This document shows, piece after piece, positions 1 to 64,000 of a stretch of DNA of 64,000 nt. A program made the translations under genes and the position numbers. The notes beneath the pieces are model-generated. The model worked only from the letters and a program-made list of their open reading frames with translations. It was not told the origin of the DNA and searched no databases. The DNA comes from Lentisphaerae bacterium GWF2_45_14 (GTDB taxonomy: Bacteria; Verrucomicrobiota; Lentisphaeria; Victivallales; GWF2-45-14): positions 1 through 64,000 of the forward strand of contig MHBG01000058.1 in assembly GCA_001804785.1 (NCBI GenBank), written 5' to 3'. The first letter of the stretch is position 1. The number at the start of each line of letters is the position of its first letter.

Positions 1-236
1 TTTCTAGATTCCGCGCTTGTGTGCACTTGTTTATACTTTGGGATATCCAGCTTGAGTTTTTCCAGTGCTTTGCTATCGTCTGCGTCAACCTGTTTTCTAG
101 ATTCCGACCCCGAGTTATCCTTGGTCTGTTCATGTTTTGGCGTATCCAGATTACTTTTGGAATTTACGTCCTGAGTGTATATTCCCGGCTGAAATGCCAA
201 AAGCGCGGCAGACAATGCAATAATCCTATTCCTCAT
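1..236 (-). CDS. Partial secreted protein with short internal repeats (3' end beyond window)
   Basis: No family is recognised. The frame opens at an ATG at 236 on the minus strand, preceded by a strong AGGAGGG ribosome site about 10 bases upstream, and stays open to the left edge, so only the first 78 residues are visible. Residues 1-22 look like a signal peptide: MRNR, then a hydrophobic stretch rich in Ala and Leu, ending near residue 22. The rest is hydrophilic and Lys/Glu/Asp/Ser rich. It contains an imperfect repeat of about 31-33 residues: LDTPK...SESRK (residues 30-48) is echoed by LDIPK...AESRK (63 onwards). At DNA level the 13-mer tttctagattccg occurs at 1-13 and again at 94-106. The repeat probably continues outside the window. 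Likely exported and non-enzymatic, but this is inference. Confidence 0.6.
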   Translation of the reverse strand, partial: MRNRIIALSAALLAFQPGIYTQDVNSKSNLDTPKHEQTKDNSGSESRKQVDADDSKALEKLKLDIPKYKQVHTSAESR

Positions 237-425
237 TTGAGTGAATCCCTCCTGAAATATTGTTTTGTGTTTTGCTTATAATATCCATCCGAAAAGATAT
301 TTTGAAAATCATTATTCATGAAATTAACACAAACTTAACACGTGGAATTCCTCTCCGTCACTCGAAAATCCTTTTTTCCATGTGTATATTCAGCCTCCGA
401 GATAGAGAACATTATTGGAGAAAAT

Positions 426-1094
426 ATGAAAAACTATGATGTCGAGAGGGTCTCAACTGTACCGTCAATAAACGGACAATGGAATGAAGATGGCTGGGAA
501 AAGGCAAATGTTGTCGACGTGGACGTATTCCGTCCCGAAAGCAGCGATCATCGGCCCGAGGTGAAGGCAAAGCTTCTTTACGGGGACAAAGGGATTTACG
601 GTCTTTTCAGCGTAAGGGATCAGTACGTGAGGTGCGTCAATACCACATATCAGAGTTCGGTCTGCAAAGACAGCTGTGTTGAGTTTTTCTTCAAACCGCA
701 CACAGGCAAAGGTTATTTCAATCTTGAATGCAATTGCGGCGGCTCCTTCCTTTGCTACTATATCGAAGATCATCGCAGAACCAGCAAAGGCCTCGAAAAG
801 ATGACTAAACTTACTGTCGATGATGCTGCCGGTATAAAAATATACCATTCGATGCCTGAGCTTGTTGAGCCGGAGATAAAGGAAAAAACCGACTGGACAG
901 TGGGCTTCTTTTTTTCGTTTTCGTTGATAGAGAAATATTCCGGGCCTCTCGGCGATTTGAAAGGAAAAGAGTGGCATGCCAACTTCTACAAGTGCGGCGA
1001 CAATACCTCGCATCCGCACTGGGCCTCATGGAGTCCGGTAAGCACTCTTAATTTTCATTTGCCGGACTGCTTCGGCGCAATACACTTTAAGTGA
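426..1094 (+). CDS. CBM9-like (family 9-like carbohydrate-binding) protein
   Basis: A 222-residue protein resembling the stand-alone family 9-like carbohydrate-binding proteins common in Lentisphaerota, Planctomycetes and Bacteroidetes. Seen: an early INGQWNEDGWEKA segment, KAKLLYGDKGIYGLFSVRD in the middle, then SCVEFFFKP and YFNLECNCGG, and a tryptophan-rich end (HWASWSPV). These follow the usual order of that fold. The frame is open from 342, but the ATG at 426 has GGAG five bases upstream and starts the homologous region, so 426 is preferred. With this start there is no signal peptide, so a cytoplasmic location is possible, which is odd for a sugar-binding module. It ends directly against the convergent amidotransferase gene with no gap. 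The ligand cannot be read from the sequence. Confidence 0.75.
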   Translation: MKNYDVERVSTVPSINGQWNEDGWEKANVVDVDVFRPESSDHRPEVKAKLLYGDKGIYGLFSVRDQYVRCVNTTYQSSVCKDSCVEFFFKPHTGKGYFNLECNCGGSFLCYYIEDHRRTSKGLEKMTKLTVDDAAGIKIYHSMPELVEPEIKEKTDWTVGFFFSFSLIEKYSGPLGDLKGKEWHANFYKCGDNTSHPHWASWSPVSTLNFHLPDCFGAIHFK

Positions 1095-1661
1095 TCAAAG
1101 GTCAAGGAAGTTCTTCAGGAGCTTGTGTCCGTGTTCGGTAAGTATTGACTCGGGGTGGAATTGAACGCCGTGTATTTCAAGCTCCCTGTGCTTTACTCCC
1201 ATTATCACGCCATGGTCGGTTTCCGCGGTGATTTCCAGGATATCGGGGCAGCTTTCTCTTTCTATCACGAGCGAGTGGTAGCGAGTGGCGCTGAAGGGCG
1301 AGGGAATTTCTTTGAAAACGCCCTTCGAGTTGTGCCGTATGGCTGAGACCTTGCCGTGCATGAGGTAGGGAGCGTGTATGATTTTCCCGCCGAATACCTG
1401 TCCGATGCTTTGGTGTCCGAGGCATATTCCGAGTACCGGGATTTTCTTTCCCGCGCAAATTCTTATTGCCTCACAGGATATTCCGGCCTTTTCGGGGGTA
1501 CACGGTCCCGGCGAGACGATAAGCTTTCTGATATCGGACTTTTCAATTTTCCCCGCGCTTATTTCGTCATTTCTGACAACGCGCGGAAAGCAACCCAGTT
1601 CTCCCAGATACTGTACAATGTTATAAGTGAACGAATCGTAATTGTCTATCATTAGTATCAT
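1095..1661 (-). CDS. pabA: Anthranilate/4-amino-4-deoxychorismate synthase glutamine amidotransferase subunit
   Basis: A 188-residue class I glutamine amidotransferase, full length for TrpG/PabA. It supplies ammonia from glutamine to a chorismate-using partner (TrpE or PabB) for tryptophan or folate synthesis. Seen: the N-terminal [16 protein letters not shown] signature, VSPGP (oxyanion loop region), the nucleophile elbow GICLGHQ with Cys80, and HGVQFHPES with His169 and Glu171, completing the catalytic triad. An ATG at 1661 has AGGA nine bases upstream; an internal Met4 is an alternative start. No trpE or pabB lies nearby, so whether it serves tryptophan or folate (or both, as in some bacteria) is open. 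The family call is secure; the pabA symbol is a choice. Confidence 0.88.
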
Positions 1662-1758
1662 GTTATATTGTCCTGATTTCTAAATTTTTTGCGTTTCGTG
1701 AAGCTAGTACTTCGAACCAGAAAATCAAGGAAATATCACAAATTTCAGAATTGTTGAA

Positions 1759-1786
1759 TTGCATTCCATCCCCCAAATGCTATACT
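1759..1786 (+). promoter_or_regulatory. Candidate sigma-70 promoter of the TIKL-repeat gene
   Basis: TTGCAT (1759-1764), a 16-base spacer and TATACT (1781-1786). Transcription would start near 1793, giving a leader of about 50 bases before the ATG at 1846, where an AGGAGAAA ribosome site is present. Confidence 0.45.
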
Positions 1787-1845
1787 ACCTAATGAAGTTT
1801 ATATAAAAAGATGGCTAGAATTCAGGTAAATTTCAGGAGAAAACC

Positions 1846-2973
1846 ATGACTGATCAGCAAGCGCAACAGCAACCGAGAAAAACCATCAAGTTGAAACCTA
1901 TTTCAAAAGCTCCTGGAGCTTCCTTCGGATTTTCAGCGCCAGCACCGGCGCCAATGTCTCCTCAGTCAGCGCCGACTATTCAGGCGGAAAGTTTTGGAGA
2001 GGCCCCCACCGTAAAGCTTTCTCCTCAATCGATTATGAAGCCGCAGCTAATGCCGGAACAGGGACAGCCGGCACCGGACGCTACACACACAGGGACTCAG
2101 CCCCTTAAAAAAGTGCCAACAACTAGTACGCGCCCCGGTTCTCTTATTCCGGAAGGCGCCGACAATAATATGTCCTTTTCTGGAGATCAGACTTTGGTTA
2201 CTCCTTCAATGCCGACATCTGTCGGGCAGGAAATGCCTCAGGTGCCAGGATCAGGAGATGATGAGTCCACTCAGAAAATCGCTACTGCCGCCAAAGCCGT
2301 GGCTAGGCCCCAGCAGCAGACAATCAAGCTTAGGCCGTCGACTATTTCTGCTCCAGCCGCTGCTGCGCCACAGGCAGCACAGACAATCAAGCTTGGAGCT
2401 ATGACTCAGGCCGCAACGCCGACACCAACCCCGAATCCGATGACGATAACGGGCGGCGCAACTATAAAGCTTGTGCCAACGATGGCGACCGAAACTGCGG
2501 CAATAAAGCCTTTTGGCGCAACTATAAAGCTCAGTCCCACTCAGCAGACTCCAGCGCCAGAGACATTGAAGCCAGGTTCTCCTACAATTAAACTGACTGC
2601 CGGCTCTCAAACGACCAAGGCTGAATTCACAGCTCCGGTCTCGCCAGGGGCACGGACTATTCAGCTCAGCCCTGAAGCTCAGACTCAGGCGGAGGGAGCC
2701 GATGAGGCACATCCACATAAGACGAAGCTGGTAATTAAGAAACCTGAAGGGGCTTCGATGTCCGGAATGCACGAAGGACAGCTAAGTCCCGGCGGGGCAG
2801 ATTCCCAGGACAAGCAAGATGAACATGCCGAGCCGTCAATGGTATTTACCCTTGTCGCCATTCTTACGATGGTTATTGCGGGCTATTTCTTCTTCATGTC
2901 CGCCGCCCAGTATGCCAATCACTGGATGGGGAAAAGTATACCCATCCCGGGCATTACGAATAGCGTAAAATAA
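1846..2973 (+). CDS. TIKL-repeat, Ala/Pro-rich protein with C-terminal membrane anchor
   Basis: Unrecognised function. The 375-residue protein is low in complexity (Ala, Pro, Thr, Gln, Ser) and built around a recurring core T-[IV]-[KQ]-L-x-P. Clear copies are KTIKLKP, PTVKLSP, QTIKLRP, QTIKLGA, ATIKLVP, ATIKLSP, PTIKLTA and RTIQLSP, with a degenerate HKTKLVIKKP near residue 290. Spacing between copies is irregular (about 20 to 120 residues). A single hydrophobic segment lies near residues 328-352 (MVFTLVAILTMVIAGYFFF), followed by about 20 residues, so the repeats probably face the cytoplasm with a tail anchor. There is no N-terminal signal. The pattern suggests many short linear motifs on a flexible tether, possibly docking sites for a partner; this is inference. 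It precedes the HAD gene by 35 bases. Confidence 0.7.
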   Translation: MTDQQAQQQPRKTIKLKPISKAPGASFGFSAPAPAPMSPQSAPTIQAESFGEAPTVKLSPQSIMKPQLMPEQGQPAPDATHTGTQPLKKVPTTSTRPGSLIPEGADNNMSFSGDQTLVTPSMPTSVGQEMPQVPGSGDDESTQKIATAAKAVARPQQQTIKLRPSTISAPAAAAPQAAQTIKLGAMTQAATPTPTPNPMTITGGATIKLVPTMATETAAIKPFGATIKLSPTQQTPAPETLKPGSPTIKLTAGSQTTKAEFTAPVSPGARTIQLSPEAQTQAEGADEAHPHKTKLVIKKPEGASMSGMHEGQLSPGGADSQDKQDEHAEPSMVFTLVAILTMVIAGYFFFMSAAQYANHWMGKSIPIPGITNSVK

Positions 2974-3008
2974 GCTTCCGTAAAAACATCAGACCCTCTC
3001 GGGACAGC

Positions 3009-3578
3009 ATGAAATTCAAAGCGGTCATCTTCGATATGGACGGTACTCTTACCGTGCCGACAATAGACTTTGACCTCATCAGAAAAGAACTCGGCATTCC
3101 TGATGGAGATATGGTCAACGTCATCGCTTCATGGCCGGAGGCCAGGAGGGATGCCGCATGGGCGCTTATACAAAAATATGAGTCTGAATCCAAAATAATA
3201 ATCAAGGATGGCGTTCTTGAATGTCTGAAAAAATTCAGAGAACTAGGCATAATGCTTGGCATTCTTACCCGGAATTCGGCGGATGGTGTGTCACGCGTTG
3301 CTGAAAAACTCCGATTTGATTTCGATATGGTTCTTACCCGCGAACACGAATACGTGAAGCCCGACCCCGAGACAGTCCGCTGTTTCCTGAGGGAATGGGA
3401 ACTTGAACCCGGTGAAACACTTGTTGTCGGCGATTATATCCATGATATCGAATGTGCTCGAAATGCCGGAGCACGGTCATGTTTCTACTTTAATTCCGGT
3501 TCCCGCTTTTACGGCGACGAGTCTGATTTTACCGTGAAAAATTTTCGCGAATTGGAGGCTGTCGTCATTGGGGAATAA
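3009..3578 (+). CDS. HAD-superfamily phosphatase (phosphoglycolate phosphatase-like)
   Basis: A 189-residue haloacid-dehalogenase-like hydrolase, probably a small-molecule phosphatase. Motif I is VIFDMDGTLT with nucleophile Asp9 and acid/base Asp11. Motif II is in GILTRNS (Thr/Ser), motif III is the Lys in YVKPDPE and motif IV is VVGDYIHDIECA with its acidic pair. A small alpha-helical cap (residues about 15-80) sits after motif I, as in subclass IA. The substrate is not predictable; phosphoglycolate or another sugar phosphate is possible. The last 11 bases overlap the next gene's TTG start, indicating co-transcription and possible translational coupling. Confidence 0.85.
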   Translation: MKFKAVIFDMDGTLTVPTIDFDLIRKELGIPDGDMVNVIASWPEARRDAAWALIQKYESESKIIIKDGVLECLKKFRELGIMLGILTRNSADGVSRVAEKLRFDFDMVLTREHEYVKPDPETVRCFLREWELEPGETLVVGDYIHDIECARNAGARSCFYFNSGSRFYGDESDFTVKNFRELEAVVIGE

Positions 3579-4209
3579 GCTTGTAAATAATATATATCAC
3601 GTTCTTTTTGAATGCTTCGGCCCTCAGTACTGGTGGCCCGGCGACTCACCTTGGGAAATCTGCCTGGGCGCTGTCTTGACTCAAAATACCAACTGGGGAA
3701 ATGTGGAAAAAGCAATCGCTAATCTGAAGACAATAGACTCTCTCTGTCCCAGAAAAATACTTGAGATGAAGCGGGAATCGCTGGAAGAGGCATTGCGCCC
3801 GTCCGGCTATTTCAAGCTGAAGTCCGTGAGGCTTTCAAACGTCGCGCGCTGGTGGCTGGAAAACGTCGAAAACGATAAGCTGAAAAAACGTCCGTCCAAT
3901 CTCGATTACTGGCGGGATTCAATCCTTGCGGTAAACGGCGTAGGACCCGAAACCGCGGACAGTATTCTGCTTTATTCCTTCGGGCTTCCGACATTTGTCA
4001 TAGATGCCTATACGCGGAGAATAATGCACCGCCATTTCAATACTCCGGAAAACGTTTCTTACGCCGTTCTCCGGGATTTATTCATGGATAACCTGCCTCA
4101 TGACGCAAAGCTCTTCAATGAGTATCACGCGCTTTTCGTAAGACTCGCCAAAGAGCTGTGCCGCAAAAATATATGCCTGCCTTCGTGTCCGTTTGCTAGC
4201 CACGAATGA
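3568..4209 (+). CDS. Endonuclease III-related DNA glycosylase (COG2231/MagIII-like)
   Basis: A 213-residue HhH-GPD base-excision glycosylase. Seen: VLTQNTNWGNVEKAI (typical of the MagIII/COG2231 branch), the helix-hairpin-helix VNGVGPETADSILLYSFG, and VIDAYTRR with the catalytic Asp. Where endonuclease III has its Schiff-base lysine (GRKTA) this protein has Glu (GPETA), so it should be a monofunctional glycosylase without lyase activity, as in MagIII, which removes 3-methyladenine. The C-terminal cysteine cluster reads C-x4-C-x3-C and then the protein ends, so the fourth cysteine of the usual iron-sulfur loop is missing. The start is TTG (no ATG fits), with GGAG about 10 bases upstream inside the HAD gene. 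Its 3' end overlaps the convergent mutase gene by 14 bases. Confidence 0.8.
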   Translation: MGNKLVNNIYHVLFECFGPQYWWPGDSPWEICLGAVLTQNTNWGNVEKAIANLKTIDSLCPRKILEMKRESLEEALRPSGYFKLKSVRLSNVARWWLENVENDKLKKRPSNLDYWRDSILAVNGVGPETADSILLYSFGLPTFVIDAYTRRIMHRHFNTPENVSYAVLRDLFMDNLPHDAKLFNEYHALFVRLAKELCRKNICLPSCPFASHE

Positions 4210-5512
4210 TGGCAAGGAGCTCGTCGCGCTTAGCTTCCATCGTTGCCTTGTCTTTTGCTTCGACGATGAGCCTCATGAGCGGTTCGGTATTCGATGCTCT
4301 TACATTGAACCACCAGTTGGAGTACTCAACAGATATGCCGTCAAGCTCGAACATTCTGCCGTCCGCATATTTTGTCTTTATCTTTTCCAGCACGCTCTTT
4401 ACGTTCTGAACTTTTGAGTTTATCTCACCGCTTGCGAAATATTTCCTGAGCGGGGCGACAAGTTGGCTGACTTTTTTATGTGTTTTGCAGATAAGATTAG
4501 CGAGTTTTATCAGGGCAAGACCCTGCGATTCGGTCGTGAAGTTTTCCTTGAAATAGTAGTGCCCCGAGAGTTCACCGGCGAAGACAGCGTCGTTTTCGCG
4601 CATCTGCGCCTTGATGAAAGCATGGCCGACCCTGGACATTATGGCTTTGCCGCCGTTCTGCTCGATGCATTCTTTTACCGCCCAGCTGCTGCGCAGGTCG
4701 TAGAGAATCGTCGCGGGGCCGTCCGAGAGGATGTCCTGTGCGATGAGTGCGGTGAAAAGGTCCATCGGGATGATATTGCCTTCGTTGTCGATGAATCCGC
4801 AGCGGTCGGCGTCGCCGTCAAACGCGGCCCCGAAATCAGCGCCGGATTCTTTGACTTTTTCGCGGATAACATCAAGAGTTTCAAGTTCGAGCGGGTTTGC
4901 TTCGTGGTTTGGGAATGTGCCGTCGAGTTCCTTATAGAGCGGGATTATTTCAAAAAGGTCTTCGATGCCCGCCGACTCGAATGAGCCCATTGAGTTAGCG
5001 TAGTCCACGACTATCTTGAGCTTTTTGTCCATTTTAGCGTGTGCGCGGAGGAAATTTCTGTATTCTGGGGCGATGTCATACTTGGAGATGGAGCCTTTTT
5101 TCTCCGAAGAAACAAAGTCGCCGGACGCCGCTATTTTTTCGATATCGGCTATGCCGGTTGCGCCGCTTATCGGGATTGCCTGTTTGCGGCAGAGCTTGAA
5201 GCCGTTGTATTCGGCGGGGTTATGCGATGCGGTGATCATGATGCTGCCGTCGGCATGGAGCTTTCCGTTTGCGTGATATGACATTGGTGTTGAGCACATT
5301 CCGAGGTCGATAACATCCGCGCCTGATTCGGTTATGCCTTTTGCGAGCGCGTCGAAAAGTGGTTTTGAGTGCGGGCGCATGTCCCTGCCCACGACAACCT
5401 TTTTTGCACCGACGAACTTGACGAAGGCCCTTCCGATATCTTCCGCTGTTTTCTCGTTCAGTTCTTTCGGGTAGATTCCGCGAATGTCATAAGCCTTGAA
5501 TATTCCGCCCAT
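4196..5512 (-). CDS. manB: Phosphomannomutase/phosphoglucomutase
   Basis: A 438-residue alpha-D-phosphohexomutase that interconverts hexose 6-phosphate and hexose 1-phosphate for sugar-nucleotide supply. Seen: KAYDIRGIYP at the N-terminus, the phosphoserine loop MITASHNP with Ser96, the metal loop AAFDGDADRCGF with three Asp, the sugar-binding GELSGHYYF (the E-x-S-G-H signature of PMM/PGM), and a C-terminal phosphate-binding RASNTEPLMRLIVEA. A strong AAGGAGG precedes the start. The E-x-SGH type fits the dual-specificity PMM/PGM (AlgC/ManB) group rather than GlmM. No sugar-nucleotide operon is attached, so it is a stand-alone gene. Confidence 0.9.
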   Translation of the reverse strand: MGGIFKAYDIRGIYPKELNEKTAEDIGRAFVKFVGAKKVVVGRDMRPHSKPLFDALAKGITESGADVIDLGMCSTPMSYHANGKLHADGSIMITASHNPAEYNGFKLCRKQAIPISGATGIADIEKIAASGDFVSSEKKGSISKYDIAPEYRNFLRAHAKMDKKLKIVVDYANSMGSFESAGIEDLFEIIPLYKELDGTFPNHEANPLELETLDVIREKVKESGADFGAAFDGDADRCGFIDNEGNIIPMDLFTALIAQDILSDGPATILYDLRSSWAVKECIEQNGGKAIMSRVGHAFIKAQMRENDAVFAGELSGHYYFKENFTTESQGLALIKLANLICKTHKKVSQLVAPLRKYFASGEINSKVQNVKSVLEKIKTKYADGRMFELDGISVEYSNWWFNVRASNTEPLMRLIVEAKDKATMEAKRDELLAIIRG

Positions 5513-5563
5513 CCTTGATTCCTCCTTGATTAAATTTTATCCTTGATTCACATATAGGTCGTT

Positions 5564-6403
5564 TTAGCTGAAATTCAAAGGCTCAATCACAGAATCTTCG
5601 TGAGGACTTCCGTATTTTGGCCTGGGATACGAACCGGGTGATATTCCCATTTTCTTCTTAAAAAGCCGTGAAAAACTGGAAATATCAGTAAAGCCGCAGA
5701 ACTCGGCTGTTTCTTTTACGCTGATATTGCGGCTTCCCATAACTCTTGCGGCATAGAGTATCTTGCATTGAAGCTGAAACTCGTATGGCGGAACGCCCTG
5801 TAGCTTTTTGAACTGTTTGCGGAAGCTGCTGTAGGACATTGCGTTTTTTTCAGCTTCGAGTTTGAAATCCCAGTTTTTCAGCGGCTCTTTGCGTACTCTT
5901 CCTGCAATTTTGTTTATGCTGCCGGAGCAGGGTGAGGCGATGCTTTCCATTCTTGACGCTTCTATGGTAAGTCCCACCAGGCTTTCCAGCAGAATAACCA
6001 TTTTGTAGTGGTTTCCGGGAGAATCTTCCCTGTAGAGTTTTAGCATTTCCCTGAAACGTTCGTAAAATTCAGCCGGCTTGTGCACGTTGACGCAGCCGGA
6101 GGGGATATCTTCGTAGAGTCCAGCAGTTATTTTTTCCGCCCGCGGCCCTGTGAAGTTGCTCCATATCTGCGACCTTGCCGTTCCCGGCAGGGCTTCGTAG
6201 CGGTAAAAGTTGCCTTTTTTCATCCAGTAGACTGCCGGAGCCTGAAGTATCACGTTTCTGCCGCCTGTCGTAAAGCGCATTCCTCCTTTGTACACATATT
6301 CAAGAGAGTATGACTCATGTCCGTGGATGGTTCCGTTCGCAGGTTCGTGAAAGTCTTTAATCTCGGATACCGTAATGAATATGATGTCATCAAAATATCC
6401 CAT
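5564..6403 (-). CDS. AraC-family transcriptional regulator
   Basis: A 279-residue regulator. The C-terminal ~100 residues hold two helix-turn-helix units, the second ending in FCGFTDISSFSRLFKKKMGISPGSYPR, a clear AraC/XylS signature. The N-terminal part (about 1-130, with GHESYSLEYVYKGGMRF and PAVYWMKKGNFYRY) looks like a cupin-type sensor domain. It is divergent from the dehydrogenase gene at 6521 with a 117-base A/T-rich gap between them, so regulation of that gene, and of itself, is likely. An in-frame stop lies just upstream, fixing the start region; no clear ribosome site is visible. The inducer is unknown, though the neighbour suggests a sugar or sugar derivative. Confidence 0.88.
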   Translation of the reverse strand: MGYFDDIIFITVSEIKDFHEPANGTIHGHESYSLEYVYKGGMRFTTGGRNVILQAPAVYWMKKGNFYRYEALPGTARSQIWSNFTGPRAEKITAGLYEDIPSGCVNVHKPAEFYERFREMLKLYREDSPGNHYKMVILLESLVGLTIEASRMESIASPCSGSINKIAGRVRKEPLKNWDFKLEAEKNAMSYSSFRKQFKKLQGVPPYEFQLQCKILYAARVMGSRNISVKETAEFCGFTDISSFSRLFKKKMGISPGSYPRPKYGSPHEDSVIEPLNFS

Positions 6404-6520
6404 ATCAAATATGCCAAATGATTAATCAAAAATGTCATTTACAATATAGTTCAAGAGCTTATAATTAACAATATAAGAATTAATTTAAAAATGTCAAAAA
6501 TGTAAAAGTGGAGATAATTC

Positions 6521-7723
6521 ATGAAAAAGATAGCGGTAATCGGATTTGGAGAAATGGGAAAACGTCATGCCAGAGACATGGAAGAGCACTCAAGGTGCGA
6601 ACTTGAGATAGGCGGTGTCTATGAGCCGGATGATGCAAAATACAGGCTCGGCTGTGAATGGCTCGGGAAGGAGGCCAGGCGCTTTGCCTCTCCTGAACAA
6701 CTTCTTTCGGAACTTGATCCGGACGGGATTATAATAGCCTCGCCGAATTTCTGTCATCTGGAGAATCTCAGGATGCTGAAGGGCCGGAAGATTCCGGTGA
6801 TACTGGAAAAACCGCTCGACAGCAGCTTTGAAAAGATTTGCGATGTAATCCGTTTTGTCGCTTCCTATGATGCCCCGGTGATGGTTCATCACGTAATGAG
6901 GTATTCGCCAATAGTCAAAAAGGCCAAAGAAATCATAGAGTCCGGAACGCTTGGCAAAGTATGCTCCTTTCATTTTTCTCAGACGATAGGCGGGCACATG
7001 TGGCATAACTTTCGCAGGAATATGAAGACGGGCGGCGGACAGCTTATCGAAAAGGCAACTCATGACTTTGATGTTCTCCTTCATTGGTGCAATTCAAATC
7101 CGAAACGTGTGGCGGCCATATGCAAAAGACAGCGTTTCGGAGGTGACATGCCGGACGACCTGCATTGCAATGAGTGCAGCAAGAAAATGTCATGTGACGA
7201 GTATGCCAGCGGTTTTCATGTCGCGCGCAGTAATTTTAAGGATGTGAATCTGTCGAATAATCTCTGCTGCTACGCGAAATGCGCTGACGTATTCGATAAC
7301 GAAACCTGCCTTATCGAACTGGAGAACGGGGTCTTCGGAACCTACACAAATACCTATTTTGTGGAGAATTACTTTACCCGCGTATACGAAGTTATCGGCA
7401 CTGAGGCCATAATGAGAGTGGGCTTTTCAAAACTTAACGGCTATGAAGGCGAAATTGAGTTGCGCGGGCGTCATATCAAGGCCAATTACAGCTTTGCGTA
7501 CGAGGACAGGATTCATTACAATGGCGCACCGGGTGTTGCGACTCATTTTTATAACCTTATATGCGGCAATGAAAAGATACCTTATTCTCCCGTAGATCAG
7601 GCATTTTCAGCGGAAATGATTGCGCTCGCGGCCTACAAGGCAAACGAAACGGGTACTTATATCAATGTTAAAGACCTGGTCCCAGAGGACTTGAAGAAAG
7701 TGTTTGCCGAAGCTTATAAGTGA
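6521..7723 (+). CDS. Gfo/Idh/MocA-family oxidoreductase with a cysteine-rich insertion
   Basis: A 400-residue NAD(P)-dependent dehydrogenase acting on a sugar or cyclitol. Seen: the Rossmann start AVIGFGEMGKRH (residues 4-15) and the EKPL motif near residue 95, whose Lys is catalytic in this family. The second half is the alpha/beta substrate domain (GGGQLIEKATHDFDVL). Between about residues 205 and 265 there is a stretch rich in cysteine: HCNECSKKMSC, then LCCYAKC and ETC, nine Cys in about 50 residues. That is unusual for the family and suggests a bound metal. GGAG precedes the ATG. Its divergent AraC neighbour is the probable regulator. The substrate is unknown. Confidence 0.87.
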   Translation: MKKIAVIGFGEMGKRHARDMEEHSRCELEIGGVYEPDDAKYRLGCEWLGKEARRFASPEQLLSELDPDGIIIASPNFCHLENLRMLKGRKIPVILEKPLDSSFEKICDVIRFVASYDAPVMVHHVMRYSPIVKKAKEIIESGTLGKVCSFHFSQTIGGHMWHNFRRNMKTGGGQLIEKATHDFDVLLHWCNSNPKRVAAICKRQRFGGDMPDDLHCNECSKKMSCDEYASGFHVARSNFKDVNLSNNLCCYAKCADVFDNETCLIELENGVFGTYTNTYFVENYFTRVYEVIGTEAIMRVGFSKLNGYEGEIELRGRHIKANYSFAYEDRIHYNGAPGVATHFYNLICGNEKIPYSPVDQAFSAEMIALAAYKANETGTYINVKDLVPEDLKKVFAEAYK

Positions 7724-7726
7724 AAA

Positions 7727-7804
7727 TGGAGGCGTGGGTCGGATTTGAACCGACGACATAATGGTTTTGCAGACCATCCCCTTAGACCGCTTGGGTACCA
7801 CGCC
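7727..7804 (-). tRNA. tRNA-Cys (GCA)
   Basis: Read on the minus strand it folds as a complete cloverleaf. The acceptor stem is GGCGTGG/CCACGCC, the anticodon stem ATGGT/ACCAT with loop CTGCAAA (anticodon GCA), and the T arm GTCGG-TTCGAAT-CCGAC. The discriminator is U73, the cysteine identity base, and the CCA end is encoded (TCCA). The gene lies just past the end of the convergent dehydrogenase gene. Confidence 0.96.
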
Positions 7805-7956
7805 GTTATAAGGTCGAGGGTGAAGACTATAACTCCTGTGAAAAATATTTCCAGCGCAAAACACAAAAAAGTGTGGAAGCCGTCGCCGGTACAATTTCGG
7901 TATCCTGTCCGCATCCCTTAAATAGCACAGCTTTTATTTTTATCTTTGGCTTTGAT

Positions 7957-7985
7957 TTGTCAAAATCCCGTTGATGGTGTAAATT
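7957..7985 (+). promoter_or_regulatory. Candidate promoter of the GNAT-sensor kinase operon
   Basis: TTGTCA (7957-7962), a 17-base spacer and TAAATT (7980-7985), about 35 bases before the ATG at 8020. The -10 box is weak (four of six matches). Confidence 0.35.
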
Positions 7986-8019
7986 CGATTACAGGTTTTT
8001 GAATAGCGGGAGGGGCGCG

Positions 8020-8442
8020 ATGGGGATATCTGCAAAATTATCTATATCCATTGAGATACGCCGGGACGTGGAAATCGATGCCATCATAAGACTTTATGAA
8101 GAGGCCGGCTGGTGGCGCGACGCTTATGACCGTAAATTTATTTCCGGCATCTTGACCGGGTCGTTCTGTTTTGCCGCCGCCTATGCGGGCGATGAGCTTA
8201 TAGGAATGGGGCGGGCGCTTTCTGACGGCGCGAGCGACGCGTACATACAGGACGTGACCGTCCTTAAAGCTTTGCGGGGCCGAGGCGTAGGCCGCCGGAT
8301 TATTCTTGCCATAATTAATCACCTGAAGGCACATGGTGTGGACTGGATAGCCCTTGTCGGGGAGCCGGGCACGAGAGGCTTTTACGAAAAGCTGGGATTC
8401 AGGGAAATGCACGCCTACATCCCGATGAAATTGTCTGATTAG
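8020..8442 (+). CDS. GNAT-family N-acetyltransferase
   Basis: A 140-residue GCN5-related acetyltransferase. The acetyl-CoA loop is visible as [16 protein letters not shown] (motif A, R/Q-x-x-G-x-G/A), preceded by a beta strand with [18 protein letters not shown] and followed by [11 protein letters not shown] (motif B). A TTG at 7999 could extend the frame, but the ATG at 8020 has GGGAGGGG five bases upstream. The substrate (small amine, antibiotic or protein) is not predictable. The stop codon lies just before the sensor kinase gene, whose ribosome site follows within 20 bases, so the two are probably co-transcribed; whether they share a pathway is unknown. Confidence 0.82.
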
Positions 8443-8462
8443 TGAATTCAGAGAGGGGATGG

Positions 8463-11400
8463 ATGAAATCCAACGATGTCGACAGAAATATTATTGGGCG
8501 GAAGTCACTTCTGAAGCTAGCGCTTTTTTCTTTTTCAGTATTTGTTTTACTGTGCTCATTATCCGGTTTCGTCCTTTATTACATATATCATGCTGAGGCT
8601 GAAGGCGAGATTGCCTCGTACATGGATGAGGAGGAGGGACGGCTTCACCTCGTGGGTGAACGCATCCGGATACGCCTGACTGAGGTGATTTCAGACCTTC
8701 TATTTATCGCAGATATCGTTGAAGAGCATACCCAATTTTTCAGTCAGTCTGAATGCTCTAGGCATACAATGGCGGATTTTATTTTATTTGCCAAAAACAA
8801 AAGGATTTATGATCAGATCAGGTACATAAATGAAGACGGCATAGAGGTCATGAGAGTTAATTATAATTCCGGCAGGCCCGTCGCGGTTCCTGCAAAGGAA
8901 CTTCAGAACAAATCACACTGCTATTATTTTAAGGATGCTTCGGCGCTATCCCGCGGGAACGTATATATTTCACCGCTGGATCTGAATATGGAGAACGGGG
9001 TTCTTGAAAAGCCTTATAAACCGATGATAAGACTTGCGGCTCCGGTCTTCGGCCCTTCAGGGGAGCGGCGCGGAATCGTTGTTCTCAACTATCTGGCCTC
9101 CAATCTTCTCAAGGCCGCCTCAGGGCATATGCAGATTATCAACGAGAATGGGGATTGGCTGCGTGGCGGCGGCGCGGGCAAGGACTGGGCATTTATGTTC
9201 GGAGGAGGTGAGCGGTTTAATAAATATTATCCGGAGCTATGGGATATCTCGCGCAAGCACAATGCGGGGCAGATATTTGACGATTCGCGGATATTTGTCT
9301 TTGAAAAGTTGAATCCGACAAAGTCCCATCCGGGAGCGAAGGGAAATACATGGTGCTTATTTACGCTTGCTGACAAGGATAGGGCTTTCCCTTATCTGAA
9401 AGAGGAATTGGTGAAGTTTATTCAGTTTTTCATTATGCTTTGTCTGTTTTTTCTTGCCTTGTGTTTTTATCTTTATCTGCTTGCCGTCAAGAGGATTGCC
9501 GCTGATACGCGCTTTAAGATAATGTTCCGTTATTCTACGGATCCGTATTTTCTTTTTGGCAGGAGAGGCGTTATTGACTGCAACGACGCGGCAATATCTC
9601 TTCTAAAAGTTTCAGGAAGAGAGTATCTGATGGGAAAGTTTCCTTTTGATTTCCCCCCCGAATTTCAGCCTGACGCTATTTTGTCGCGAGTCAAGGCTCT
9701 CTCTTTGCCCGGACAGGCTGAGAAGACGGGCAGTCTGAGGTTTGAATGGGAGTATCTTGATTTTAGCGGGAAGTCGATACCTGCGGAGGTTACATTAAGT
9801 TGTATAAGGCCCGGGAAAAACGGTCTTTTCCTTTTGGAAATTCATGACCTTTCTTTGCGCATCGAGGCCGAGAGAGAGTTACGGCTGAGCGAATTGCGGC
9901 TCAATAAGGCCCAGGAGATTGCCAGGCTCGGAAACTGGGAGCTCGCGATAGACAGCGGCTCTCTCTGGTGGTCAAAAGAGGTTTTCACCTTGTGCGGAAT
10001 GGATCCGGACAGAGATCCGCCAACGTTTAAAAATTATCTCAAGATAATTCATAAAGAGGATATGCGCAGATTTGCCGCCGCCGTGGAGTCTTCCATAAAT
10101 TCAGGAGAGATGTTCGATATAGAATACCGTATCGTTACGACCGACTCTATAAAGGATATGCACACAATAGGCCATCCGAGGCAGGATGCGTCCGGCAAGA
10201 TAGCCGTAGTGAGCGGTACCATCCAGGACATAACCGAAAGAAAGCGCTATGAGGAGGAACTGAAAAACGCCAAGCGGGAGGCAGAAACTATAAATAATCG
10301 GCTTAAAGAGGTCAATCTCAAGCTCGCTAGAAGCATGACAGCTACGCAGAAATTCGCCGCTGAAGCGCGGCAGGCAAGTCTGGCGAAGAGCGAGTTTATC
10401 GCGAATATGTCTCACGAAATAAGAACGCCCATGAATGCGATAATCGGGTTTTCTGAACTCCTCTATAATGAAGAAAAAGACCCTCGCATGCGGGACTACA
10501 TATTGACAGTTAAGAACAGCGGAAAATCTCTCCTCACAATCATAAACGACATTCTGGACATATCAAAAGTAGAGGCCGGCAAGCTATCTCTCACATATAA
10601 ACCGTTTTCAATTTCCTGTGTTATGATGGATATAAAAAACCTATTTGCTCATGGCGTCGAGGAGAAGAAGATTGATTTCACATGCAATGTGGATGACTTC
10701 GTCCCTGATGTCATTATACTTGACGAGACACGTTTCAGGCAGATACTCATGAACCTTGTCGGAAACGCAATAAAGTTTACCGATTCTGGACATATAAGAG
10801 TTTTTATTTTAGGCACGGCGGCTGGGAATAGTGTCGACCGTATAAATCTTTCTCTCAAAGTCGAGGATAGCGGCTGCGGCATTCCGGAGCGGCTGACAGA
10901 GCGTATCTTCGAGCCTTTTGAACAGCTTGCCTCAGATACAGGACCGCATGTTGAGGGAACAGGACTGGGACTGACCATAACCAAAAAGTTAGTCAAAGCG
11001 ATGCACGGGACGATCTCCGTCAGCAGCTGTCCCGGTGAAGGCTCAGTTTTCAGCGTCGATTTTACGGACGTTGAGTTTTCCCGGGAATCAAGTTCCGCAG
11101 CGTCCAGCTCCGAAACAGCCGAGCTCAAAGGTTTCGGTTCCGGCTTTTCTGTTCTTGTCTGCGACAATGATCCAGTTGGAAGGGCGCTTATAAAGGGCTA
11201 TCTTGACGATTGCCCGGATATAAAGCTCTCCGAGGCGTCCAGCATCGCTGAAGCTCTCCTTTTATGCCGCGGGCATAAGCATGATTTTATTTTTATAGAC
11301 ATAAAAGAGGGGGAATTGAACGTGGAGGCAGCATTAAAAAAAATCAGGGATTCTCCTGGCTTGAGGGATGTTGTCCTGGCAATCATAACTTCTTCCGTAG

Positions 11401-11804
11401 AAAAAGAGACAGAGGATTATCTGCGACCGCTTTGCGATGTTTTTCTCCGGAAGCCCGTTAATCGTCGTGGCATAGTCGATTTGCTTGCCGGATTTGTCAG
11501 GAAAAAGAGGAGGGACGTTCTGGAAGAGGGCGATTTTAAAAATGAAGTTCCGGCATTGCCCGCCCTTGAGCAGCTGATGGAACGTTTTCAAGCCGTCTGT
11601 TCCGGCATGAACATGAGGGATATCGAGCTTTTTGGTGAGGATATCTTGAGAGCGGGAGAGAGCTGTAATTCCGCAGGGCTCGTCGATTACGGGAGAAAAA
11701 TCCTGTCAATGGTAGAATCTTTTGATGTTTCGATGCTCTCGTCCACACTTGATTTATTTCCTGTAATGCTTAATAAGATTCGTGAAGCAAAGGAGACGTT
11801 ATGA
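8463..11804 (+). CDS. Membrane-bound hybrid sensor histidine kinase
   Basis: About 1113 residues, acting at the inner membrane. Domains in order: transmembrane segment about 20-42; a periplasmic sensor of ~275 residues resembling a double-Cache domain ([27 protein letters not shown]); a second transmembrane segment about 319-341; two PAS domains (about 349-460 and 485-600); a linker coil; HisKA with phospho-acceptor His651 ([11 protein letters not shown]); HATPase with N-box [20 protein letters not shown] and [10 protein letters not shown]; a receiver domain about 896-1010 with Asp946; and a helical tail of 100 residues. The ATG at 8463 follows GAGGGG and is preferred to the GTG at 8442. The stop overlaps the next gene (ATGA), which encodes a second receiver-kinase, so the two likely form one phosphorelay. 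No DNA-binding output is present. Confidence 0.9.
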
Positions 11805-12913
11805 GCGATGGCCTTAAAAAAAATCCGTTAGTGATGATAGTCGATGATGTCCCGAAAAATATCCAGATATTGGGAAATATACTGAGAGAAAATATTCAAT
11901 GCGATTTTTCTTTTGCTCAGGATGGACGGCAGGCCCTTGATATAATATCACGTTCGGCGCCGGATCTTATTCTTCTTGACATAACGATGCCGGTAATGGA
12001 CGGACTTGAAGTCTGCCGGGCACTTAAAAAAAATCCCGAGACAGCAGATATTCCGATAATATTCATCACTGCCCGCGTCGATTCCGAAGATGTCATAAAA
12101 GGCTTCGAGGCCGGGGCTGTGGATTATATTACAAAGCCGTTCAATTCGCCGGAGCTTCTTGCCAGAGTCAAAACCCAGCTCGCCATTCGTGAGCAAAATG
12201 CCATCATCCTCAGGCAGAATTCGGAACTGCGTGAACTTCTGCATGTACTCTGCCATGACCTGGTCAATCCGGTCGCCGCCATTCTCGGGCTTGTGAATAT
12301 GCTTGACGATTCAGGCCCTATGCGTAAGTTGAAGCCGCTTATGCTCGATGCCGCCGATAACGCTCTGGGGCTTATTGCACTCATTAGAAATATGAGGAAA
12401 CTTGAGGATAAAAACGAGAGTTTGGATTTGAGGTATCTGCCCCTTTCCGAACTTGTCAGGGAATCCCTTTGTATGCTGGAGCAAGGGTTTAACAAGAAGA
12501 ACATTGCCGTTTCCATTGAAATGCCGGATGCCCTTCACGTTTGTGTCGAGGCTGTTTCGTTTGTCAATTCGGTTATGAATAATATTTTCTCCAATGCCAT
12601 CAAGTTTTCCATGAAGAATTCCACGGTCTTCGTCTCGGCAGTCTTAAAGGGAACCGAAGCTCTTCTCGTAATTAAAGATTCCGGTATCGGGATGCCCGAT
12701 GAAGTCCTGAATAATATCTTCAGCGTATCTTTTTCCGTGAGCAGAACTGGCACTGACGGTGAGACGGGAAGTGGCTTCGGAATGCCGCTTGTGAAGAAAT
12801 TCGTCGAAGCTTACGGCGGGCGTATAGAAATATCATCATCCGAAGAAAATGAGCTCTCTCCAAGCGGAACAGAGATCAGGATTTTCCTGCCGGGCCGCAT
12901 CTCCGACTTATAA
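11801..12913 (+). CDS. Response regulator-histidine kinase (REC-HisKA-HATPase)
   Basis: A 370-residue soluble protein. The N-terminal receiver domain has acidic residues in IVDDVPKN, phospho-acceptor Asp60 ([13 protein letters not shown]) and the conserved Thr/Lys (FITAR, YITKPFN). A dimerisation and phosphotransfer region follows, with His152 in [14 protein letters not shown]. The HATPase end (about 240-365) carries the N-box [21 protein letters not shown] and [13 protein letters not shown]. It starts four bases inside the upstream hybrid kinase and probably receives phosphate from it. Such receiver-first kinases usually tune another response regulator, and none with an output domain is linked here. 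It ends 94 bases from the convergent cyclase gene. Confidence 0.9.
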
Positions 12914-13007
12914 ACTAAGTTCGCCTCTTCACTAGAATTTGTGGGTGAACTCCGGCTCGGGGCGGCATTTTGATGGGGATGCCGTGCATGACGGAGCGAA
13001 GATAATG

Positions 13008-13898
13008 TCAACGGTATTCCACAAAATACATTTTGACGAGCCCCTTGCCTTTTAGTTCCAGAGGCGGCCTTGCCGTAAGGTTAAAATGACCCGACGCAAG
13101 TTTGAATGTTTCTTCTGATATATTTATCTTCATCGGTTCGGATGACGATTCTATGCGCGATGCCGTATTGATGGTATCCCCGAACACATCATAGATATAT
13201 TTTTCGATGCCGACCACGCCGCCGACGACTCTTCCGCTGTGGATGCCAGCTCGTATTTCCCACTTTATGGTTGAATTTGTATTGCGTTCTTTCAGGTATT
13301 TCATTATTTTGACTGCCGCGTTTATGATGTTGACTGCGTGCGAATCATTTTTTTCAGGCATGCCGGAGACGCACATATAGGCATCTCCGATGGTTTTTAT
13401 ACGCTCACAGCCGCAGGATTTGACTATTCTGTCGAAGGCCGTGAAAATTTCATTGAGTTCACCAATGAGCGCTTCCGGGTGCATGTTTTCTGATATTCTC
13501 GTAAAGTTTACGATATCTGAAAACATCACACTTACGTTTTCGAAACTTTCCGGTTTTGCGCATCCGTTTTTCTTCAGTTCGTCGGCGACTTTATGCGGTA
13601 GTATATTGAGGAGGAGTTTTTCAGATATCTGACGTTCTTTTTCTATTATTTCATTGGATTCCATGAGTTGGATATTCGCTTCGGCCAGCTTGAGCTTCTG
13701 ATCCTCAAGTTCTTCCCGCTGTTCCAGGAGTTTAAGACTTGCTTCGGCCATTTTGAATTTCTGTTCCTCAAGGAGCTCCATATTTTTCTGATTTGCTTTT
13801 TTTCCGCGTAAGCCTCTGAGGACATAAAAAACGAGCATGGCTGAAATTATGATATATGATATTGCGAGCGCGGTAATCATTGCTGTTGGAAATGTCAT
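13008..13898 (-). CDS. Class III adenylate cyclase, membrane-anchored
   Basis: A 296-residue nucleotide cyclase. One transmembrane segment (about 7-28) is followed by a coiled coil (about 40-100) with two near-identical units, 43-59 and 64-80 (LEEQKFKMAEASL / LEDQKLKLAEANI), period 21. The cyclase domain (about 118-296) has metal ligands Asp128 (MFSDIVNFT) and Asp172 (GDAYM), and transition-state residues Asn244 and Arg248 (NTASR). The base-selecting pair is Lys168 (IKTIGDAYM) and Asp237 (YDVFG), the ATP-specific pair, so the product should be cAMP. The ATG at 13898 follows GGGAGA at good spacing and begins just before the membrane segment; the frame is open 22 codons further upstream. No periplasmic or PAS sensor is present, so the coil may be the control element. 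Confidence 0.9.
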   Translation of the reverse strand: MTFPTAMITALAISYIIISAMLVFYVLRGLRGKKANQKNMELLEEQKFKMAEASLKLLEQREELEDQKLKLAEANIQLMESNEIIEKERQISEKLLLNILPHKVADELKKNGCAKPESFENVSVMFSDIVNFTRISENMHPEALIGELNEIFTAFDRIVKSCGCERIKTIGDAYMCVSGMPEKNDSHAVNIINAAVKIMKYLKERNTNSTIKWEIRAGIHSGRVVGGVVGIEKYIYDVFGDTINTASRIESSSEPMKINISEETFKLASGHFNLTARPPLELKGKGLVKMYFVEYR

Positions 13899-13977
13899 AG
13901 TTATCTCCCGTGAAAGAATATCACAGGGTGGCGGAATAATCAAAGCGTATGAAGCAAGTCTCATCTTTTAAGTTTAT

Positions 13978-14006
13978 TTGCGTATTGATATTTAGAAGGG
14001 TATAAT
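13978..14006 (+). promoter_or_regulatory. Strong candidate sigma-70 promoter of the TadE-like gene
   Basis: TTGCGT (13978-13983), a 17-base spacer and a perfect TATAAT (14001-14006). The expected transcription start is about 14013, which coincides with an upstream in-frame ATG and therefore argues for the ATG at 14034 as the true start. Confidence 0.6.
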
Positions 14007-14033
14007 ATCAGGATGAAGACAGGTAGGTATTTT

Positions 14034-14600
14034 ATGCGGAAAGAGAGAAAAGGACAATCGGGTCAGGCTATTGCCGAGCTTATTACCGGCATTCTGGCTA
14101 TCGCTACGGTTTTTCTCGGCATGCTTTTTGTCTCAGCCATGGGCTTGGGAAATATAGAAAACCTTATTTCTGCGAGAAGTTCAGCCGATCTCACAGCCTG
14201 CTCGGAAGAATCTTCCGGAAATTCAGGGGCGGTCTCGCTTGTAGGATGGAACACCGGAAACGACGGGCTTTACTTTACTCCTGATGACGAGCAACTCGGC
14301 GGCGGGGAAGGGGATGGCGTGTCCTTCGTGAACCAGCTTGTATCGGAGTCGCCGGAATACGACCTTTCCAATTCAGTGTCGGTAGGAACCAGTAACTACA
14401 CTAGTCCCTTCTGCGATCTTGACGTGGACCCGCTTTTTGTTAATGCCGGAGGCCTTGTCTCTGCTTCGGCGACTGACAGCGATCCGCTCGGATCAAGAGG
14501 TTTGAGTGATCTTAAAGGCGCCTTCCAGTTCCTTGTGGAGTCTGATTTGGACATCAGTCTGTCGGAAACCGTCTACATGCCTTCCATATATTATGAATAG
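14034..14600 (+). CDS. TadE-like pilus-type membrane protein
   Basis: A 188-residue protein with a short basic N-terminus (MRKERKGQSGQ), then AIAELITGILAIATVFLGMLFV, the hydrophobic segment with an early Glu seen in TadE/TadG-like pseudopilins. The remainder (about 45-188) is acidic, Gly/Ser-rich and presumably outside the membrane; it contains NDGLYFTPDDEQLG. The ATG at 14034 has AGGTAGGT upstream and lies about 20 bases after the predicted transcription start; the ATG at 14013 would be leaderless. No Tad secretion ATPase or platform gene is in the window, so it is an orphan. It is followed after 26 bases by a nucleotidyltransferase gene. Confidence 0.6.
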   Translation: MRKERKGQSGQAIAELITGILAIATVFLGMLFVSAMGLGNIENLISARSSADLTACSEESSGNSGAVSLVGWNTGNDGLYFTPDDEQLGGGEGDGVSFVNQLVSESPEYDLSNSVSVGTSNYTSPFCDLDVDPLFVNAGGLVSASATDSDPLGSRGLSDLKGAFQFLVESDLDISLSETVYMPSIYYE

Positions 14601-14626
14601 ATCCAACAAAAGGAATCCCGAAATCT

Positions 14627-15136
14627 ATGACTCAAAATCTGCATCGTTCACCCTCTGAAAAGAATGTGTCCCTTGATACTGCCCTTCTCTGGAGAGAAAA
14701 GCTTAGGAAAAATAACAAAAAACTTGTTGTAACAAACGGCTGTTTTGATATATTGCACAGAGGGCATGTCGAGTATCTTTGTAAAGCGGCTGAATTGGCG
14801 GATTTTTTGTTGGTCCTTGTCAATGCCGATTCCTCCGTCAGGAGGCTGAAGGGGCCGTCAAGACCTCTCAACAGCGAGGAGGATAGGGCGTTTGTGCTGG
14901 CCGCGCTGGAATCAGTTGATATGACGGTAATTTTTAACGATGAACGATGTACGAAAATGATAAAAGCTCTTTGCCCGGATGTTTACGTCAAAGGCGGTGA
15001 CTATACCATAGATACAATAAATATTGAGGAGAAAGAGGCTCTTTTTGCTGTGAACGCACAAATAAAGTTTATATCCTTTGTCCCCGGCTTTTCAACGACT
15101 GGGACAATTAATAAAATGAATATAAAAGAGTCTTAA
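14627..15136 (+). CDS. HldE/RfaE2-type heptose-1-phosphate adenylyltransferase
   Basis: A 169-residue cytidylyltransferase-fold enzyme matching the stand-alone C-terminal half of HldE. It would transfer AMP from ATP to D-glycero-beta-D-manno-heptose 1-phosphate to make ADP-heptose for lipopolysaccharide. Seen: VVTNGCFDILHRGHVEYL with the HxGH nucleotide-binding motif, VNADSSVRRLKGPSRP, and the C-terminal FVPGFSTTGTI (the S/T-T-T end motif). Lys and Gly in YVKGGDY also fit. The kinase half is not encoded beside it. Related enzymes adenylylate other sugar phosphates, so the exact substrate is inferred. Only one base separates it from the next gene. Confidence 0.82.
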   Translation: MTQNLHRSPSEKNVSLDTALLWREKLRKNNKKLVVTNGCFDILHRGHVEYLCKAAELADFLLVLVNADSSVRRLKGPSRPLNSEEDRAFVLAALESVDMTVIFNDERCTKMIKALCPDVYVKGGDYTIDTINIEEKEALFAVNAQIKFISFVPGFSTTGTINKMNIKES

Positions 15137-15137
15137 A

Positions 15138-15797
15138 ATGTCTAAACTTAAAGATTTTTTTGATCTCGTACTTAGGATGGATAAAATGAAAAAAACAAAA
15201 TCTGAAAATGACAAAAATGGGCTGACGCGGCTCGAAACAGGTCTCTTCGACTCCATCGAATTCTGTCTCGGCTTGCTCGGTACGGTACCGGTGCCGATTT
15301 TTATTGTCAACAGTGACGATGAAGTAATCATGCTTAACTCTCCGAGATTCGAAAGCGCTGAGAAGGGCTTTTGCTGTGTCCACGAGGGCGAGCTTAACAA
15401 CTGGAGAATCAGCAAGGAAAGTCATTGCATTTTCTGTGAAACTGTCCACGAAGCTAGGAAAAAAGACGAAAAAATCATCAGAAAAGGCTCATGGCAGATA
15501 GCTGCCGGAAGCTCCAGGAAAGAGCTCATTGTTCTTATTCACGCGACTCCGGTTACAATCGAAAATGATAAATTCGTTTTTGTCGCGCTCGAAAATATTA
15601 CCGAGGTCGAACAGCTTAAAGGACTCCTCCCGATATGCATGGAGTGCAACAAAATTTACGATAACGGAACTTCCGAATGGATAAGGATAGATGAATTTAT
15701 AACAGAGCGGAGCCCTGCCAAGTTCTCCCATGGACTCTGTCCTATATGTTCGGAAAGACTAATGGACGATATTGACAGGGAAAACGGCAATGATTGA
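15138..15797 (+). CDS. PAS-like protein with cysteine clusters and C-terminal CxxC/FSHG module
   Basis: A 219-residue soluble sensor-like protein. Residues about 35-155 read as a PAS fold (VPIFIVNSDDEVIMLNSPRFE ... FVALENITEVEQLKGLLP). Inside it is a Cys/His group: CCVH, then SHCIFCETV, reminiscent of PAS domains with a GCxxxxxCxxC insertion. The C-terminal ~65 residues carry ICMECNKIYD, a Trp-rich link and FSHGLCPICSERL, two CxxC pairs plus His. This ending is often seen at the end of PAS or receiver proteins in Deltaproteobacteria and looks like a small zinc or iron module. No output or catalytic domain is present, so it may act through protein contact. Function unknown. Confidence 0.72.
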   Translation: MSKLKDFFDLVLRMDKMKKTKSENDKNGLTRLETGLFDSIEFCLGLLGTVPVPIFIVNSDDEVIMLNSPRFESAEKGFCCVHEGELNNWRISKESHCIFCETVHEARKKDEKIIRKGSWQIAAGSSRKELIVLIHATPVTIENDKFVFVALENITEVEQLKGLLPICMECNKIYDNGTSEWIRIDEFITERSPAKFSHGLCPICSERLMDDIDRENGND

Positions 15798-15824
15798 GTC
15801 GTCTTCCCTATCTGGAATTACTAG

Positions 15825-16316
15825 ATGAAACGTAATAAAAAACCACGGCTTAAAATAGTTTCTGGCGGACAGTCCGGCGTGGATAGGGCCGCCCTTGATG
15901 CCGCGCTCGATGCCGGCTTTCCATGTGGCGGCTGGTGTCCCAAAAGACGGCTTGCCGAAGACGGTCCCATTCCGAAGTCATATCCTCTCAAGGAATCGCG
16001 TTCGCCTTTCTATTCAACCAGGACAAGGATGAATGTCGAGGAGAGCGACGGCACCCTTATCATTGTCACTGCCGAGCCTACAGGCGGTACCGCTCTAACA
16101 ATTGATCTTGCGAAGAATGCTTCAAAACCGCTCCATGTTGTAAAACTCAATGATAAAGACGTGTCAGCCGCCAGTCTTGGAAAGATCAGGAAGTGGCTGA
16201 AGTCAAATAATATAAATATTCTTAACGTGGCGGGTCCACGCGAAAGCGGCGCCCCCGGCATTTACGACAAGGCGAAGTCATTGATGAAAGAACTTCTTGC
16301 CCAGCCATTCGGCTGA
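15825..16316 (+). CDS. Putative molybdenum (cofactor) carrier-like protein
   Basis: A 163-residue Rossmann-like protein related to the LOG/DprA-type fold and the putative molybdenum carrier family. Seen: VSGGQSGVDRAALDAALDAGFPCGGWCPKRRLAEDGPIP at residues about 11-50, which is highly characteristic, then YSTRTRMNVEESDGTLIIVTAEPTGGTALTID (about 65-95), the second glycine-rich binding loop. In this family the protein is thought to bind molybdenum cofactor or a nucleotide; direct function is unproven here. No molybdoenzyme gene is nearby. It starts 27 bases after the PAS protein, in a run of same-strand genes, and converges on the RND operon. Confidence 0.85.
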   Translation: MKRNKKPRLKIVSGGQSGVDRAALDAALDAGFPCGGWCPKRRLAEDGPIPKSYPLKESRSPFYSTRTRMNVEESDGTLIIVTAEPTGGTALTIDLAKNASKPLHVVKLNDKDVSAASLGKIRKWLKSNNINILNVAGPRESGAPGIYDKAKSLMKELLAQPFG

Positions 16317-16359
16317 ACATTGCCTTGCCGCTTTCGTTATGCTGACGGCATTGGAAAAT

Positions 16360-19300
16360 TTATCTTTGCCAGCTGTCTTTCTTTTCTTCTTCGTGACGGG
16401 CTTCTTCGGCGAGTATTTCGTACTGCCTGGTCTTATCTTCATTGTTCTTTATTCCTATCAGGTTGAGCATCCTCCATTTGAAGCCGCGGTCGGGCAGGGC
16501 GGTGTCGTGTACAAATTTGAAGTACAGGGCAGGTATCAGGTATAACGTTAAAATGGCTGAAAGCGACAGCCCGCCGACAACCCCTATGCCGCAGCTTGAG
16601 CGCAGTTCCGAGCCCATGCCCGTTCCAAAAGCCATCGGGAGCATCCCTGCAACAGAGGCGATGGATGTCATTATAATCGGGCGGAACTTGTTTTCGACAG
16701 CCTCAAACATCGCAAGGTGCGTAGTCATGCCGTTCTTAATCAAAATGGAGCATTCGTCCATAATCAGGATAGCGTTATTGACCACTATTCCAATCATCAT
16801 CACACCGCCGAGCAGACCTATCATGGAAAGGGGCATTCCAGCCAGCCAGACTGCCAGAAACATCCCGATAAAGCCCAGTGGAATCGTGAACATTATAAGG
16901 AAAGGACGGGTCCAGGATTCCATGATTGCGGAAATCAGAAGGAATGTCATTACAATCGCGATTGCGAAGACTTCCATAAAGTCCGCCACTCCTTCACCCA
17001 TCATTTCCGCCACTCCTGAATGTCCGAGTTTATAGCCCGGCGGCAGGTACCGGGTTACCTTCTGCTCAAGGTCCTTTATGATTTTACTCAAAGCCGCGCC
17101 CTTTGCTTCGTTTGCGTAAAACCATACGGAGCGTCTCTTGTCATGACGTATTACGCTTATTGACATATTCTCGGGCTCCTGCTCAATCAGTACGTCAAGA
17201 TTGATAGGTTTGCCGTCAATTGAGCCCACTGCGAGGCTCGAAAGTTGGTCGACGCCCCGCTTTTCCTCCATTTTTACCCGGATGTCGAAAGAGCGTCCGC
17301 CAGTCTTGTAGGTTCCGGCTTCAATGCCGTCGAAGAAGCCGCGAACAGAGGTCCCAAGCGGAACGGCGTCCAGATGGATATTTTGTAGTATGTGGCGGCG
17401 CGGGATCAGATTTATCTGCGGCTTGCCCATTCTCACGCTGGTATCTATGTCTTTGCACAGTCCTGAGTTTTGAATCTCTTTTATTCCTATACGGTTAAGT
17501 CTTTCCAGTTCCGTGAAGTCGCTGCCGACTATGAAGGATTTTACCGACGAGTCCGAGCCGCCTGTCGGTTTTGGGATGCTCAATGTATATACGCAGTTAT
17601 CCATTTTAGAAAGTTCTTTGCGTACCTCGTTCATAAGTTCCCAGAGCGGGGCACGTTTCCCCTTTGGGGTGGTCATTACCGCAATTTCTGAAAGATAAAC
17701 GCCTTCGGTAACTTTTCCCATCATGGCGTTTACGTAGCCGACTGTTGTCCTTGTGCGTTCAACGAATGGCATTTTGCGCAGTTTTTCGACAACTTCCAAC
17801 GTGCGCTTCCGGGTAGTTTCCAGATTATAGTCTGTTGGAAACTCTAGCTTGATTGTAAACTCGCTGCGGTCATTGTCCGGGAAAAACGATATTCCTACCT
17901 GTGGAACAATGAAAATTGCGCAGAATAAGCAGAAACCTAAAATTATGGTTATGACCGTGCCGGGCGCTTTGGCTGTCCATTCAATGCTCCTGTTAAAATT
18001 TTTGGAAACCAGTTCATAGCCTATGTCCCAGTATTTGAACAGTGCCTGATTCAATTTCCCCTGTGTTTTTATTTTTTCGGTGAAAAGAATCGACGCCAGT
18101 ATCGGAGTGAGCGTGAAGCTTACGAAGAGCGATGCCAGTGTCGCTATGACCATAACCCCGGCAAAAGGGGCCATAATCAAGCCCAGTATCGAGCCCATCA
18201 TCGCAACAGGGACGAAGACCACCACATTTGTAAGCGCACTGGCCGCTACGGCGTTGAGCACCTCCGATGTCCCGATGGCGGCGGCGGTCTTTCTGTCATT
18301 TCCCTCGGAGAGTTTCTTGAAGATATTTTCAATCACGACTATTGAGTTTGTTACGAGAACGCCCGTCGAGCAGCCGAGCGAAATAAGTGTCATCATATCG
18401 AAGGTGTAGTTCATGATTTTCATTGCCGCGAACGTGATGATTACGGATACGGGCATTGTTACTATGACTATGGATGTCGAACGCGGTTCATGAAGAAAGA
18501 GAAAGAGGAGCAGCGCGGTAAGAATTATCCCCAAAATAATACTTCCCCAGGCATCGTTTACCGAAGCTTTTATGAATTCGCCGCTGTCCTTGAACCAGAT
18601 GAGTTCCATCCCGCCGGGAAGGATTCCGCTGTTTTTTATCTGCTCATAACGCTTGTGAATCGCGTCAATGACCTTGACGGCGTTGGCATCGCTCTTTTTT
18701 ACGATATCGATTGCGACGCCGGGTTTGTCGTCGTAATAACCTATCTGGCGTATCTCCTTGGAGATTAGTTTGATATCTGCTACGTCACGGAGATATACGC
18801 GGTGCCCTGACTGCTTTCCTATTTCAAGCACCTTAAGCGCTTCGAAATTACGGAACTCGGCATCGTAGGTTATACTCAGTTCCTGATTTCCTGCCTTTAT
18901 GCGGCCTGCCGGTATTTTGATGTTATTGTCATTCAGTTTATCCACTATCTCTTTGACGGTAAGGTTTGCTGCGGTTAATTTCCCCTGATTTAGCAGGATG
19001 TGTACCTGCATTTCATTTCCGCCATGCAGACGCACTTCCCCAACGCCCCTTATTGAGGAGAATTGATCGGACAGTTCGTCGTCCGCGTAGTCGTAGAGGT
19101 CGTCGAGTCTGCGGTCGCCTGTCAGTACCATCGATACGACCGAGATGGCGTTGATATTGATTTTGCTGAGGACGGACGTTTCTACCCCCGCCGGCAGTTC
19201 ATCTGTGATGGTGTTGAGTTTTTCCCGCACGTCGTGGACGGCGAGGTCAACGTTCACCCCTAATTGAAATTCGAGGGTCGTTGAACAGACATTTTCCATA

Positions 19301-19551
19301 CACACCGTCGTCGTATGTTTGAGCCCGTCGATAGAGGCTACGGCGTCCTCGATTTTTTTCCCGACCTCGATCTCTATTTCTTCCGGTGTTGCTCCGGGGT
19401 ATGGTGTCGTAATCTGGACATACGGAATATCAAATTTTGGAAGAAGGTCGATGCCTATTTTTCGGTAGGAGTTTATTCCCAGCAGTACCAGTATTGTTAT
19501 AAAACAGCACATGGCGATCGGGCGTTTTACCGATATGGAGCTTAATGACAT
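16360..19551 (-). CDS. RND efflux transporter, AcrB/HAE1 type
   Basis: A 1063-residue inner-membrane proton-driven efflux pump. It has the usual twofold layout: a transmembrane helix at about 10-28, a large periplasmic loop, six helices, then a repeat of the same. Seen: N-terminal ISVKRPIAM, FDIPYVQITTPYPGATPEEIE (porter domain), the transmembrane-4 region MMTLISLGCSTGVLVTNSIVVIENI, and in the second half MPLSMIGLLGGVMMIGIVVNNAILIMDEC, the RND signature of the homologous helices. A GGAG ribosome site lies just upstream, six bases after the adaptor gene. Together with the TetR and adaptor genes it forms one operon. No outer-membrane TolC-like gene is present, so the channel must be encoded elsewhere. 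Substrates unknown. Confidence 0.93.
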   Translation of the reverse strand: MSLSSISVKRPIAMCCFITILVLLGINSYRKIGIDLLPKFDIPYVQITTPYPGATPEEIEIEVGKKIEDAVASIDGLKHTTTVCMENVCSTTLEFQLGVNVDLAVHDVREKLNTITDELPAGVETSVLSKININAISVVSMVLTGDRRLDDLYDYADDELSDQFSSIRGVGEVRLHGGNEMQVHILLNQGKLTAANLTVKEIVDKLNDNNIKIPAGRIKAGNQELSITYDAEFRNFEALKVLEIGKQSGHRVYLRDVADIKLISKEIRQIGYYDDKPGVAIDIVKKSDANAVKVIDAIHKRYEQIKNSGILPGGMELIWFKDSGEFIKASVNDAWGSIILGIILTALLLFLFLHEPRSTSIVIVTMPVSVIITFAAMKIMNYTFDMMTLISLGCSTGVLVTNSIVVIENIFKKLSEGNDRKTAAAIGTSEVLNAVAASALTNVVVFVPVAMMGSILGLIMAPFAGVMVIATLASLFVSFTLTPILASILFTEKIKTQGKLNQALFKYWDIGYELVSKNFNRSIEWTAKAPGTVITIILGFCLFCAIFIVPQVGISFFPDNDRSEFTIKLEFPTDYNLETTRKRTLEVVEKLRKMPFVERTRTTVGYVNAMMGKVTEGVYLSEIAVMTTPKGKRAPLWELMNEVRKELSKMDNCVYTLSIPKPTGGSDSSVKSFIVGSDFTELERLNRIGIKEIQNSGLCKDIDTSVRMGKPQINLIPRRHILQNIHLDAVPLGTSVRGFFDGIEAGTYKTGGRSFDIRVKMEEKRGVDQLSSLAVGSIDGKPINLDVLIEQEPENMSISVIRHDKRRSVWFYANEAKGAALSKIIKDLEQKVTRYLPPGYKLGHSGVAEMMGEGVADFMEVFAIAIVMTFLLISAIMESWTRPFLIMFTIPLGFIGMFLAVWLAGMPLSMIGLLGGVMMIGIVVNNAILIMDECSILIKNGMTTHLAMFEAVENKFRPIIMTSIASVAGMLPMAFGTGMGSELRSSCGIGVVGGLSLSAILTLYLIPALYFKFVHDTALPDRGFKWRMLNLIGIKNNEDKTRQYEILAEEARHEEEKKDSWQR

Positions 19552-19557
19552 TTCAGA

Positions 19558-20736
19558 TTACTCCAATGCCGGAGTTTTAGTGTTGGATATGACGGCATCT
19601 CCAGGATTTACAAAATACTGCCCGGACACGATAAACTGCTCATTCAGCAGCTTGTCTGAATCCGATATTTCCGTCATTCCTTCTTCCGTTATCCCCGGTG
19701 TCACGTCAACAAGTTCAGCCTTCCCGTCCTTTGACGTGAATGCTTTATATTTTCCGCCTTTACGCAATAAAACAGCATCAGTCGGAAGCCCGCGTCCACT
19801 GCGTTCCGTCAGTATCAGGCTGACATCACACAGTGTCCCGCTTATCAAGGGGGTTCCTTCCGGCAGTCTTATTTTTATTTCGAAGGTACGGCTTTGCGGC
19901 TCAACACTTGGCGACCGGTAGCTAATCACGGCATCACCCGCGTTTTCGTGGTCGAGGGCTAGGACAACCTTGGTTTTTTCAGGGATGATGGAATCGTAAT
20001 AAATCCCGCTTATTAGGCATGAGAGTTCAAGCGCGTTCTGATTTTCGATATGAACTATGGGGGTGCCGCTGTTCACATATTCGCCTTGTTCCCTTTTTTT
20101 TGCGGTTATGACTCCGTCGAATGGAGCTAGTACCAGTGAATCCTCCAGGTTTTTTTCGGCTATTCTCAAATTGACTTTCTGCTGCTCGACTTTCGATTTC
20201 GAGTAATTCACGACCGATGCGCATTTTTCAATTTCGGCAGCTGCCGTCTGAAGATTGACGTCCGCGGTCTCATAGGCGTCCTCGGATATCGCGTGCGAGT
20301 CTCTCAGCCGTTTTGCGCGATTGAAGTCTATCTGTTCCTTCCTGTAGACTGTTCCGGCGACTTTTAGATCGATTTCTGCGGTTGCCAGGCTGTCCTTTTC
20401 GACTTCCAGATTATGCTTGTTTACCGTCACTATGTTTTCCAGGTTTTGCCTGTCAACCTGAAAAAGTGCTTGGCCTTTCTTAACGATCTCTCCTTCAATA
20501 ACATGAACTATGTCAAGTGTTCCGGACGTTCTGGAGGAAATGTCGGCCTCCTCGACTGGCTGGACAGTCCCCTGTATACCTATTTTTTGACGGAATATTT
20601 TTTCAGTGAGCTTCTGTGTGTCCACTCTGATTATGCGGGACTTGGTAGCTTTTGCCTCGGCCTTTCCACAGCCTGATAATGCCATAAGCGCCGCCAGCAG
20701 GCTTGAGATGACCGCAATGCTTATTAACTTTTTCAT
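19558..20736 (-). CDS. RND periplasmic adaptor (membrane-fusion) lipoprotein
   Basis: A 392-residue adaptor linking the RND pump to an outer-membrane channel. The N-terminus is a lipoprotein signal with lipobox LSGC (Cys at about residue 23). The order then matches the family: a half lipoyl domain (EADISSRTSGTLDIVHVIEGEIVKKGQALF), an alpha-helical hairpin about 105-205, the second lipoyl half (DSLVLAPFDGVITAKKREQGEYVNSGTP), and a beta-barrel and membrane-proximal domain (EGTPLISGTLCDVSL, LPTDAVLLRKGGKY). AAGGAT precedes the start. It lies between the TetR gene (14-base gap) and the RND gene (6-base gap). Confidence 0.92.
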   Translation of the reverse strand: MKKLISIAVISSLLAALMALSGCGKAEAKATKSRIIRVDTQKLTEKIFRQKIGIQGTVQPVEEADISSRTSGTLDIVHVIEGEIVKKGQALFQVDRQNLENIVTVNKHNLEVEKDSLATAEIDLKVAGTVYRKEQIDFNRAKRLRDSHAISEDAYETADVNLQTAAAEIEKCASVVNYSKSKVEQQKVNLRIAEKNLEDSLVLAPFDGVITAKKREQGEYVNSGTPIVHIENQNALELSCLISGIYYDSIIPEKTKVVLALDHENAGDAVISYRSPSVEPQSRTFEIKIRLPEGTPLISGTLCDVSLILTERSGRGLPTDAVLLRKGGKYKAFTSKDGKAELVDVTPGITEEGMTEISDSDKLLNEQFIVSGQYFVNPGDAVISNTKTPALE

Positions 20737-20750
20737 GATGAGAAATCCTT

Positions 20751-21401
20751 TTATTTATTATCAATAAGTCCCAGCGCCCATAGTGCCTCGTTGGTGCAGA
20801 AGTGTTGGAGGCGGCGGTAGAAGCTCGGTGACAGGAGCTTGCCCGGATGTGCCATCTGGATGAGTGCCGGGTTGCAGGCGAAGAGAAACGCTGCCCCGGT
20901 GAATGTCAGAGACCAGCAGTGTGCCGATTCTGCATCTTCATTGCCAGTAATCCGGCTGAAAACCTCTATGAAAAGCGTGCTGTCCGGTATGACTATTTTA
21001 TCAAGAACACGCTGCAGTCCGATGTGGTTATGCTGTGTACACTGCATAAGAAATGTGTTTTTCCATGGAATTTTAGGGTCCGGCGCCATATATTCAAAAC
21101 ACAGGCTTATCAGTTCTGTTACCAGCTGTCGCTGACCGTCTTTTGTGGCGAAAAGGTGTTCGTTTTCCCTGACATAACCTGTCAGTGAACGGGATTCCCA
21201 TGGCTTAATAACAAAGTCAATGGCAGCGCTGATCAGCCCGTCCTTGCTTCCAAAATAGTATTTTATCATTGAAGAATCTGTTCCTGCCCGTTCCGCGATT
21301 GCCCTGATGGAGCTGGCTTCTATTCCTCGATCGGTAAAAAGCTGCCCAGCCGCAATAATCAGGGCTCTTTTGGTATTTTCGGATGTTTCATAATTGGCCA
21401 T
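20751..21401 (-). CDS. TetR-family regulator of the efflux operon
   Basis: A 216-residue regulator. The N-terminal helix-turn-helix is clear: RALIIAAGQLFTDRGIEASSIRAIAERAGTDSSMIKYYFGSKDGLI (residues about 12-57). The C-terminal ligand domain resembles the AcrR/CecR-like group (LTGYVRENEHLF, YMAPDPKIPWKNTFLMQ). It is the first gene of the operon with the adaptor and RND pump, so it probably represses its own promoter, where an inverted repeat is present at 21446-21457. The inducer is unknown. The start follows an AGGA site. Confidence 0.9.
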   Translation of the reverse strand: MANYETSENTKRALIIAAGQLFTDRGIEASSIRAIAERAGTDSSMIKYYFGSKDGLISAAIDFVIKPWESRSLTGYVRENEHLFATKDGQRQLVTELISLCFEYMAPDPKIPWKNTFLMQCTQHNHIGLQRVLDKIVIPDSTLFIEVFSRITGNEDAESAHCWSLTFTGAAFLFACNPALIQMAHPGKLLSPSFYRRLQHFCTNEALWALGLIDNK

Positions 21402-21439
21402 AATATTGTCCTTACATCGGATGATAGTCCTTTATAATA

Positions 21440-21468
21440 AAAATACATCATTTGATGGATATTGTCAA
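21440..21468 (-). promoter_or_regulatory. Promoter and candidate TetR operator of the efflux operon
   Basis: On the minus strand: TTGACA (21468-21463), a 17-base spacer and TATTTT (21445-21440). The spacer begins with the inverted repeat CATCA-TT-TGATG (21446-21457), with two more matching pairs outside one mismatch. A repeat between -35 and -10 is a usual site for an autoregulating TetR repressor. Confidence 0.5.
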
Positions 21469-21519
21469 CGGAGACACATCTCATGGTGTGAAAAAAAGAC
21501 AGATATTTTTTTTTACGAC

Positions 21520-21548
21520 TTGACAAGTGTCTCAAATAGTGTCATAAT
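21520..21548 (+). promoter_or_regulatory. Promoter of the MerR-VIT/vWA operon
   Basis: Perfect TTGACA (21520-21525), a 17-base spacer and CATAAT (21543-21548). GACA-AG-TGTC (21522-21531) is an inverted repeat overlapping the -35 box, and AGTGT recurs three times between 21526 and 21555, so a regulator probably binds here. The 17-base spacing differs from the stretched 19-base spacing usual for MerR-activated promoters. Confidence 0.5.
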
Positions 21549-21575
21549 TAGTGTTATAAAATAAAAAGTTCATCT

Positions 21576-21956
21576 ATGTATAATATTGAAACTCTTTCAA
21601 AAATGGCCGGACTCAGCAGAAGAGCCGTACGGTATTACATTCAGCGCGGCCTTCTTGAGCCGCCGGAAGGTACCAAGCGTGGCTGTTATTATACGGAAAA
21701 GCATCTGGAACGCATTCGCGAGATTCAGCGCCTTGCGGGGCAGGGCGTCCCGCTTTTTAAGATAAAAGAAGCATTTGAAGGACATCCCGATCCGGGAATC
21801 CTTGAGATAGGCTCTACTCAGGCCCCGGCTGTCACGAGGTGGGAAAGAGTCGATTTCGGCCGAGGTGTCGAACTGCATCTCAGGTCGAATGCGTTGAAGC
21901 CTTTTGAACTTGAACAGATAAGAAGCTTTATCGAAGGGATTGTCGGCAAAAAATGA
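21576..21956 (+). CDS. MerR-family regulator
   Basis: A 126-residue regulator. Residues 1-70 are a typical MerR winged helix-turn-helix: TLSKMAGLSRRAVRYYIQRGLLEPPEG, then CYYTEKHLERIREIQRLAGQGVPLFKIKEAF. The remaining ~50 residues are too short for a known effector-binding domain and contain no Cys pair for metal sensing. It overlaps the start of the VIT/vWA gene (ATGA), so the pair is translationally coupled and probably functionally linked. It is divergent from the TetR operon with 174 bases between. Confidence 0.88.
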   Translation: MYNIETLSKMAGLSRRAVRYYIQRGLLEPPEGTKRGCYYTEKHLERIREIQRLAGQGVPLFKIKEAFEGHPDPGILEIGSTQAPAVTRWERVDFGRGVELHLRSNALKPFELEQIRSFIEGIVGKK

Positions 21957-24175
21957 GAGAACTGAAAAGGAAAACTTCTTTGGAATACGACAATGCAATC
22001 CCCCTTACCGCTACCTTGATGGACATTGTCGTTTATGACGGCGTTATGGCGCGGCTTAGCGTAAACTGTTCCTTCAAGAACCGTGAAAGTTCCGCGATAT
22101 CAGCGTTTTATGTCATGCCTGCCTCTTACGGGTCAGCTATATATGATATGAGGCTTCTAAAAGACGGCATCGAAACAACGGCTGAATATTTTGACAGTGA
22201 AAAGGCCTTTGAAATTTTCGATAACGCGCAGGAAAATGGCGGCGAGGCTTTTTTGCTTGAGGCGATTGAGGAAGATTCAGTCGCAGTCTCGATAGGTGTC
22301 CTTAAGCCGGGCGGGGAACTCTCCGTCTCTTTCAAATGTGCCCTCCTGTCGGAAATAAAGGACGATCTCGTAAGCTTCCGCATTCCTCTCTCAATCTCTC
22401 CAAGATACGCTCCGATCTACGCCGACCCGCTGAGGGTCGACATGCTGAATCCACCAGCCTGGAAGCATGTCCCGTACTCGACCCAGCTTCGTTTTTCGGG
22501 TACAATGCCCGGCGCGAAGAAAATATCATCACCGTCACATGATATAAAGATAATCCTTGACGAAAAAGGTGTTTTCTGTGCGGAATCCCGCGGCTCCGGC
22601 CTGGACCCGGACCGCGACCTCATCTTCGAGATAGAGTTGGAAAAACCATTGCCACCGTCTTGTCTTGCCGCACATTGCGAAAATGGAACAAATGCGGCAA
22701 TCTTCAGTATAGTTCCGGAGTTTGATGACCAGAAATCACGAAAATCTCCGATTGTCTTCATTCTCGACTGTTCCGCTTCCATGACCGGCGCATCCTTCGA
22801 CAAGGCAAAGGAAGCCCTTGAGTTTTGTATAAGGTTAATGCGGGAAGGTACTGTGTTCAACATTCTTACGTACTCCGATTCAGCGGAGTTTTTCTCACCC
22901 GCGATGACTGGTCTTGATAACGCAACTGCGGAAAGAGCACTAAGTTATATTGATGCCATCGGCTTCGGAGACGGCGGTTCCGAACTGCTGAACGCACTTG
23001 AAGAAATTCAGGGTATGGTGTCAGAGTCAAAACTGGAAGAACTTGATGTCGTTCTTATAACTGATGGAAATTCCTGCGGCAGTCGGCGCATTCTCGAGTA
23101 TGCAGCCGGGTGTCTCAGAAATATAAGATTTTTTACTTTTGGGGCAGGATATGGGGCTAGCCATCACCTCATTAAAGGGCTTGCGGAAATGTCGGGGGGG
23201 GCCTGGGAGTTTATTTCGCCGGGGACTGATGTAATGGAAAAAGCGCTCAGGCATTTTTCCAGAATGGAACGTCCTTCGGTAAAAGAACTGAACTTTTCCG
23301 GGAAATTTAATTCCGTTGACTACGAGGCGGGGATAGTCATTCCGGCCCTTTATGACGGTGATGGCGCCTTTTTTCTGACGACGGCCGATGAATTTCCTGT
23401 CGGGAAAGAATTTAAAATATCATGCCGTACCGGAAGGAAAAAATATTCATGGTCATGCGAATGTCGAAGTTCCGGCTGTGATGAGCTTATTCCGATTCTT
23501 TGGGCAGGAGCAATGATAAAAAAACTGGAGATGAAGAAACTCCTTACCCGTTCCTCCGACGAATATTCAGAGCTTTGCGGGGCAGTTACACGCATAGGGA
23601 AACGTTTCAAAATACTGACTCAGGACACCAGCTTCTGTCTGTCAGCCAAAGATAACCCAGAACGGCCATGCACCGAAACACCATTATACAGGAGAATACC
23701 AGTCATGCTGACAAAAGATTCAGCCCGCGAGATCTATCCCCGTTACGATGCCTCAAGCCTGACGGCGGCATCCTACAAGCAGGACGCCTCCGCCATCTAC
23801 GGAGTAGGTGAAAATGCAGGAAGTTACGGAGAAAAAGCCTCGTTCAATTTCAAAAATCTGCTCGACATTCAGACGGCTGACGGCTTTTTTGAGCACAAAC
23901 CACAGATAATCTCCCGCTTCCTCGGAACCTCTGTCCCCTCGTACGAAGGTATCATTAATTTCATTGTTACCGATTCCGTAGGGCGAAAAAAACAAGACAT
24001 AGTAAAGAACATCATTGCCACCGTACTGGCGCTTGATATTATGGAGAAAAATCAGCAATCGGGTCTTTTTTCAAACAGTATGGCGCGTGCCAGGCAGTGG
24101 CTCAGTATGGCCCAGTCCAAGCACAAATTCGCGGATTTCGTCGAGCTCCTTGCCATAAAACATTTCAAAATCTGA
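21953..24175 (+). CDS. VIT and von Willebrand factor A domain protein
   Basis: A 740-residue protein with the layout of inter-alpha-trypsin-inhibitor heavy-chain-like bacterial proteins. Residues about 5-130 are a VIT domain (ARLSVNCSFKNRESSAISAFYVMPA ... LKPGGELSVSFKCALL). Residues about 265-440 are a vWA domain with the metal-ion site D-x-S-x-S (FILDCSASM) and VVLITDGNS; the third site reads GDGGSE, with Ser where Thr is usual. The C-terminal ~300 residues are of the mixed type seen in this family. There is no signal peptide or membrane segment, so it is cytoplasmic. It is encoded as a pair with the MerR protein. The role of bacterial VIT/vWA proteins is poorly known; protein-complex assembly is a guess. 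Confidence 0.87.
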   Translation: MRELKRKTSLEYDNAIPLTATLMDIVVYDGVMARLSVNCSFKNRESSAISAFYVMPASYGSAIYDMRLLKDGIETTAEYFDSEKAFEIFDNAQENGGEAFLLEAIEEDSVAVSIGVLKPGGELSVSFKCALLSEIKDDLVSFRIPLSISPRYAPIYADPLRVDMLNPPAWKHVPYSTQLRFSGTMPGAKKISSPSHDIKIILDEKGVFCAESRGSGLDPDRDLIFEIELEKPLPPSCLAAHCENGTNAAIFSIVPEFDDQKSRKSPIVFILDCSASMTGASFDKAKEALEFCIRLMREGTVFNILTYSDSAEFFSPAMTGLDNATAERALSYIDAIGFGDGGSELLNALEEIQGMVSESKLEELDVVLITDGNSCGSRRILEYAAGCLRNIRFFTFGAGYGASHHLIKGLAEMSGGAWEFISPGTDVMEKALRHFSRMERPSVKELNFSGKFNSVDYEAGIVIPALYDGDGAFFLTTADEFPVGKEFKISCRTGRKKYSWSCECRSSGCDELIPILWAGAMIKKLEMKKLLTRSSDEYSELCGAVTRIGKRFKILTQDTSFCLSAKDNPERPCTETPLYRRIPVMLTKDSAREIYPRYDASSLTAASYKQDASAIYGVGENAGSYGEKASFNFKNLLDIQTADGFFEHKPQIISRFLGTSVPSYEGIINFIVTDSVGRKKQDIVKNIIATVLALDIMEKNQQSGLFSNSMARARQWLSMAQSKHKFADFVELLAIKHFKI

Positions 24176-24191
24176 TCAGCTGTCCGGCTGC

Positions 24192-26747
24192 TCAGAGGAG
24201 TCCGGCCTCTTCGGCCTCTTCTCTTCCAAAATTTTTACTGACAGAGGATAGCAACGGGTTTGTAAGGCGCAAATCACCCAGCAGGATGCCGCCCGCCACC
24301 TTTTCGTCCTTGAAGAAAATTTTTCTGTAACTGCCTTTCAGCTCGTCCTTTGCCATTGCGCACATATAAGAAGCGTTTTTGTCGGAACCAATGTCGCCTA
24401 CGGAAAAGAGTTCAAGTCCGAACGCGTGGAGCGAGGCTCCGTAAATGCGTGGTTTATAAGGCCTTTCGTCGCCTGCCATTGATGCTCCGGCGGACTTGCC
24501 CTGCTCGATTGCGGTTTCCCATATTCCATCGATCCTTCCCTCAAATTCGGCACAGTCGCCCGCCGCAAAAACATCGGGGGAGCTTGTTCTCATTAGCTGA
24601 TCTACGATGATGGCCCTTTCCACTTTGATTTTAGCTTCGCGGGCCAGGTCGGTATTGCTTCTTATCCCAGCCGATATAAGCACTATGTCGCACGGGATTA
24701 TCATGTCCTGGCGTGTCTTTATTCCTGAAACTTTTTTCTGTCCGCATATCTCAACCACATATGTCCCAGGCGTGAAGCTTACTCCCGTCGCTCGGACTGC
24801 GCGCTCAAGGAATGGCGCAGCTTCTGGGTCAAGTTGACGAGGCAGTACGCATGGACATGCTTCAAGGATGCTGACGGAGTGTTTCATTTCCGATAGGTAG
24901 TATGCAGTTTCGAGTCCGAGGAGTCCGCCTCCGATGACAATCACTTTCTTTTTTCCGCCGGAGCAGAGGGCTGCAAGTTTTTCAAAGTCATTTTTATTTC
25001 TTAGCGCGATGACCTCAGGGAGTTCAGAGCCTTGTATTGGAGGAAGGAAGCTTGAGGCGCCTGTCGCGATGAGGAGCTTGTCATAAGCATGAGCTTTGCC
25101 ATCGCTGTCGCAAATCTGTTTTGATTCGGTGTCTATGGATAATATTGTGGAGCCAACGTGGATTTTGATATTCTTTTCTTCGTAGTAGTGCGATGGCTTT
25201 ATGAAGAACTCAGTGTCTTGAAGTTTTTCGGCTATTCCTCTTGTGAGTACCGGCCTGTAATACGGCAGAACAGATTCATTGGTAAAGATATGTATTTCGG
25301 CCGTTGCGTTGCGTTCTCTCAATGCTTCGGCTGCGGCGACTGCGGCTGCGCCGCCTCCGATAATCACGGCGTTGAGCGGTTTATCGTCTTTGAAGGTTGT
25401 TATTTCGGGGATGTACTCAATAAATGCTTCCTTTCCGGCACCGCAGACCGGACATGATGGAGGGGGCAGGGCGCCTTCGAAGACTTCGCCGCAGACGGTG
25501 CATTTCCAGTAGCTGCGGCCAGTGCCGGAATCAGTTTTTTTCTCCCATTTCTCGCTGAGTCTTTTGCCGAATTTGCGACCGTATTTTCTGGCGAGTGCGA
25601 TTTTGGGCGAGTCGGGTTTGAATGTTATGCGCAGGGGCGGTTCGACGGTTTCCATGCGAAGGAGCTTCATCCGGGCCATGAGCATGTCAGCGGCCTCGCC
25701 GCTCCAGCCGAAGCTTCCGAAGCTTCCCGCAACTTTTCCGCCGTGAAGGATTCCGTTGAGGGTCATTAGAAGATCTTGAACGGGGGGAAGCGCGTCGCCG
25801 TTTATTGTCGGTGACCCGGCAAGGATTCCATCGGCCTCGGCCATTTCGGCGAGGACTTTTTCTTTGTCATCGTAAACCATGTCGTGGAGCCGTATTTCGG
25901 CATCGGTTTCTTCGCGTATCCCTTCGGCTATTTCACGTGCGAGCTTTTCGGTATAGCCGTAGGCTGATACATAGGCTATTGACACAAGTGGCTTTTTACG
26001 TGTGGTTTGCTCGGGAGAGCGGCTCCAGTCGTCGTAGAGTTTAAGATAAAGATCGATATTGTCTCTGAGTACGGGGCCGTGCCCCGGACATATTGTTTTA
26101 ATGTTGAGGTGGCGTATGCGTTTGAGGGCATACTGCACATAGGGTTTGAAAGGCCCCATAATCATGTCGAAATAGTATTTGTAGGCTGGGATGAAGTCCC
26201 CCTGGATCAGGTCGTTGCATATTCTTTCGTCGGCGTAGTGGCAGCCAAATGAGTCACAGCTGATCAGGGTGTCGATGGATTCTATGTATGTATATATGGA
26301 GTCCGGCCAGTGCAGAAACGGTACTGAGAGAAAGCGCAGCTTTACGCTGCCGAGATCAAGAACTTCATTGTCGAATACGGCCTTGCCCGGGATTTTTCTG
26401 TTGCTGATGTCGCCAAGGAACTGGAGCGCAATCGGCGATGCGAGGACTTTTGCGTGTGGAGCGAGATCGAGTAGACGTGCCAGGCTGCCTGCGTGATCTG
26501 GTTCGGTATGGTCTATGACTATATAATCAATGGACGCCGGGTCGCAGACTTCCCGTATATTTTTAAGGAAGGTATCGAAGAATTTTTCCTTGACCGTTTC
26601 AAAAAGCACATTATAATGCGGTGTTTTGAGTATGTATGAGTTGTAGCTTGTACCGTGCTCGGTGCGCATGACAACGTCAAAGACCCGCAAGTCTTCATCG
26701 AGCGCGCCTACCCAGAATAAGTTGTCGCGGATCTTTAAAACGGACAT
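24192..26747 (-). CDS. Multidomain flavodiiron protein fused to rubredoxin and NAD(P)H:rubredoxin reductase
   Basis: An 851-residue soluble protein that should carry electrons from NAD(P)H to O2 (or NO) in one chain. Residues 1-250 are the metallo-beta-lactamase core with diiron ligands His80, Glu82, His85 (DHTEPDH), His146, Asp165 and His223. Residues about 252-395 are flavodoxin (FMN; SAYGYTEKLA). A rubredoxin-like module has Cys416, 419, 432 and 435; only 12 residues lie between the pairs, so it is the short-spaced type. Residues about 457-851 are an FAD/NAD reductase (VIIGGGAAAVAAAEAL, VIVIGGGLLGLETAYYL, VFAAGDCAEF). The ATG at 26747 with GGAGGG upstream is preferred over the frame's earlier opening at 26798. 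Such enzymes protect anaerobes from oxygen or nitric oxide. Confidence 0.92.
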   Translation of the reverse strand: MSVLKIRDNLFWVGALDEDLRVFDVVMRTEHGTSYNSYILKTPHYNVLFETVKEKFFDTFLKNIREVCDPASIDYIVIDHTEPDHAGSLARLLDLAPHAKVLASPIALQFLGDISNRKIPGKAVFDNEVLDLGSVKLRFLSVPFLHWPDSIYTYIESIDTLISCDSFGCHYADERICNDLIQGDFIPAYKYYFDMIMGPFKPYVQYALKRIRHLNIKTICPGHGPVLRDNIDLYLKLYDDWSRSPEQTTRKKPLVSIAYVSAYGYTEKLAREIAEGIREETDAEIRLHDMVYDDKEKVLAEMAEADGILAGSPTINGDALPPVQDLLMTLNGILHGGKVAGSFGSFGWSGEAADMLMARMKLLRMETVEPPLRITFKPDSPKIALARKYGRKFGKRLSEKWEKKTDSGTGRSYWKCTVCGEVFEGALPPPSCPVCGAGKEAFIEYIPEITTFKDDKPLNAVIIGGGAAAVAAAEALRERNATAEIHIFTNESVLPYYRPVLTRGIAEKLQDTEFFIKPSHYYEEKNIKIHVGSTILSIDTESKQICDSDGKAHAYDKLLIATGASSFLPPIQGSELPEVIALRNKNDFEKLAALCSGGKKKVIVIGGGLLGLETAYYLSEMKHSVSILEACPCVLPRQLDPEAAPFLERAVRATGVSFTPGTYVVEICGQKKVSGIKTRQDMIIPCDIVLISAGIRSNTDLAREAKIKVERAIIVDQLMRTSSPDVFAAGDCAEFEGRIDGIWETAIEQGKSAGASMAGDERPYKPRIYGASLHAFGLELFSVGDIGSDKNASYMCAMAKDELKGSYRKIFFKDEKVAGGILLGDLRLTNPLLSSVSKNFGREEAEEAGLL

Positions 26748-26848
26748 ATTCCCTCCGTGATTTTTGATAACAGTTACTAATTTGCTGCTTTTTATCATTT
26801 ATTCAATACGTGAAACTGGCAAAAATCGGATTCTTTTCTCAAAAAATA

Positions 26849-26876
26849 TTGCGTTAATGCCGTTTGAAAATATAGT
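26849..26876 (+). promoter_or_regulatory. Candidate promoter upstream of the greA-fusion gene
   Basis: TTGCGT (26849-26854), a 16-base spacer and TATAGT (26871-26876). Transcription from about 26883 would give a leader of some 170 bases before the ATG at 27053, containing the short frame described at 26907. Confidence 0.4.
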
Positions 26877-26906
26877 ATATGCTCCCGGAAATAAACGGAG
26901 GCCGAT

Positions 26907-27065
26907 ATGCCGGAAGGCAGTGTTCACCGAAAATCTTTCAGTCTTAGCTCTTGCGCGCCGCTGGCCGCGAGTCCTTCCATTGCATCATCGATAAATTCCG
27001 GTGTGTTGCAGAACGTATTAATAATAAAATATCAAATAATTGACGAGGAAACATGCAAGAGATGA
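26907..27065 (+). CDS. Possible 52-codon leader reading frame before the greA fusion
   Basis: A short frame starts at ATG 26907 behind a good ACGGAGG site and ends at 27065, overlapping the start of the GreA-fusion gene by 13 bases in another frame. The peptide (MPEGSVHRKSFSLSSC...) has no recognised features. It could be a leader whose translation couples to the downstream gene, or chance. The rest of the 305-base gap between the flavodiiron start and 27053 shows only the candidate promoter. Confidence 0.25.
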   Translation: MPEGSVHRKSFSLSSCAPLAASPSIASSINSGVLQNVLIIKYQIIDEETCKR

Positions 27066-29179
27066 GTATCGAGGATCTTTTTATAAGCATCGGGGAGGAC
27101 GCTTCCGCCGACAATATCGAGAAACTTTACAAGGCGCTTGTCGCATCCGAAAACCTTTCATTCGAAAAATTGAGCTCTGATATAGAGTCTCTTCTGGATA
27201 GCTGGAGCGACTCTATCGCCCGTTCGGATGCCAAAGCTAATTTTGTTCTTTCGGTCGCCGAACTTCCGATAAGGGACAGCGGCATGATCCGCAATGCCAT
27301 CAGTGCCGCGCTAAAAAGAATGCTTCCGCCTTATCTCGCCCGTTCAGGGATTATGAAGGGCCTTGGCATAAGGAATTCAGGGCTGCCTCTGGGGGATATA
27401 GCCGTAAGATATCGCAATCTCCTCAACCTTAAAAACAACGTCTACGCATACAGGCCCGATACTCAGGCTTGGACCAAAGTCCTAAAAGTCGATGAGTTTA
27501 CTTCATCGCTTGCCTTAAGCAATGTTCAGGAGACCAGCACCGCGGCTGTCTCTCTCGAAAAGGCACTTTCAACACTGAAGTTTTTCAGGCCGTCGACCGA
27601 GCTCATGAAGCTCCTTCCGAGCGGGCGCAGAAATATAATATCCTCTGTGGAATATAGAAAACTCCTTACCGAACTCTGTTATTCAACTCTCTCTGACGAA
27701 GAAATGAAAAATATCGCGCAGAGCACAATGATGCCAGCGGCAATGAGCGCCGTCGAATTTGATATATGGTGGGCTCGTGAAGATGTCACATCCGGCGGGA
27801 ATGCCGCATCCGTTGCCGTATCCGGGAAAAGACGTCCCTCTCAAGGCCGAAGCATACAGGAAATGCATGTACTTCTTAAGGAGGTCGAAGAAGACAATAC
27901 ATTCTTCTACAATGACAGCGATCTCGCCCTCACGAGCGCATTTTTCGCCAAGCTTAAAAGAGATATTCAGCCGAAAGACCTCAAACTCCTCTCTGAAATT
28001 TTTGCAATAATTTTTCCGCTCGTGCAGGAGGACAAGATCAGAGACCTTTTTGCTCCCCTCTTTGGGAAAGTATCCTTCTGGCCGGAGTCTTTTGCTAATA
28101 TCGAGCTTAAACAGCTTGACATCTGGGGTGATGTTCCGGCTAAATATCTTGTCAATCTCGCAAAATTGACAAAAACCATTTTTTCTGAGGAATACCTTGC
28201 GGAACTCGCTACTTACCTGCCGCTTCGCTGTCTTAATACAGTGTGTGCGGAAGTTCCCGATTGCCTGATTTCTCAGGCAGTTCTCGGCTCACGTAAATGC
28301 AGTTCTGATATCCTCGTATGGATTTGGAAAAACAGGACAAAGCATTCCGACGAGCTTGTCGCCGTCGTCAATATGGAAAGTGTTTCAGTCGCCCTCTCAA
28401 TTGCCGAACTTCCAAAGACTTGGGGCGCGGCCCAGAGAGAGCTTCGCAAATTACTCATGGACAACGAGGCATTCCAGAAACTGATTATTAAAAATGCCGG
28501 CGATAACCTCTTCAGCATAACAAACGCGCTCCAGCGCGGACGTGCCTTCAATCCTGGCGAGCACCAGAGCCTGCTTGTAAAGTTCTCCCGCCACTCACAG
28601 GGCATGAGAGAAATACTGGAAAAGGGCGAAGCAAAGAAATTCGCCCAGCCATCTGCGGCAGAAGAACAGGACGCCGTGCAGCTGGCACCGGTGACATCAG
28701 TAAGGTCTTACAAAATAAAAGTTAAGGAACTCGACGATATAATCAACATACATACGCCGGAAAACAGGAGCGCTCTCAATACTGCCCGAGCTCACGGCGA
28801 CTTTCGTGAAAATGCCGAGTATGATGCTGCTAAACAGCGCAGAGATTTCCTCGCCGCACGTCGCGCCGAGTTGGAGTCTGATATTAATTCCGTCGTCCAG
28901 ACGGATTTCCGAGGTATCGATCCCAAAGACCATGTTATCGTCGGTACTACCGTTAAAGTCCTTCTGGACTCCGGTAAAGAAGAAAAATATCATATCGTAG
29001 GTCTCTGGGACGGTGATCCTGAAAGACATTGCGTATCATACAAAACCAAGCTCGGTGAAGTCCTTGTCAATAGGAAAATCGGAGATAGGGTTACGCTTCC
29101 AGACGGCGCGCCCTGCTCAATTGTCCAAGTCTCTCCTTTGCCTGAAGAGCTGAGAGTTAAACTTGCCGATGAGGTTTGA
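27053..29179 (+). CDS. greA: Transcription elongation factor GreA with large N-terminal helical domain
   Basis: A 708-residue protein. Its last ~155 residues are GreA: a coiled coil with the acidic tip in ARAHGDFRENAEYDAAK (Asp and Glu that activate transcript cleavage in RNA polymerase), then the globular FKBP-like end (KYHIVGLWDGDPE ... LGEVLVNRKIGDRVTLPDG). Ordinary GreA is about 158 residues. Residues 1-550 are mostly helical with no recognised motif. From family knowledge, chlamydial GreA is also about 715 residues with such an extension, so this looks like a PVC-superphylum form rather than a local fusion. GAGGA lies five bases upstream of the ATG. The stop overlaps the next gene's start. 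Confidence 0.85.
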   Translation: MQEMSIEDLFISIGEDASADNIEKLYKALVASENLSFEKLSSDIESLLDSWSDSIARSDAKANFVLSVAELPIRDSGMIRNAISAALKRMLPPYLARSGIMKGLGIRNSGLPLGDIAVRYRNLLNLKNNVYAYRPDTQAWTKVLKVDEFTSSLALSNVQETSTAAVSLEKALSTLKFFRPSTELMKLLPSGRRNIISSVEYRKLLTELCYSTLSDEEMKNIAQSTMMPAAMSAVEFDIWWAREDVTSGGNAASVAVSGKRRPSQGRSIQEMHVLLKEVEEDNTFFYNDSDLALTSAFFAKLKRDIQPKDLKLLSEIFAIIFPLVQEDKIRDLFAPLFGKVSFWPESFANIELKQLDIWGDVPAKYLVNLAKLTKTIFSEEYLAELATYLPLRCLNTVCAEVPDCLISQAVLGSRKCSSDILVWIWKNRTKHSDELVAVVNMESVSVALSIAELPKTWGAAQRELRKLLMDNEAFQKLIIKNAGDNLFSITNALQRGRAFNPGEHQSLLVKFSRHSQGMREILEKGEAKKFAQPSAAEEQDAVQLAPVTSVRSYKIKVKELDDIINIHTPENRSALNTARAHGDFRENAEYDAAKQRRDFLAARRAELESDINSVVQTDFRGIDPKDHVIVGTTVKVLLDSGKEEKYHIVGLWDGDPERHCVSYKTKLGEVLVNRKIGDRVTLPDGAPCSIVQVSPLPEELRVKLADEV

Positions 29180-29975
29180 CCGATTCTTCAATTCGCGCCT
29201 GGCGCAATGGAAGAAGATATCCGGCTATAGCGGTCGTGGTATCTTCCGGGGGTGCGGGGCTTTCGATATTGTAAAATATGATTTGACTTCTCTTGCTCAC
29301 GGAAAAACCGCTTCTTCGAAAGTCGTCTTTCTGTCCGACTTGCACCTTGATGCCGCTCTCGATACCGCAATGCTTGCCGATACCATAAATTCCGTCGAAC
29401 CCGACTGGATACTTTTTGGCGGCGACCTCGTTTCCTTTTCATGTTTCTGCGAGAGGGCGTTTGACCTTCTTGGAAGCCTCCGTGCGAAAAAGGGAAAAAT
29501 ATCTGTCCTCGGGAATTGGGACAAACGGCGCAGGCGCTGGTTTCCTTTCCGCGAGTGGGAACTCAGAATGAAAAAATCCGGCTTCCGCTTGCTTGTCAAC
29601 GAATATTTTCATTCCGGAAATATTTCCTTTTACGGAATGGATGATTTCAAAATAGGCCATCCGGCCCTGCCTGCCTTCAGCCCTGAAACTTTAAATATTA
29701 TTATATCGCATAACCCCGATGCTTTCGTCGGCGCACTGCCGCCGTCCGGACACAATATAAATCTTGTCCTCTGCGGGCATACCCACGGAGGTCAGGTCCG
29801 ATTTCCATTCTTTGGCCCGATAGTGACATCCTCCATATACTGGAGGAAATTTGACTACGGTCATTTTCTGGACAAGTTTTCCGGCTCAGAAATGATAATA
29901 TCTTCAGGGATAGGTAATTCCTGTATAGACTTCAGGCTTTTCTGCCGCCCTGAGATTCTGCTTTTATATCTGTAG
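29169..29975 (+). CDS. Calcineurin-like metallophosphoesterase (YkuE/LpxG-like)
   Basis: A 268-residue dinuclear-metal phosphoesterase. Motifs in order: SDLHLD (D-x-H), GGDLV (G-D), LGNWDKR (where GNHD/E is usual, with Trp replacing His), IISHNPD (H) and LCGHTHGGQVR (G-H-x-H). The GGQ after GHTH and overall size fit the YkuE-type branch, which includes the UDP-2,3-diacylglucosamine hydrolase LpxG of chlamydiae, so a lipid A step is possible but unproven. The ATG at 29169 (or a TTG at 29163) lies within the end of the GreA gene, so the two are coupled. No clear membrane segment is seen. Confidence 0.8.
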   Translation: MRFDRFFNSRLAQWKKISGYSGRGIFRGCGAFDIVKYDLTSLAHGKTASSKVVFLSDLHLDAALDTAMLADTINSVEPDWILFGGDLVSFSCFCERAFDLLGSLRAKKGKISVLGNWDKRRRRWFPFREWELRMKKSGFRLLVNEYFHSGNISFYGMDDFKIGHPALPAFSPETLNIIISHNPDAFVGALPPSGHNINLVLCGHTHGGQVRFPFFGPIVTSSIYWRKFDYGHFLDKFSGSEMIISSGIGNSCIDFRLFCRPEILLLYL

Positions 29976-30047
29976 AGCTCTGGAAACTACCGCGTTAAAA
30001 ATAGTCACTCCCTGCATTACGGAAAATATATCCGGCAAACCGATGCG

Positions 30048-31217
30048 TCAGACAGATGAGAACGATGCGTTTTTAGTGTCGGGTCTTATATCCGTAAGTG
30101 TTCCTTTGTAGTGGCGCAGTTCCCTTGCTTCGTAGGGGTGTTCTGCTATCTTCTCTTCGTTGATCTCTATCCCCAGTCCCGGTTTATTGCCTATGACCAT
30201 GCGCCCTTCATGAAGTGTTGCCGATTCGCTGGAAATATCTTTCCGCCACGCGACATCGGTACTCATCGTTTCCAGAAACGCGAAATTGGGTATGCAGGCG
30301 GCGAGTTGAAGCGCCGCCGCGTTTGCGACCGGGCCGCTCGGGTTATGCGGACAGAATGCTATATGATGGCACTCGGCCATAGCCGCAATCTTGCGAAGCT
30401 CCATTATGCCGCCGGCGTGCGAAACGTCCGGCTGTACATAGTCGGCGCAACCCAGCCTGAAAAATTCCCGGTAGTCATAGCGGCTGTAAAGTCTTTCTCC
30501 CGCCGCAACGGGAACATTTATCCGGCGTTTTACCTCTGCAAGACCTTCTTTGTTGTCGGGCGGAATAGGTTCCTCGAACCAGTATATGTTGAAATCTTCA
30601 AGGGCGTGTCCTATTCTTACGGCAGTCGGTATATTGAATCGTCCGTGCCCTTCTATCATAAGTTCAACTTCATCACCGACGGCTTCCCTGACGGCTTTTA
30701 CGCAGTCGATGGACTTCCTCAGCTCCTTGCTCGAAATGTCCTGCCATGCCGAGCCGAAGGGATCCCATTTCAGCGCGCTGAATTTCTGGGCCATTGCCTC
30801 TTTAGCTTTCGCGGCGAACTCATCGGGAGTTTTTGCCCCTGCGAACCAGCTGTTCGCGTAACACTGAATGCTGTCGCGGACTTTTCCGCCGAGGAGCTGG
30901 TAGACGGGCACCCCTAGGTCTTTGCCCTTGATATCCCAAAGAGCAATTTCAACTCCCGCCAGCGCACTCATGAGGACCGGCCCGCCGCGCCAGTAGGCAT
31001 CGCGATAACAGTCATGCCAGAATGCCTCTATGTTGTGAGGATCTTTTCCAATAAGATAGCGTTTCAGTTCATCTATTGCCTGGCATATTGTCAGCTCTTT
31101 GTATTCAAGAGTTGCCTCGCCTACGCCGTCAATCCCAGCATCCGTGTAAACCTTCACGAAGACCCAGTTCGTCCGGTAAGCGTGACATATAAATGTCTTT
31201 ATATCAGTAACTTTCAT
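30048..31217 (-). CDS. Enolase-superfamily sugar-acid dehydratase (D-galactonate dehydratase-like)
   Basis: A 389-residue mandelate-racemase-type enzyme. Seen: the N-terminal capping domain (residues 1-125) with DGVGEATLEYKE, then the barrel with KWDPFG, metal ligands in ELMIEGHGRF, WFEEPIP and AAGERLYSR, and the general base/acid His in FCPHNPSGP. The GHGRF segment and CPHNPSGP match the D-galactonate dehydratase branch (FHGRV and APHxPxGP there). It would convert an aldonate to 2-keto-3-deoxy-aldonate. The start at 31217 has AAGGAG upstream; the frame is open 66 codons further but without homology. It overlaps the stop of the lactonase-like gene (ATGA). Last gene of the IclR-led operon. Confidence 0.86.
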   Translation of the reverse strand: MKVTDIKTFICHAYRTNWVFVKVYTDAGIDGVGEATLEYKELTICQAIDELKRYLIGKDPHNIEAFWHDCYRDAYWRGGPVLMSALAGVEIALWDIKGKDLGVPVYQLLGGKVRDSIQCYANSWFAGAKTPDEFAAKAKEAMAQKFSALKWDPFGSAWQDISSKELRKSIDCVKAVREAVGDEVELMIEGHGRFNIPTAVRIGHALEDFNIYWFEEPIPPDNKEGLAEVKRRINVPVAAGERLYSRYDYREFFRLGCADYVQPDVSHAGGIMELRKIAAMAECHHIAFCPHNPSGPVANAAALQLAACIPNFAFLETMSTDVAWRKDISSESATLHEGRMVIGNKPGLGIEINEEKIAEHPYEARELRHYKGTLTDIRPDTKNASFSSV

Positions 31218-31924
31218 ATTATGCACTCCTTGCCTTGTTTCATTTCGAAGGATTTTATATTTTCCGAGAGACATTCCGCGATGAATGGCTCTGGAGCTGC
31301 CGAATTTTCCGCAAAAAGATCGTAATGCATTGGCAGCGCTGTTTCCGGTCGGATGGCCTTCACGACTTTTAGCGCATCGCCAAGATTCATATTTCCGAGC
31401 CGGCCGTTGATGCATATAAATATCATATCTATTTTCCCTCCGGCATATTTCAAGACTTCGTCCGCAATCGACTCACTGTATTCCGAATCACCGCTGATGT
31501 AAAGCGTTTTTCCTTCGCATTTTAAAATGATTCCGACGGCGTCCTTGTCGCTGTGTATCGCGACGACTGGAATTATCTCAAACGGGCCGAGATTTATCGG
31601 GATTCCTCTTTCCACTTTCAGAATTTTCGATCCATTTATTTTTGCTTCAATCGCCTTTTTTGCCACGCTGACCGGCCCTGCGAAAATACATGACGGGAAT
31701 GCTTTCGCAATCTGTGGCACTGTTATCGGGTCGAAGTGATCTATGTGGTCGTGAGTACAGAAGACCGCGTCCGGCTTAAGTGTCGTAACGCTGAATACCG
31801 GTTCCACCATTCTTGTAACGTTACTTTTCTTCTCAACAAAGTCGCTGAGATAAGGGTCGATTGCCAGCCTGAACGAGGCGCTTTCGAAGAGAAAACCGCC
31901 CTGTGTGATCCATGTAAATTTCAT
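31214..31924 (-). CDS. Metallo-beta-lactamase-fold hydrolase, UlaG lactonase-like
   Basis: A 236-residue metallohydrolase. The metal site is THDHIDHFDP (H-x-H-x-D-H), with the later ligands in YISGDSEYSES and the final PMHYDLF. GNMNLGDAL followed by the MHYDLF end closely resembles UlaG-type L-ascorbate-6-phosphate lactonases. In this operon, between a dehydrogenase and an aldonate dehydratase, an aldonolactonase role is the obvious reading, but it is inferred. The ATG at 31924 has AAGGAAAG seven bases upstream; the long open frame before it overlaps the dehydrogenase gene and lacks homology. Confidence 0.82.
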   Translation of the reverse strand: MKFTWITQGGFLFESASFRLAIDPYLSDFVEKKSNVTRMVEPVFSVTTLKPDAVFCTHDHIDHFDPITVPQIAKAFPSCIFAGPVSVAKKAIEAKINGSKILKVERGIPINLGPFEIIPVVAIHSDKDAVGIILKCEGKTLYISGDSEYSESIADEVLKYAGGKIDMIFICINGRLGNMNLGDALKVVKAIRPETALPMHYDLFAENSAAPEPFIAECLSENIKSFEMKQGKECII

Positions 31925-31946
31925 ATTTTGACTTTCCTTCATTTTT

Positions 31947-32720
31947 TCAGATTTCGCAATCAACGGGATAAAGCTGTGCCCCGGCTCCGCCGTCAAGGTC
32001 GAATATTTCTCCCGTAATGTTTCCGGCGGCGGATGATGAAAGGAAGAGGGCCAGCTGCCCGGCATCCTCGTAATCCGACTCTTTGCCGAGTGGGATGTTC
32101 AGCCTTCTGCGCTCGGCAACGTCTTCCGACAACGTTTCCCATCTGGAGGTGCGCATGTAGCCAAGCGCTATCGCGTTGATTCTTATATTGTTCGGAGCCA
32201 GTTCTATCGCCATCGCCTTTGTCAGAGAATCGACCGCACCCTTGCTCGCGCAATATGCGCTGCGGTTTCTCAGCGCTCTTACCGCGCATGTCGAGCTTAT
32301 GTTAACTATGGCCCCGCCTCCAAGTTTTATCATCTCCGCGGCGGCATAGCGTGAACATAGAAAAACGCCGCGTGCGTTTACCCCCATTACTTCATCCCAG
32401 AACTCCGCCGTTGTTGACATGAAGTCGTGTCCGACTCCCAGGTGGCAGGCGTTGTTCACCAGTACATCCAGCCGCCCGCTGCGTTCTATCGTCTTTTTAA
32501 TCATTGCCGCGACATTGTCCTCTTTTGAAATGTCACCTATCACCGCGAAGGCATTTTCGAAATCTTCCCGTTTAAGTTCTTCGATTGCCTTCTTTACATT
32601 TTCAGCATTGCCTGAATTTATTCCCACCGTTGCCCCGGCCTTCAGGAATGTCTTTGCTATTCCCAGCCCGGTATGACGCGATGATCCTGTTACTAGAACT
32701 GTTTTGCCTTCAAAATTCAT
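31947..32720 (-). CDS. Short-chain dehydrogenase/reductase
   Basis: A 257-residue classical SDR. Seen: the cofactor motif VTGSSRHTGLGIA (TGxxxGxG), VLVNNAC, the catalytic Ser in IVNISSTCAV, Tyr and Lys in SAYCASKGAV, and a C-terminal TGEIFDLDGG. The length is standard. It sits between the GH42 and lactonase-like genes with gaps of 12 and 22 bases. The context suggests oxidation of the sugar released by the GH42 enzyme (for example galactose to galactonolactone with NAD(P)+), though many SDRs act on other alcohols. Confidence 0.88.
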   Translation of the reverse strand: MNFEGKTVLVTGSSRHTGLGIAKTFLKAGATVGINSGNAENVKKAIEELKREDFENAFAVIGDISKEDNVAAMIKKTIERSGRLDVLVNNACHLGVGHDFMSTTAEFWDEVMGVNARGVFLCSRYAAAEMIKLGGGAIVNISSTCAVRALRNRSAYCASKGAVDSLTKAMAIELAPNNIRINAIALGYMRTSRWETLSEDVAERRRLNIPLGKESDYEDAGQLALFLSSSAAGNITGEIFDLDGGAGAQLYPVDCEI

Positions 32721-32732
32721 ATTCGTTCCTTA

Positions 32733-34832
32733 TTATTTAAAGATTGCCAGTACCCCGTTAGCCGGAAGCATCTGCTCTTTTTCAATATTGATCTCTTTAT
32801 CGGTTTCCATATCCTTCCAGGAGTTGTCATGCTCGCGGAGCCTGAGTTGGAAGTTGACTTCCTTCTCATTGTGGTTCAATATGATATAGATAATCCCCTT
32901 TTTGCCGGAGAGGCGGCAGGCCTCTATCCCGGAGGATTCCGCGATTTCTCCATCAATCAGGATTTCGGCATTTCTTTTAACTCCCGAATCAAGTATCGCA
33001 TTGCGTAGAAATTCGGTGTTTGCGCTGTCTGCGTCATTGTAATACTGACGGAAGAATTCGGTTCCGGTGACAATTGCCTTGCCCTTGCCAAAGCTGTTTA
33101 CGACAACAGCTGCCCTTCCATCTTCGTAATTCGCAACGGCTTTTCCTGTAGTCACTTCGTATGGATGCCACAGAAAGCAGACTTTGCCTTTACGGCCATC
33201 AGTATATACTATTGACGATGCTGTCTCTTTACCTTCGCGGTCGCGGGTTTTTGCTCCAAATACTTCATCAAGTCCGTAGATCGGCGCCGTTCCCAGCAAG
33301 AAGTTGTTTTCGTCCTTGAAGGCAAAGGGACTTTCCGCAATCAAGGTCCCGCCTTTACTTACATATTCCTTCAGCGCCTTCGCAATTTCAGGACTCATAT
33401 TTTCTATAAGGGGAAGAAGAATGATTTTGTAACGGTCAATATTCTTCAAATGGCATTCAGCAATTCCGTCTGACGCTATATTCATATCCCATAACAGCTT
33501 GAATGCTCCGAAGCGGCTTTTTGCGAAGTCTTCATAGCTTCCTCCGTGCCCGGGAACTCCGCAATGGGTCGACATTGCAAGGATAGCCAGATTGTCAGGA
33601 ATCAGAACGCCTGCCTCAGCTTCCAGATATGAATCGTTTATAAGCTCCGCATGGGAGGTAAATGTTTTTGCCATTTCCGCATGCTGTTTTGCGCGCGGCG
33701 TGATTGAGCCGTCCCAGCCCATGAGGTTGAAATTGCAGACTTGGCTGTCCGAATAACGGCTACGGTAGTTCCAGCAGACGATTGACTTTGCGTTATGGCC
33801 TATCGCCAGATAATTATTGAGTCTTCTCTGTTCCCCCGTGATCATGAAATTATTGGGGCCGGCTTCCGTTTCCAAAACCAGCGTTCTGCGTTTTTCGTCC
33901 TTTGAGAACCAGCGGTACGTATCACAAATCAATGCTTTCAAAAAAGGCGTCAGCGACAAACCTTCTCCGTGTGCCACCGTGTAATATGAGTAGCCTGCGA
34001 TGTCGAGGGATTTATATGCATTGCTAAGCTGACTGAAGGGGTGTACCATATTGGCTGTGCATGGATGTTTGCAAGGATCGTTTTCCTTGACTATTTTTGT
34101 AACCGTCATCATTGCTTCGGAAAGCCTGAAGTCGTTGAATTCAATCCAGTCGCGCCATGCGTTGAGCCCGCCGCCGAGGAATCCTACGCCGTTCGGTGCT
34201 TCTACGTCTTCCCATTTTTCGTATTCCAGCGGGAATTCCGAACCCCATAGCCTGTTTAATTCATCGAGATTCTCCCGGTATTTTTCCTTAATCCAGGCTT
34301 TAAAACGCATCATCGTGGCCGGACAGCAGCAGTTTTTAAGCCACGGTTCGTTCCAGATCATCCAGCCGACAGTGGCGGGGTGCTCGGCGTAACGGCGCAC
34401 GGACTTCGCAATAAAATCGAATGCCTTTTCCCTGTAAATAAGATCATCCATGCAGATACGTATCCGCGGGCCTGAGTGTTGTTCGGGGATACGCGAATCT
34501 TCCTGCTGGGGAACTGTAGGGTATTTACGAACAAGCCATTGCGGCGGATAAATACCCTGAAGATTGTCGAAAACCCCTCCGACATTCAGGAGAACTCCGA
34601 TCCCGTGTCTTTCTGCGACTTCCATAAAGTGATCCTGCTTGCTGAAATCAAGTACGCCCTCTTTCTGCTCTATCCTGTCCCACGGTACGAATATTCGTGC
34701 GATGTTAAAGTGCATTTCCTTCATCATCGCGAGGTCCCTGTCCCATTCTTCCATCGGCCAGTCCATTGATTTCGCGTAAGGCGCGCATGATGCTCCATAC
34801 AGAAACTTGTCACCGAAAAACTCTCTCTTCAT
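32733..34832 (-). CDS. Glycoside hydrolase family 42-like beta-galactosidase
   Basis: A 699-residue retaining glycosidase. The N-terminal (beta/alpha)8 barrel has DRDLAMMKEMHFNIARIFVPWDRIEQKEG, the acid/base Glu162 in MIWNEPW, and the likely nucleophile Glu in TLVLETEAGPNNF (about residue 315). A middle domain (about 400-620) resembles the GH42 trimerisation domain (YKIILLPLIENMSPEIAKALKEYVSKGGTLI). The C-terminal part is a small beta domain. There is no signal peptide, so it hydrolyses an imported oligosaccharide. No transporter is encoded nearby. First enzyme gene after the IclR regulator, 47 bases downstream of it. Confidence 0.85.
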   Translation of the reverse strand: MKREFFGDKFLYGASCAPYAKSMDWPMEEWDRDLAMMKEMHFNIARIFVPWDRIEQKEGVLDFSKQDHFMEVAERHGIGVLLNVGGVFDNLQGIYPPQWLVRKYPTVPQQEDSRIPEQHSGPRIRICMDDLIYREKAFDFIAKSVRRYAEHPATVGWMIWNEPWLKNCCCPATMMRFKAWIKEKYRENLDELNRLWGSEFPLEYEKWEDVEAPNGVGFLGGGLNAWRDWIEFNDFRLSEAMMTVTKIVKENDPCKHPCTANMVHPFSQLSNAYKSLDIAGYSYYTVAHGEGLSLTPFLKALICDTYRWFSKDEKRRTLVLETEAGPNNFMITGEQRRLNNYLAIGHNAKSIVCWNYRSRYSDSQVCNFNLMGWDGSITPRAKQHAEMAKTFTSHAELINDSYLEAEAGVLIPDNLAILAMSTHCGVPGHGGSYEDFAKSRFGAFKLLWDMNIASDGIAECHLKNIDRYKIILLPLIENMSPEIAKALKEYVSKGGTLIAESPFAFKDENNFLLGTAPIYGLDEVFGAKTRDREGKETASSIVYTDGRKGKVCFLWHPYEVTTGKAVANYEDGRAAVVVNSFGKGKAIVTGTEFFRQYYNDADSANTEFLRNAILDSGVKRNAEILIDGEIAESSGIEACRLSGKKGIIYIILNHNEKEVNFQLRLREHDNSWKDMETDKEINIEKEQMLPANGVLAIFK

Positions 34833-34879
34833 GATGCCTAACCCCGTTTAAGATTTTTTATTGTAAGTCCTCTTTAATC

Positions 34880-35614
34880 CTATTTGAGAATGAGACTTAT
34901 GGCTTCGGCACTCTTTCCGACCGAGGCAAGTATTTTTTCAGCTTTTTCACCGATGAAATTCATTTTGGGGACCGAAGAGCCCAGCGCCGCAATCATATTT
35001 TTCTTCTGGAAAATAGGGAAAGCCATAATCGCAAGTTGCTGCGTGGTATCCACTTCAACACCTTTGTCTCTAATGTCTTTCAGTCTTGCCAGAAGCGTAC
35101 TCTCGGAATTGATATTTTCCCATTTTTCTCCGGGCAGTCCGTATTCTTTCACGTATTTTGCTATAGCTTTTTCTCCCGAATAGGCTAGAAGAAGCCGTCC
35201 GGTGGCAGTGGCGTAAATATCCTCATAGTAAGGCTTGTCAATGACAATCTGAAGCTCGGGATTTCCGTTGTGATGGCACAATATGTAACGCTTCCCGCTA
35301 TTGATGACCGCGAGCAGAACCGATTCCTGAATTTTTTCAGAACATTTCTTAACCAACGGATTGGCAAGTTCTTTCAGGTCGTTTCTGTAACCGAAGTCGG
35401 CTCCTAACATATAGGCCTTCGGGCCGAGACGGAACCCCTTCTTTGGTGCCGATTGCTCAAGGTATTCCAATTCAACAAGATCCTTGACTATCCGTGAACA
35501 TGTCGGCTGGGGCAAAGCCGCTTTTTTCGCGATATCACCAAGGAAGGGCGGGCTTTTTCGATTGTCCCCGACGTACTCGAGTATCATGAACGCTTTTTTC
35601 AATACCTTTATCAT
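34880..35614 (-). CDS. IclR-family transcriptional regulator
   Basis: A 244-residue regulator. The N-terminal winged helix is seen in VLKKAFMILEYVGDN ... LPQPTCSRIVKDLVELEYLEQ (about 4-55). The C-terminal ~170 residues are the effector-binding domain (YATATGRLLLAYSGE, DTTQQLAIMAFPIF). It leads the GH42-SDR-lactonase-dehydratase operon and probably controls it in response to a sugar acid or lactone intermediate. It is divergent from the SGNH/malonate operon, with 216 bases between. The ribosome site before the ATG is weak. Confidence 0.88.
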   Translation of the reverse strand: MIKVLKKAFMILEYVGDNRKSPPFLGDIAKKAALPQPTCSRIVKDLVELEYLEQSAPKKGFRLGPKAYMLGADFGYRNDLKELANPLVKKCSEKIQESVLLAVINSGKRYILCHHNGNPELQIVIDKPYYEDIYATATGRLLLAYSGEKAIAKYVKEYGLPGEKWENINSESTLLARLKDIRDKGVEVDTTQQLAIMAFPIFQKKNMIAALGSSVPKMNFIGEKAEKILASVGKSAEAISLILK

Positions 35615-35650
35615 TATTCACCATGCGGATTTTATTTTCTCATTGCGAAT

Positions 35651-35679
35651 ATTATAATGTGACTCTTCTCGTCTGTCAA
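35651..35679 (-). promoter_or_regulatory. Consensus sigma-70 promoter of the IclR-GH42 operon
   Basis: On the minus strand: perfect TTGACA (35679-35674), a 17-base spacer and perfect TATAAT (35656-35651), with the IclR ATG at 35614. Transcription would begin near 35644. Such a full-consensus promoter usually needs repression, which fits a regulator as first gene. Confidence 0.72.
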
Positions 35680-35773
35680 TATATTTTTCATTAATATTCG
35701 ATAATCGAGGGGTGAGCCTGGACTCTTATCGCATTTTTTTGTATTTTATTTTTTATTTAAGACATGTTTTTTG

Positions 35774-35815
35774 TTGACATTTAGTCTGTTATAATTTATT
35801 GTATACAGTATACAA
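35774..35815 (+). promoter_or_regulatory. Promoter and 17-bp palindromic operator of the malonate operon
   Basis: TTGACA (35774-35779), a 17-base spacer and TATTGT (35797-35802); a TATAAT at 35790-35795 is an alternative -10. The perfect inverted repeat TTGTATAC-A-GTATACAA (35799-35815) overlaps the -10/start region. GntR regulators of the FCD class often bind TTGTATACAA-like sites, and the Acinetobacter malonate repressor MdcY is recalled as binding ATTGTATACAAT. The GntR protein encoded at the operon's end is therefore the probable binder, as a repressor. Confidence 0.7.
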
Positions 35816-35830
35816 AATAGGGACTTAAAT

Positions 35831-36556
35831 ATGAATAATCTGGTTTTTGAAGCTGTGAAAAATCGTCTTGCAAGTTCCGCAAGAACCCGTATTCTCGCTT
35901 TTGGATCGTCCAATACTGAACGTTATCTATATGGTATGCACTGGTTCGATGTCGTAAATCTTGGAATAAGAGAAAAATATGGCTCGGGAAAAAGCCACTT
36001 CATAAATACCGGCATTAGCGGAAACACCACAGCGGATTTACTGGACCGTTTTCAGGATGACGCCGCATTCTATAAGCCCCGCCTGGTCTTTATTACCATA
36101 GGGGGGAATGACTGCAATCCACTAAAAAATATCTCAGGAAGGCAATTCAAGGAAAATCTTGAGGCCTTGCATCACAAATTTTCAGATATGGGAACCATTG
36201 TAATATTTCAAACCTATTATTCGCCCGATCCGTTGCAGGTTGATGAGGAGCGATTGGGGAATTTCTATTCTTGTATGGACACGGTTCGCGAGGTCGCGGC
36301 CGCCACAAAATCAGGGCTGATTGATCATCTTCGAAGGTGGGAACCCCTCAGGCTGGCACATAATGACCGCTATCTGAAAATGATGTTGAATGGTTTTCAT
36401 GTCAATCAGATAGGAAATGCCTTGCTGGGGCTTGATATCCTCCGCAGTCTGGATGTCGCGCCCGGAGCCGCTATACCGGGAAATCCATTTCCTGCACTGG
36501 ATGAGGCAGTGGAAAATCAAAAGCTTATGGATTCAATCGGCTCTGAGAAAAATTAA
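35831..36556 (+). CDS. SGNH/GDSL-family hydrolase leading the malonate operon
   Basis: A 241-residue cytoplasmic esterase-like protein. Block I is LAFGSSNTERY (Ser nucleophile), block II the Gly in TGISGNTTADLL, block III ITIGGNDC (Asn), and block V NGFHVNQIGN with the catalytic His. The Asp that normally lies three residues before this His is Asn here, so the triad may be incomplete. No signal peptide is present. It begins 15 bases after the palindromic operator and ends 21 bases before mdcA, so it is the first gene of the operon. Esterases are not part of known malonate decarboxylase operons; it might release malonate from an ester, which is inference. Confidence 0.8.
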   Translation: MNNLVFEAVKNRLASSARTRILAFGSSNTERYLYGMHWFDVVNLGIREKYGSGKSHFINTGISGNTTADLLDRFQDDAAFYKPRLVFITIGGNDCNPLKNISGRQFKENLEALHHKFSDMGTIVIFQTYYSPDPLQVDEERLGNFYSCMDTVREVAAATKSGLIDHLRRWEPLRLAHNDRYLKMMLNGFHVNQIGNALLGLDILRSLDVAPGAAIPGNPFPALDEAVENQKLMDSIGSEKN

Positions 36557-36577
36557 TCATTTTCCCAAGGAATACGA

Positions 36578-38218
36578 ATGCGAGCAGATACAAAGGTAAA
36601 AGGACGTTTGAGGCGTCTTGAACGGGCGGCGGAAATAAGTGACGGCAAGTTTGTCAGGCAAGACAAGATGGTGTGCCTGATGGAGGCCGTTATCGAGTCG
36701 GCTGATATAGTCTGTGTCGAGGGGGATAACCAAAAACAGGCTGATTTCCTTTCCAAATGCCTGGCCAAGATTAACCCTGAAAAAGTCAATAAACTTCATA
36801 TGGTGCTTTCCACTGTTTCACTTGGAGAGCAGCTGGATATTTTCGAAAAGGGGATTGCCGAAAAAATAGACTTTTCATATTCCGGCCCCCAGGGGCTGCG
36901 CATGGCCCGTATGGCAACGGCAGGAAAAATCAAAATAGGCAACATTCACACATACCTCGAACTTTACAGCCGTTATTTTACGGATTTGTGCCCGAATGTC
37001 TGCTGCATAGCCGCTGAAATGGCTGACCGCGATGGAAATCTTTATACCGGCGACAATACGGAAGATACCCCTGTTGTCGTCGAATCTACCGCATTTCGCA
37101 GCGGGATAGTAATTGCCCAGGTGAACAATATAGTTGACAATATTCCCCGCGTGGACGTTCCTGCCGGGTGGGTCGATTTTATATGCGAAAGCCCTGAGCT
37201 ATTTTTTCTCGAACCTCTTTTTACCCGCGATCCGGCGCAAATAAGCGAGACGATGATTCTTGCCGCAATGATTGCGATGAAGGGGATTTATGCCAAGTAT
37301 TTGCCGAAATCACTTAATCACGGTGTCGGCTTTAATACCGCGGCAATAGAGTTGATGCTTCCTACGTATGGCGAAGAACTGGGATTGAAGAACAATGCCT
37401 GCCTGCACTGGCTCCTCAATCCCCATCCTACGATGATACCAGCCATAGAAGATGGTTTTGTCAAAACGATTTACACCGTAGGCAGCGAGCTGGGAATGAA
37501 GGATTATATAAGAAGTAAACCTGATATTTTCCCGATAGGCAGAGACGGCAGCATGCGCTCAAACCGCGCCTTCGGACAGATGTGCGGGCACTATGCTACC
37601 GACATGTTCATCGGGGCCAGTCTTCAGATTGACCCTCAGGGTAACAGTTCAACGGCAACCGCCGACAGAATAGCAGGTTTCGGCGGCGCGCCTAATTTCG
37701 GATGCGACCCGAAAGGCAGGCGTCATAGCTCCCCCGCATGGCTGAAAGCCGGGGAAGAAGCGTACGCCGGCCTTCAATCTCCGCCGAGAGGCCGCCGTCT
37801 TGTAGTGCAGCTTGTAGAGACTTTTCATGGGAAGATGGAACCTACATTCGTCGAAAAACTCGACGCGTGGGAACTCCAGAAAAAGGCAGGGTTTGCGCTT
37901 CCTCCGATAATGATTTACGGGGATGATATAACTCACATCGTGACAGAGGAAGGTATTGCTAACCTTCTCTTATGCAGGACGTACGAAGAACGAGAACAGG
38001 CGATACGCGGCGTTGCCGGATATACGCCGATGGGGCTTGCCAGGGATCGCGTGGCGGTGGAAAATCTTCGAGACAGAGGCATAATCCAGCGTGCGGAAGA
38101 TCTCGGTATTCGCAAGAGTGACGCTACTCGTGATCTCCTGGCGGCAAGAAATATCAAGGACCTCGTCAAATGGTCCGAGGGTCTCTACGATCCTCCGTCC
38201 AGATTCCGGAACTGGTGA
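36578..38218 (+). CDS. mdcA: Malonate decarboxylase alpha subunit (acetyl-ACP:malonate ACP transferase)
   Basis: A 546-residue protein, normal length for MdcA (about 550). It swaps acetate for malonate on the acyl carrier protein, giving malonyl-S-ACP. Family-typical segments include RADTKVKGRLRRL near the start, DNQKQADFLSKCLA, IGNIHTYLELYSRYFTDL, VDNIPRVDVPAGWVDFI, LNHGVGFNTAAIELMLPTYGEELGLK and MIYGDDITHIVTEEGIANLL. It has the coenzyme A transferase-type fold. AAGGAA precedes the ATG. First of the mdc genes; mdcC follows after 25 bases. Confidence 0.93.
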   Translation: MRADTKVKGRLRRLERAAEISDGKFVRQDKMVCLMEAVIESADIVCVEGDNQKQADFLSKCLAKINPEKVNKLHMVLSTVSLGEQLDIFEKGIAEKIDFSYSGPQGLRMARMATAGKIKIGNIHTYLELYSRYFTDLCPNVCCIAAEMADRDGNLYTGDNTEDTPVVVESTAFRSGIVIAQVNNIVDNIPRVDVPAGWVDFICESPELFFLEPLFTRDPAQISETMILAAMIAMKGIYAKYLPKSLNHGVGFNTAAIELMLPTYGEELGLKNNACLHWLLNPHPTMIPAIEDGFVKTIYTVGSELGMKDYIRSKPDIFPIGRDGSMRSNRAFGQMCGHYATDMFIGASLQIDPQGNSSTATADRIAGFGGAPNFGCDPKGRRHSSPAWLKAGEEAYAGLQSPPRGRRLVVQLVETFHGKMEPTFVEKLDAWELQKKAGFALPPIMIYGDDITHIVTEEGIANLLLCRTYEEREQAIRGVAGYTPMGLARDRVAVENLRDRGIIQRAEDLGIRKSDATRDLLAARNIKDLVKWSEGLYDPPSRFRNW

Positions 38219-38243
38219 CAAAGATAAAAAAAGGGAAATATAT

Positions 38244-38558
38244 ATGGAGCACCTTGAATATACTTTCAAGAGTTCGGGCGGAATTTGCAAGATCAGGAAA
38301 ATTTTTTCAATTGTCGGCGTAGTGGCTTCCGGTAATCTGGAGGTTATGATGGAAAGAAAGAATCTGGATGGAGGATCTCACTTTGTCATAGATACTTCGG
38401 CGCAAGGTTTCGATGAGGCATGGAAGGCTGTAATCACTGATTTTATAGAAAGAAATAAGCCGTCAGACCTCCTGGTTTCCATCAATGACAATGCGGCCAG
38501 TCCGGCGGTGGTAAGCATGCGGTTGGACCAGGCATTCGAAGACTTAACAACGGAGTGA
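38244..38558 (+). CDS. mdcC: Malonate decarboxylase acyl carrier protein (delta subunit)
   Basis: A 104-residue carrier protein. The attachment site for the 2'-(5''-phosphoribosyl)-3'-dephospho-CoA group is Ser29 in GVVASGNLEVMMER, matching GSGDxEV in known MdcC. The ATG at 38244 has AAGGGA upstream and lies 25 bases after mdcA; the frame is open further upstream inside mdcA without homology. The carrier holds acetyl and malonyl thioesters during turnover. Confidence 0.9.
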   Translation: MEHLEYTFKSSGGICKIRKIFSIVGVVASGNLEVMMERKNLDGGSHFVIDTSAQGFDEAWKAVITDFIERNKPSDLLVSINDNAASPAVVSMRLDQAFEDLTTE

Positions 38559-38565
38559 TTCAGAA

Positions 38566-39462
38566 ATGAGACTTAAGACTTTCAGAAGTTATTTTGAAGC
38601 GACTGCAAGGCAACGCGTCGCGGGCGTTTTTGATAAAAATTCTTTTGCCGAATTGTGCCCCCCATCCGAGCAGTTCGGCAGTCCGCATCTAAAGCATTTT
38701 AATATTCCGCTTTCGTTCGATGACGGTGTCGTTGTCGGTGATGTTCTGCTTGGCGGTATGAAGATCTGCTGTGCCGCGCAGGAGGGGCGCTTTATGGGCG
38801 GCGCCATAGGGGAGGTGCACAGTGCCAAAATAGTCGGAATCTTAAAGCGCTGTCTTAAAAAGAAACCTGAGGCGATGGTATTTTTATTCGATTCCGGCGG
38901 CGTAAGGCTCCAGGAGGCCAACGCGGGCGAAATAGGAGTCGCCGAAATAATACGCGCGCTTCTGGACGTCAGATATGCCGGCATTCCGGTTATCGGCGCG
39001 ATTGGCGGTAGTTGCGGAGTCTTCGGCGGAGCGGGAATTATAAGTGGATGTTGTGATGCTCTTGTAGTTTCGGAAGAAGCTAGAATCGGCGTTTCAGGCC
39101 CGGAGGTAATAGAGACGAATATGGGCGTGGACGTCTTTGATTCCAGAGACCGCGCACTTGTCTGGCGGACTTGCGGCGGAAAGCATCGCTATATTCTTGA
39201 GATGGCGGATGATATTGTGGAAAATTCCATGGAGGCGTTCAGAAATGCGCTTATAAAACTCATGAAAATAAAAAAAACTTATGATCTTGCGGGACTTGAA
39301 AAAGAACACGAAATTTTAAAAAAGAGATCAACGGATTTTTCTGATTGCCGGGACGGCTTCGACGTCTGGCGAAAAATAGGGTTCAGTGACGTGGAAAAAA
39401 TACCGTCGCTGACTGTTGAAGATCTGAAAGCTCAACAGAAAAATCGCGGAGGTGTCAAATGA
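38566..39462 (+). CDS. mdcD: Malonate decarboxylase beta subunit (malonyl-ACP decarboxylase)
   Basis: A 298-residue carboxyltransferase-fold protein. Seen: LKHFNIPLSFDDGVVVGDVLLGG, VFLFDSGGVRLQEANAGEIGVAEI, the oxyanion-type glycine run VIGAIGGSCGVFGGAGI, and ARIGVSGPEVIETNMGVD, all matching MdcD. With MdcE it decarboxylates malonyl-S-ACP to acetyl-S-ACP without biotin. The C-terminus extends to about 298 residues, as in Klebsiella and Pseudomonas. It overlaps mdcE by four bases (ATGA), and GGAG precedes the start. Confidence 0.93.
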   Translation: MRLKTFRSYFEATARQRVAGVFDKNSFAELCPPSEQFGSPHLKHFNIPLSFDDGVVVGDVLLGGMKICCAAQEGRFMGGAIGEVHSAKIVGILKRCLKKKPEAMVFLFDSGGVRLQEANAGEIGVAEIIRALLDVRYAGIPVIGAIGGSCGVFGGAGIISGCCDALVVSEEARIGVSGPEVIETNMGVDVFDSRDRALVWRTCGGKHRYILEMADDIVENSMEAFRNALIKLMKIKKTYDLAGLEKEHEILKKRSTDFSDCRDGFDVWRKIGFSDVEKIPSLTVEDLKAQQKNRGGVK

Positions 39463-40160
39463 CTGTTAATGAGGTTTTAAATAAAGTTTTCCCCCTTGGA
39501 AGTAAGGTCGAAATTGAGAATAATATAGTCAGCGGCGAGGGCCGGACGGCCGCGGGAATTGTCCAGATAATAGGGACATGTAACAATACCGTGATTGGTG
39601 TTGATGAGATTCTTGCGCTTTCGGTAAAATTCCTGGAAGTAATGCGGGAAAACCCCGGACGCCCCGTGCTTATGATGGTTGATAATAACGGTCAGAAAAT
39701 GGCTCTTAATGATGAACTGCTTGGACTGAATCAGTACATAGCGCACCTGGTTAAATTGCAGGATATGGCACGGCGGAATTCGCACAAAGTTATCGCCCTC
39801 GTGTACGGTAACTCTATCGCGGGCGGTTTTATAGCGTTCGGTCTTTGCGCAGGAGATACTTATGCATTGGAGGGAAGCAATACCTCAGTGATGGCGCTTC
39901 CCGCCGTTGCCAGAGTCACAAAATTACCGTTGGAATATCTGGAGGAACTCAGCAAAACCGTCGCTGTTTTTGCGCCCGGAGTCAAAAATTTCTATCTTGC
40001 CGGCGGCCTGCAGAGCGTATGGTGCGATGATTTGAATCAGTGCCTTGAAAATGCGTTGAAGGAAGATCAGTGTTCAGATATGCGTTCCAGGATTGGAATG
40101 GAGCGCGGCGGACGCAGCGCGGCGTGGAATATGACCCAGAAAATTCTTGATGAGCAATAA
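39459..40160 (+). CDS. mdcE: Malonate decarboxylase gamma subunit
   Basis: A 233-residue partner of MdcD in the decarboxylase heterodimer, of the same crotonase/carboxyltransferase superfamily. Seen: GTCNNTVIGVDEILALSVKFLEV, RPVLMMVDNNGQKMALNDELLGLNQYIAHLVKLQDMARR, and LVYGNSIAGGFIAFGLCAGDTYAL, which match MdcE. A strong GGAGG ribosome site lies in the end of mdcD. The last 11 bases overlap the next gene. Confidence 0.92.
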   Translation: MTVNEVLNKVFPLGSKVEIENNIVSGEGRTAAGIVQIIGTCNNTVIGVDEILALSVKFLEVMRENPGRPVLMMVDNNGQKMALNDELLGLNQYIAHLVKLQDMARRNSHKVIALVYGNSIAGGFIAFGLCAGDTYALEGSNTSVMALPAVARVTKLPLEYLEELSKTVAVFAPGVKNFYLAGGLQSVWCDDLNQCLENALKEDQCSDMRSRIGMERGGRSAAWNMTQKILDEQ

Positions 40161-41619
40161 CCTCAAACGTCAAAATCTTTTATTTTTAAAGAAGGCCACA
40201 TCCGTCGATCAGCTAACGAGTTGTGCTGATTCAGAGAAAGTCATAGTAAGAGAGTGGATTGACGCGGGCCGTCCCGTTATTGTCAGACGGCCCGGTATCA
40301 CTGAGGACGGACTCGGCGTGCATTGCGGGATTCCATTGCCGCTCGAACAAGGCAAAAAAAAGATTGCGTTCGTGTCATCAATTGATACGATAGAAAATTA
40401 CTCCAGTCTTCCTTCTCTCCGTGAATGCCTCCATGCCGCAAGGCAGGGAATGCTTGATGGCTTTGTGGAATTGTGTGAGAAAAACGACTTTGTTCCCCGT
40501 GTTTTCGGAAGCCTCGCATGGGAATATCTTACAGGGTTAAAGTATTTTCGGAAAAGTTCAGATATCGACATTCTTTTCAATATAGGCAACAATGCTGAAT
40601 TGTATCGGCTTTACTCCGTTCTTGAGTCTCTTCCAGAAGAGCTTATAAAATTATGTGATATAGAGATCATTCTTTGGAACGGAGACGCTTTTTCATGGCG
40701 TGAATTTCTCAATTGTTCTCGGAAAGTTATGGTAAAAAATATTAACGATGTTTTTCTTGTTGATAAAGCTGTGCTGAAACCTTTGGGTGAAAAAAAGGAT
40801 TCTGTGCTGGCAGAGAAAATAGCATATGAGGCATGTTCCGCACTCTATGAAGAATTGGAAACTTTTCCCAAACCAGGCCTCGTAAGTTACTTTGACAGCG
40901 GCAGTCATAAGGATATGAGTGCCAGGCATTTCAGGAACAGCATCGGCTCGCTTCGGAACTACTTTAAGGAAATTGCCATTGCCGGTATGAGGTGCGCTAA
41001 GATGGATGAGCTTCGCCTCCTTGGCATCGATGCAGAAAAAACGATGTTTCTTGCGACTGGCGGCGTAAATACACACAGGGGCGCGATTTTTACCGTCGGG
41101 TTGCTTACTGCCGCTGCCGGGTATAAATTAAAGCACGGAAGAACTGAGGCGGCGGGAGAAATTGTAAGGGATCTGTGGAGTACCGACATTATGGACCCGG
41201 CTCGGGAGGATAAGGAAAGTCACGGAACTTTTGTCATGCGGCATTATGGCTTTTCCGGCGCTCGGGATGAGGCGGCAAAAGGTTTTCCCATCGTATATGG
41301 AAATGGTTTGCCGACATTTTGGGACGCATTGCGGAAACATGACAGGAATACCGCAAGGTTATGCAGTTTTTTCTCCATACTGGAAGATGTAAATGATACT
41401 ACGTTGCTTTATCGCGGCGGTTTGGACGGACTGGGATTCGCTAGGAAATCAGTCGAAGATATAAATGAAAATCATGAGGCGGGAAGCGCCGCATGGAAGA
41501 AGGCTGCGTTGAAAATGCATAAAGAGTTCATTGGCCGTAACCTGAGCCCTGGCGGAGCCGCCGATCTGCTCTCGGCCGTTATATTCATTCAAAGGATAGA
41601 GGAAATATGTCAGGACTAG
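40150..41619 (+). CDS. mdcGB: MdcG-MdcB fusion: holo-ACP synthase plus triphosphoribosyl-dephospho-CoA synthase
   Basis: A 489-residue fusion of two enzymes that make and attach the carrier's prosthetic group. Residues about 1-215 are MdcG (phosphoribosyl-dephospho-CoA transferase): WIDAGRPVIVRRPG, VFGSLAWEYLTGLKYFRKSSDIDILF (nucleotidyltransferase GS...D-x-D), and WREFLNCSRKVMVKN. Residues about 220-489 are MdcB/CitG-like: KIAYEACSALYEELETFPKPGLVSYFDSGSHKDM and ATGGVNTHRGAIFTVGLL. In most genomes these are separate genes. The ATG at 40150 is preferred to a TTG one codon earlier; both lie inside mdcE. The end overlaps mdcH by 13 bases. Confidence 0.9.
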   Translation: MSNNLKRQNLLFLKKATSVDQLTSCADSEKVIVREWIDAGRPVIVRRPGITEDGLGVHCGIPLPLEQGKKKIAFVSSIDTIENYSSLPSLRECLHAARQGMLDGFVELCEKNDFVPRVFGSLAWEYLTGLKYFRKSSDIDILFNIGNNAELYRLYSVLESLPEELIKLCDIEIILWNGDAFSWREFLNCSRKVMVKNINDVFLVDKAVLKPLGEKKDSVLAEKIAYEACSALYEELETFPKPGLVSYFDSGSHKDMSARHFRNSIGSLRNYFKEIAIAGMRCAKMDELRLLGIDAEKTMFLATGGVNTHRGAIFTVGLLTAAAGYKLKHGRTEAAGEIVRDLWSTDIMDPAREDKESHGTFVMRHYGFSGARDEAAKGFPIVYGNGLPTFWDALRKHDRNTARLCSFFSILEDVNDTTLLYRGGLDGLGFARKSVEDINENHEAGSAAWKKAALKMHKEFIGRNLSPGGAADLLSAVIFIQRIEEICQD

Positions 41620-42554
41620 CCATACTTTGTTCAGGGCAGGGGCGTCAGGATTTCGCTTCTTTTGAAGCGTTGCTCAAATATCCTGAAGCCAGAATAATCT
41701 TTGAACGACTTCGCGATTCCGGTCTAATCCCTGAATCACTCGAGAGATATTTTGATTCTCCAGCCCTTAATCCAGGGGTTATTTTCGATAACGAATCTGC
41801 GCAGCCGTTTGTCGTTATATATCATATTATGCTCTGGGAAATCCTTAAAAATATTATTCCGGATCCTAGCTTGTTTGCAGGCTACAGTCTTGGGGAACTC
41901 TCGATTTACGGACTTGCCGGCGTTATAGAAGCAGAAGATTTGCTGCGTCTTTCCGTTTTAAGGGGCCATGCCATGAGCAAGTCCGCCGCGTCCTCTCAGG
42001 CAATGGTTGCGGTGGTGGGGCTTAATCATGATCAAATCGAAAAAGTGTGCCGCGCTTGCGATTCTTATGTGGCCATAATAAATGCGGAGGATCACTTTGT
42101 GGCGGGGATGCCCGCTGATAAAATGAATATCTTTGTCGATGAATGCAGGAAGTCCGGCGCAAGTAAAACGGTCCATCTGCCGGTATCTATAGCGTCTCAT
42201 ACGCCTTACATGGTAAATGCGGCTCTTGAATTCAGCAGGGAACTGCGAAAGACTTGTTTTCATGCTTCTGTCTCCGGCATTATCTCTGGTGTCAGCGGTG
42301 AAAAGCTTTTTTCGAGAGAGGCCATGATTGACGCATTGACCTTGCAGATTTCACATACGATAGACTGGCGCGCATGTATGGAGTCGGCGGTATCTTATGG
42401 TTGCAGGGTATTTATAGAAACGGGGCCTGGAAGCAGTTTGAGCAAAATGCTTTTGGATTTATTCCCCGGAATTGAGGCCAGGTCTGTTTCTGATTTTCAT
42501 GATATTCGCATGATGAAAAATTGGGTGGAAGCGGCAATGAAGAGGCAGCGTTAA
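41607..42554 (+). CDS. mdcH: Malonyl-CoA:ACP transacylase of malonate decarboxylase
   Basis: A 315-residue FabD-like acyltransferase that primes the carrier by transferring a malonyl group from malonyl-CoA. Seen: ILCSGQGRQ near the start (for the usual PGQG), the nucleophile elbow GYSLGE with Ser94, LRGHAMSKSA (the Arg for the carboxylate), VAGMPADKM and VSIASHTPYM with the active-site His. AGAGGA precedes the ATG inside the end of the fusion gene. It completes the set of enzyme genes; no malonate transporter (MdcF or MdcLM) follows, so uptake must be encoded elsewhere. Confidence 0.9.
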   Translation: MSGLAILCSGQGRQDFASFEALLKYPEARIIFERLRDSGLIPESLERYFDSPALNPGVIFDNESAQPFVVIYHIMLWEILKNIIPDPSLFAGYSLGELSIYGLAGVIEAEDLLRLSVLRGHAMSKSAASSQAMVAVVGLNHDQIEKVCRACDSYVAIINAEDHFVAGMPADKMNIFVDECRKSGASKTVHLPVSIASHTPYMVNAALEFSRELRKTCFHASVSGIISGVSGEKLFSREAMIDALTLQISHTIDWRACMESAVSYGCRVFIETGPGSSLSKMLLDLFPGIEARSVSDFHDIRMMKNWVEAAMKRQR

Positions 42555-42556
42555 TC

Positions 42557-43225
42557 ATGGTTAATGTTAAGAGAATCAACAAGATAAAGCACTGTTCCCT
42601 CAGCGAGGAAGTCTACAGACAACTAATGAAGCGTATTCTTAACGGTGACTTTCCATCTGGCTGGCGAATGCGTGAAGAAAAAATCTGCAAAGATTTAGGG
42701 GTGAGCCGTACTCCCGTCCGAGAATCACTGATACGCTTGGTGCGCGAGGGTATACTGGAGCAGCAGCCGAGGCGTGGCTGCGTGGTTCGTCTGCTGCCGG
42801 GAGAAGAACTTGCCGATTTACTGGAATGCAGAAAGCTTGTAGAATGCCTCGTGCTGAGGAAATATTTTCATGAACTTGATGAGGCCGAAGTTACAAAACT
42901 CGGCAATCGCCTTGCGTCGGCTGAAAAGGAAGGCATGGGAAAATTGCGTGAGGAATTACTCTCTGTTGATGAAGATCTGCACGAGCTGATAATTTCGGCA
43001 TGCGATAACAGCTTTTTGGCGGAACACCTCAGAAAATTAAAATTGCAATGCCGTCCGTATCGCATCATGCGCTGTGCGGAGGAGCGAGATATTTTATCTA
43101 TCCTGGCTGAACGCCGCGGGATAATCCAAGCCATATTGGACAATGATGTCTGTGAGGCGGAGCAACGACTTATGGAGCATTTCGATTACAGCCGCCGCTA
43201 TTATCTGACAGATACAGCGCGGTAA
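42557..43225 (+). CDS. GntR-family (FCD type) regulator of the malonate operon
   Basis: A 222-residue regulator. The winged helix is GDFPSGWRMREEKICKDLGVSRTPVRESLIRLVREGILEQ (about 22-62). The FCD ligand domain follows, with the first metal-type residues in DEDLHELI and a final His in MEHFDYSRRYY. The usual middle histidine of E-H-R is replaced by Arg (AERRGIIQAI), so metal binding may be altered. It begins two bases after mdcH and is likely the last gene of the operon. It probably binds the palindrome at 35799 and responds to malonate or malonyl-CoA, similar in role to MdcY. A frame extension to 42521 lies within mdcH and is not favoured. Confidence 0.88.
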   Translation: MVNVKRINKIKHCSLSEEVYRQLMKRILNGDFPSGWRMREEKICKDLGVSRTPVRESLIRLVREGILEQQPRRGCVVRLLPGEELADLLECRKLVECLVLRKYFHELDEAEVTKLGNRLASAEKEGMGKLREELLSVDEDLHELIISACDNSFLAEHLRKLKLQCRPYRIMRCAEERDILSILAERRGIIQAILDNDVCEAEQRLMEHFDYSRRYYLTDTAR

Positions 43226-43360
43226 AGGATTTTGCATAGCCGATGATATCAAGCGGTCGAGAACGCGTCAGCGATACGCCGAACTTAATCATCCGACTCA
43301 AGAAAATCCGCGCCAAATGCCTCAAGATAAATTGGGTAGAAGGTAGTTTTATGTGATATC

Positions 43361-43392
43361 AAAAAGCCGCACAGATTAAAACCTGTGCGGCT
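43361..43392 (-). terminator. Rho-independent terminator of the glutamate dehydrogenase gene
   Basis: A perfect 10-bp stem, AGCCGCACAG/CTGTGCGGCT (43365-43374 and 43383-43392), with an 8-base loop. Reading the minus strand it is followed by TTTTTGAT, so it ends the dehydrogenase transcript 18 bases after its stop. It may also stop the convergent GntR transcript, though the plus-side U tract is weak. Confidence 0.85.
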
Positions 43393-43409
43393 CCGTTATT
43401 TTGTGCAGG

Positions 43410-46361
43410 CTACTGCGGCTTCAATGCGTTTGCGATTTCGGATTCGAGATCCTGAGAGCTTTTGTAAACGATTCTGCATGCGAGTTCCACGGCTACTATC
43501 GCCTTTTTGTAGTCCTCGGGCAGTTGGTCGATATGCGACTTGTCCACCGATTTAAATGTCTTCGGCAGATGCGCAAGTATTATTTCGCGTTTGATAAGTT
43601 CAGGATGTTTGTCGAGATACGCCGATATTTCGACGTTCTTGTCGTTTATCTGAACGCTGAGGCTCTCGGTGAGGTCCGTCAGTTTTTTGCCCGTCTTGCG
43701 GAACTGGAAGAAGAGCCATTCGGCTTCCTTCCGCGCCCTGTCAACAAGTATTTCTAGGACTTCTTCGGCAAGCTGTTTCTTGATTTTCACGAAGTCTTCT
43801 TTGCCGAGGATTAGTCCGCTTATGATCTCGTATGACGATGTGATGACGCCGCATTTGTTCGCGGAAGCGTCCTTGACAATCCATACGCCCTTATCTTGGA
43901 TATGGTTGCGTGCGCCGGGTGTGATGAAGGAGTTCGCGCCTTCGACGATCGCCCTTGACGTCGCTTTGCCGCCCGGGAAGTAGTCTTCCCAGTTGGATTC
44001 GTTGATGGTGGAGGGGCGGCCGCCGCAGGGAACGAATACGTCTGCGTAATTCACAATCACGTTGTTCTGGAAGGTTTTCATGAAAAGGTCGCGTGTTATG
44101 AGTTCTTTTATGAGCTTGCCTTTCCTTCGGGTGATGAGCGTGTGCTTTTCATTGCCTTCTTCATCGTTGACGGGTTCGCTGTAGACGATGTAAGCGCCTT
44201 CGCCCTTGAGTTTTTCCGGGTTGAATACATCGAGGTTTTTAGCTTTTGCCAGTGAGAGGACTTCGTCCCGGTCAAGGCCGTCCGGGTCATAAGCCGCCGC
44301 CGGACCATCGGTTATTGCGACTATTTGCAGTGCCGGATAGATGAATTTGCCGTCTTCTTTTGCAAGGAGCAGTTTCATCTCGTTACCTGCGACGTCGCCG
44401 AAGGGGCCGCCTGATATTTTGACGCTGAACTGGTCTTTTTCAGGATTGATATTGAGCTCTTTAAGAGTTCTCAGCAAATACTGATGGACTCCCAGCGATG
44501 TTACGCCGTAGTCCTTGTGGTTGAAGCCTGTTTCGGGCTTGCCGGAGATAAGGCCGCCGCCGAGGGTGTAACCTATTTTTTCGGCATAATTGCCCATCCA
44601 GTTTATCATCACGTCGTGCATATTTTCATCGGGCCCAATCTCTATGATTTCCTTCTGCCCGAGCATATCGACAATTTCTTTTCTGGCGAGTTTGCCCGAC
44701 TTGTCATAGTTTATGAGATCGACGAACGCGCGGCATATTGACCTCTGTGATTCGTAGAGGTTTGCGGGGTCGTACGCCCCTTCCTGTTTGAGAAGGCATA
44801 TCATTTTCGATCCGCCCTCGTAGATGTCCTTATTTTTCATGTGCTGTGTATGCGCCAGCACATAAACTTCGCGGAATATTTCATCCTTCGTGAAGCCGTA
44901 GAAGTCCATTTTCTCAAGCTCATGCCCGATATTTTTGGGAATGACCGTACGCCAGCCGCCTCTTGCGATATTAGCGAAGCGCATCTGGAAGCCTATCGTA
45001 TTGGCGTTAAAGAAGTAGAAAATACCGAACGGTCGCATTTTGGGAAATGAGTTGAGATACGCAGGGGAAATCTCATCGTAAAAATCCAGGAAGCAGGGGT
45101 CCATGCGGAAGGACAGGGAAGATTTGTCCTTTACATAGAAGTTGGTCTTCCTGATATTCAGGAAGAAGTTAAGCAGGCCCTTGAATATATTTTTCAGGAG
45201 ACAGTCCTTTTCCTGAACGCCGGTGTTTATGCTGTTGATGACGGCGCTTACCTTTTTGACGATTTTGTCACGTGCGCCGCTGCGGTCTTTTTCGCCGGGC
45301 TTGAAAGACTTTTCAAATATGGCTGTGAAGTCTTCGAGAATATGGCTGTAGAGTACCGCGAATCGTGCGATGTCAGTACTGTTGTAGGCGTTGCGGTCGA
45401 TGTATGAAAACTGGCTGTGGATGAATTCACATGCTGCTCTTATCAGGTTTCCGGTTGAAAGATTCCAGCCCTTTCCCTTTACAAGCTCGCTGTGGAAAAG
45501 ATCGTCCATCGGAACCCATTTTATATGAGGCAGTTCCCACATGAGTTCATCAAGCTGGGCATGCTGTTTCTGATTTTTTGGAGCCTTTATGTAACTGGTA
45601 TTGATGGTTACGGGCATTCTGTAGAAATCCGACTTGTTCTCCTGGCAGGTAAGGCTTCTGGAGTACCTTCTGGTAATGTCAAAACCGTAACGGGTGAGAC
45701 ATTCGGCGATTTTGAAGTAAAAACCACGGGCCGGGCAATTGGAGAGGGCCATTGTGAGGCGGAGTTCGTCTTTTGTAGCCTTTTCGATGTCCAGACTTAT
45801 CCAGTCTACCTGCTGGGCTATGAGCGCATGATGGAGCCGCTGTGCCACCTTGTCAATGGAAAGGTCTGTGACAGCCTCCCAGTTCACACGGGAAAAAATT
45901 TCGTCAAGTTCTACGGGCGCGCTTCCGTAAAGCTTTTTATATGCTTTTTTGATGTCACCGAGTTTGTAGGCGGGTGGCATTTTTATCGGCATTTTATCGA
46001 CGCTATAGTATTCTATGACGAGCTTTCTCGGAGTCCCGTCGATAACTATCGGCTGCATCGATTCGTGGATTGAGGCGCTCACGATGTCATAACTTTTCAT
46101 CATTTTCGCGGTTGCGGCCATGTTGAAGTTTTCGCTCTTGAGGTATATCAATATAACGCTGTTCGCGCTTGTTATCTGCTGAACGCCCTCCTGGTGTTCG
46201 ATATTGAAAAGGGCTGGCATTATCTTGTGTATCTGGTCGGCGGAAAAGGCGTTAAAAAAGTGCTCCGGCATGATTGTGTTCAGGAGCTCAAACCATCGCT
46301 TAAGGCGCTCCGTATGGTCTTTTATTATACCTTCCGTAAGAACGAACCCGCTTGAACTCAT
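43410..46361 (-). CDS. Large NAD-specific glutamate dehydrogenase-like enzyme
   Basis: A 983-residue Glu/Leu/Phe/Val dehydrogenase-superfamily enzyme of the large type (about 110 kDa) rather than the usual 450 residues. The catalytic half (about 480-900) has MRFANIARGGWRTVIP, YEGGSKMICLL (the substrate-binding Lys in GGSK), GPDENMHDVMINWMG, KPETGFNHKDYGVTSLGV, the dinucleotide-binding KISGGPFGDVAGNEM and IVEGANSFITPGAR. The first ~450 residues and the tail have no separate assignment and are presumably regulatory. It catalyses reversible oxidative deamination of glutamate to 2-oxoglutarate. AGGAG precedes the start. It is a single-gene unit ending in a strong terminator. Confidence 0.85.
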   Translation of the reverse strand: MSSSGFVLTEGIIKDHTERLKRWFELLNTIMPEHFFNAFSADQIHKIMPALFNIEHQEGVQQITSANSVILIYLKSENFNMAATAKMMKSYDIVSASIHESMQPIVIDGTPRKLVIEYYSVDKMPIKMPPAYKLGDIKKAYKKLYGSAPVELDEIFSRVNWEAVTDLSIDKVAQRLHHALIAQQVDWISLDIEKATKDELRLTMALSNCPARGFYFKIAECLTRYGFDITRRYSRSLTCQENKSDFYRMPVTINTSYIKAPKNQKQHAQLDELMWELPHIKWVPMDDLFHSELVKGKGWNLSTGNLIRAACEFIHSQFSYIDRNAYNSTDIARFAVLYSHILEDFTAIFEKSFKPGEKDRSGARDKIVKKVSAVINSINTGVQEKDCLLKNIFKGLLNFFLNIRKTNFYVKDKSSLSFRMDPCFLDFYDEISPAYLNSFPKMRPFGIFYFFNANTIGFQMRFANIARGGWRTVIPKNIGHELEKMDFYGFTKDEIFREVYVLAHTQHMKNKDIYEGGSKMICLLKQEGAYDPANLYESQRSICRAFVDLINYDKSGKLARKEIVDMLGQKEIIEIGPDENMHDVMINWMGNYAEKIGYTLGGGLISGKPETGFNHKDYGVTSLGVHQYLLRTLKELNINPEKDQFSVKISGGPFGDVAGNEMKLLLAKEDGKFIYPALQIVAITDGPAAAYDPDGLDRDEVLSLAKAKNLDVFNPEKLKGEGAYIVYSEPVNDEEGNEKHTLITRRKGKLIKELITRDLFMKTFQNNVIVNYADVFVPCGGRPSTINESNWEDYFPGGKATSRAIVEGANSFITPGARNHIQDKGVWIVKDASANKCGVITSSYEIISGLILGKEDFVKIKKQLAEEVLEILVDRARKEAEWLFFQFRKTGKKLTDLTESLSVQINDKNVEISAYLDKHPELIKREIILAHLPKTFKSVDKSHIDQLPEDYKKAIVAVELACRIVYKSSQDLESEIANALKPQ

Positions 46362-46478
46362 AATAAATCTCCTGATATAAAAAATGTATACTTTGTTAAA
46401 TAGCTTAACTTTGTTGATTTGTCAATAGAAAATCAAAAAAAAATCCCAAATCGGCTGGCAGTTTTTCGAATACGTAAC

Positions 46479-48752
46479 TCAGGTCCCTTTTACTTGAAGT
46501 TCGATTGCCCCCTTTTTTACGTAGACTTTTACTTCACCACCGCCAACCAGCTTTCCAAAAAGTATTTCGTCGGCCAGCTTCTCTTGAATATTGTCTCTGA
46601 TTATCCGCTCAAGCGGGCGAGCCCCCATCTTCCTGTCAAACCCGTTGACGGCAAACCACTCCACTGCCTTCTTGTCGATAGAGAGGGTTACCTTTTTCGC
46701 CTTCAGTTCTTCCGCCAGTTGTTCCGTGAATTTCAGAACGATGCGCCTTATCAGCATCATGTCAAGAGTGTTGAAGTGAAGTATCGCGTCAAGCCTGTTC
46801 CTGAATTCCGGAGTGAAAAATCTCTCAATTGCCTTTGTCGTGTCCCCTGCCTGTCCCGGCCCCTCGGGGCCGAAGCCGATTGCGTTGGCATCCATTTCGC
46901 GTGCGCCTACATTGCTTGTCATTATGAGAATGGAACTTCGGAAATCGGCCTTTCTGCCGTTGTTGTCGGTAAGCGTTCCGTAGTCCATTATTTGAAGGAG
47001 TATATTGTACACGTCCGCGTGTGCCTTTTCTATTTCGTCCATTAGCAATACTGCGTGCGGTGTTTTGATAAGCGCTTCGGTTAGAAGTCCTGACTGTTCA
47101 AACCCAACATAGCCCGGCGGACTTCCTATAAGCTTTGAGATTGTGTGTTTTTCTGCGTACTCGCTCATGTCGAATCGTATGAATTTTATCCCGAGCTGAA
47201 CCGCCAGCTGTTTGGCCAGCTCTGTCTTGCCGCAACCTGTCGGACCGCAGAAAAGGAAGGAACCGGTGGGCTTGTTTTTAGAGCCTATCCCTGCCCGCGA
47301 TATTTTTATAGCGCGTGCGACTTTGTGCACGGCGTCGTTCTGACCGAATATCACTGTTTTCAGATTGTCCTCAAGATTTTTCAGTACGGACACATCGGTC
47401 GTCGATACTTTTGTCGCGGGTACGTTTGCCATTTCCGCCACGACCTCTTCGATTTCCCTCACCGTTATAATCTTGCGCCGCCCCTTGTCCTTGAGCGTGT
47501 TTTTCGCACCCGCTTCGTCGATGACATCTATCGCCTTGTCCGGCAGAAAGCGGTCGTTTATGTGACGGATTGCAAGCTTGACCGCCGTTTCTACGGCCTT
47601 TTTGGAAAATGTCACCCCGAAATGTTCCTGATAATAAGGCTTCAGCCCTTCTATGATGGCGATTGTGTCCGCCTCGTTCGGCTCACTGACATCTATCTTC
47701 TGAAAACGGCGGCTGAACGCTTTATCCTTTAGTATATGATTCTTATAGTCCTCGTAGGTAGTCGCGCCTATGCAGCGTATTTCGCCGGAATTGAGGGCGG
47801 GCTTAAGAATATTCGAAGCATCCAGCGAGCCGGAACTCACCGCGCCGGCTCCTACCACTGTATGGAGTTCGTCTATGAAAAGTATCACATTCTTCATCTG
47901 TTTTATTTCATTGACTATCTTTTTCAGGCGGTCTTCAAATTCGCCTCTGTACTTGGTCCCCGCGATTATCGAACCCATGTCGAGTGCCCATATATCAAGC
48001 TTCTTCAGTCGGTCGGGAACCTTGTCGCCGGCTATTTGGAGTGCGAGTCCCTCGACGATTGCAGTCTTGCCGACACCCGGCTCTCCGACGAGCAAAGGAT
48101 TGTTTTTCTTTCTTCTGTTCAGCGCCTGCATCACACGAAGAAGCTCCTTCTTCCTGCCTATTATCGGGTCAATCTTTCCATTCAGTGCCTGCACCGAGAG
48201 GTTTACGGCGAACTGGTTCAGAAATTTTGCATGAGACTTCTTGCCAGTATCCGAAGCGCTTTCCTTTTCGACGGTTTCTCCGTCTTCGTCTTTTTCGTCT
48301 GCCTCCTCCTCGTCAGGCCCGTAATCGCCCCATGATATTTCTTTTATTGCCGCATAATGGTCTATCCCTGCTTTGTTGAGGATGTACTTCGCGTATGATT
48401 TGTCCTGTTCCAGGATGGCAACGAGGATATCTGTCACGTCCATGACTCCTTTTTCGGAGGATACCGCTCTAGCCAGCGCGCCATTGATTATCCTTGAAAA
48501 TGAGAGCGATTCCACCGGCTGATGCTGATGCTCAAAACGTTCCAGTTTGGTACTGAAGAACTCCTCTACATCACCGATTATTTTTTCAGGATCGGCGCCT
48601 GTATTTTCAACGAGTGTTCTTACCCTGTCATTTCCCATCAGCATATAAAGCATGTGTTCGGGAAGAACATACTCATGGCCGCGCTCGGCAGCAAAAAGCT
48701 TTATTTCCTGGAGTATTTTACCAAGGTCCCTGCTTACTTTAGGAAGTGCCAT
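46479..48752 (-). CDS. clpA: ATP-dependent Clp protease ATPase subunit ClpA
   Basis: A 757-residue AAA+ unfoldase that feeds ClpP. Residues 1-~145 are the N-domain, which binds ClpS. Two ATPase modules follow: Walker A GEPGVGKTAIVEG with Walker B VILFIDELHTVVGAG, and GPTGCGKTELAKQ with VLLMDEIEKAH. A ClpP-binding-type tripeptide is visible in the AIGFG loop before the C-terminal small domain. A strongly acidic linker (DEEEADEKDEDGE) lies near residue 145. The ribosome site GGAGGAGG lies across the end of clpS, one base upstream of this gene, so the two are coupled. clpP is not in the window. Confidence 0.95.
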   Translation of the reverse strand: MALPKVSRDLGKILQEIKLFAAERGHEYVLPEHMLYMLMGNDRVRTLVENTGADPEKIIGDVEEFFSTKLERFEHQHQPVESLSFSRIINGALARAVSSEKGVMDVTDILVAILEQDKSYAKYILNKAGIDHYAAIKEISWGDYGPDEEEADEKDEDGETVEKESASDTGKKSHAKFLNQFAVNLSVQALNGKIDPIIGRKKELLRVMQALNRRKKNNPLLVGEPGVGKTAIVEGLALQIAGDKVPDRLKKLDIWALDMGSIIAGTKYRGEFEDRLKKIVNEIKQMKNVILFIDELHTVVGAGAVSSGSLDASNILKPALNSGEIRCIGATTYEDYKNHILKDKAFSRRFQKIDVSEPNEADTIAIIEGLKPYYQEHFGVTFSKKAVETAVKLAIRHINDRFLPDKAIDVIDEAGAKNTLKDKGRRKIITVREIEEVVAEMANVPATKVSTTDVSVLKNLEDNLKTVIFGQNDAVHKVARAIKISRAGIGSKNKPTGSFLFCGPTGCGKTELAKQLAVQLGIKFIRFDMSEYAEKHTISKLIGSPPGYVGFEQSGLLTEALIKTPHAVLLMDEIEKAHADVYNILLQIMDYGTLTDNNGRKADFRSSILIMTSNVGAREMDANAIGFGPEGPGQAGDTTKAIERFFTPEFRNRLDAILHFNTLDMMLIRRIVLKFTEQLAEELKAKKVTLSIDKKAVEWFAVNGFDRKMGARPLERIIRDNIQEKLADEILFGKLVGGGEVKVYVKKGAIELQVKGT

Positions 48753-48753
48753 A

Positions 48754-49050
48754 TCAGGCCTCCTCCATTGTGCATTTTAAAGGAAATTTATGTTTTTCGG
48801 CTATCAATTCGACTTGTTTGATTTTTGTTTCAGCCACGTCGTAAGGATATATTCCGCAAAGTCCTCGGCCTTTCTTGTGCACGTTTATCATTATCGTCTC
48901 CGCATCGTCTTTCGTCTTATGGAAGACGATCATGAGCACCATTATGACGAAGTCCATTGTCGTATAGTCATCATTATTGAGAAGGACTTTATACATCGGC
49001 GGCTCTGTAACTTCTATTTTTTCCATTGTATGGGTTTTTGTTCCGGGCAT
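48754..49050 (-). CDS. clpS: ClpS adaptor of the N-end rule pathway
   Basis: A 98-residue adaptor that delivers proteins with N-degron ends to ClpAP. Seen: PMYKVLLNNDDYTTMDFVIMVLMIVF, with the NDDYT and hydrophobic pocket residues typical of ClpS, and the C-terminal GLCGIYPYDVAETKIKQVE in place of the usual GVAGVYTRDVAETK. The ATG at 49050 has GGGGGAG eight bases upstream; an earlier in-frame ATG at 49086 falls in the predicted -10 box. It is the first gene of a clpS-clpA operon. Confidence 0.94.
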   Translation of the reverse strand: MPGTKTHTMEKIEVTEPPMYKVLLNNDDYTTMDFVIMVLMIVFHKTKDDAETIMINVHKKGRGLCGIYPYDVAETKIKQVELIAEKHKFPLKCTMEEA

Positions 49051-49085
49051 GAAACGGCTCCCCCTTTTTATTTTCTCATGATTCA

Positions 49086-49114
49086 ATTATAACCCCCATT
49101 CTCTTACTTTTCAC
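49086..49114 (-). promoter_or_regulatory. Candidate promoter of clpS-clpA
   Basis: On the minus strand: GTGAAA (49114-49109), a 17-base spacer and perfect TATAAT (49091-49086). Transcription from about 49079 gives a short leader and supports the clpS start at 49050. Confidence 0.5.
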
Positions 49115-49141
49115 CTATTCTTCCGCAAAAAACACTACGAA

Positions 49142-49936
49142 TCAACGTTTTCGCAATTTTGACGGAGCCGCACCAAAATATTTTTTAAATTCTCTGCTCA
49201 GATGGAATTGGGAGGAAAAACCCGTCCTGAATGCGGCTTCTTTGATATTGCATAAATTGAGTTCCAGTAATTCACGGCATGTGTTGAGTTTTAGTGTCTC
49301 GTAATATTGCTTGGGGCCCATGCTTACAATGTCATTAAAAATCTTCCTCAGATACCTTTCGCCCACGCCGGCATCTGCTGCCATTTCGGCAACGCTCCAG
49401 CGATCGCCAAGCTTTTCATGCATTTTACGCGTTATTTTTCTCACGATGTTTTCTGCCTTGGAAGGATTCCGTTTTTCCCCGAAGGCGCATATCCACTTTC
49501 TTATAATGAGACTGAGAAACGCTGTTCCCAGGTCGCGTTCCGCCTGGCCCGATTCTCTGATTAAATGGAACAATTCTTCAAAAGCTGTTTTTTCAATCTC
49601 ATCCTCTTTCACGTTGAGAGGGGTATTAAAGATGATGCCGTTCGAATCTTCCGTTACAAATTCAACCCAGTGAAAATGCCAGAAATTATCTTTGCACCTA
49701 TAGCGTTTTAATGATTCGGAGTAGATGAAGATGATGTTATTTTTCTTTAATTCGACGATGCCGTTTTCAAAATATAATATCCCTTCTCCCTCAAGCGTTC
49801 TGACTGCGATAAAACGCTTTCCTAATCTTCCCCTCTTTACATCGTATGAACTATCCGCCGAGACTTTCCAGACCGAAAATACCCTGAGTCCGCATGACTC
49901 CACCCCCGCAGGAGGAAATGAGCCTTTTTCCCACAT
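49142..49936 (-). CDS. AraC-family transcriptional regulator
   Basis: A 264-residue regulator with an N-terminal AraC-type arabinose-binding-like domain (GEGILYFENGIVELKKNNIIFIYSESLKRYRC) and a C-terminal AraC helix-turn-helix pair (DRWSVAEMAADAGVGERYLRKIFND and CNIKEAAFRTGFSSQFHLSREFKKYFG). GGAG precedes the ATG. It is divergent from the uroporphyrinogen-decarboxylase-like gene with 135 bases between, so that gene is the probable target. The N-terminal layout resembles the Lentisphaerota and Firmicutes AraC regulators of carbohydrate genes. Confidence 0.88.
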   Translation of the reverse strand: MWEKGSFPPAGVESCGLRVFSVWKVSADSSYDVKRGRLGKRFIAVRTLEGEGILYFENGIVELKKNNIIFIYSESLKRYRCKDNFWHFHWVEFVTEDSNGIIFNTPLNVKEDEIEKTAFEELFHLIRESGQAERDLGTAFLSLIIRKWICAFGEKRNPSKAENIVRKITRKMHEKLGDRWSVAEMAADAGVGERYLRKIFNDIVSMGPKQYYETLKLNTCRELLELNLCNIKEAAFRTGFSSQFHLSREFKKYFGAAPSKLRKR

Positions 49937-50071
49937 GTTAAAATCTCCATAGTTCCGATTTGTATATTATTTTATCCGTTTTCAATATGAAAACATAAGC
50001 GGCGGATATTTACTTTCAAGTCTTTATGGCTGATAATATCATATAACCAAAATAAAGAGGAAGGCCCGAAT

Positions 50072-51190
50072 ATGAATAAATCAGCCAGAAAACTCCGTGA
50101 TGTATATGCCGTTAAGGCAGGTGCGCCTCTTTTTCATAAGGAATTCGGGTATTATTGTATGGATGCCTGGCACGCTCAGGGACTTCCCGAAAATGCAGAT
50201 TTGGCCGCAATCTTTCATTATGACTCGAGAGGTGATTTTTGCCTGACGGGGCTTGGCGGCTGTACTGCCGAGCTGTTCCCATGCTTCGAGGAAAAAGTTA
50301 TTGAAGACAAGGGGGATACTGAAATTGTCCAGGATAGCGCTGGACGCCATGTCCTCTATTTCAAGGGACGCCGTAACGGTTTCATGCCGGAATATGTCGA
50401 TCATCCAGTGAAAGACATGAAAAGTTGGGAGGAAAAAATAAAGTGGCGGATGAATTCGCAAACCCCCGGGCGACTGGAGGATATGCGGAACAGAATTGAA
50501 TTGGCTCGGCCTGCCGCCGAAAATGAATTGATGATCAGGCAGTATATGGTTGGCGGCTATATGTATTTGCGAAGCCTTATCGGACCGGAGTCGCTGCTCT
50601 ACGCCTTTTATGACATGCCGGAACTTATCCACGAATGCATGAAGTCATGGCTTGAACTCGCCGATAAAGTCACTGCGTTTTATCAGAAATATCTTAGCTT
50701 TGACGAACTCCTCCTTGATGAGGATATCTGCTACAATAATGGCGCCCTTATTTCCCCCGAGATGATACTTGAATTTTTAATACCGTACTATCAGCAGCTT
50801 ATAACTAATGTACGGTCCCGTCAGATTGATAAAAACCGTCAGCTTTATATACATTTGGCCAGTGACGGCTTTGTCGATCCGCTGATACCCCTTTATACGG
50901 AAAAGATCGGACTCAATGTAATGAGCCCGTTCGAGGTCGCCTCCGGCAGCGATGTCGTCAGAATAGGACAGGATTTTCCTGACCTTGTCATCTCGGGCGG
51001 CATTGATAAACGAATCCTCGCCGCCGGAAAGGATGCAATCGACAAGGAGCTTGAAAGAATACTCCCCCCGATGATAGCGCGCGGCGGCTATATTCCCACG
51101 TGCGACCACGGAGTCCCGGAAGAGGTTTCCTTGGAAAATTACATGCACTACAGGGAGCGCTGCATGGAATACAGCCCGCTTTTGGTTTGA
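50072..51190 (+). CDS. Uroporphyrinogen decarboxylase (URO-D)-like protein
   Basis: A 372-residue protein of the URO-D/cobalamin-dependent methyltransferase fold. Seen: YMVGGYMYLRSLIGPESLLYAFYDMPELIHECM, DELLLDEDICYNNGALISPEMILEFLIPYYQQL, YIHLASDGFVDPLIPLYTEKIGLNVMSPFEV and a C-terminal GGYIPTCDHGVPEEVSLENYMHYRE. The His in YIHLASDG and Cys/His in TCDHGVP could form a zinc site as in corrinoid methyltransferases. The N-terminal arginine motif of true haem-pathway HemE is not seen, and an AraC neighbour suggests a catabolic role such as demethylation. This is inference. GAGGAAGG precedes the start. Confidence 0.78.
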   Translation: MNKSARKLRDVYAVKAGAPLFHKEFGYYCMDAWHAQGLPENADLAAIFHYDSRGDFCLTGLGGCTAELFPCFEEKVIEDKGDTEIVQDSAGRHVLYFKGRRNGFMPEYVDHPVKDMKSWEEKIKWRMNSQTPGRLEDMRNRIELARPAAENELMIRQYMVGGYMYLRSLIGPESLLYAFYDMPELIHECMKSWLELADKVTAFYQKYLSFDELLLDEDICYNNGALISPEMILEFLIPYYQQLITNVRSRQIDKNRQLYIHLASDGFVDPLIPLYTEKIGLNVMSPFEVASGSDVVRIGQDFPDLVISGGIDKRILAAGKDAIDKELERILPPMIARGGYIPTCDHGVPEEVSLENYMHYRERCMEYSPLLV

Positions 51191-51216
51191 TAAGATAAAA
51201 ACAGAATATGGTCTTA

Positions 51217-51246
51217 CTTTCATACGCTTGCCCTCTGCGTATAAAG
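51217..51246 (+). terminator. Possible hairpin terminator after the URO-D-like gene
   Basis: Stem CTTT(c)ATACGC / GCGTATAAAG with a 9-base loop, 27 bases after the stop. The following stretch is only moderately T-rich, so termination is uncertain. Confidence 0.3.
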
Positions 51247-51316
51247 TTCATTCTTATATCTTGTTTTCAAAGATTTATAATTTGCAATACGCTCTCCTGT
51301 ATTTACATTTTATGAA

Positions 51317-52396
51317 ATGCTTGTCAGAAAAATAATTCATATTGATATGGACGCCTTTTACGCGTCGATTGAGCAGCGCGATAATCCCCGGCTGAAGGGG
51401 AGGGCGGTGATTGTCGGCGGATTGCCCGGGACCAGAAGCGTTGTTGCGACTGCTTCCTATGAGGCTCGCAAATTCGGCGTACATTCAGCAATGCCCGTAA
51501 ATCAGGCAAGGAAGCTCTGTCCGCACGGAATTTTTTTGCCAGTCAGGATGGATGCTTACTGTCAGGAATCCGAACGCATAAGAAAGATTTTTCTGGACTA
51601 TACCGATCTCGTCGAGCCGCTCTCTATTGATGAGGCATATCTTGATGTTACCCATAATAAAAAAAATATCCCCTCGGCAACGTGGATAGCGCAGGAGATA
51701 CAGAAGCGTATTTATTCCGAAACCGGGCTTACCGCCTCTGCCGGTGTCTCATTCAATATGTTTCTGGCAAAGGTCGCCTCCGGCTGCCGCAAGCCCGCAG
51801 GCCTTACCGTAATAACGCCTAAGGATGCCGATAGCTTTATTGACACCCTTCCCATCGGCGAATTTTACGGTATCGGCAAAGTAACTGCTGAGCGATTCCG
51901 CCAAATAGGGGTCAATAGCGGCAGCGATCTTAAAAAGGTTTCGCTCTCCGATCTTGTGAGTGATTTCGGTAAATCCGGACTTTATTACTACAATATCGTC
52001 CGTGGAGTCGATGACCGCACGGTTACCCCTGATGTTCAAAGAAAATCTGTAGGGCGTGAAATAACGCTTCAGCACGACATTGACAAAATGAACAAAATAT
52101 TGGAAATAATAAAGGGACTTTCTCTTGAAGTTGAAGAACTCTTGAAGGAAGAGGAGCTTTCAGGGAAAACCGTCACACTGAAGGTCAAATACGATGATTT
52201 TACCTCTATAACGCGTCAGCGTTCACTTGACAGCTTCATAAATTCCGGCAACGTAATTTTCGCTACCGCCTCTGAGCTTCTCAATAAAACCGAGGCCGGA
52301 AAACGAAAAATCAGACTGCTCGGCGTTACCGTTTCCGGCTTCCACCCGCTTCCGTCAGAAGACAACGCTCCCGTCCAGCTGACTTTCCCCTTTTAA
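51317..52396 (+). CDS. dinB: DNA polymerase IV (DinB), Y-family
   Basis: A 359-residue translesion polymerase. Seen: IIHIDMDAFYASIEQRDNP (catalytic Asp, steric Phe-Tyr), AMPVNQARKLCP, the active-site EPLSIDEAYLDVT (paired acidic residues), GLTASAGVSFNMFLAKVAS, a helix-hairpin-helix thumb (LPIGEFYGIGKVTAERFRQIG), and a little-finger domain about 240-340. The C-terminal QLTFPF resembles a beta-clamp binding motif. The ATG at 51317 begins the homologous region, but no clear ribosome site and no obvious LexA-type box are visible in the 126-base gap upstream. Confidence 0.95.
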   Translation: MLVRKIIHIDMDAFYASIEQRDNPRLKGRAVIVGGLPGTRSVVATASYEARKFGVHSAMPVNQARKLCPHGIFLPVRMDAYCQESERIRKIFLDYTDLVEPLSIDEAYLDVTHNKKNIPSATWIAQEIQKRIYSETGLTASAGVSFNMFLAKVASGCRKPAGLTVITPKDADSFIDTLPIGEFYGIGKVTAERFRQIGVNSGSDLKKVSLSDLVSDFGKSGLYYYNIVRGVDDRTVTPDVQRKSVGREITLQHDIDKMNKILEIIKGLSLEVEELLKEEELSGKTVTLKVKYDDFTSITRQRSLDSFINSGNVIFATASELLNKTEAGKRKIRLLGVTVSGFHPLPSEDNAPVQLTFPF

Positions 52397-52411
52397 CAAA
52401 AACATCAGCAC

Positions 52412-52442
52412 TTGACATCCAGGCAATGCAATCTACTATAAG
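52412..52442 (+). promoter_or_regulatory. Candidate promoter of the TPR protein gene
   Basis: TTGACA (52412-52417), a 19-base spacer and TATAAG (52437-52442), giving a leader of about 55 bases before the ATG at 52507. The spacer is longer than optimal. Confidence 0.45.
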
Positions 52443-52506
52443 TTGTCACTGGGGCAGGGCGGGATAACTTCGTTTTGTCCTGTATACACAATTACGGGGG
52501 TATATA

Positions 52507-54150
52507 ATGGGAATGGTACTGGGGGTCGGGTTGGTCTTTGGCATTGTCATCGGTGTAGCAATATCTCTCCTGCTCGGGATTACGGCAGTCTTTATGACGG
52601 CAAGGGTTTCCAAGCTGAGACGCCATGTTTGGCAGACTTTCTGCCTGGCGGAAATCGCCTTTCTGGTCATCCTTTTTGTCGGCGTCCACCACTATCCGCA
52701 TGAGACGGGGACTCCGGGCAGCAACTACAACATACTTTTCCTCTATTTCTTTTTTTCCGGCCTGGCCTATACTGCCGTTCCCGGAATAGCGACGCTGCTG
52801 GCATTTCTGACAACCTTGTTATGTCCTAAAAATCCTTCCGCAAACCTTGAGGCGTCAGATACTCAAAAATATCGCACTGTACATATTTTGCTGCCGTTGC
52901 TTTCTCTGTTTCTGGGCGTAGGTATTGTGTTCGCATTTAATGGATTGCACGGTCTTTGTTCCGGAGAATTGAAAGTCGGTACTTCCTCAAATTACGGAAA
53001 AGAAATGCTTTTGGGCGCATGCAGGCTTTCTGGACAAGGAAAGCATAGTGAATCCATCAATCGCTATTCCGACGCGATTGAAAGCGGCTCATTCAAAGGC
53101 AAAGAGCTCGGAGATATTTATGTCAGGAGAGGCTGGAGTTACAACCGACTCGGGAACAATGCCTGCGCAATGGCAGATTTCGAGCGGGCGGTTCAGCTTA
53201 ATCCTGAGGACGCCAATGCATTCAACGGACGGGGGTGGTCGTATGTGAAGTCCGAAAGATATCCCGAAGCGTTGGCGGATTTTAACACCGCCATCAGGCT
53301 TTCTCCCCGTTTCTCGACGGCCTTCAACAACCGTGGCGTCGCTTTCAAAGAGATGGGACGGCGCGACCTGGCTCTGGAAAACTATCGGAAGGCCATAGAG
53401 CTTAATAACGATCCTCTCCCGAAGGCCAATGCCCTTTTCAACCTTGGCTGGCTTGATTATCAAGACAATCGGCTTGAATCGGCTCTTGCCTGTCATAATC
53501 AAGGCATCGGAATTCTTCCGGACGACGCGATGGGATACAATGATCGTGGCGTAATTCTTGAGGATATGGGGCAGCGTGAAAAAGCAAGGGCTGATTATTC
53601 CAAGGCGATTGAGCTAGGTAATGATCCCGAGGCGGCAGCATACGCAAGACTAAATCGCGGAACACTCTATCTTATGGATGGTGACTATGTTTCCGCCAAT
53701 AATGATTTCAGCGCTGTTTTTAAGGATAAATTGCCCATGAGAGAGCGTGCGGCAGCCTTGCTCTTCATAAGCCTAAAAGACAGTGGAAAAAAACAGGGGG
53801 AAATTGATAAAGAGCTGACGGCACTTACACAAGGCTTTGTCTTGGCGGAATGGCCGGCCTCCGCATTGAAATTATTTCAGTCGCATCTAAGTTTGGACGA
53901 ATTCGCAGCCTCATACTGGCATCCGAACCCGACGAAGCGACAATCTCAGCAAGCTCAGATGTGGTTTTATTTGGGGCAGCATCTGCTCTATCTCGGCCAA
54001 GACGAAAAGGCTCGTGATTGTTTCGAAAGATGCCTCAAACTGGACAATCGGGACTCGAACGAATGGAGCATTGCGAAGACGAGGCTTGCCCAAATAAAAT
54101 CAAGAGACTTAACTAGTCGCAATGGCAAAAAACTTGATTCCGTGAGATGA
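52507..54150 (+). CDS. TPR-repeat membrane protein
   Basis: A 547-residue protein of unknown function. The N-terminal third has four hydrophobic segments (about 3-28, 44-62, 74-100, 122-144), so it is an inner-membrane protein. From about residue 165 it holds tetratricopeptide repeats, the clearest being IYVRRGWSYNRLGNNACAMADFERAVQLNP, AFNGRGWSYVKSERYPEALADFNTAIRLSP and AFNNRGVAFKEMGRRDLALENYRKAIELN, with further degenerate copies to about 540. TPRs bind partner proteins, so it may scaffold a complex at the membrane. It stands alone between dinB and a convergent dehydrogenase gene, two bases from the latter's end. Confidence 0.82.
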   Translation: MGMVLGVGLVFGIVIGVAISLLLGITAVFMTARVSKLRRHVWQTFCLAEIAFLVILFVGVHHYPHETGTPGSNYNILFLYFFFSGLAYTAVPGIATLLAFLTTLLCPKNPSANLEASDTQKYRTVHILLPLLSLFLGVGIVFAFNGLHGLCSGELKVGTSSNYGKEMLLGACRLSGQGKHSESINRYSDAIESGSFKGKELGDIYVRRGWSYNRLGNNACAMADFERAVQLNPEDANAFNGRGWSYVKSERYPEALADFNTAIRLSPRFSTAFNNRGVAFKEMGRRDLALENYRKAIELNNDPLPKANALFNLGWLDYQDNRLESALACHNQGIGILPDDAMGYNDRGVILEDMGQREKARADYSKAIELGNDPEAAAYARLNRGTLYLMDGDYVSANNDFSAVFKDKLPMRERAAALLFISLKDSGKKQGEIDKELTALTQGFVLAEWPASALKLFQSHLSLDEFAASYWHPNPTKRQSQQAQMWFYLGQHLLYLGQDEKARDCFERCLKLDNRDSNEWSIAKTRLAQIKSRDLTSRNGKKLDSVR

Positions 54151-54152
54151 GC

Positions 54153-55196
54153 TCACTCCTGGGGGTATAGCTTGATTCCTGCTTTTTCTCTGCATATTTT
54201 CAAGACGCGCATCACTTCCATTGATTCGTTTACATCCACAAACGGAAGATCTCCGAGAGCATAGTATTCATAGCATTTATCGTAATAGTCAACAGGTACC
54301 GTTTCGGCTGTGCTGACAGCTTTTTCTTTCCATGGAATGGCTTCGCCGTTGCCATACGCACGACTTGACGCGGCCAGTCCATCCTGTGTCTTGACATCCT
54401 TTAGCTCGGCAGGATTATAATAACGGACACGCCATGCGCCATTTTCCCATTTCATTGCTCCATATTTGCCGAAAATATACCATTCGGGAAGCGTAATAGC
54501 CGCTGCCTGGTTGATGTCAACATCAATCAGAATACCATTCTCCGTCTCAATGATAACCTTTACGACATCTTCAGCATCTCCGAGGCTGGCGGCAACACGG
54601 AGTTGACAATCCATTTTCACGGCCTTTGATCCGGCAATATTGAGAACCTGATCTACGTAATGGGCCCCGTAATTATTGAGCATGCCACCGCCGTTCTTCA
54701 GAAATGCCTGCCAGTCATTTCTTCTCTCATAATTCGAAGTCGCCCTCTTTATCATAAAAACGGGACCTATTAAATCTTCGGCGAGTATTTGTTTGAGAAG
54801 CATGAAATCCGCACTAATCCTGCGCGGCTGGTACATCATAAATTTCCTGCCGTATTTTTTCATCGCGTCTGCCATGTCTTGCGCTTCCTGATAAAAAACG
54901 GCCATTGGCTTATCGCAGAAAACATCGCTCCCATGTCTGAATGCCGTAATAGTCTGTTCGGCATGAAACTTTGTAGGCGATGCGATAACGGTAAGATCCG
55001 GCTTCTCCTTTTCCAGCGCTTCTTCCAGATTGAGGAAAGGGCGACATCCGAATTTCTGCTCTGCCTCATCAGTCCGTTCCTTCAGCGGATCTACGACAGC
55101 GACAAGCTCAAAGCCTTTATTGTTTACAATTGAAGGTATGTGGAAATCCCAACCTATCCGGCCCAGCCCGACTACCAATGCCCTCAATTTTTTCAA
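54153..55196 (-). CDS. Gfo/Idh/MocA-family oxidoreductase
   Basis: A 347-residue NAD(P)-dependent dehydrogenase. Seen: the Rossmann motif ALVVGLGRIGWDFH, the CDKPMAVFY segment with the catalytic Lys (EKP in most members), and GGGMLNNYGAHYVDQVLNIAG in the substrate domain. The start is TTG at 55196 with GGGGAT upstream; no ATG fits the homologous N-terminus. It follows the heparinase-like gene by 13 bases and is probably the last gene of that transcript, processing a sugar released by the lyase. The substrate is unknown. Confidence 0.87.
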   Translation of the reverse strand: MKKLRALVVGLGRIGWDFHIPSIVNNKGFELVAVVDPLKERTDEAEQKFGCRPFLNLEEALEKEKPDLTVIASPTKFHAEQTITAFRHGSDVFCDKPMAVFYQEAQDMADAMKKYGRKFMMYQPRRISADFMLLKQILAEDLIGPVFMIKRATSNYERRNDWQAFLKNGGGMLNNYGAHYVDQVLNIAGSKAVKMDCQLRVAASLGDAEDVVKVIIETENGILIDVDINQAAAITLPEWYIFGKYGAMKWENGAWRVRYYNPAELKDVKTQDGLAASSRAYGNGEAIPWKEKAVSTAETVPVDYYDKCYEYYALGDLPFVDVNESMEVMRVLKICREKAGIKLYPQE

Positions 55197-55209
55197 TTAT
55201 AATCCCCGA

Positions 55210-57516
55210 TTACTTTTTTACATTCAGCTTCACACTGACTTCAAATTTATTCTTTACTCCGTCCATATGTATTCTTATCTTTGTCATCTTTTCATTACGC
55301 AGCGGTAATTCCTCCGTTTTGATAAGCGCATTCTCGGGGACTTTGATGGATGCGGATGTATCTTTCCCGTCCAGAGTAATGGTATTTGAGGATTTATCGA
55401 CTTTTACAGGAAGTTGGGTCATCCATATAAAATCGACACCGTCCCCTTTAAGTAGTTCGTAGTCGTCGCTTATTATAAAAATATCAGGGGACGGCGAACT
55501 GATACATCGTGACCATTTCTTATAATACTGGGCCCATGCCGGAGTCAGATTTATTGAGGCATTGAATGCTTTTTCATCGCCGCTGCCTTCCGGCCTGACA
55601 TCTTCTGGAGATGGAATAACGGCATGAGGTCTTTCCTCTGTTCCCGTCGGTACGAGCATATTATGAACCTGGCAGTATTTTATCTCTTCGGCTCCTGATT
55701 CGCTGTAGTCCTTGCCGCCCGGGTCCATAGCATAGGTGTCTCCTCCGAATTCCAGCACGAAACTACCTCTATCCTCATGCTGATGTCCGGCAAAATTCTT
55801 GCTCCCGCCGAAGAGCAGCATTTTCACTGCTTCACCGTCATACGTCCGTGTAGAAGCCATGGCACACATATCTGGAAGATTGACAAACGCTTTTGTTTGC
55901 GGATTTTCTTTAGGAATTTTATTTTCCATGCCCCATACTATAAGACCACCGGACGGCATATCTTTTTTGAGTTTTTCGCGAAAAAGTGTAACCCATTGAC
56001 TCTCGGGGCATAATGATGCCATAAACGCCACGCCAGTCAAGTCTCCATGACGCCCTTCACCCTGTCCGCTGGAAAATGGGACAAGTCCGCCGCGCCTGTC
56101 CGTGGAAATGAACGCGTCGGCGTAAGCTCCCACCTTTGCCAGCTTTGCGGGGACAATGGATTTCAGGTCTTTTCCGCGGGCTCCGGCATATGCCACAAAA
56201 GACGGGACAGCACAGGCGAGGGTATACTGAAGGTATGCCGTTCCTTCGGGGAAGCCGCCGTCAGGTAACAATATATTGTTGATGGATTCACAAAGTTCCT
56301 GATAGGCTAGGTCTGAATAAGGTTTGACATGCGACCAGTTTCTTTTTTCCATAACAATATAAGCGGCAATTCTACCATGTGAAAATGCAGCCATCTGGTT
56401 GTTTTTGAATATATACGCATGCTTCCAAATGCTATAATTTATATAGCCGGCGCCTTCAATCGCAAGTCGGCGCATGATAAGCTCGCGACCAGCTGGCGAA
56501 AACATATCCCAGGCCAAGTCCAACGCTACGGCTACCTCATAAACTATCGCCGCCTGCGCAAATGGTCTCTGTTCAAACGAACTTCCCGTAAAAAAGATGG
56601 GAAAGCCCGCATCCCAATTCGGGCACAGAGCTATGGCAACGGCCATTTTTGCGGCAAGGCGCAGAGCTGCGGCATCTTTTTTAACGATTGCTGCCTCCGC
56701 CAAATTTCTTAGCCGCAGTGGTTCGAATTCATAATCCGCAGTCCTTGCGAATATCCCGGGGTTTGCGATTGGTATAAATTCACGGATGTATTTTTCCGGG
56801 TTTATGTCCTTTTTAATAGGGAAATAATCAAAATCGTTCCGTTTCGAAAGATCCTGGTATTTTTTTCTGACTTCTTTAAGTTCCGGAGCGTTGATAACAA
56901 GCCCGTACAGAGGAATAAATGAAGGTACGGTTTCAGGCGGAGCCAGAAAAATGTCGAGGGGCTGAGCCGCAAGCTTCTTCCATTGCGCACGAGATTTTTC
57001 CATCAGGCTTGAATTCCTGAAGCCTAGCCATGATATCCATCCGCTCTGAGGGGTATTGTCCGTACCGGGGTAAATCTCAATGCTTATTTCATCAATGCGT
57101 TCAGCACCATTCATATCCATTGCATATTCTTCCTTGCTGTCGCTCTTGACAATCCATTCAGAGGAAAGAGTTACTGCCCGGTCGGTCACAATACTGATTT
57201 TCAGGCGTGTGCCTGGCGGTAGATTTACAGCGGCAAGAAGCTTGTCATAGCCGGAACAGTCTATCGGACCTTTCTTAAGCATTCTGGCAACGGGGGCGGC
57301 AGGGTTTTTCCTTTCCCACGCAAATTTTACATAAAACCCCATTTGGAAAACATTTCCTTCTGTCTTCCAGTTTTTCAACTCCGCCATTGTACTGTCCCAG
57401 AAAGGCGCAAAGACCGCTTCCGCTACATTTACCGGTACGACTCTGGTTTTTGTTTGTGCATGAGCGGTAATAACAGAGAGTAGGAAAACGAGCGGAATAA
57501 TGTAATACCTGTGCAT
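55210..57516 (-). CDS. Heparinase II/III-family polysaccharide lyase-like protein
   Basis: A 768-residue exported enzyme. Residues 1-20 are a signal peptide ending in AHAQ. A beta domain at about 25-180 is followed by an alpha/alpha toroid (about 220-490, with EVAVALDLAWDMFSPAGRELIMRRLAIEG and YSIWKHAYIFKNNQMAAFSHG, whose His and Asn fit the active-site area). A C-terminal beta-sheet part carries FAGHQHEDRGSFVLEFGGDTYAMDPGGKDY, the heparinase II/III signature. Such enzymes break uronic-acid glycans (heparin, alginate, chondroitin types) by elimination. AGGAG precedes the ATG. It lies downstream of the pseudopilin gene and upstream of a dehydrogenase gene. Confidence 0.85.
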   Translation of the reverse strand: MHRYYIIPLVFLLSVITAHAQTKTRVVPVNVAEAVFAPFWDSTMAELKNWKTEGNVFQMGFYVKFAWERKNPAAPVARMLKKGPIDCSGYDKLLAAVNLPPGTRLKISIVTDRAVTLSSEWIVKSDSKEEYAMDMNGAERIDEISIEIYPGTDNTPQSGWISWLGFRNSSLMEKSRAQWKKLAAQPLDIFLAPPETVPSFIPLYGLVINAPELKEVRKKYQDLSKRNDFDYFPIKKDINPEKYIREFIPIANPGIFARTADYEFEPLRLRNLAEAAIVKKDAAALRLAAKMAVAIALCPNWDAGFPIFFTGSSFEQRPFAQAAIVYEVAVALDLAWDMFSPAGRELIMRRLAIEGAGYINYSIWKHAYIFKNNQMAAFSHGRIAAYIVMEKRNWSHVKPYSDLAYQELCESINNILLPDGGFPEGTAYLQYTLACAVPSFVAYAGARGKDLKSIVPAKLAKVGAYADAFISTDRRGGLVPFSSGQGEGRHGDLTGVAFMASLCPESQWVTLFREKLKKDMPSGGLIVWGMENKIPKENPQTKAFVNLPDMCAMASTRTYDGEAVKMLLFGGSKNFAGHQHEDRGSFVLEFGGDTYAMDPGGKDYSESGAEEIKYCQVHNMLVPTGTEERPHAVIPSPEDVRPEGSGDEKAFNASINLTPAWAQYYKKWSRCISSPSPDIFIISDDYELLKGDGVDFIWMTQLPVKVDKSSNTITLDGKDTSASIKVPENALIKTEELPLRNEKMTKIRIHMDGVKNKFEVSVKLNVKK

Positions 57517-57549
57517 AAGGGGTCTCCTGAAAAGTTATTTTAACATATT

Positions 57550-58236
57550 TTATTGTAAGTACGGATCATAAAGGGAGCCAACATAAAATGACGCCCAGTA
57601 GGTAAGGAGCTCTCCAGAAGAAAAAGTTATAGTCTCCTTTCTTCCTTTGACATGTCCGTCAACATATAGAAAATTAGCTTTCCCCCCATGCCTGAAATCA
57701 GGATAGTGCTCGGTGCTGCTTCTGAAAGTTATCCAGCAGCCTCTGGCGTTGGGATTCTGATAAATATCCAGACTGTCCCCCATTATGATTTTATGGGATG
57801 CCTGTGAGACTTCCGTTATTTTGTGTTGACCTGAAAAAGCGGGGAAAAAATTGCCACCGGCTCCATATGCCAAGACGTTATAATGAAACCATCTTACAAA
57901 AAAAGGACTTTTATCTGCTTCGCCTCTTAAGCGTTGACGGCATTCCGTGAAAACACTTTCTTTCTTCACATATTCATTCAGATTATAAAACCATGTGCCG
58001 CCGCCCGGGTACTGATCACTTACTGTTCCCAGCGGCATCCAGCCGTTGTAATCATCTATGTACATATTGAAAGCGCAGGCAATCTGCTTGAGATTATTAA
58101 CACATGCTACCTCGTGTACCGATTCTTTCGCACGCTTCAATGCAGGAAGAAGCATCGCTGCGAGCATTGCGATAATCGCAATTACGATGAGGAGTTCCAA
58201 GAGAGTGAACCTTAATGGTGCCCCTGCCTTTTTCAT
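57550..58236 (-). CDS. Pseudopilin-like protein (prepilin N-terminus, Lentisphaerota/Planctomycete type)
   Basis: A 228-residue protein with a type IV pilin-like N-terminus: short basic leader, then FTLLELLIVIAIIAMLAAMLLPALKRAKE with Glu at +5. The residue before Phe is Arg rather than the Gly usual for prepilin peptidase. The C-terminal half contains the DFRHGGKANFLYVDGHVKG motif (H-x9-DG-type) seen in the very large pseudopilin families of Lentisphaerota and Planctomycetes. The ATG at 58236 follows AAGGACG; the ATG at 58260 would coincide with the predicted transcription start and is rejected. It leads the heparinase-dehydrogenase transcript and is divergent from an AraC gene. Its job is unknown. 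Confidence 0.82.
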   Translation of the reverse strand: MKKAGAPLRFTLLELLIVIAIIAMLAAMLLPALKRAKESVHEVACVNNLKQIACAFNMYIDDYNGWMPLGTVSDQYPGGGTWFYNLNEYVKKESVFTECRQRLRGEADKSPFFVRWFHYNVLAYGAGGNFFPAFSGQHKITEVSQASHKIIMGDSLDIYQNPNARGCWITFRSSTEHYPDFRHGGKANFLYVDGHVKGRKETITFSSGELLTYWASFYVGSLYDPYLQ

Positions 58237-58265
58237 ATTCACGCGTCCTTTGTCTTTCATAACCT

Positions 58266-58294
58266 ATTATAACTTGTTTTTCTTCCGTTGGCAA
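58266..58294 (-). promoter_or_regulatory. Promoter of the pseudopilin-heparinase-dehydrogenase transcript
   Basis: On the minus strand: TTGCCA (58294-58289), a 17-base spacer and perfect TATAAT (58271-58266), with a predicted start near 58259. It lies in the 86-base gap to the divergent AraC gene, so the regulator could act here. Confidence 0.6.
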
Positions 58295-58322
58295 TGTACT
58301 AATCCTTGAAAAAGTTGTATTA

Positions 58323-59267
58323 ATGCGATATTATCATCATGACAATATGGGGCATTTCATGTGGCTTGACTGGAAAAATATCGAAGTAAAGGTTAATTCG
58401 GCAGGGCGCGCGCGCTGGCGCAGAAATGTACTGCGGGATGCCACATGGTCAGGATATACACGTGATAACGACTTGTGGGTAGTCTGGGCGGGAGACGGAC
58501 AAATGGAAGCACCTCAAGGCAAGTTCAAGCTGGAACCCGGCTCCGTACTATGGATGAAGCCAGGCATTTTTTATGATATAACACAGAAGCCAACCAATAC
58601 GTTAGGGATGGATTTTATCCATTTCAGCCTCTTCGACCAATGCGGTGTCAAAATAAAAACAACAGCCCCGTCTGATAATTTATCTGCCTTTGATTCGTCT
58701 TATGTCCAGCAGATAAGCCGGCATATAGTAGAACTGATGTATTTTGGCGATATCAATAACTTTATAGACTATGAGCTAAAGCCTAGTCTGAAGCCGAGCA
58801 ACATCAGTACACATAATATTGATTTGTCCGATGCGGCATTGAGCGCCACGTCTCTCCTTAAATCACTGCTGATAGACCTTGACCATTTTAACTCCGTTAA
58901 AAGCAGCAGGAACGAAAAGAAGGCCGATTTATATCACAGGCAGATTGCCATGAAAGCAGCTATGAAAATCAGGGAAAATCCAGCCGACGCCTCGGGAATA
59001 CACACGCTGGCCAATCAAGCAGGCTACAGCAACGATTATTTTGCGAGGGTTTTTAAAGGAGTCCTCGGGATTTCGCCTCAGGACTACATTATCAGAACTA
59101 GAATCAAAAAGGCCGAACAGATGCTCAGTTCAAGTGCATATAATATAGAAAATATTGCGTTGGAACTCGGCTATTGCGACAAGTATTTCTTTTCAAAACA
59201 ATTCAAGGCAAAAACAGGTTTATCGCCCCGCGAATATCGGAGAAAACAGGAATTTCACGGAGCGTGA
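58323..59267 (+). CDS. AraC-family transcriptional regulator
   Basis: A 314-residue regulator. The N-terminal ~190 residues form a sensor-like domain (NDLWVVWAGDGQMEA, PGSVLWMKPGIFYDI). The C-terminal pair of helix-turn-helix units is clear: DASGIHTLANQAGYSNDYFARVFKGVLGISPQDYI and YNIENIALELGYCDKYFFSKQFKAKTGLSPREYRR. It is divergent from the pseudopilin-heparinase unit and is its probable activator, perhaps sensing an oligouronide. No strong ribosome site is seen before the ATG. Confidence 0.88.
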   Translation: MRYYHHDNMGHFMWLDWKNIEVKVNSAGRARWRRNVLRDATWSGYTRDNDLWVVWAGDGQMEAPQGKFKLEPGSVLWMKPGIFYDITQKPTNTLGMDFIHFSLFDQCGVKIKTTAPSDNLSAFDSSYVQQISRHIVELMYFGDINNFIDYELKPSLKPSNISTHNIDLSDAALSATSLLKSLLIDLDHFNSVKSSRNEKKADLYHRQIAMKAAMKIRENPADASGIHTLANQAGYSNDYFARVFKGVLGISPQDYIIRTRIKKAEQMLSSSAYNIENIALELGYCDKYFFSKQFKAKTGLSPREYRRKQEFHGA

Positions 59268-59374
59268 GGCTGGATTTTTCAGAGAATAGAGGTTGGATTT
59301 GAAAACCAGCAATTCAATTATAGATTAATGTGAAGAGATGTTGCGTTTTAACCGACCGCTGACAAAGAGAGCGC

Positions 59375-60253
59375 ATGCGATTTCGTAAAATATATATTGA
59401 AATAAGCAATATCTGCAATTTAAACTGCGATTTCTGCCATGGCACAAAACGGAAACCGGAGAACATGCCTGCCGAAACTTTTGACGGAATAGCGCGTCAA
59501 CTAAGGCACATGACAGAACAAGTGCATCTCCACGTAACGGGCGAGCCGCTGCTTCATCCCGCATTTCAGAGAATAATACAAATATGCGCGAAATATAATC
59601 TGCCCGCGGAAATCACTACAAACGGCACTCTGATGAAAACAGTTAATGCGGAGAGTCTTTTTAATCCGGTCGTACGCCAGGTAAATATCTCCATGCATGC
59701 TCTTGCTGATAATGACACCGACCGGATCGGGGAGATTTTCGATTTCACCAGGGAGGCTTTCATCCGCCATCCCGATCTTTACATAAATTATAGACTGTGG
59801 AACCTTGAGACACCGCAAGAAAGCCTCGAATCAGAAAAAAATGAATGGATACATAAGAAAATCTCAGAAGAGTTCGGCGCAGCCATCCCCGTCGCCGGAC
59901 ATTCAGCCGGAAGAAAAAGCAGAAACCTTTTGAACCGCCTATATCTTCATCTCGACACCTGCTTTACATGGCCTGAGATTAATTCCGGAAAGCCATACAG
60001 GACACAGGGGCGATGCCATGCGCTGAAGAATCAGGCGGCGATCCTCGTGGACGGAACCGTCGTCCCATGCTGCCTTGACAAGGAGGGAATAATGGATCTC
60101 GGTAACTGCCTTGCAGAACCCTTTGAATCTATTATCGGCGGAATGCGTGCCAGTAAAATAACAAAAGGCTTTAATGAGGGATGCCTATCCGAGGAACTCT
60201 GTAAACATTGCTCCTATTCCCAACGGTTTTCTCCGTCTTTTCAGTCTGTTTAA
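59375..60253 (+). CDS. Radical SAM protein with C-terminal SPASM-like cysteines
   Basis: A 292-residue radical S-adenosylmethionine enzyme. The [4Fe-4S] motif is C-x3-C-x2-C with Cys14, Cys18 and Cys21 (CNLNCDFCHG). HVTGEPLLHP follows as the GGEP-type SAM site, and ITTNGT fits the ribose-binding strand. The C-terminus has CCLDKEGIMDLGN and EELCKHCSYSQRF, a short SPASM-like set that could hold an auxiliary cluster. Such proteins modify peptides, sugars or tRNAs; no peptide substrate gene is visible next to it. It begins 107 bases after the AraC gene and is followed by a 212-base stretch without features other than the palindrome at 60418. Confidence 0.82.
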   Translation: MRFRKIYIEISNICNLNCDFCHGTKRKPENMPAETFDGIARQLRHMTEQVHLHVTGEPLLHPAFQRIIQICAKYNLPAEITTNGTLMKTVNAESLFNPVVRQVNISMHALADNDTDRIGEIFDFTREAFIRHPDLYINYRLWNLETPQESLESEKNEWIHKKISEEFGAAIPVAGHSAGRKSRNLLNRLYLHLDTCFTWPEINSGKPYRTQGRCHALKNQAAILVDGTVVPCCLDKEGIMDLGNCLAEPFESIIGGMRASKITKGFNEGCLSEELCKHCSYSQRFSPSFQSV

Positions 60254-60417
60254 CTACGCACGCAATTTATCGTGATTTTGCATATCCGCTTCCATTCTGG
60301 AGACCAGTATTTGCCGTTATGGTTTCCGGATACGCCGCCTAAGATATCTTGTGTCCCGCCTGAATCCGTTATGCCACCCAAGGTTTTGCAGGCAGATGCA
60401 GTAGTCCGACATAAAAA

Positions 60418-60435
60418 AACTTTTTCGAAAAAGTT
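60418..60435. repeat. Perfect 18-bp A/T palindrome AACTTTTTCGAAAAAGTT
   Basis: A self-complementary 18-mer lies in the gap between the radical SAM gene and the short orphan frame, about 30 bases before that frame. It could be a protein-binding site, a weak hairpin in RNA or the relic of a mobile-element end. Nothing else is recognised between 60254 and 60465. Confidence 0.5.
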
Positions 60436-60465
60436 CTACTTTTCCCATTGAGGTTTTTCGTAGCA

Positions 60466-60759
60466 ATGCTAGCCTGGGTGGAGTCCGGCAAGTCTGAAGA
60501 CGAATACGAGCGCAGGACGGCGAAACTGCCCTCTCTCTCGATTGACGACATGGACTGCATCATGAGCTTCGAGCCCGATCCGGAAAAATCGTTCCTCTTC
60601 GAACTGAAGCGTGCGAAGGCGTTGCTAGGCACAGATGGATTTTCCGAGGAGCTCCACATGCTCAAGTGCCGCGTCATGGAAGGCGTAGCCGAGAATCCCC
60701 GCGTCTACTTCAACGCGTTCGTCAAAAACGCAATCACGAATCTCAAGCTGCGGGAATGA
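60466..60759 (+). CDS. Short orphan frame, possibly the 3' remnant of a larger gene
   Basis: A 97-codon frame (open from a TTG at 60448) with no recognised family and no ribosome site. The product is charged and probably helical (EDEYERRTAKLPSLSIDD, ENPRVYFNAFVKNAITNLKL). Codons are markedly richer in G/C at the third position than in neighbouring genes, and the sequence looks like the C-terminal end of a longer protein; both points fit a remnant of transferred DNA. It may equally be a small gene. Confidence 0.35.
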   Translation: MLAWVESGKSEDEYERRTAKLPSLSIDDMDCIMSFEPDPEKSFLFELKRAKALLGTDGFSEELHMLKCRVMEGVAENPRVYFNAFVKNAITNLKLRE

Positions 60760-60779
60760 ATCGCCAGGATTTTTATAGA

Positions 60780-62930
60780 TCAGGTAACGTCTTTCGGTGG
60801 TTTTTTGAAGACTTTTATTTCGCCGGATGCGGCGGGTGGGCCCTGAAGTTCGTCGACATGTTTCCTGTATCTTTTCTGGTAATAGGCATAGAGCTTCAAC
60901 TGGCTTCTGGATTTTTCCTCGCGGAATGCCTTATCGGTTCTTGAGTATTTATTGGGCCCGATCAGCCTGCGCCCTTTTCTTTTATCGTCCAGGGCTGCCT
61001 TGAGGACATACATGAGTTCAGACTTAAGGTCGTCATTTTCAACGGGGAAGAGCAGTTCGATCCTTTTATCAAGGTTTCTCGGCATGACATCGGCGCTGCC
61101 TACGTAGAACTCGGCCTTTCTGTTGTTCGCAAAGTAGTAAATCCTTGAATGTTCAAGGAAGCGGTCGACAACGCTTATTACCTTTATGTTTTTCTGAGCC
61201 GTTTTCTCGACAAAGGGATTTATTCCGCAAATACCCCTTACGATAAGGTCTATTCTGACGTGGTTCCTGGCTGCATCATAGAGTGATTCTATCAGCTCAT
61301 GATCAATCAGTGAATTGACCTTCAAAATGATGTAACCGGGATTTTCCTTTGTTGAAAGGTTTTTTTCGCGTTCTATGAGGTACTTTATCTTATCCCTGAG
61401 GGCAAATGGCGCTACTATTATCTTATTCCATGACGGTGGTTGGGAAAAGCCGGTTATCACATTAAAAAGGCTTGATATATCAGCCGCAAGAACAGGGTCG
61501 TCGCTAAAGAGGCCGATATCTGTATAGAGCTTTGCCGTGCTGTCGTTGTAGTTGCCGGTGGAAAGATGAATGTATCGCTTGATGCCATTTTTTTCCTTCC
61601 TTATCACGAGCAGCGCCTTGCAGTGCACTTTAAGCCCGGCGATGCCATAGATAACGTGAGCGCCGGCTTCATCGAGTTCCAGAGCCCATTTTATATTACT
61701 CTGCTCGTCAAATCTCGCCTTCAATTCTATGAGAACGGTCACCTGCTTGCCGTTTCTGGCGGCCCGCGCAAGCGCCCCGACGACTGGCGAATCTCCGCCG
61801 ACGCGATAGAGTGTCTGCTTTATGGCCAGCACATCGGGATCATTGGCTGCCTCCTCTATCATTTTTACTACGGGATCAAATGACTCATAGGGGTGGTGCA
61901 CCAGGAATGCGCCTCTCCTCTTGATACAGGCGAAAATCGATTCATCAGGCATAAGACTTCCGGACGGCAGCGGCGGCAGCTCATGATCATTCAAGTCAAG
62001 CCCTCCGCACTGGGAGATGAGATTAAACAAGCCTTTCAGGTCGAGTATTCCAGATGCGGAGAAAAGGTCTTCCTGGTCTCCGTGGAGCTTTTCCATAAGC
62101 CAATTTCTGGAAATTCTGCTCATCGTGCTTGAAACCTCAAGCTTTATCACTTTCCGTTTCGAGCGTTTTTGGAGCTCTATCTGCATTTCGGAAAGCAAAT
62201 CCGCTATAATTTCCTCGTCAACGCTGAAATCCATATCGCGGGCTATCCTGAAAAATGAAGTCTCGATGATTGTGCATCCTTCCAGGAGCACCTCAAGATT
62301 TTGTGCGATAAGGCCCTCGGCGGACACGAATATTTTCTGTCCTTCCCTGTTCTGTACCGGGATAAAACGCGGGATAGAGGGAGGGACCTCTATTATCGCG
62401 AATTTTTCAGAGTCATCGCCTTCCTTTAGAAGCCTTACGAGGATTTCGAGACAGCAGTTTCTTATGATTGGGAACGGATGTGACTGGTCAAATCCTATTG
62501 GAGTAAGGACAGGCTCTATTTCGCTGTGGTAGAACTTCTTGAGTTCTTCTTTCTGTTCGATTGAAAGCTTTCCGAACTCGGTAATACATACTCCTTTTCT
62601 CTCAAGCTCCGGAAGTATGTCATCGTTCAAATATCTGTACTGGCGCCTCACGAGTGTTTTTATTCTTGAATTAAGCTTTTCGAGAAGTTCTTCCGGCTCA
62701 TAGTCAAGAGGCAATTCCTCAGCCTCGGCATCCGGGGATGCCTGCTGCCTTATCGCTGCAATTCTGACCATAAAAAACTCGTCGAGATTGCTGCTGAAAA
62801 TGGCAAGGAATTTGGCGCGCTCCAGGAGCGGATTGTTCTTGTCGGCAGCCTCGTCGAGCACTCTTGAATTAAATTCGAGCCAGCTTATGTCGCGGTTTAT
62901 TAATCTTGGATTGTCGTCTTTTTTTTTCAT
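60780..62930 (-). CDS. ppk1: Polyphosphate kinase 1
   Basis: A 716-residue PPK1 that reversibly makes polyphosphate from ATP. Seen: NRDISWLEFNSRVLDEA (N domain), LFNLISQCGGLDL, FLVHHPYESFDPVVKMIEEAANDPDVLAIKQTLYR, the phosphorylated-His region KVHCKALLVIRKEKNGIKRYIHLSTGNYNDSTAKLYTDIGLF, and GICGINP followed by FLEHSRIYYF and SADVMPRNLDKRIELLFPV, matching the second catalytic His and the metal site. Its start overlaps the stop of the ppx-like gene by four bases, so both are on one transcript. Confidence 0.95.
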   Translation of the reverse strand: MKKKDDNPRLINRDISWLEFNSRVLDEAADKNNPLLERAKFLAIFSSNLDEFFMVRIAAIRQQASPDAEAEELPLDYEPEELLEKLNSRIKTLVRRQYRYLNDDILPELERKGVCITEFGKLSIEQKEELKKFYHSEIEPVLTPIGFDQSHPFPIIRNCCLEILVRLLKEGDDSEKFAIIEVPPSIPRFIPVQNREGQKIFVSAEGLIAQNLEVLLEGCTIIETSFFRIARDMDFSVDEEIIADLLSEMQIELQKRSKRKVIKLEVSSTMSRISRNWLMEKLHGDQEDLFSASGILDLKGLFNLISQCGGLDLNDHELPPLPSGSLMPDESIFACIKRRGAFLVHHPYESFDPVVKMIEEAANDPDVLAIKQTLYRVGGDSPVVGALARAARNGKQVTVLIELKARFDEQSNIKWALELDEAGAHVIYGIAGLKVHCKALLVIRKEKNGIKRYIHLSTGNYNDSTAKLYTDIGLFSDDPVLAADISSLFNVITGFSQPPSWNKIIVAPFALRDKIKYLIEREKNLSTKENPGYIILKVNSLIDHELIESLYDAARNHVRIDLIVRGICGINPFVEKTAQKNIKVISVVDRFLEHSRIYYFANNRKAEFYVGSADVMPRNLDKRIELLFPVENDDLKSELMYVLKAALDDKRKGRRLIGPNKYSRTDKAFREEKSRSQLKLYAYYQKRYRKHVDELQGPPAASGEIKVFKKPPKDVT

Positions 62931-64000
62931 GATACAGTCAGTGTCCTTGAGAAAACGTACGTAAAGAGGTCTGACGCTTTCTGGATTGTTTTCGTGTCAA
63001 AAATTTTGCCCGTATTCTCCCTGAATTCCAGCATCAGGCTGTCCTCTTCAATTGCGACGGAAAATTTTTTATATCCGTCATATGCTTCAGCCATTCCGCA
63101 CGCCAGTCGCAGCAGCGCGGCCATTTTGCATACGGTTATTCTGGCCTCGCGGGAAAGCGACATATATTCCACGTGCGCGGGTTTCGGCATTGATCTTCTG
63201 TGATAGCGCGCCGCGAGTGCGGCAATCTGAAGCTGATTTCTGCTTATCCCCGGTATTTCCGATGACGATATCAGGTAATAAGAATGCTTGTGATAGCCCT
63301 GGTTGTTTATGAAAAGGCCGCATTTATGGAGGTAGGCCGCGAAGGAAAGAAGAAGGCCGTCCTTCTGGGAAAGACCATGCAGCGCCTCCAGTCCGGAAAA
63401 GAGTTCGCGGCTGTAGCGCACGACAGCTTCCGTGTAGTCGTCAAGACAGCGGTACTTTCTTGCCATGTTTTTAACTGCGGCGGTTATCTGGGGGATGAAA
63501 TAATCCTCGCCCTTTCCGAGGAGTTCGTATATGAAATCGTGAAGCAGAGCGTCTTTTGTTGATGTCATGGGAACAATCAATTCTTTGGCGCCTGTCGCTC
63601 TGAAGAGGTAGTCGATTATAAGACAGCACGGTGCCACTGCCTGAGCTATCTCTGGGCTGAGATTGTATTCCTCGCTCAATTTGCCGACATCTTTTTTTAC
63701 GCATTCCTTTGAGATAGCGTCGAATTTCTCTCGCGAGATGCTCATAATCATGGTCCCTTTTTTGGGCGGTCCCGCCAGCCTGGCGAGTGCCCTGACCGAT
63801 GACCCCATTGCGACAATTCCGTCCGCCTTGAGGTCATGCGATATATGATAGAGCTGGCCAAAGACCTTTTTTACAAAGGGCGCCAGAAGCGATATTACCG
63901 CGGCGGATGAAATAGTTGCGGCCATTTCCTCAAGCACCCTCAAGGTACCTGTCCTTATCGTCTCCGTAAACGATATTTCGCCATTGTCGTAGGCGCTTAT
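62927..64000 (-). CDS. ppx: Exopolyphosphatase (Ppx/GppA family) with C-terminal HD-like domain, 5' end beyond window
   Basis: The frame is open through the right edge (reading ...AYDNGEISFTETIRTGTLRVLEE), so the N-terminal ATP-grasp-like part is missing and 357 residues are seen. The visible start is the second half of the Ppx fold: ADGIVAMGSSVRALARL, KLSEEYNLSPEIAQAVAPCCLIIDYLF. From about 250 residues before the end it has HD-type helices (FAAYLHKCGLFINNQGYHKHSYYLI, LAARYHRR), the HD-like domain common in long Ppx/GppA proteins. It hydrolyses polyphosphate or pppGpp. Pairing with ppk1 supports polyphosphate turnover. Confidence 0.88.
   Translation of the reverse strand: MSAYDNGEISFTETIRTGTLRVLEEMAATISSAAVISLLAPFVKKVFGQLYHISHDLKADGIVAMGSSVRALARLAGPPKKGTMIMSISREKFDAISKECVKKDVGKLSEEYNLSPEIAQAVAPCCLIIDYLFRATGAKELIVPMTSTKDALLHDFIYELLGKGEDYFIPQITAAVKNMARKYRCLDDYTEAVVRYSRELFSGLEALHGLSQKDGLLLSFAAYLHKCGLFINNQGYHKHSYYLISSSEIPGISRNQLQIAALAARYHRRSMPKPAHVEYMSLSREARITVCKMAALLRLACGMAEAYDGYKKFSVAIEEDSLMLEFRENTGKIFDTKTIQKASDLFTYVFSRTLTVS

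Follow-up and report, generated by a model that had tools for sequence, protein, structure and literature searches.

A tail-anchored array of threonine motifs in Lentisphaerae bacterium GWF2_45_14 as a candidate multisite phosphothreonine docking strip

Described phosphothreonine docking systems and their likeness to the array

FHA domains read the +3 residue of the sites they bind. The MDC1 protein has FHA and BRCT domains of its own and is not known to have a membrane anchor, and SLMAP, described as a eukaryotic tail-anchored protein, has an FHA domain. To our knowledge, bacterial membrane scaffolds working through phosphothreonine (pThr) are single-site cases only. FHA domains are reported to take pThr and largely to reject phosphoserine (pSer), with a pThr pocket that holds the methyl group (PMC3146460). 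Binding of pSer has also been reported for at least one mycobacterial FHA protein (PMC4238996), and therefore the pThr-only rule is not absolute. Four pT-Q-x-F repeats of MDC1 are described as being read by FHA domains, namely those of RNF8 and Pellino (PMC11884936). Among bacteria, TssL of Agrobacterium is reported to be an inner-membrane protein that binds Fha through one pThr (Thr14, kinase PpkA) (PMC3953482). In the PknQ/MupFHA type of FHA-STPK pair, a Hanks-type kinase and an FHA reader are reported within one bacterium (PMC4238996).

The array protein analysed here is like MDC1, as that protein is described, in having several Thr-centred four-residue motifs with a fixed hydrophobic +3 residue that may serve as a docking strip (PMC11884936). 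It may be noted that MDC1 is a eukaryotic nuclear protein that works with the ATM kinase and has four copies of a TQ core, and no homology is claimed. The MDC1 repeats fit the +3 reading by FHA domains given above. Descent from MDC1 was also considered and rejected, as the window protein matched no Pfam family and hence neither an FHA nor a BRCT domain. TssL is like the array, on the reading that we favour, in being a protein of the bacterial inner membrane with a cytoplasmic pThr that is bound by an FHA protein, and unlike it in being part of type VI secretion with one site and no array (PMC3953482). In the PknQ/MupFHA pairs what is bound is the activation loop of the kinase itself or DivIVA, and there is no multisite tether (PMC4238996). 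SLMAP is like the candidate reader described below in joining an FHA domain to a tail anchor, and it is eukaryotic and unrelated to the array. The array thus resembles MDC1 and TssL in its putative working, not in descent, and what would be new here is a multisite, tail-anchored, bacterial version of a pThr scaffold.

The array protein and its membrane anchor

The window, i.e. the whole stretch of DNA that was analysed, comprises 64,000 nucleotides of the organism (contig MHBG01000058.1, positions 1 to 64,000), and its features are collected in Table 1. The array gene begins with ATG and encodes an Ala/Pro/Thr/Lys/Ser-rich chain. The sequence-only reading had counted at least eight copies of T-[IV]-[KQ]-L-x-P along this chain. 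Eight T[IV][KQ]L cores are indeed present, whereas 2000 shuffles of the protein averaged 0.025 and never exceeded 2. The proline, on the other hand, is found in six of them only and is missing from the fourth and seventh copies (residues 180 and 247); for T[IV][KQ]L.P the shuffled protein gave 0.003 with a maximum of 1. The contrast is weaker for the loose pattern T..[ILM], which occurs 13 times as compared to a shuffle mean of 6.2 and a maximum of 16. TQKI forms a ninth, looser site. The spacings between the eight cores are 42, 104, 21, 26, 20, 21 and 24 residues, so that the last six copies are nearly regular. Codons are mixed among the copies at all four core positions (ACC/ACA/ACT; ATC/ATA/ATT/GTA; AAG/AAA/CAG; TTG/CTT/CTC/CTG), and therefore the cores are not simply a fresh DNA duplication. 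In a 12-row alignment T206 and L209 of the fifth copy are invariant, and many of the rows have a TIKLRPS block where the third copy aligns. A DNA pattern for T[IV]KLxP found 12 places in the own genome, 5 of them inside the array gene, while the reversed pattern used as control found 15; thus a second array was not seen in this genome with that pattern.

The earlier description of a disordered chain ending in a single membrane helix holds in the AlphaFold2 model, where the means of ten-residue blocks stay below 60 pLDDT up to residue 330 (predicted disorder) and the only confident helix coincides with the anchor. The same arrangement recurs in a set of 66 related proteins (see below), 65 of which have one transmembrane (TM) segment by hydropathy. 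The exception is G058, whose frame stops ahead of any anchor. The tail after the TM segment has 6-35 residues, except in L010 (99), G016 (52) and the anchorless G058. Q355 in the anchor helix is invariant over 25 members, and the PG of an I-P-I-P-G stretch in the tail is common to many members. An N-terminal hydrophobic segment was found in none of the 66 members, a count that includes four proteins without a true start (L004, L005, L009 and L130). By its sequence, therefore, the array protein is a tail-anchored membrane protein with a single predicted C-terminal TM helix and no N-terminal signal. As a signal peptide is missing, we infer that the long N-terminal part lies in the cytoplasm.

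Table 1. Features of the array gene and its neighbours, with positions in the window
Feature	Position	Strand	Basis or context
Class-I glutamine amidotransferase	1095..1661	-	divergent, upstream of array gene
Tail-anchored threonine-motif array protein, 375 aa	1846..2973	+	ORF, motifs, predicted disorder and one helix, family
Core copy 1, TIKL(KP), residue 13	1882..1893	+	motif and codon listing
Core copy 2, TVKL(SP), residue 55	2008..2019	+	motif and codon listing
Looser core TQKI, residue 142, acidic upstream	2269..2280	+	motif listing
Core copy 3, TIKL(RP), residue 159	2320..2331	+	motif, codons, alignment
Core copy 4, TIKL(GA), residue 180, without Pro at +5	2383..2394	+	motif, codons
Core copy 5, TIKL(VP), residue 206	2461..2472	+	motif, codons, alignment
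Core copy 6, TIKL(SP), residue 226	2521..2532	+	motif, codons
Core copy 7, TIKL(TA), residue 247, without Pro at +5	2584..2595	+	motif, codons
Core copy 8, TIQL(SP), residue 271	2656..2667	+	motif, codons
Membrane anchor helix, residues 332-361	2839..2928	+	hydropathy, AlphaFold2, alignment
Short C-terminal tail, residues 362-375	2929..2970	+	alignment, AlphaFold2
HAD-like hydrolase	3009..3578	+	downstream of array gene
HhH-GPD base-excision protein	3568..4209	+	next after HAD-like gene

Spread of the family and conservation of the core

Searches of Pfam and NCBIfam gave no family for the window protein, and for 25 members they gave four weak matches alone (three DUFs and TRIQK), each in 1-2 members. 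No solved structure matched the family profile at E 0.01. The earlier statement that the protein has no known family is correct in this respect; by sequence similarity, however, it is a member of an unnamed family spread over the phylum and not an orphan. A search with the single protein in 60 genomes of the order (own genome included) found the family in 11 others, and a profile of 12 members matched 38 of 387 genomes across the phylum. A profile of 25 members matched 40 of the 60 order genomes (own included) and 83 of 374 phylum genomes. The match in G209 is weak (3.4e-4, two stops). Of the 20 profile-negative order genomes, 10 carry a diverged member directly after a conserved TPR gene (G011, G016, G028, G037, G041, G043, G045, G049, G053 and G058); these rest on motif, place and, except for G058, anchor, without a profile score. 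Therefore about 50 of the 60 order genomes carry the family. Members outside the class have T-[AS]-R-I and T-I-R-I cores and, by eye, a similar anchor and tail at the end.

The 66 proteins used for the conservation analysis consist of 53 proteins (28 from loci L121-L160 and 25 found by similarity) and 13 TPR-adjacent ones. Of the 40 loci L121-L160, the heuristic used returned no ORF for two (L133 and L150), and 10 duplicates were left out. L123 and L136 were shortened at the start to an internal Met, and L004, L005, L009, L130 and G058, which are apparently cut short, were retained in the motif counts. Pooling the cores of these members gave T at position 0, mostly I/V/L/A/S at +1, K/R/Q at +2 and I/L/M at +3. 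For the pattern X-[IV]-[KRQ]-[IL], position 0 was T in 247, S in 4 and A in 15 cases, and Val stood there in 3 cases only, in contrast to the variable positions +1 and +2. Where the fourth position holds a residue other than I/L/M/V, the same chains have T 23, S 15 and A 26. The background of 785 neighbouring ORFs, which were picked mechanically and are perhaps not all genes, has T 40 and S 43. Since 41 of the 66 proteins were picked partly by T-motif count or adjacency, the T:S ratio of that part (T 124, S 3) is biased upwards; the 25 members found by similarity alone have T 123, S 1 and A 9. For the longer pattern X-[IV]-[KRQ]-L-x-P the family has T 122 and S 1 and the neighbours T 5 and S 1 (p 0.09), a background too small for a verdict. 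Over whole chains of 53 members Ser (8.0%) and Thr (9.9%) are about equally common.

The hydrophobic residue is likewise tied to threonine. Over the 66 members I/L/M make up 30% at T+3 as compared to 5-17% at all other offsets tested (-6 to +8), and in 61 of the 64 members that could be scored they are commoner at T+3 than at S+3; such an excess is missing in L048 and G037. We also compared proteins within six sets (genus or family) by ordered pairs, so that each pair is counted twice, requiring at least 4 of 8 neighbouring residues to be identical. In these comparisons the motif Thr was retained in 298 of 301 cases, as against 768 of 927 for Thr elsewhere in the chains. The contrast persists when local identity is matched (31/31 and 267/270 for motif Thr versus 89/137 and 679/790 for other Thr). 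Changes at +3 are confined to I/L/M/V in all 301 comparisons. The 18 members outside the class obey the same rule of T and hydrophobic +3. Judged from these alignments and counts, the conserved core is T-x-x-[ILM] and not TIKL as such. Strict cores number a median of 6 per member. Loss of the motif with the anchor kept, which the sequence-only reading had named as the mark of compositional drift, was found in 1 of the 66 members (G002, strict cores 0), and the other 65 have at least 2. The G002 member (L150:6077-6955 -) has repeats of TIKPV with anchor and tail kept, i.e. a natural loss of the +3 residue.

Some of the gene order around the array is also shared. A HAD-like gene follows the array gene in L146 and L149 and, with one gene in between, in L151 and L153; in L146, L149 and L151 the HhH-GPD gene comes next in the same order. 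The order common to the window and these three loci therefore indicates that part of an older gene order survives. The class-I glutamine amidotransferase is found in the same place in G023, G017 and G027. Outside the class, the array gene follows a ribosome recycling factor gene in six loci; in 5 of these 6 an amino-acid-kinase-family gene (pyrH-like by eye) stands before it, one locus (L136) having been checked by Pfam. Elsewhere in the window (8442-11804 +) lies a hybrid histidine kinase of the ordinary type, made up of sensor, PAS, HisKA and HATPase parts and a receiver just under the Pfam cut-off.

Proposed working, candidate reader and rival readings

The reading that we favour, and to which we give about an even chance of being correct, is that the array is a membrane-tethered, kinase-controlled, multisite pThr docking strip for FHA proteins. 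The C-terminal helix would hold the scaffold in the inner membrane while about 330 disordered cytoplasmic residues show eight or nine T-x-x-[IL] sites. Some of these sites would be phosphorylated on Thr by Hanks-type Ser/Thr kinases, and pThr with its hydrophobic +3 residue would be bound by FHA domains, giving a switchable, multivalent docking at the membrane. A docking motif for a plain groove rarely, in our judgement, requires Thr while excluding Ser. The Thr of the array is nearly exclusive and thus far more constrained than plain docking needs, which points to a phospho-switch, and an FHA reader is suggested because FHA domains need Thr and largely exclude Ser, unlike a plain groove. The multivalent docking tether of the sequence-only reading is retained as far as repeats and anchor are conserved together with no signal peptide, but its core has become T-x-x-[ILM] with a Thr more constrained than such a tether would call for. 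The analysis itself shows the array and its conservation, the near-strict Thr, the hydrophobic +3 residue, the anchor and the gene links, while phosphorylation, FHA binding and the choice of reader are our inference.

Every one of the 60 order genomes contains FHA and kinase genes, as do all 45 of the other genomes that matched the family, and this universality leaves co-occurrence with little power. In the own genome there are 28 matches to Ser/Thr kinases and 15 to FHA domains. Among its FHA genes (L168, L171 and L173) are two FHA-Ser/Thr kinase fusions and a third gene that joins FHA to a T2SSE-type secretion ATPase. The number of motif copies correlates with the number of FHA matches with a rho of 0.42 over the 35 genomes having an uncut protein among the 66; within the taxonomic families f4 and f5 the values are 0.57 and, for strict cores, -0.77. 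Loose cores within f5 give +0.57, i.e. the opposite sign to the strict cores.

Seven f4 genomes have the family and one FHA match. Six of these (G011, G034, G041, G043, G049 and G161) share the same tail-anchored FHA gene, which encodes an FHA domain followed by a C-terminal helix, and the seventh (G209) has a different FHA protein. GR and S-x-x-H, which we take to be the usual pThr-site residues of FHA domains, are present in all 12 aligned tail-anchored FHA proteins. The gene was found with a TM helix in at least 24 order genomes, a lower bound since the 40 FHA loci fetched were chosen mostly by frame length. In 23 of these genomes the ftsH cluster follows on the same strand, two of the 23 having been checked by Pfam; in G009 an antisense frame was picked, so that the ftsH neighbour was not called. 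In the own genome the gene (G000:C41:10169-10738; L253:3670-4239 +) lies directly before ftsH. This tail-anchored FHA protein encoded just before ftsH would be the likeliest reader of the cores in the order, and other FHA proteins of the genome may dock too. Among the papers listed by literature searches for FHA with this phylum, FtsH or tail anchors none was relevant, and those listed said nothing on the targets of Ser/Thr-kinase and FHA proteins in this group. Three f8 genomes (G008, G015 and G021) have the gene with no array found, and therefore the tail-anchored FHA protein cannot depend on the array alone. These genomes count against an exclusive pairing of this reader with the array, as do G209 and G270, the latter a genome outside the class whose lone FHA is a soluble 134-aa protein. 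Counting against the pThr/FHA reading as a whole are the inconsistent correlations between copies and FHA number, the TIKPV repeats of G002 and the fact that no FHA gene was found adjoining the array gene or the TPR gene.

The sequence-only reading had also asked for a linked partner, and apart from the candidate reader the check brought out a TPR gene in two families of the order. This gene directly precedes the array gene in 20 f4 genomes (9 + 11) and 3 f2 genomes (G002, G009 and G016); the adjacency was not found in the f1, f3, f5, f6, f7 and f8 loci fetched. The TPR protein is strongly matched in 56 of the 60 order genomes, and AlphaFold2 gives it a confident alpha-solenoid (pLDDT 90); a structure search with the model returned generic TPR superhelices and no functional clue. 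As the TPR superhelix fold often binds peptides, the cores could be plain short linear motifs that need no phosphorylation to dock, either in the groove of the linked TPR protein or on a different partner, with the anchor bringing that partner to the membrane. We consider this rather unlikely, though next best after the pThr/FHA strip, and both could operate at once. It is hard to see why a TPR groove would turn down Ser or accept Val in 3 cases only, and the TPR and array genes are apart in the own genome, in the fetched f3 and f5 loci and in the f4 genomes G004, G024 and G051.

Kinase genes have been found near both the TPR and the array gene. A Ser/Thr kinase stands directly after the TPR gene in seven f3 genomes, six of them (G010, G017, G023, G027, G030 and G033) by PF00069 coordinates and G003 by Pfam; the kinase profile for the neighbour scan was itself built from f3 neighbours, so that independent support comes from these PF00069/Pfam matches. 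The array lies elsewhere in these genomes, none being found in G003, and the f3 link perhaps arose once and was passed on to all seven genomes. In the own genome a receiver-domain and Ser/Thr-kinase gene (L195:2857-4665 +) is convergent to the TPR gene (L195:4796-6238 -) and adjoins a gene for a pseudopilin-like protein (by eye) with a long GGQG repeat (L195:1757-2857 +). Outside the class, G330 has a Ser/Thr kinase gene (L130:4363-5925 -) directly behind the array gene, and in G103 (L124) a Ser/Thr kinase is four genes away. The former is the one such case in 18 outside-class loci with an array ORF and is weak evidence. These neighbours speak for the pThr/FHA strip. Together with the many kinases of the own genome, they are also what one would expect if the array were a substrate tether that draws in membrane Ser/Thr kinases, saturates them or serves as a readout of how active they are, and had no FHA reader dedicated to it. 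This is improbable in our view, as it leaves the hydrophobic +3 residue, retained in all 301 comparisons, unexplained unless the kinase needs that residue.

It is more improbable still that the long N-terminal part is periplasmic with basic cores that bind an envelope polymer. The charges flanking the anchor do not favour an N-in orientation (on average -0.94 before the helix and -0.23 after it, 66 members), and the side is not settled by them; but the export of about 330 residues is hard to explain in proteins that, four without a true start included, have no N-terminal hydrophobic segment. Compositional drift of a low-complexity chain with meaningless motifs, to which the Ala/Pro/Thr/Lys/Ser richness and the G002 member would lend themselves, is scarcely credible and is already disfavoured by the controls, i.e. 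the shuffles, the retention of the motif Thr within genera and the preference for T+3 over S+3.

Going back to the pThr docking strip for FHA proteins, the conserved Thr array, the candidate reader and the linked TPR gene make the question directly testable. As a tentative and somewhat doubtful extension, the tail-anchored pThr array and the tail-anchored FHA reader may form a membrane-bound, kinase-controlled pair that gathers FHA clients, a bacterial counterpart of the MDC1 principle spread over the phylum, and the FHA-ftsH link may tie Ser/Thr-kinase signalling to membrane proteolysis. If the docking strip is real, it would be a multivalent bacterial pThr scaffold at the membrane.
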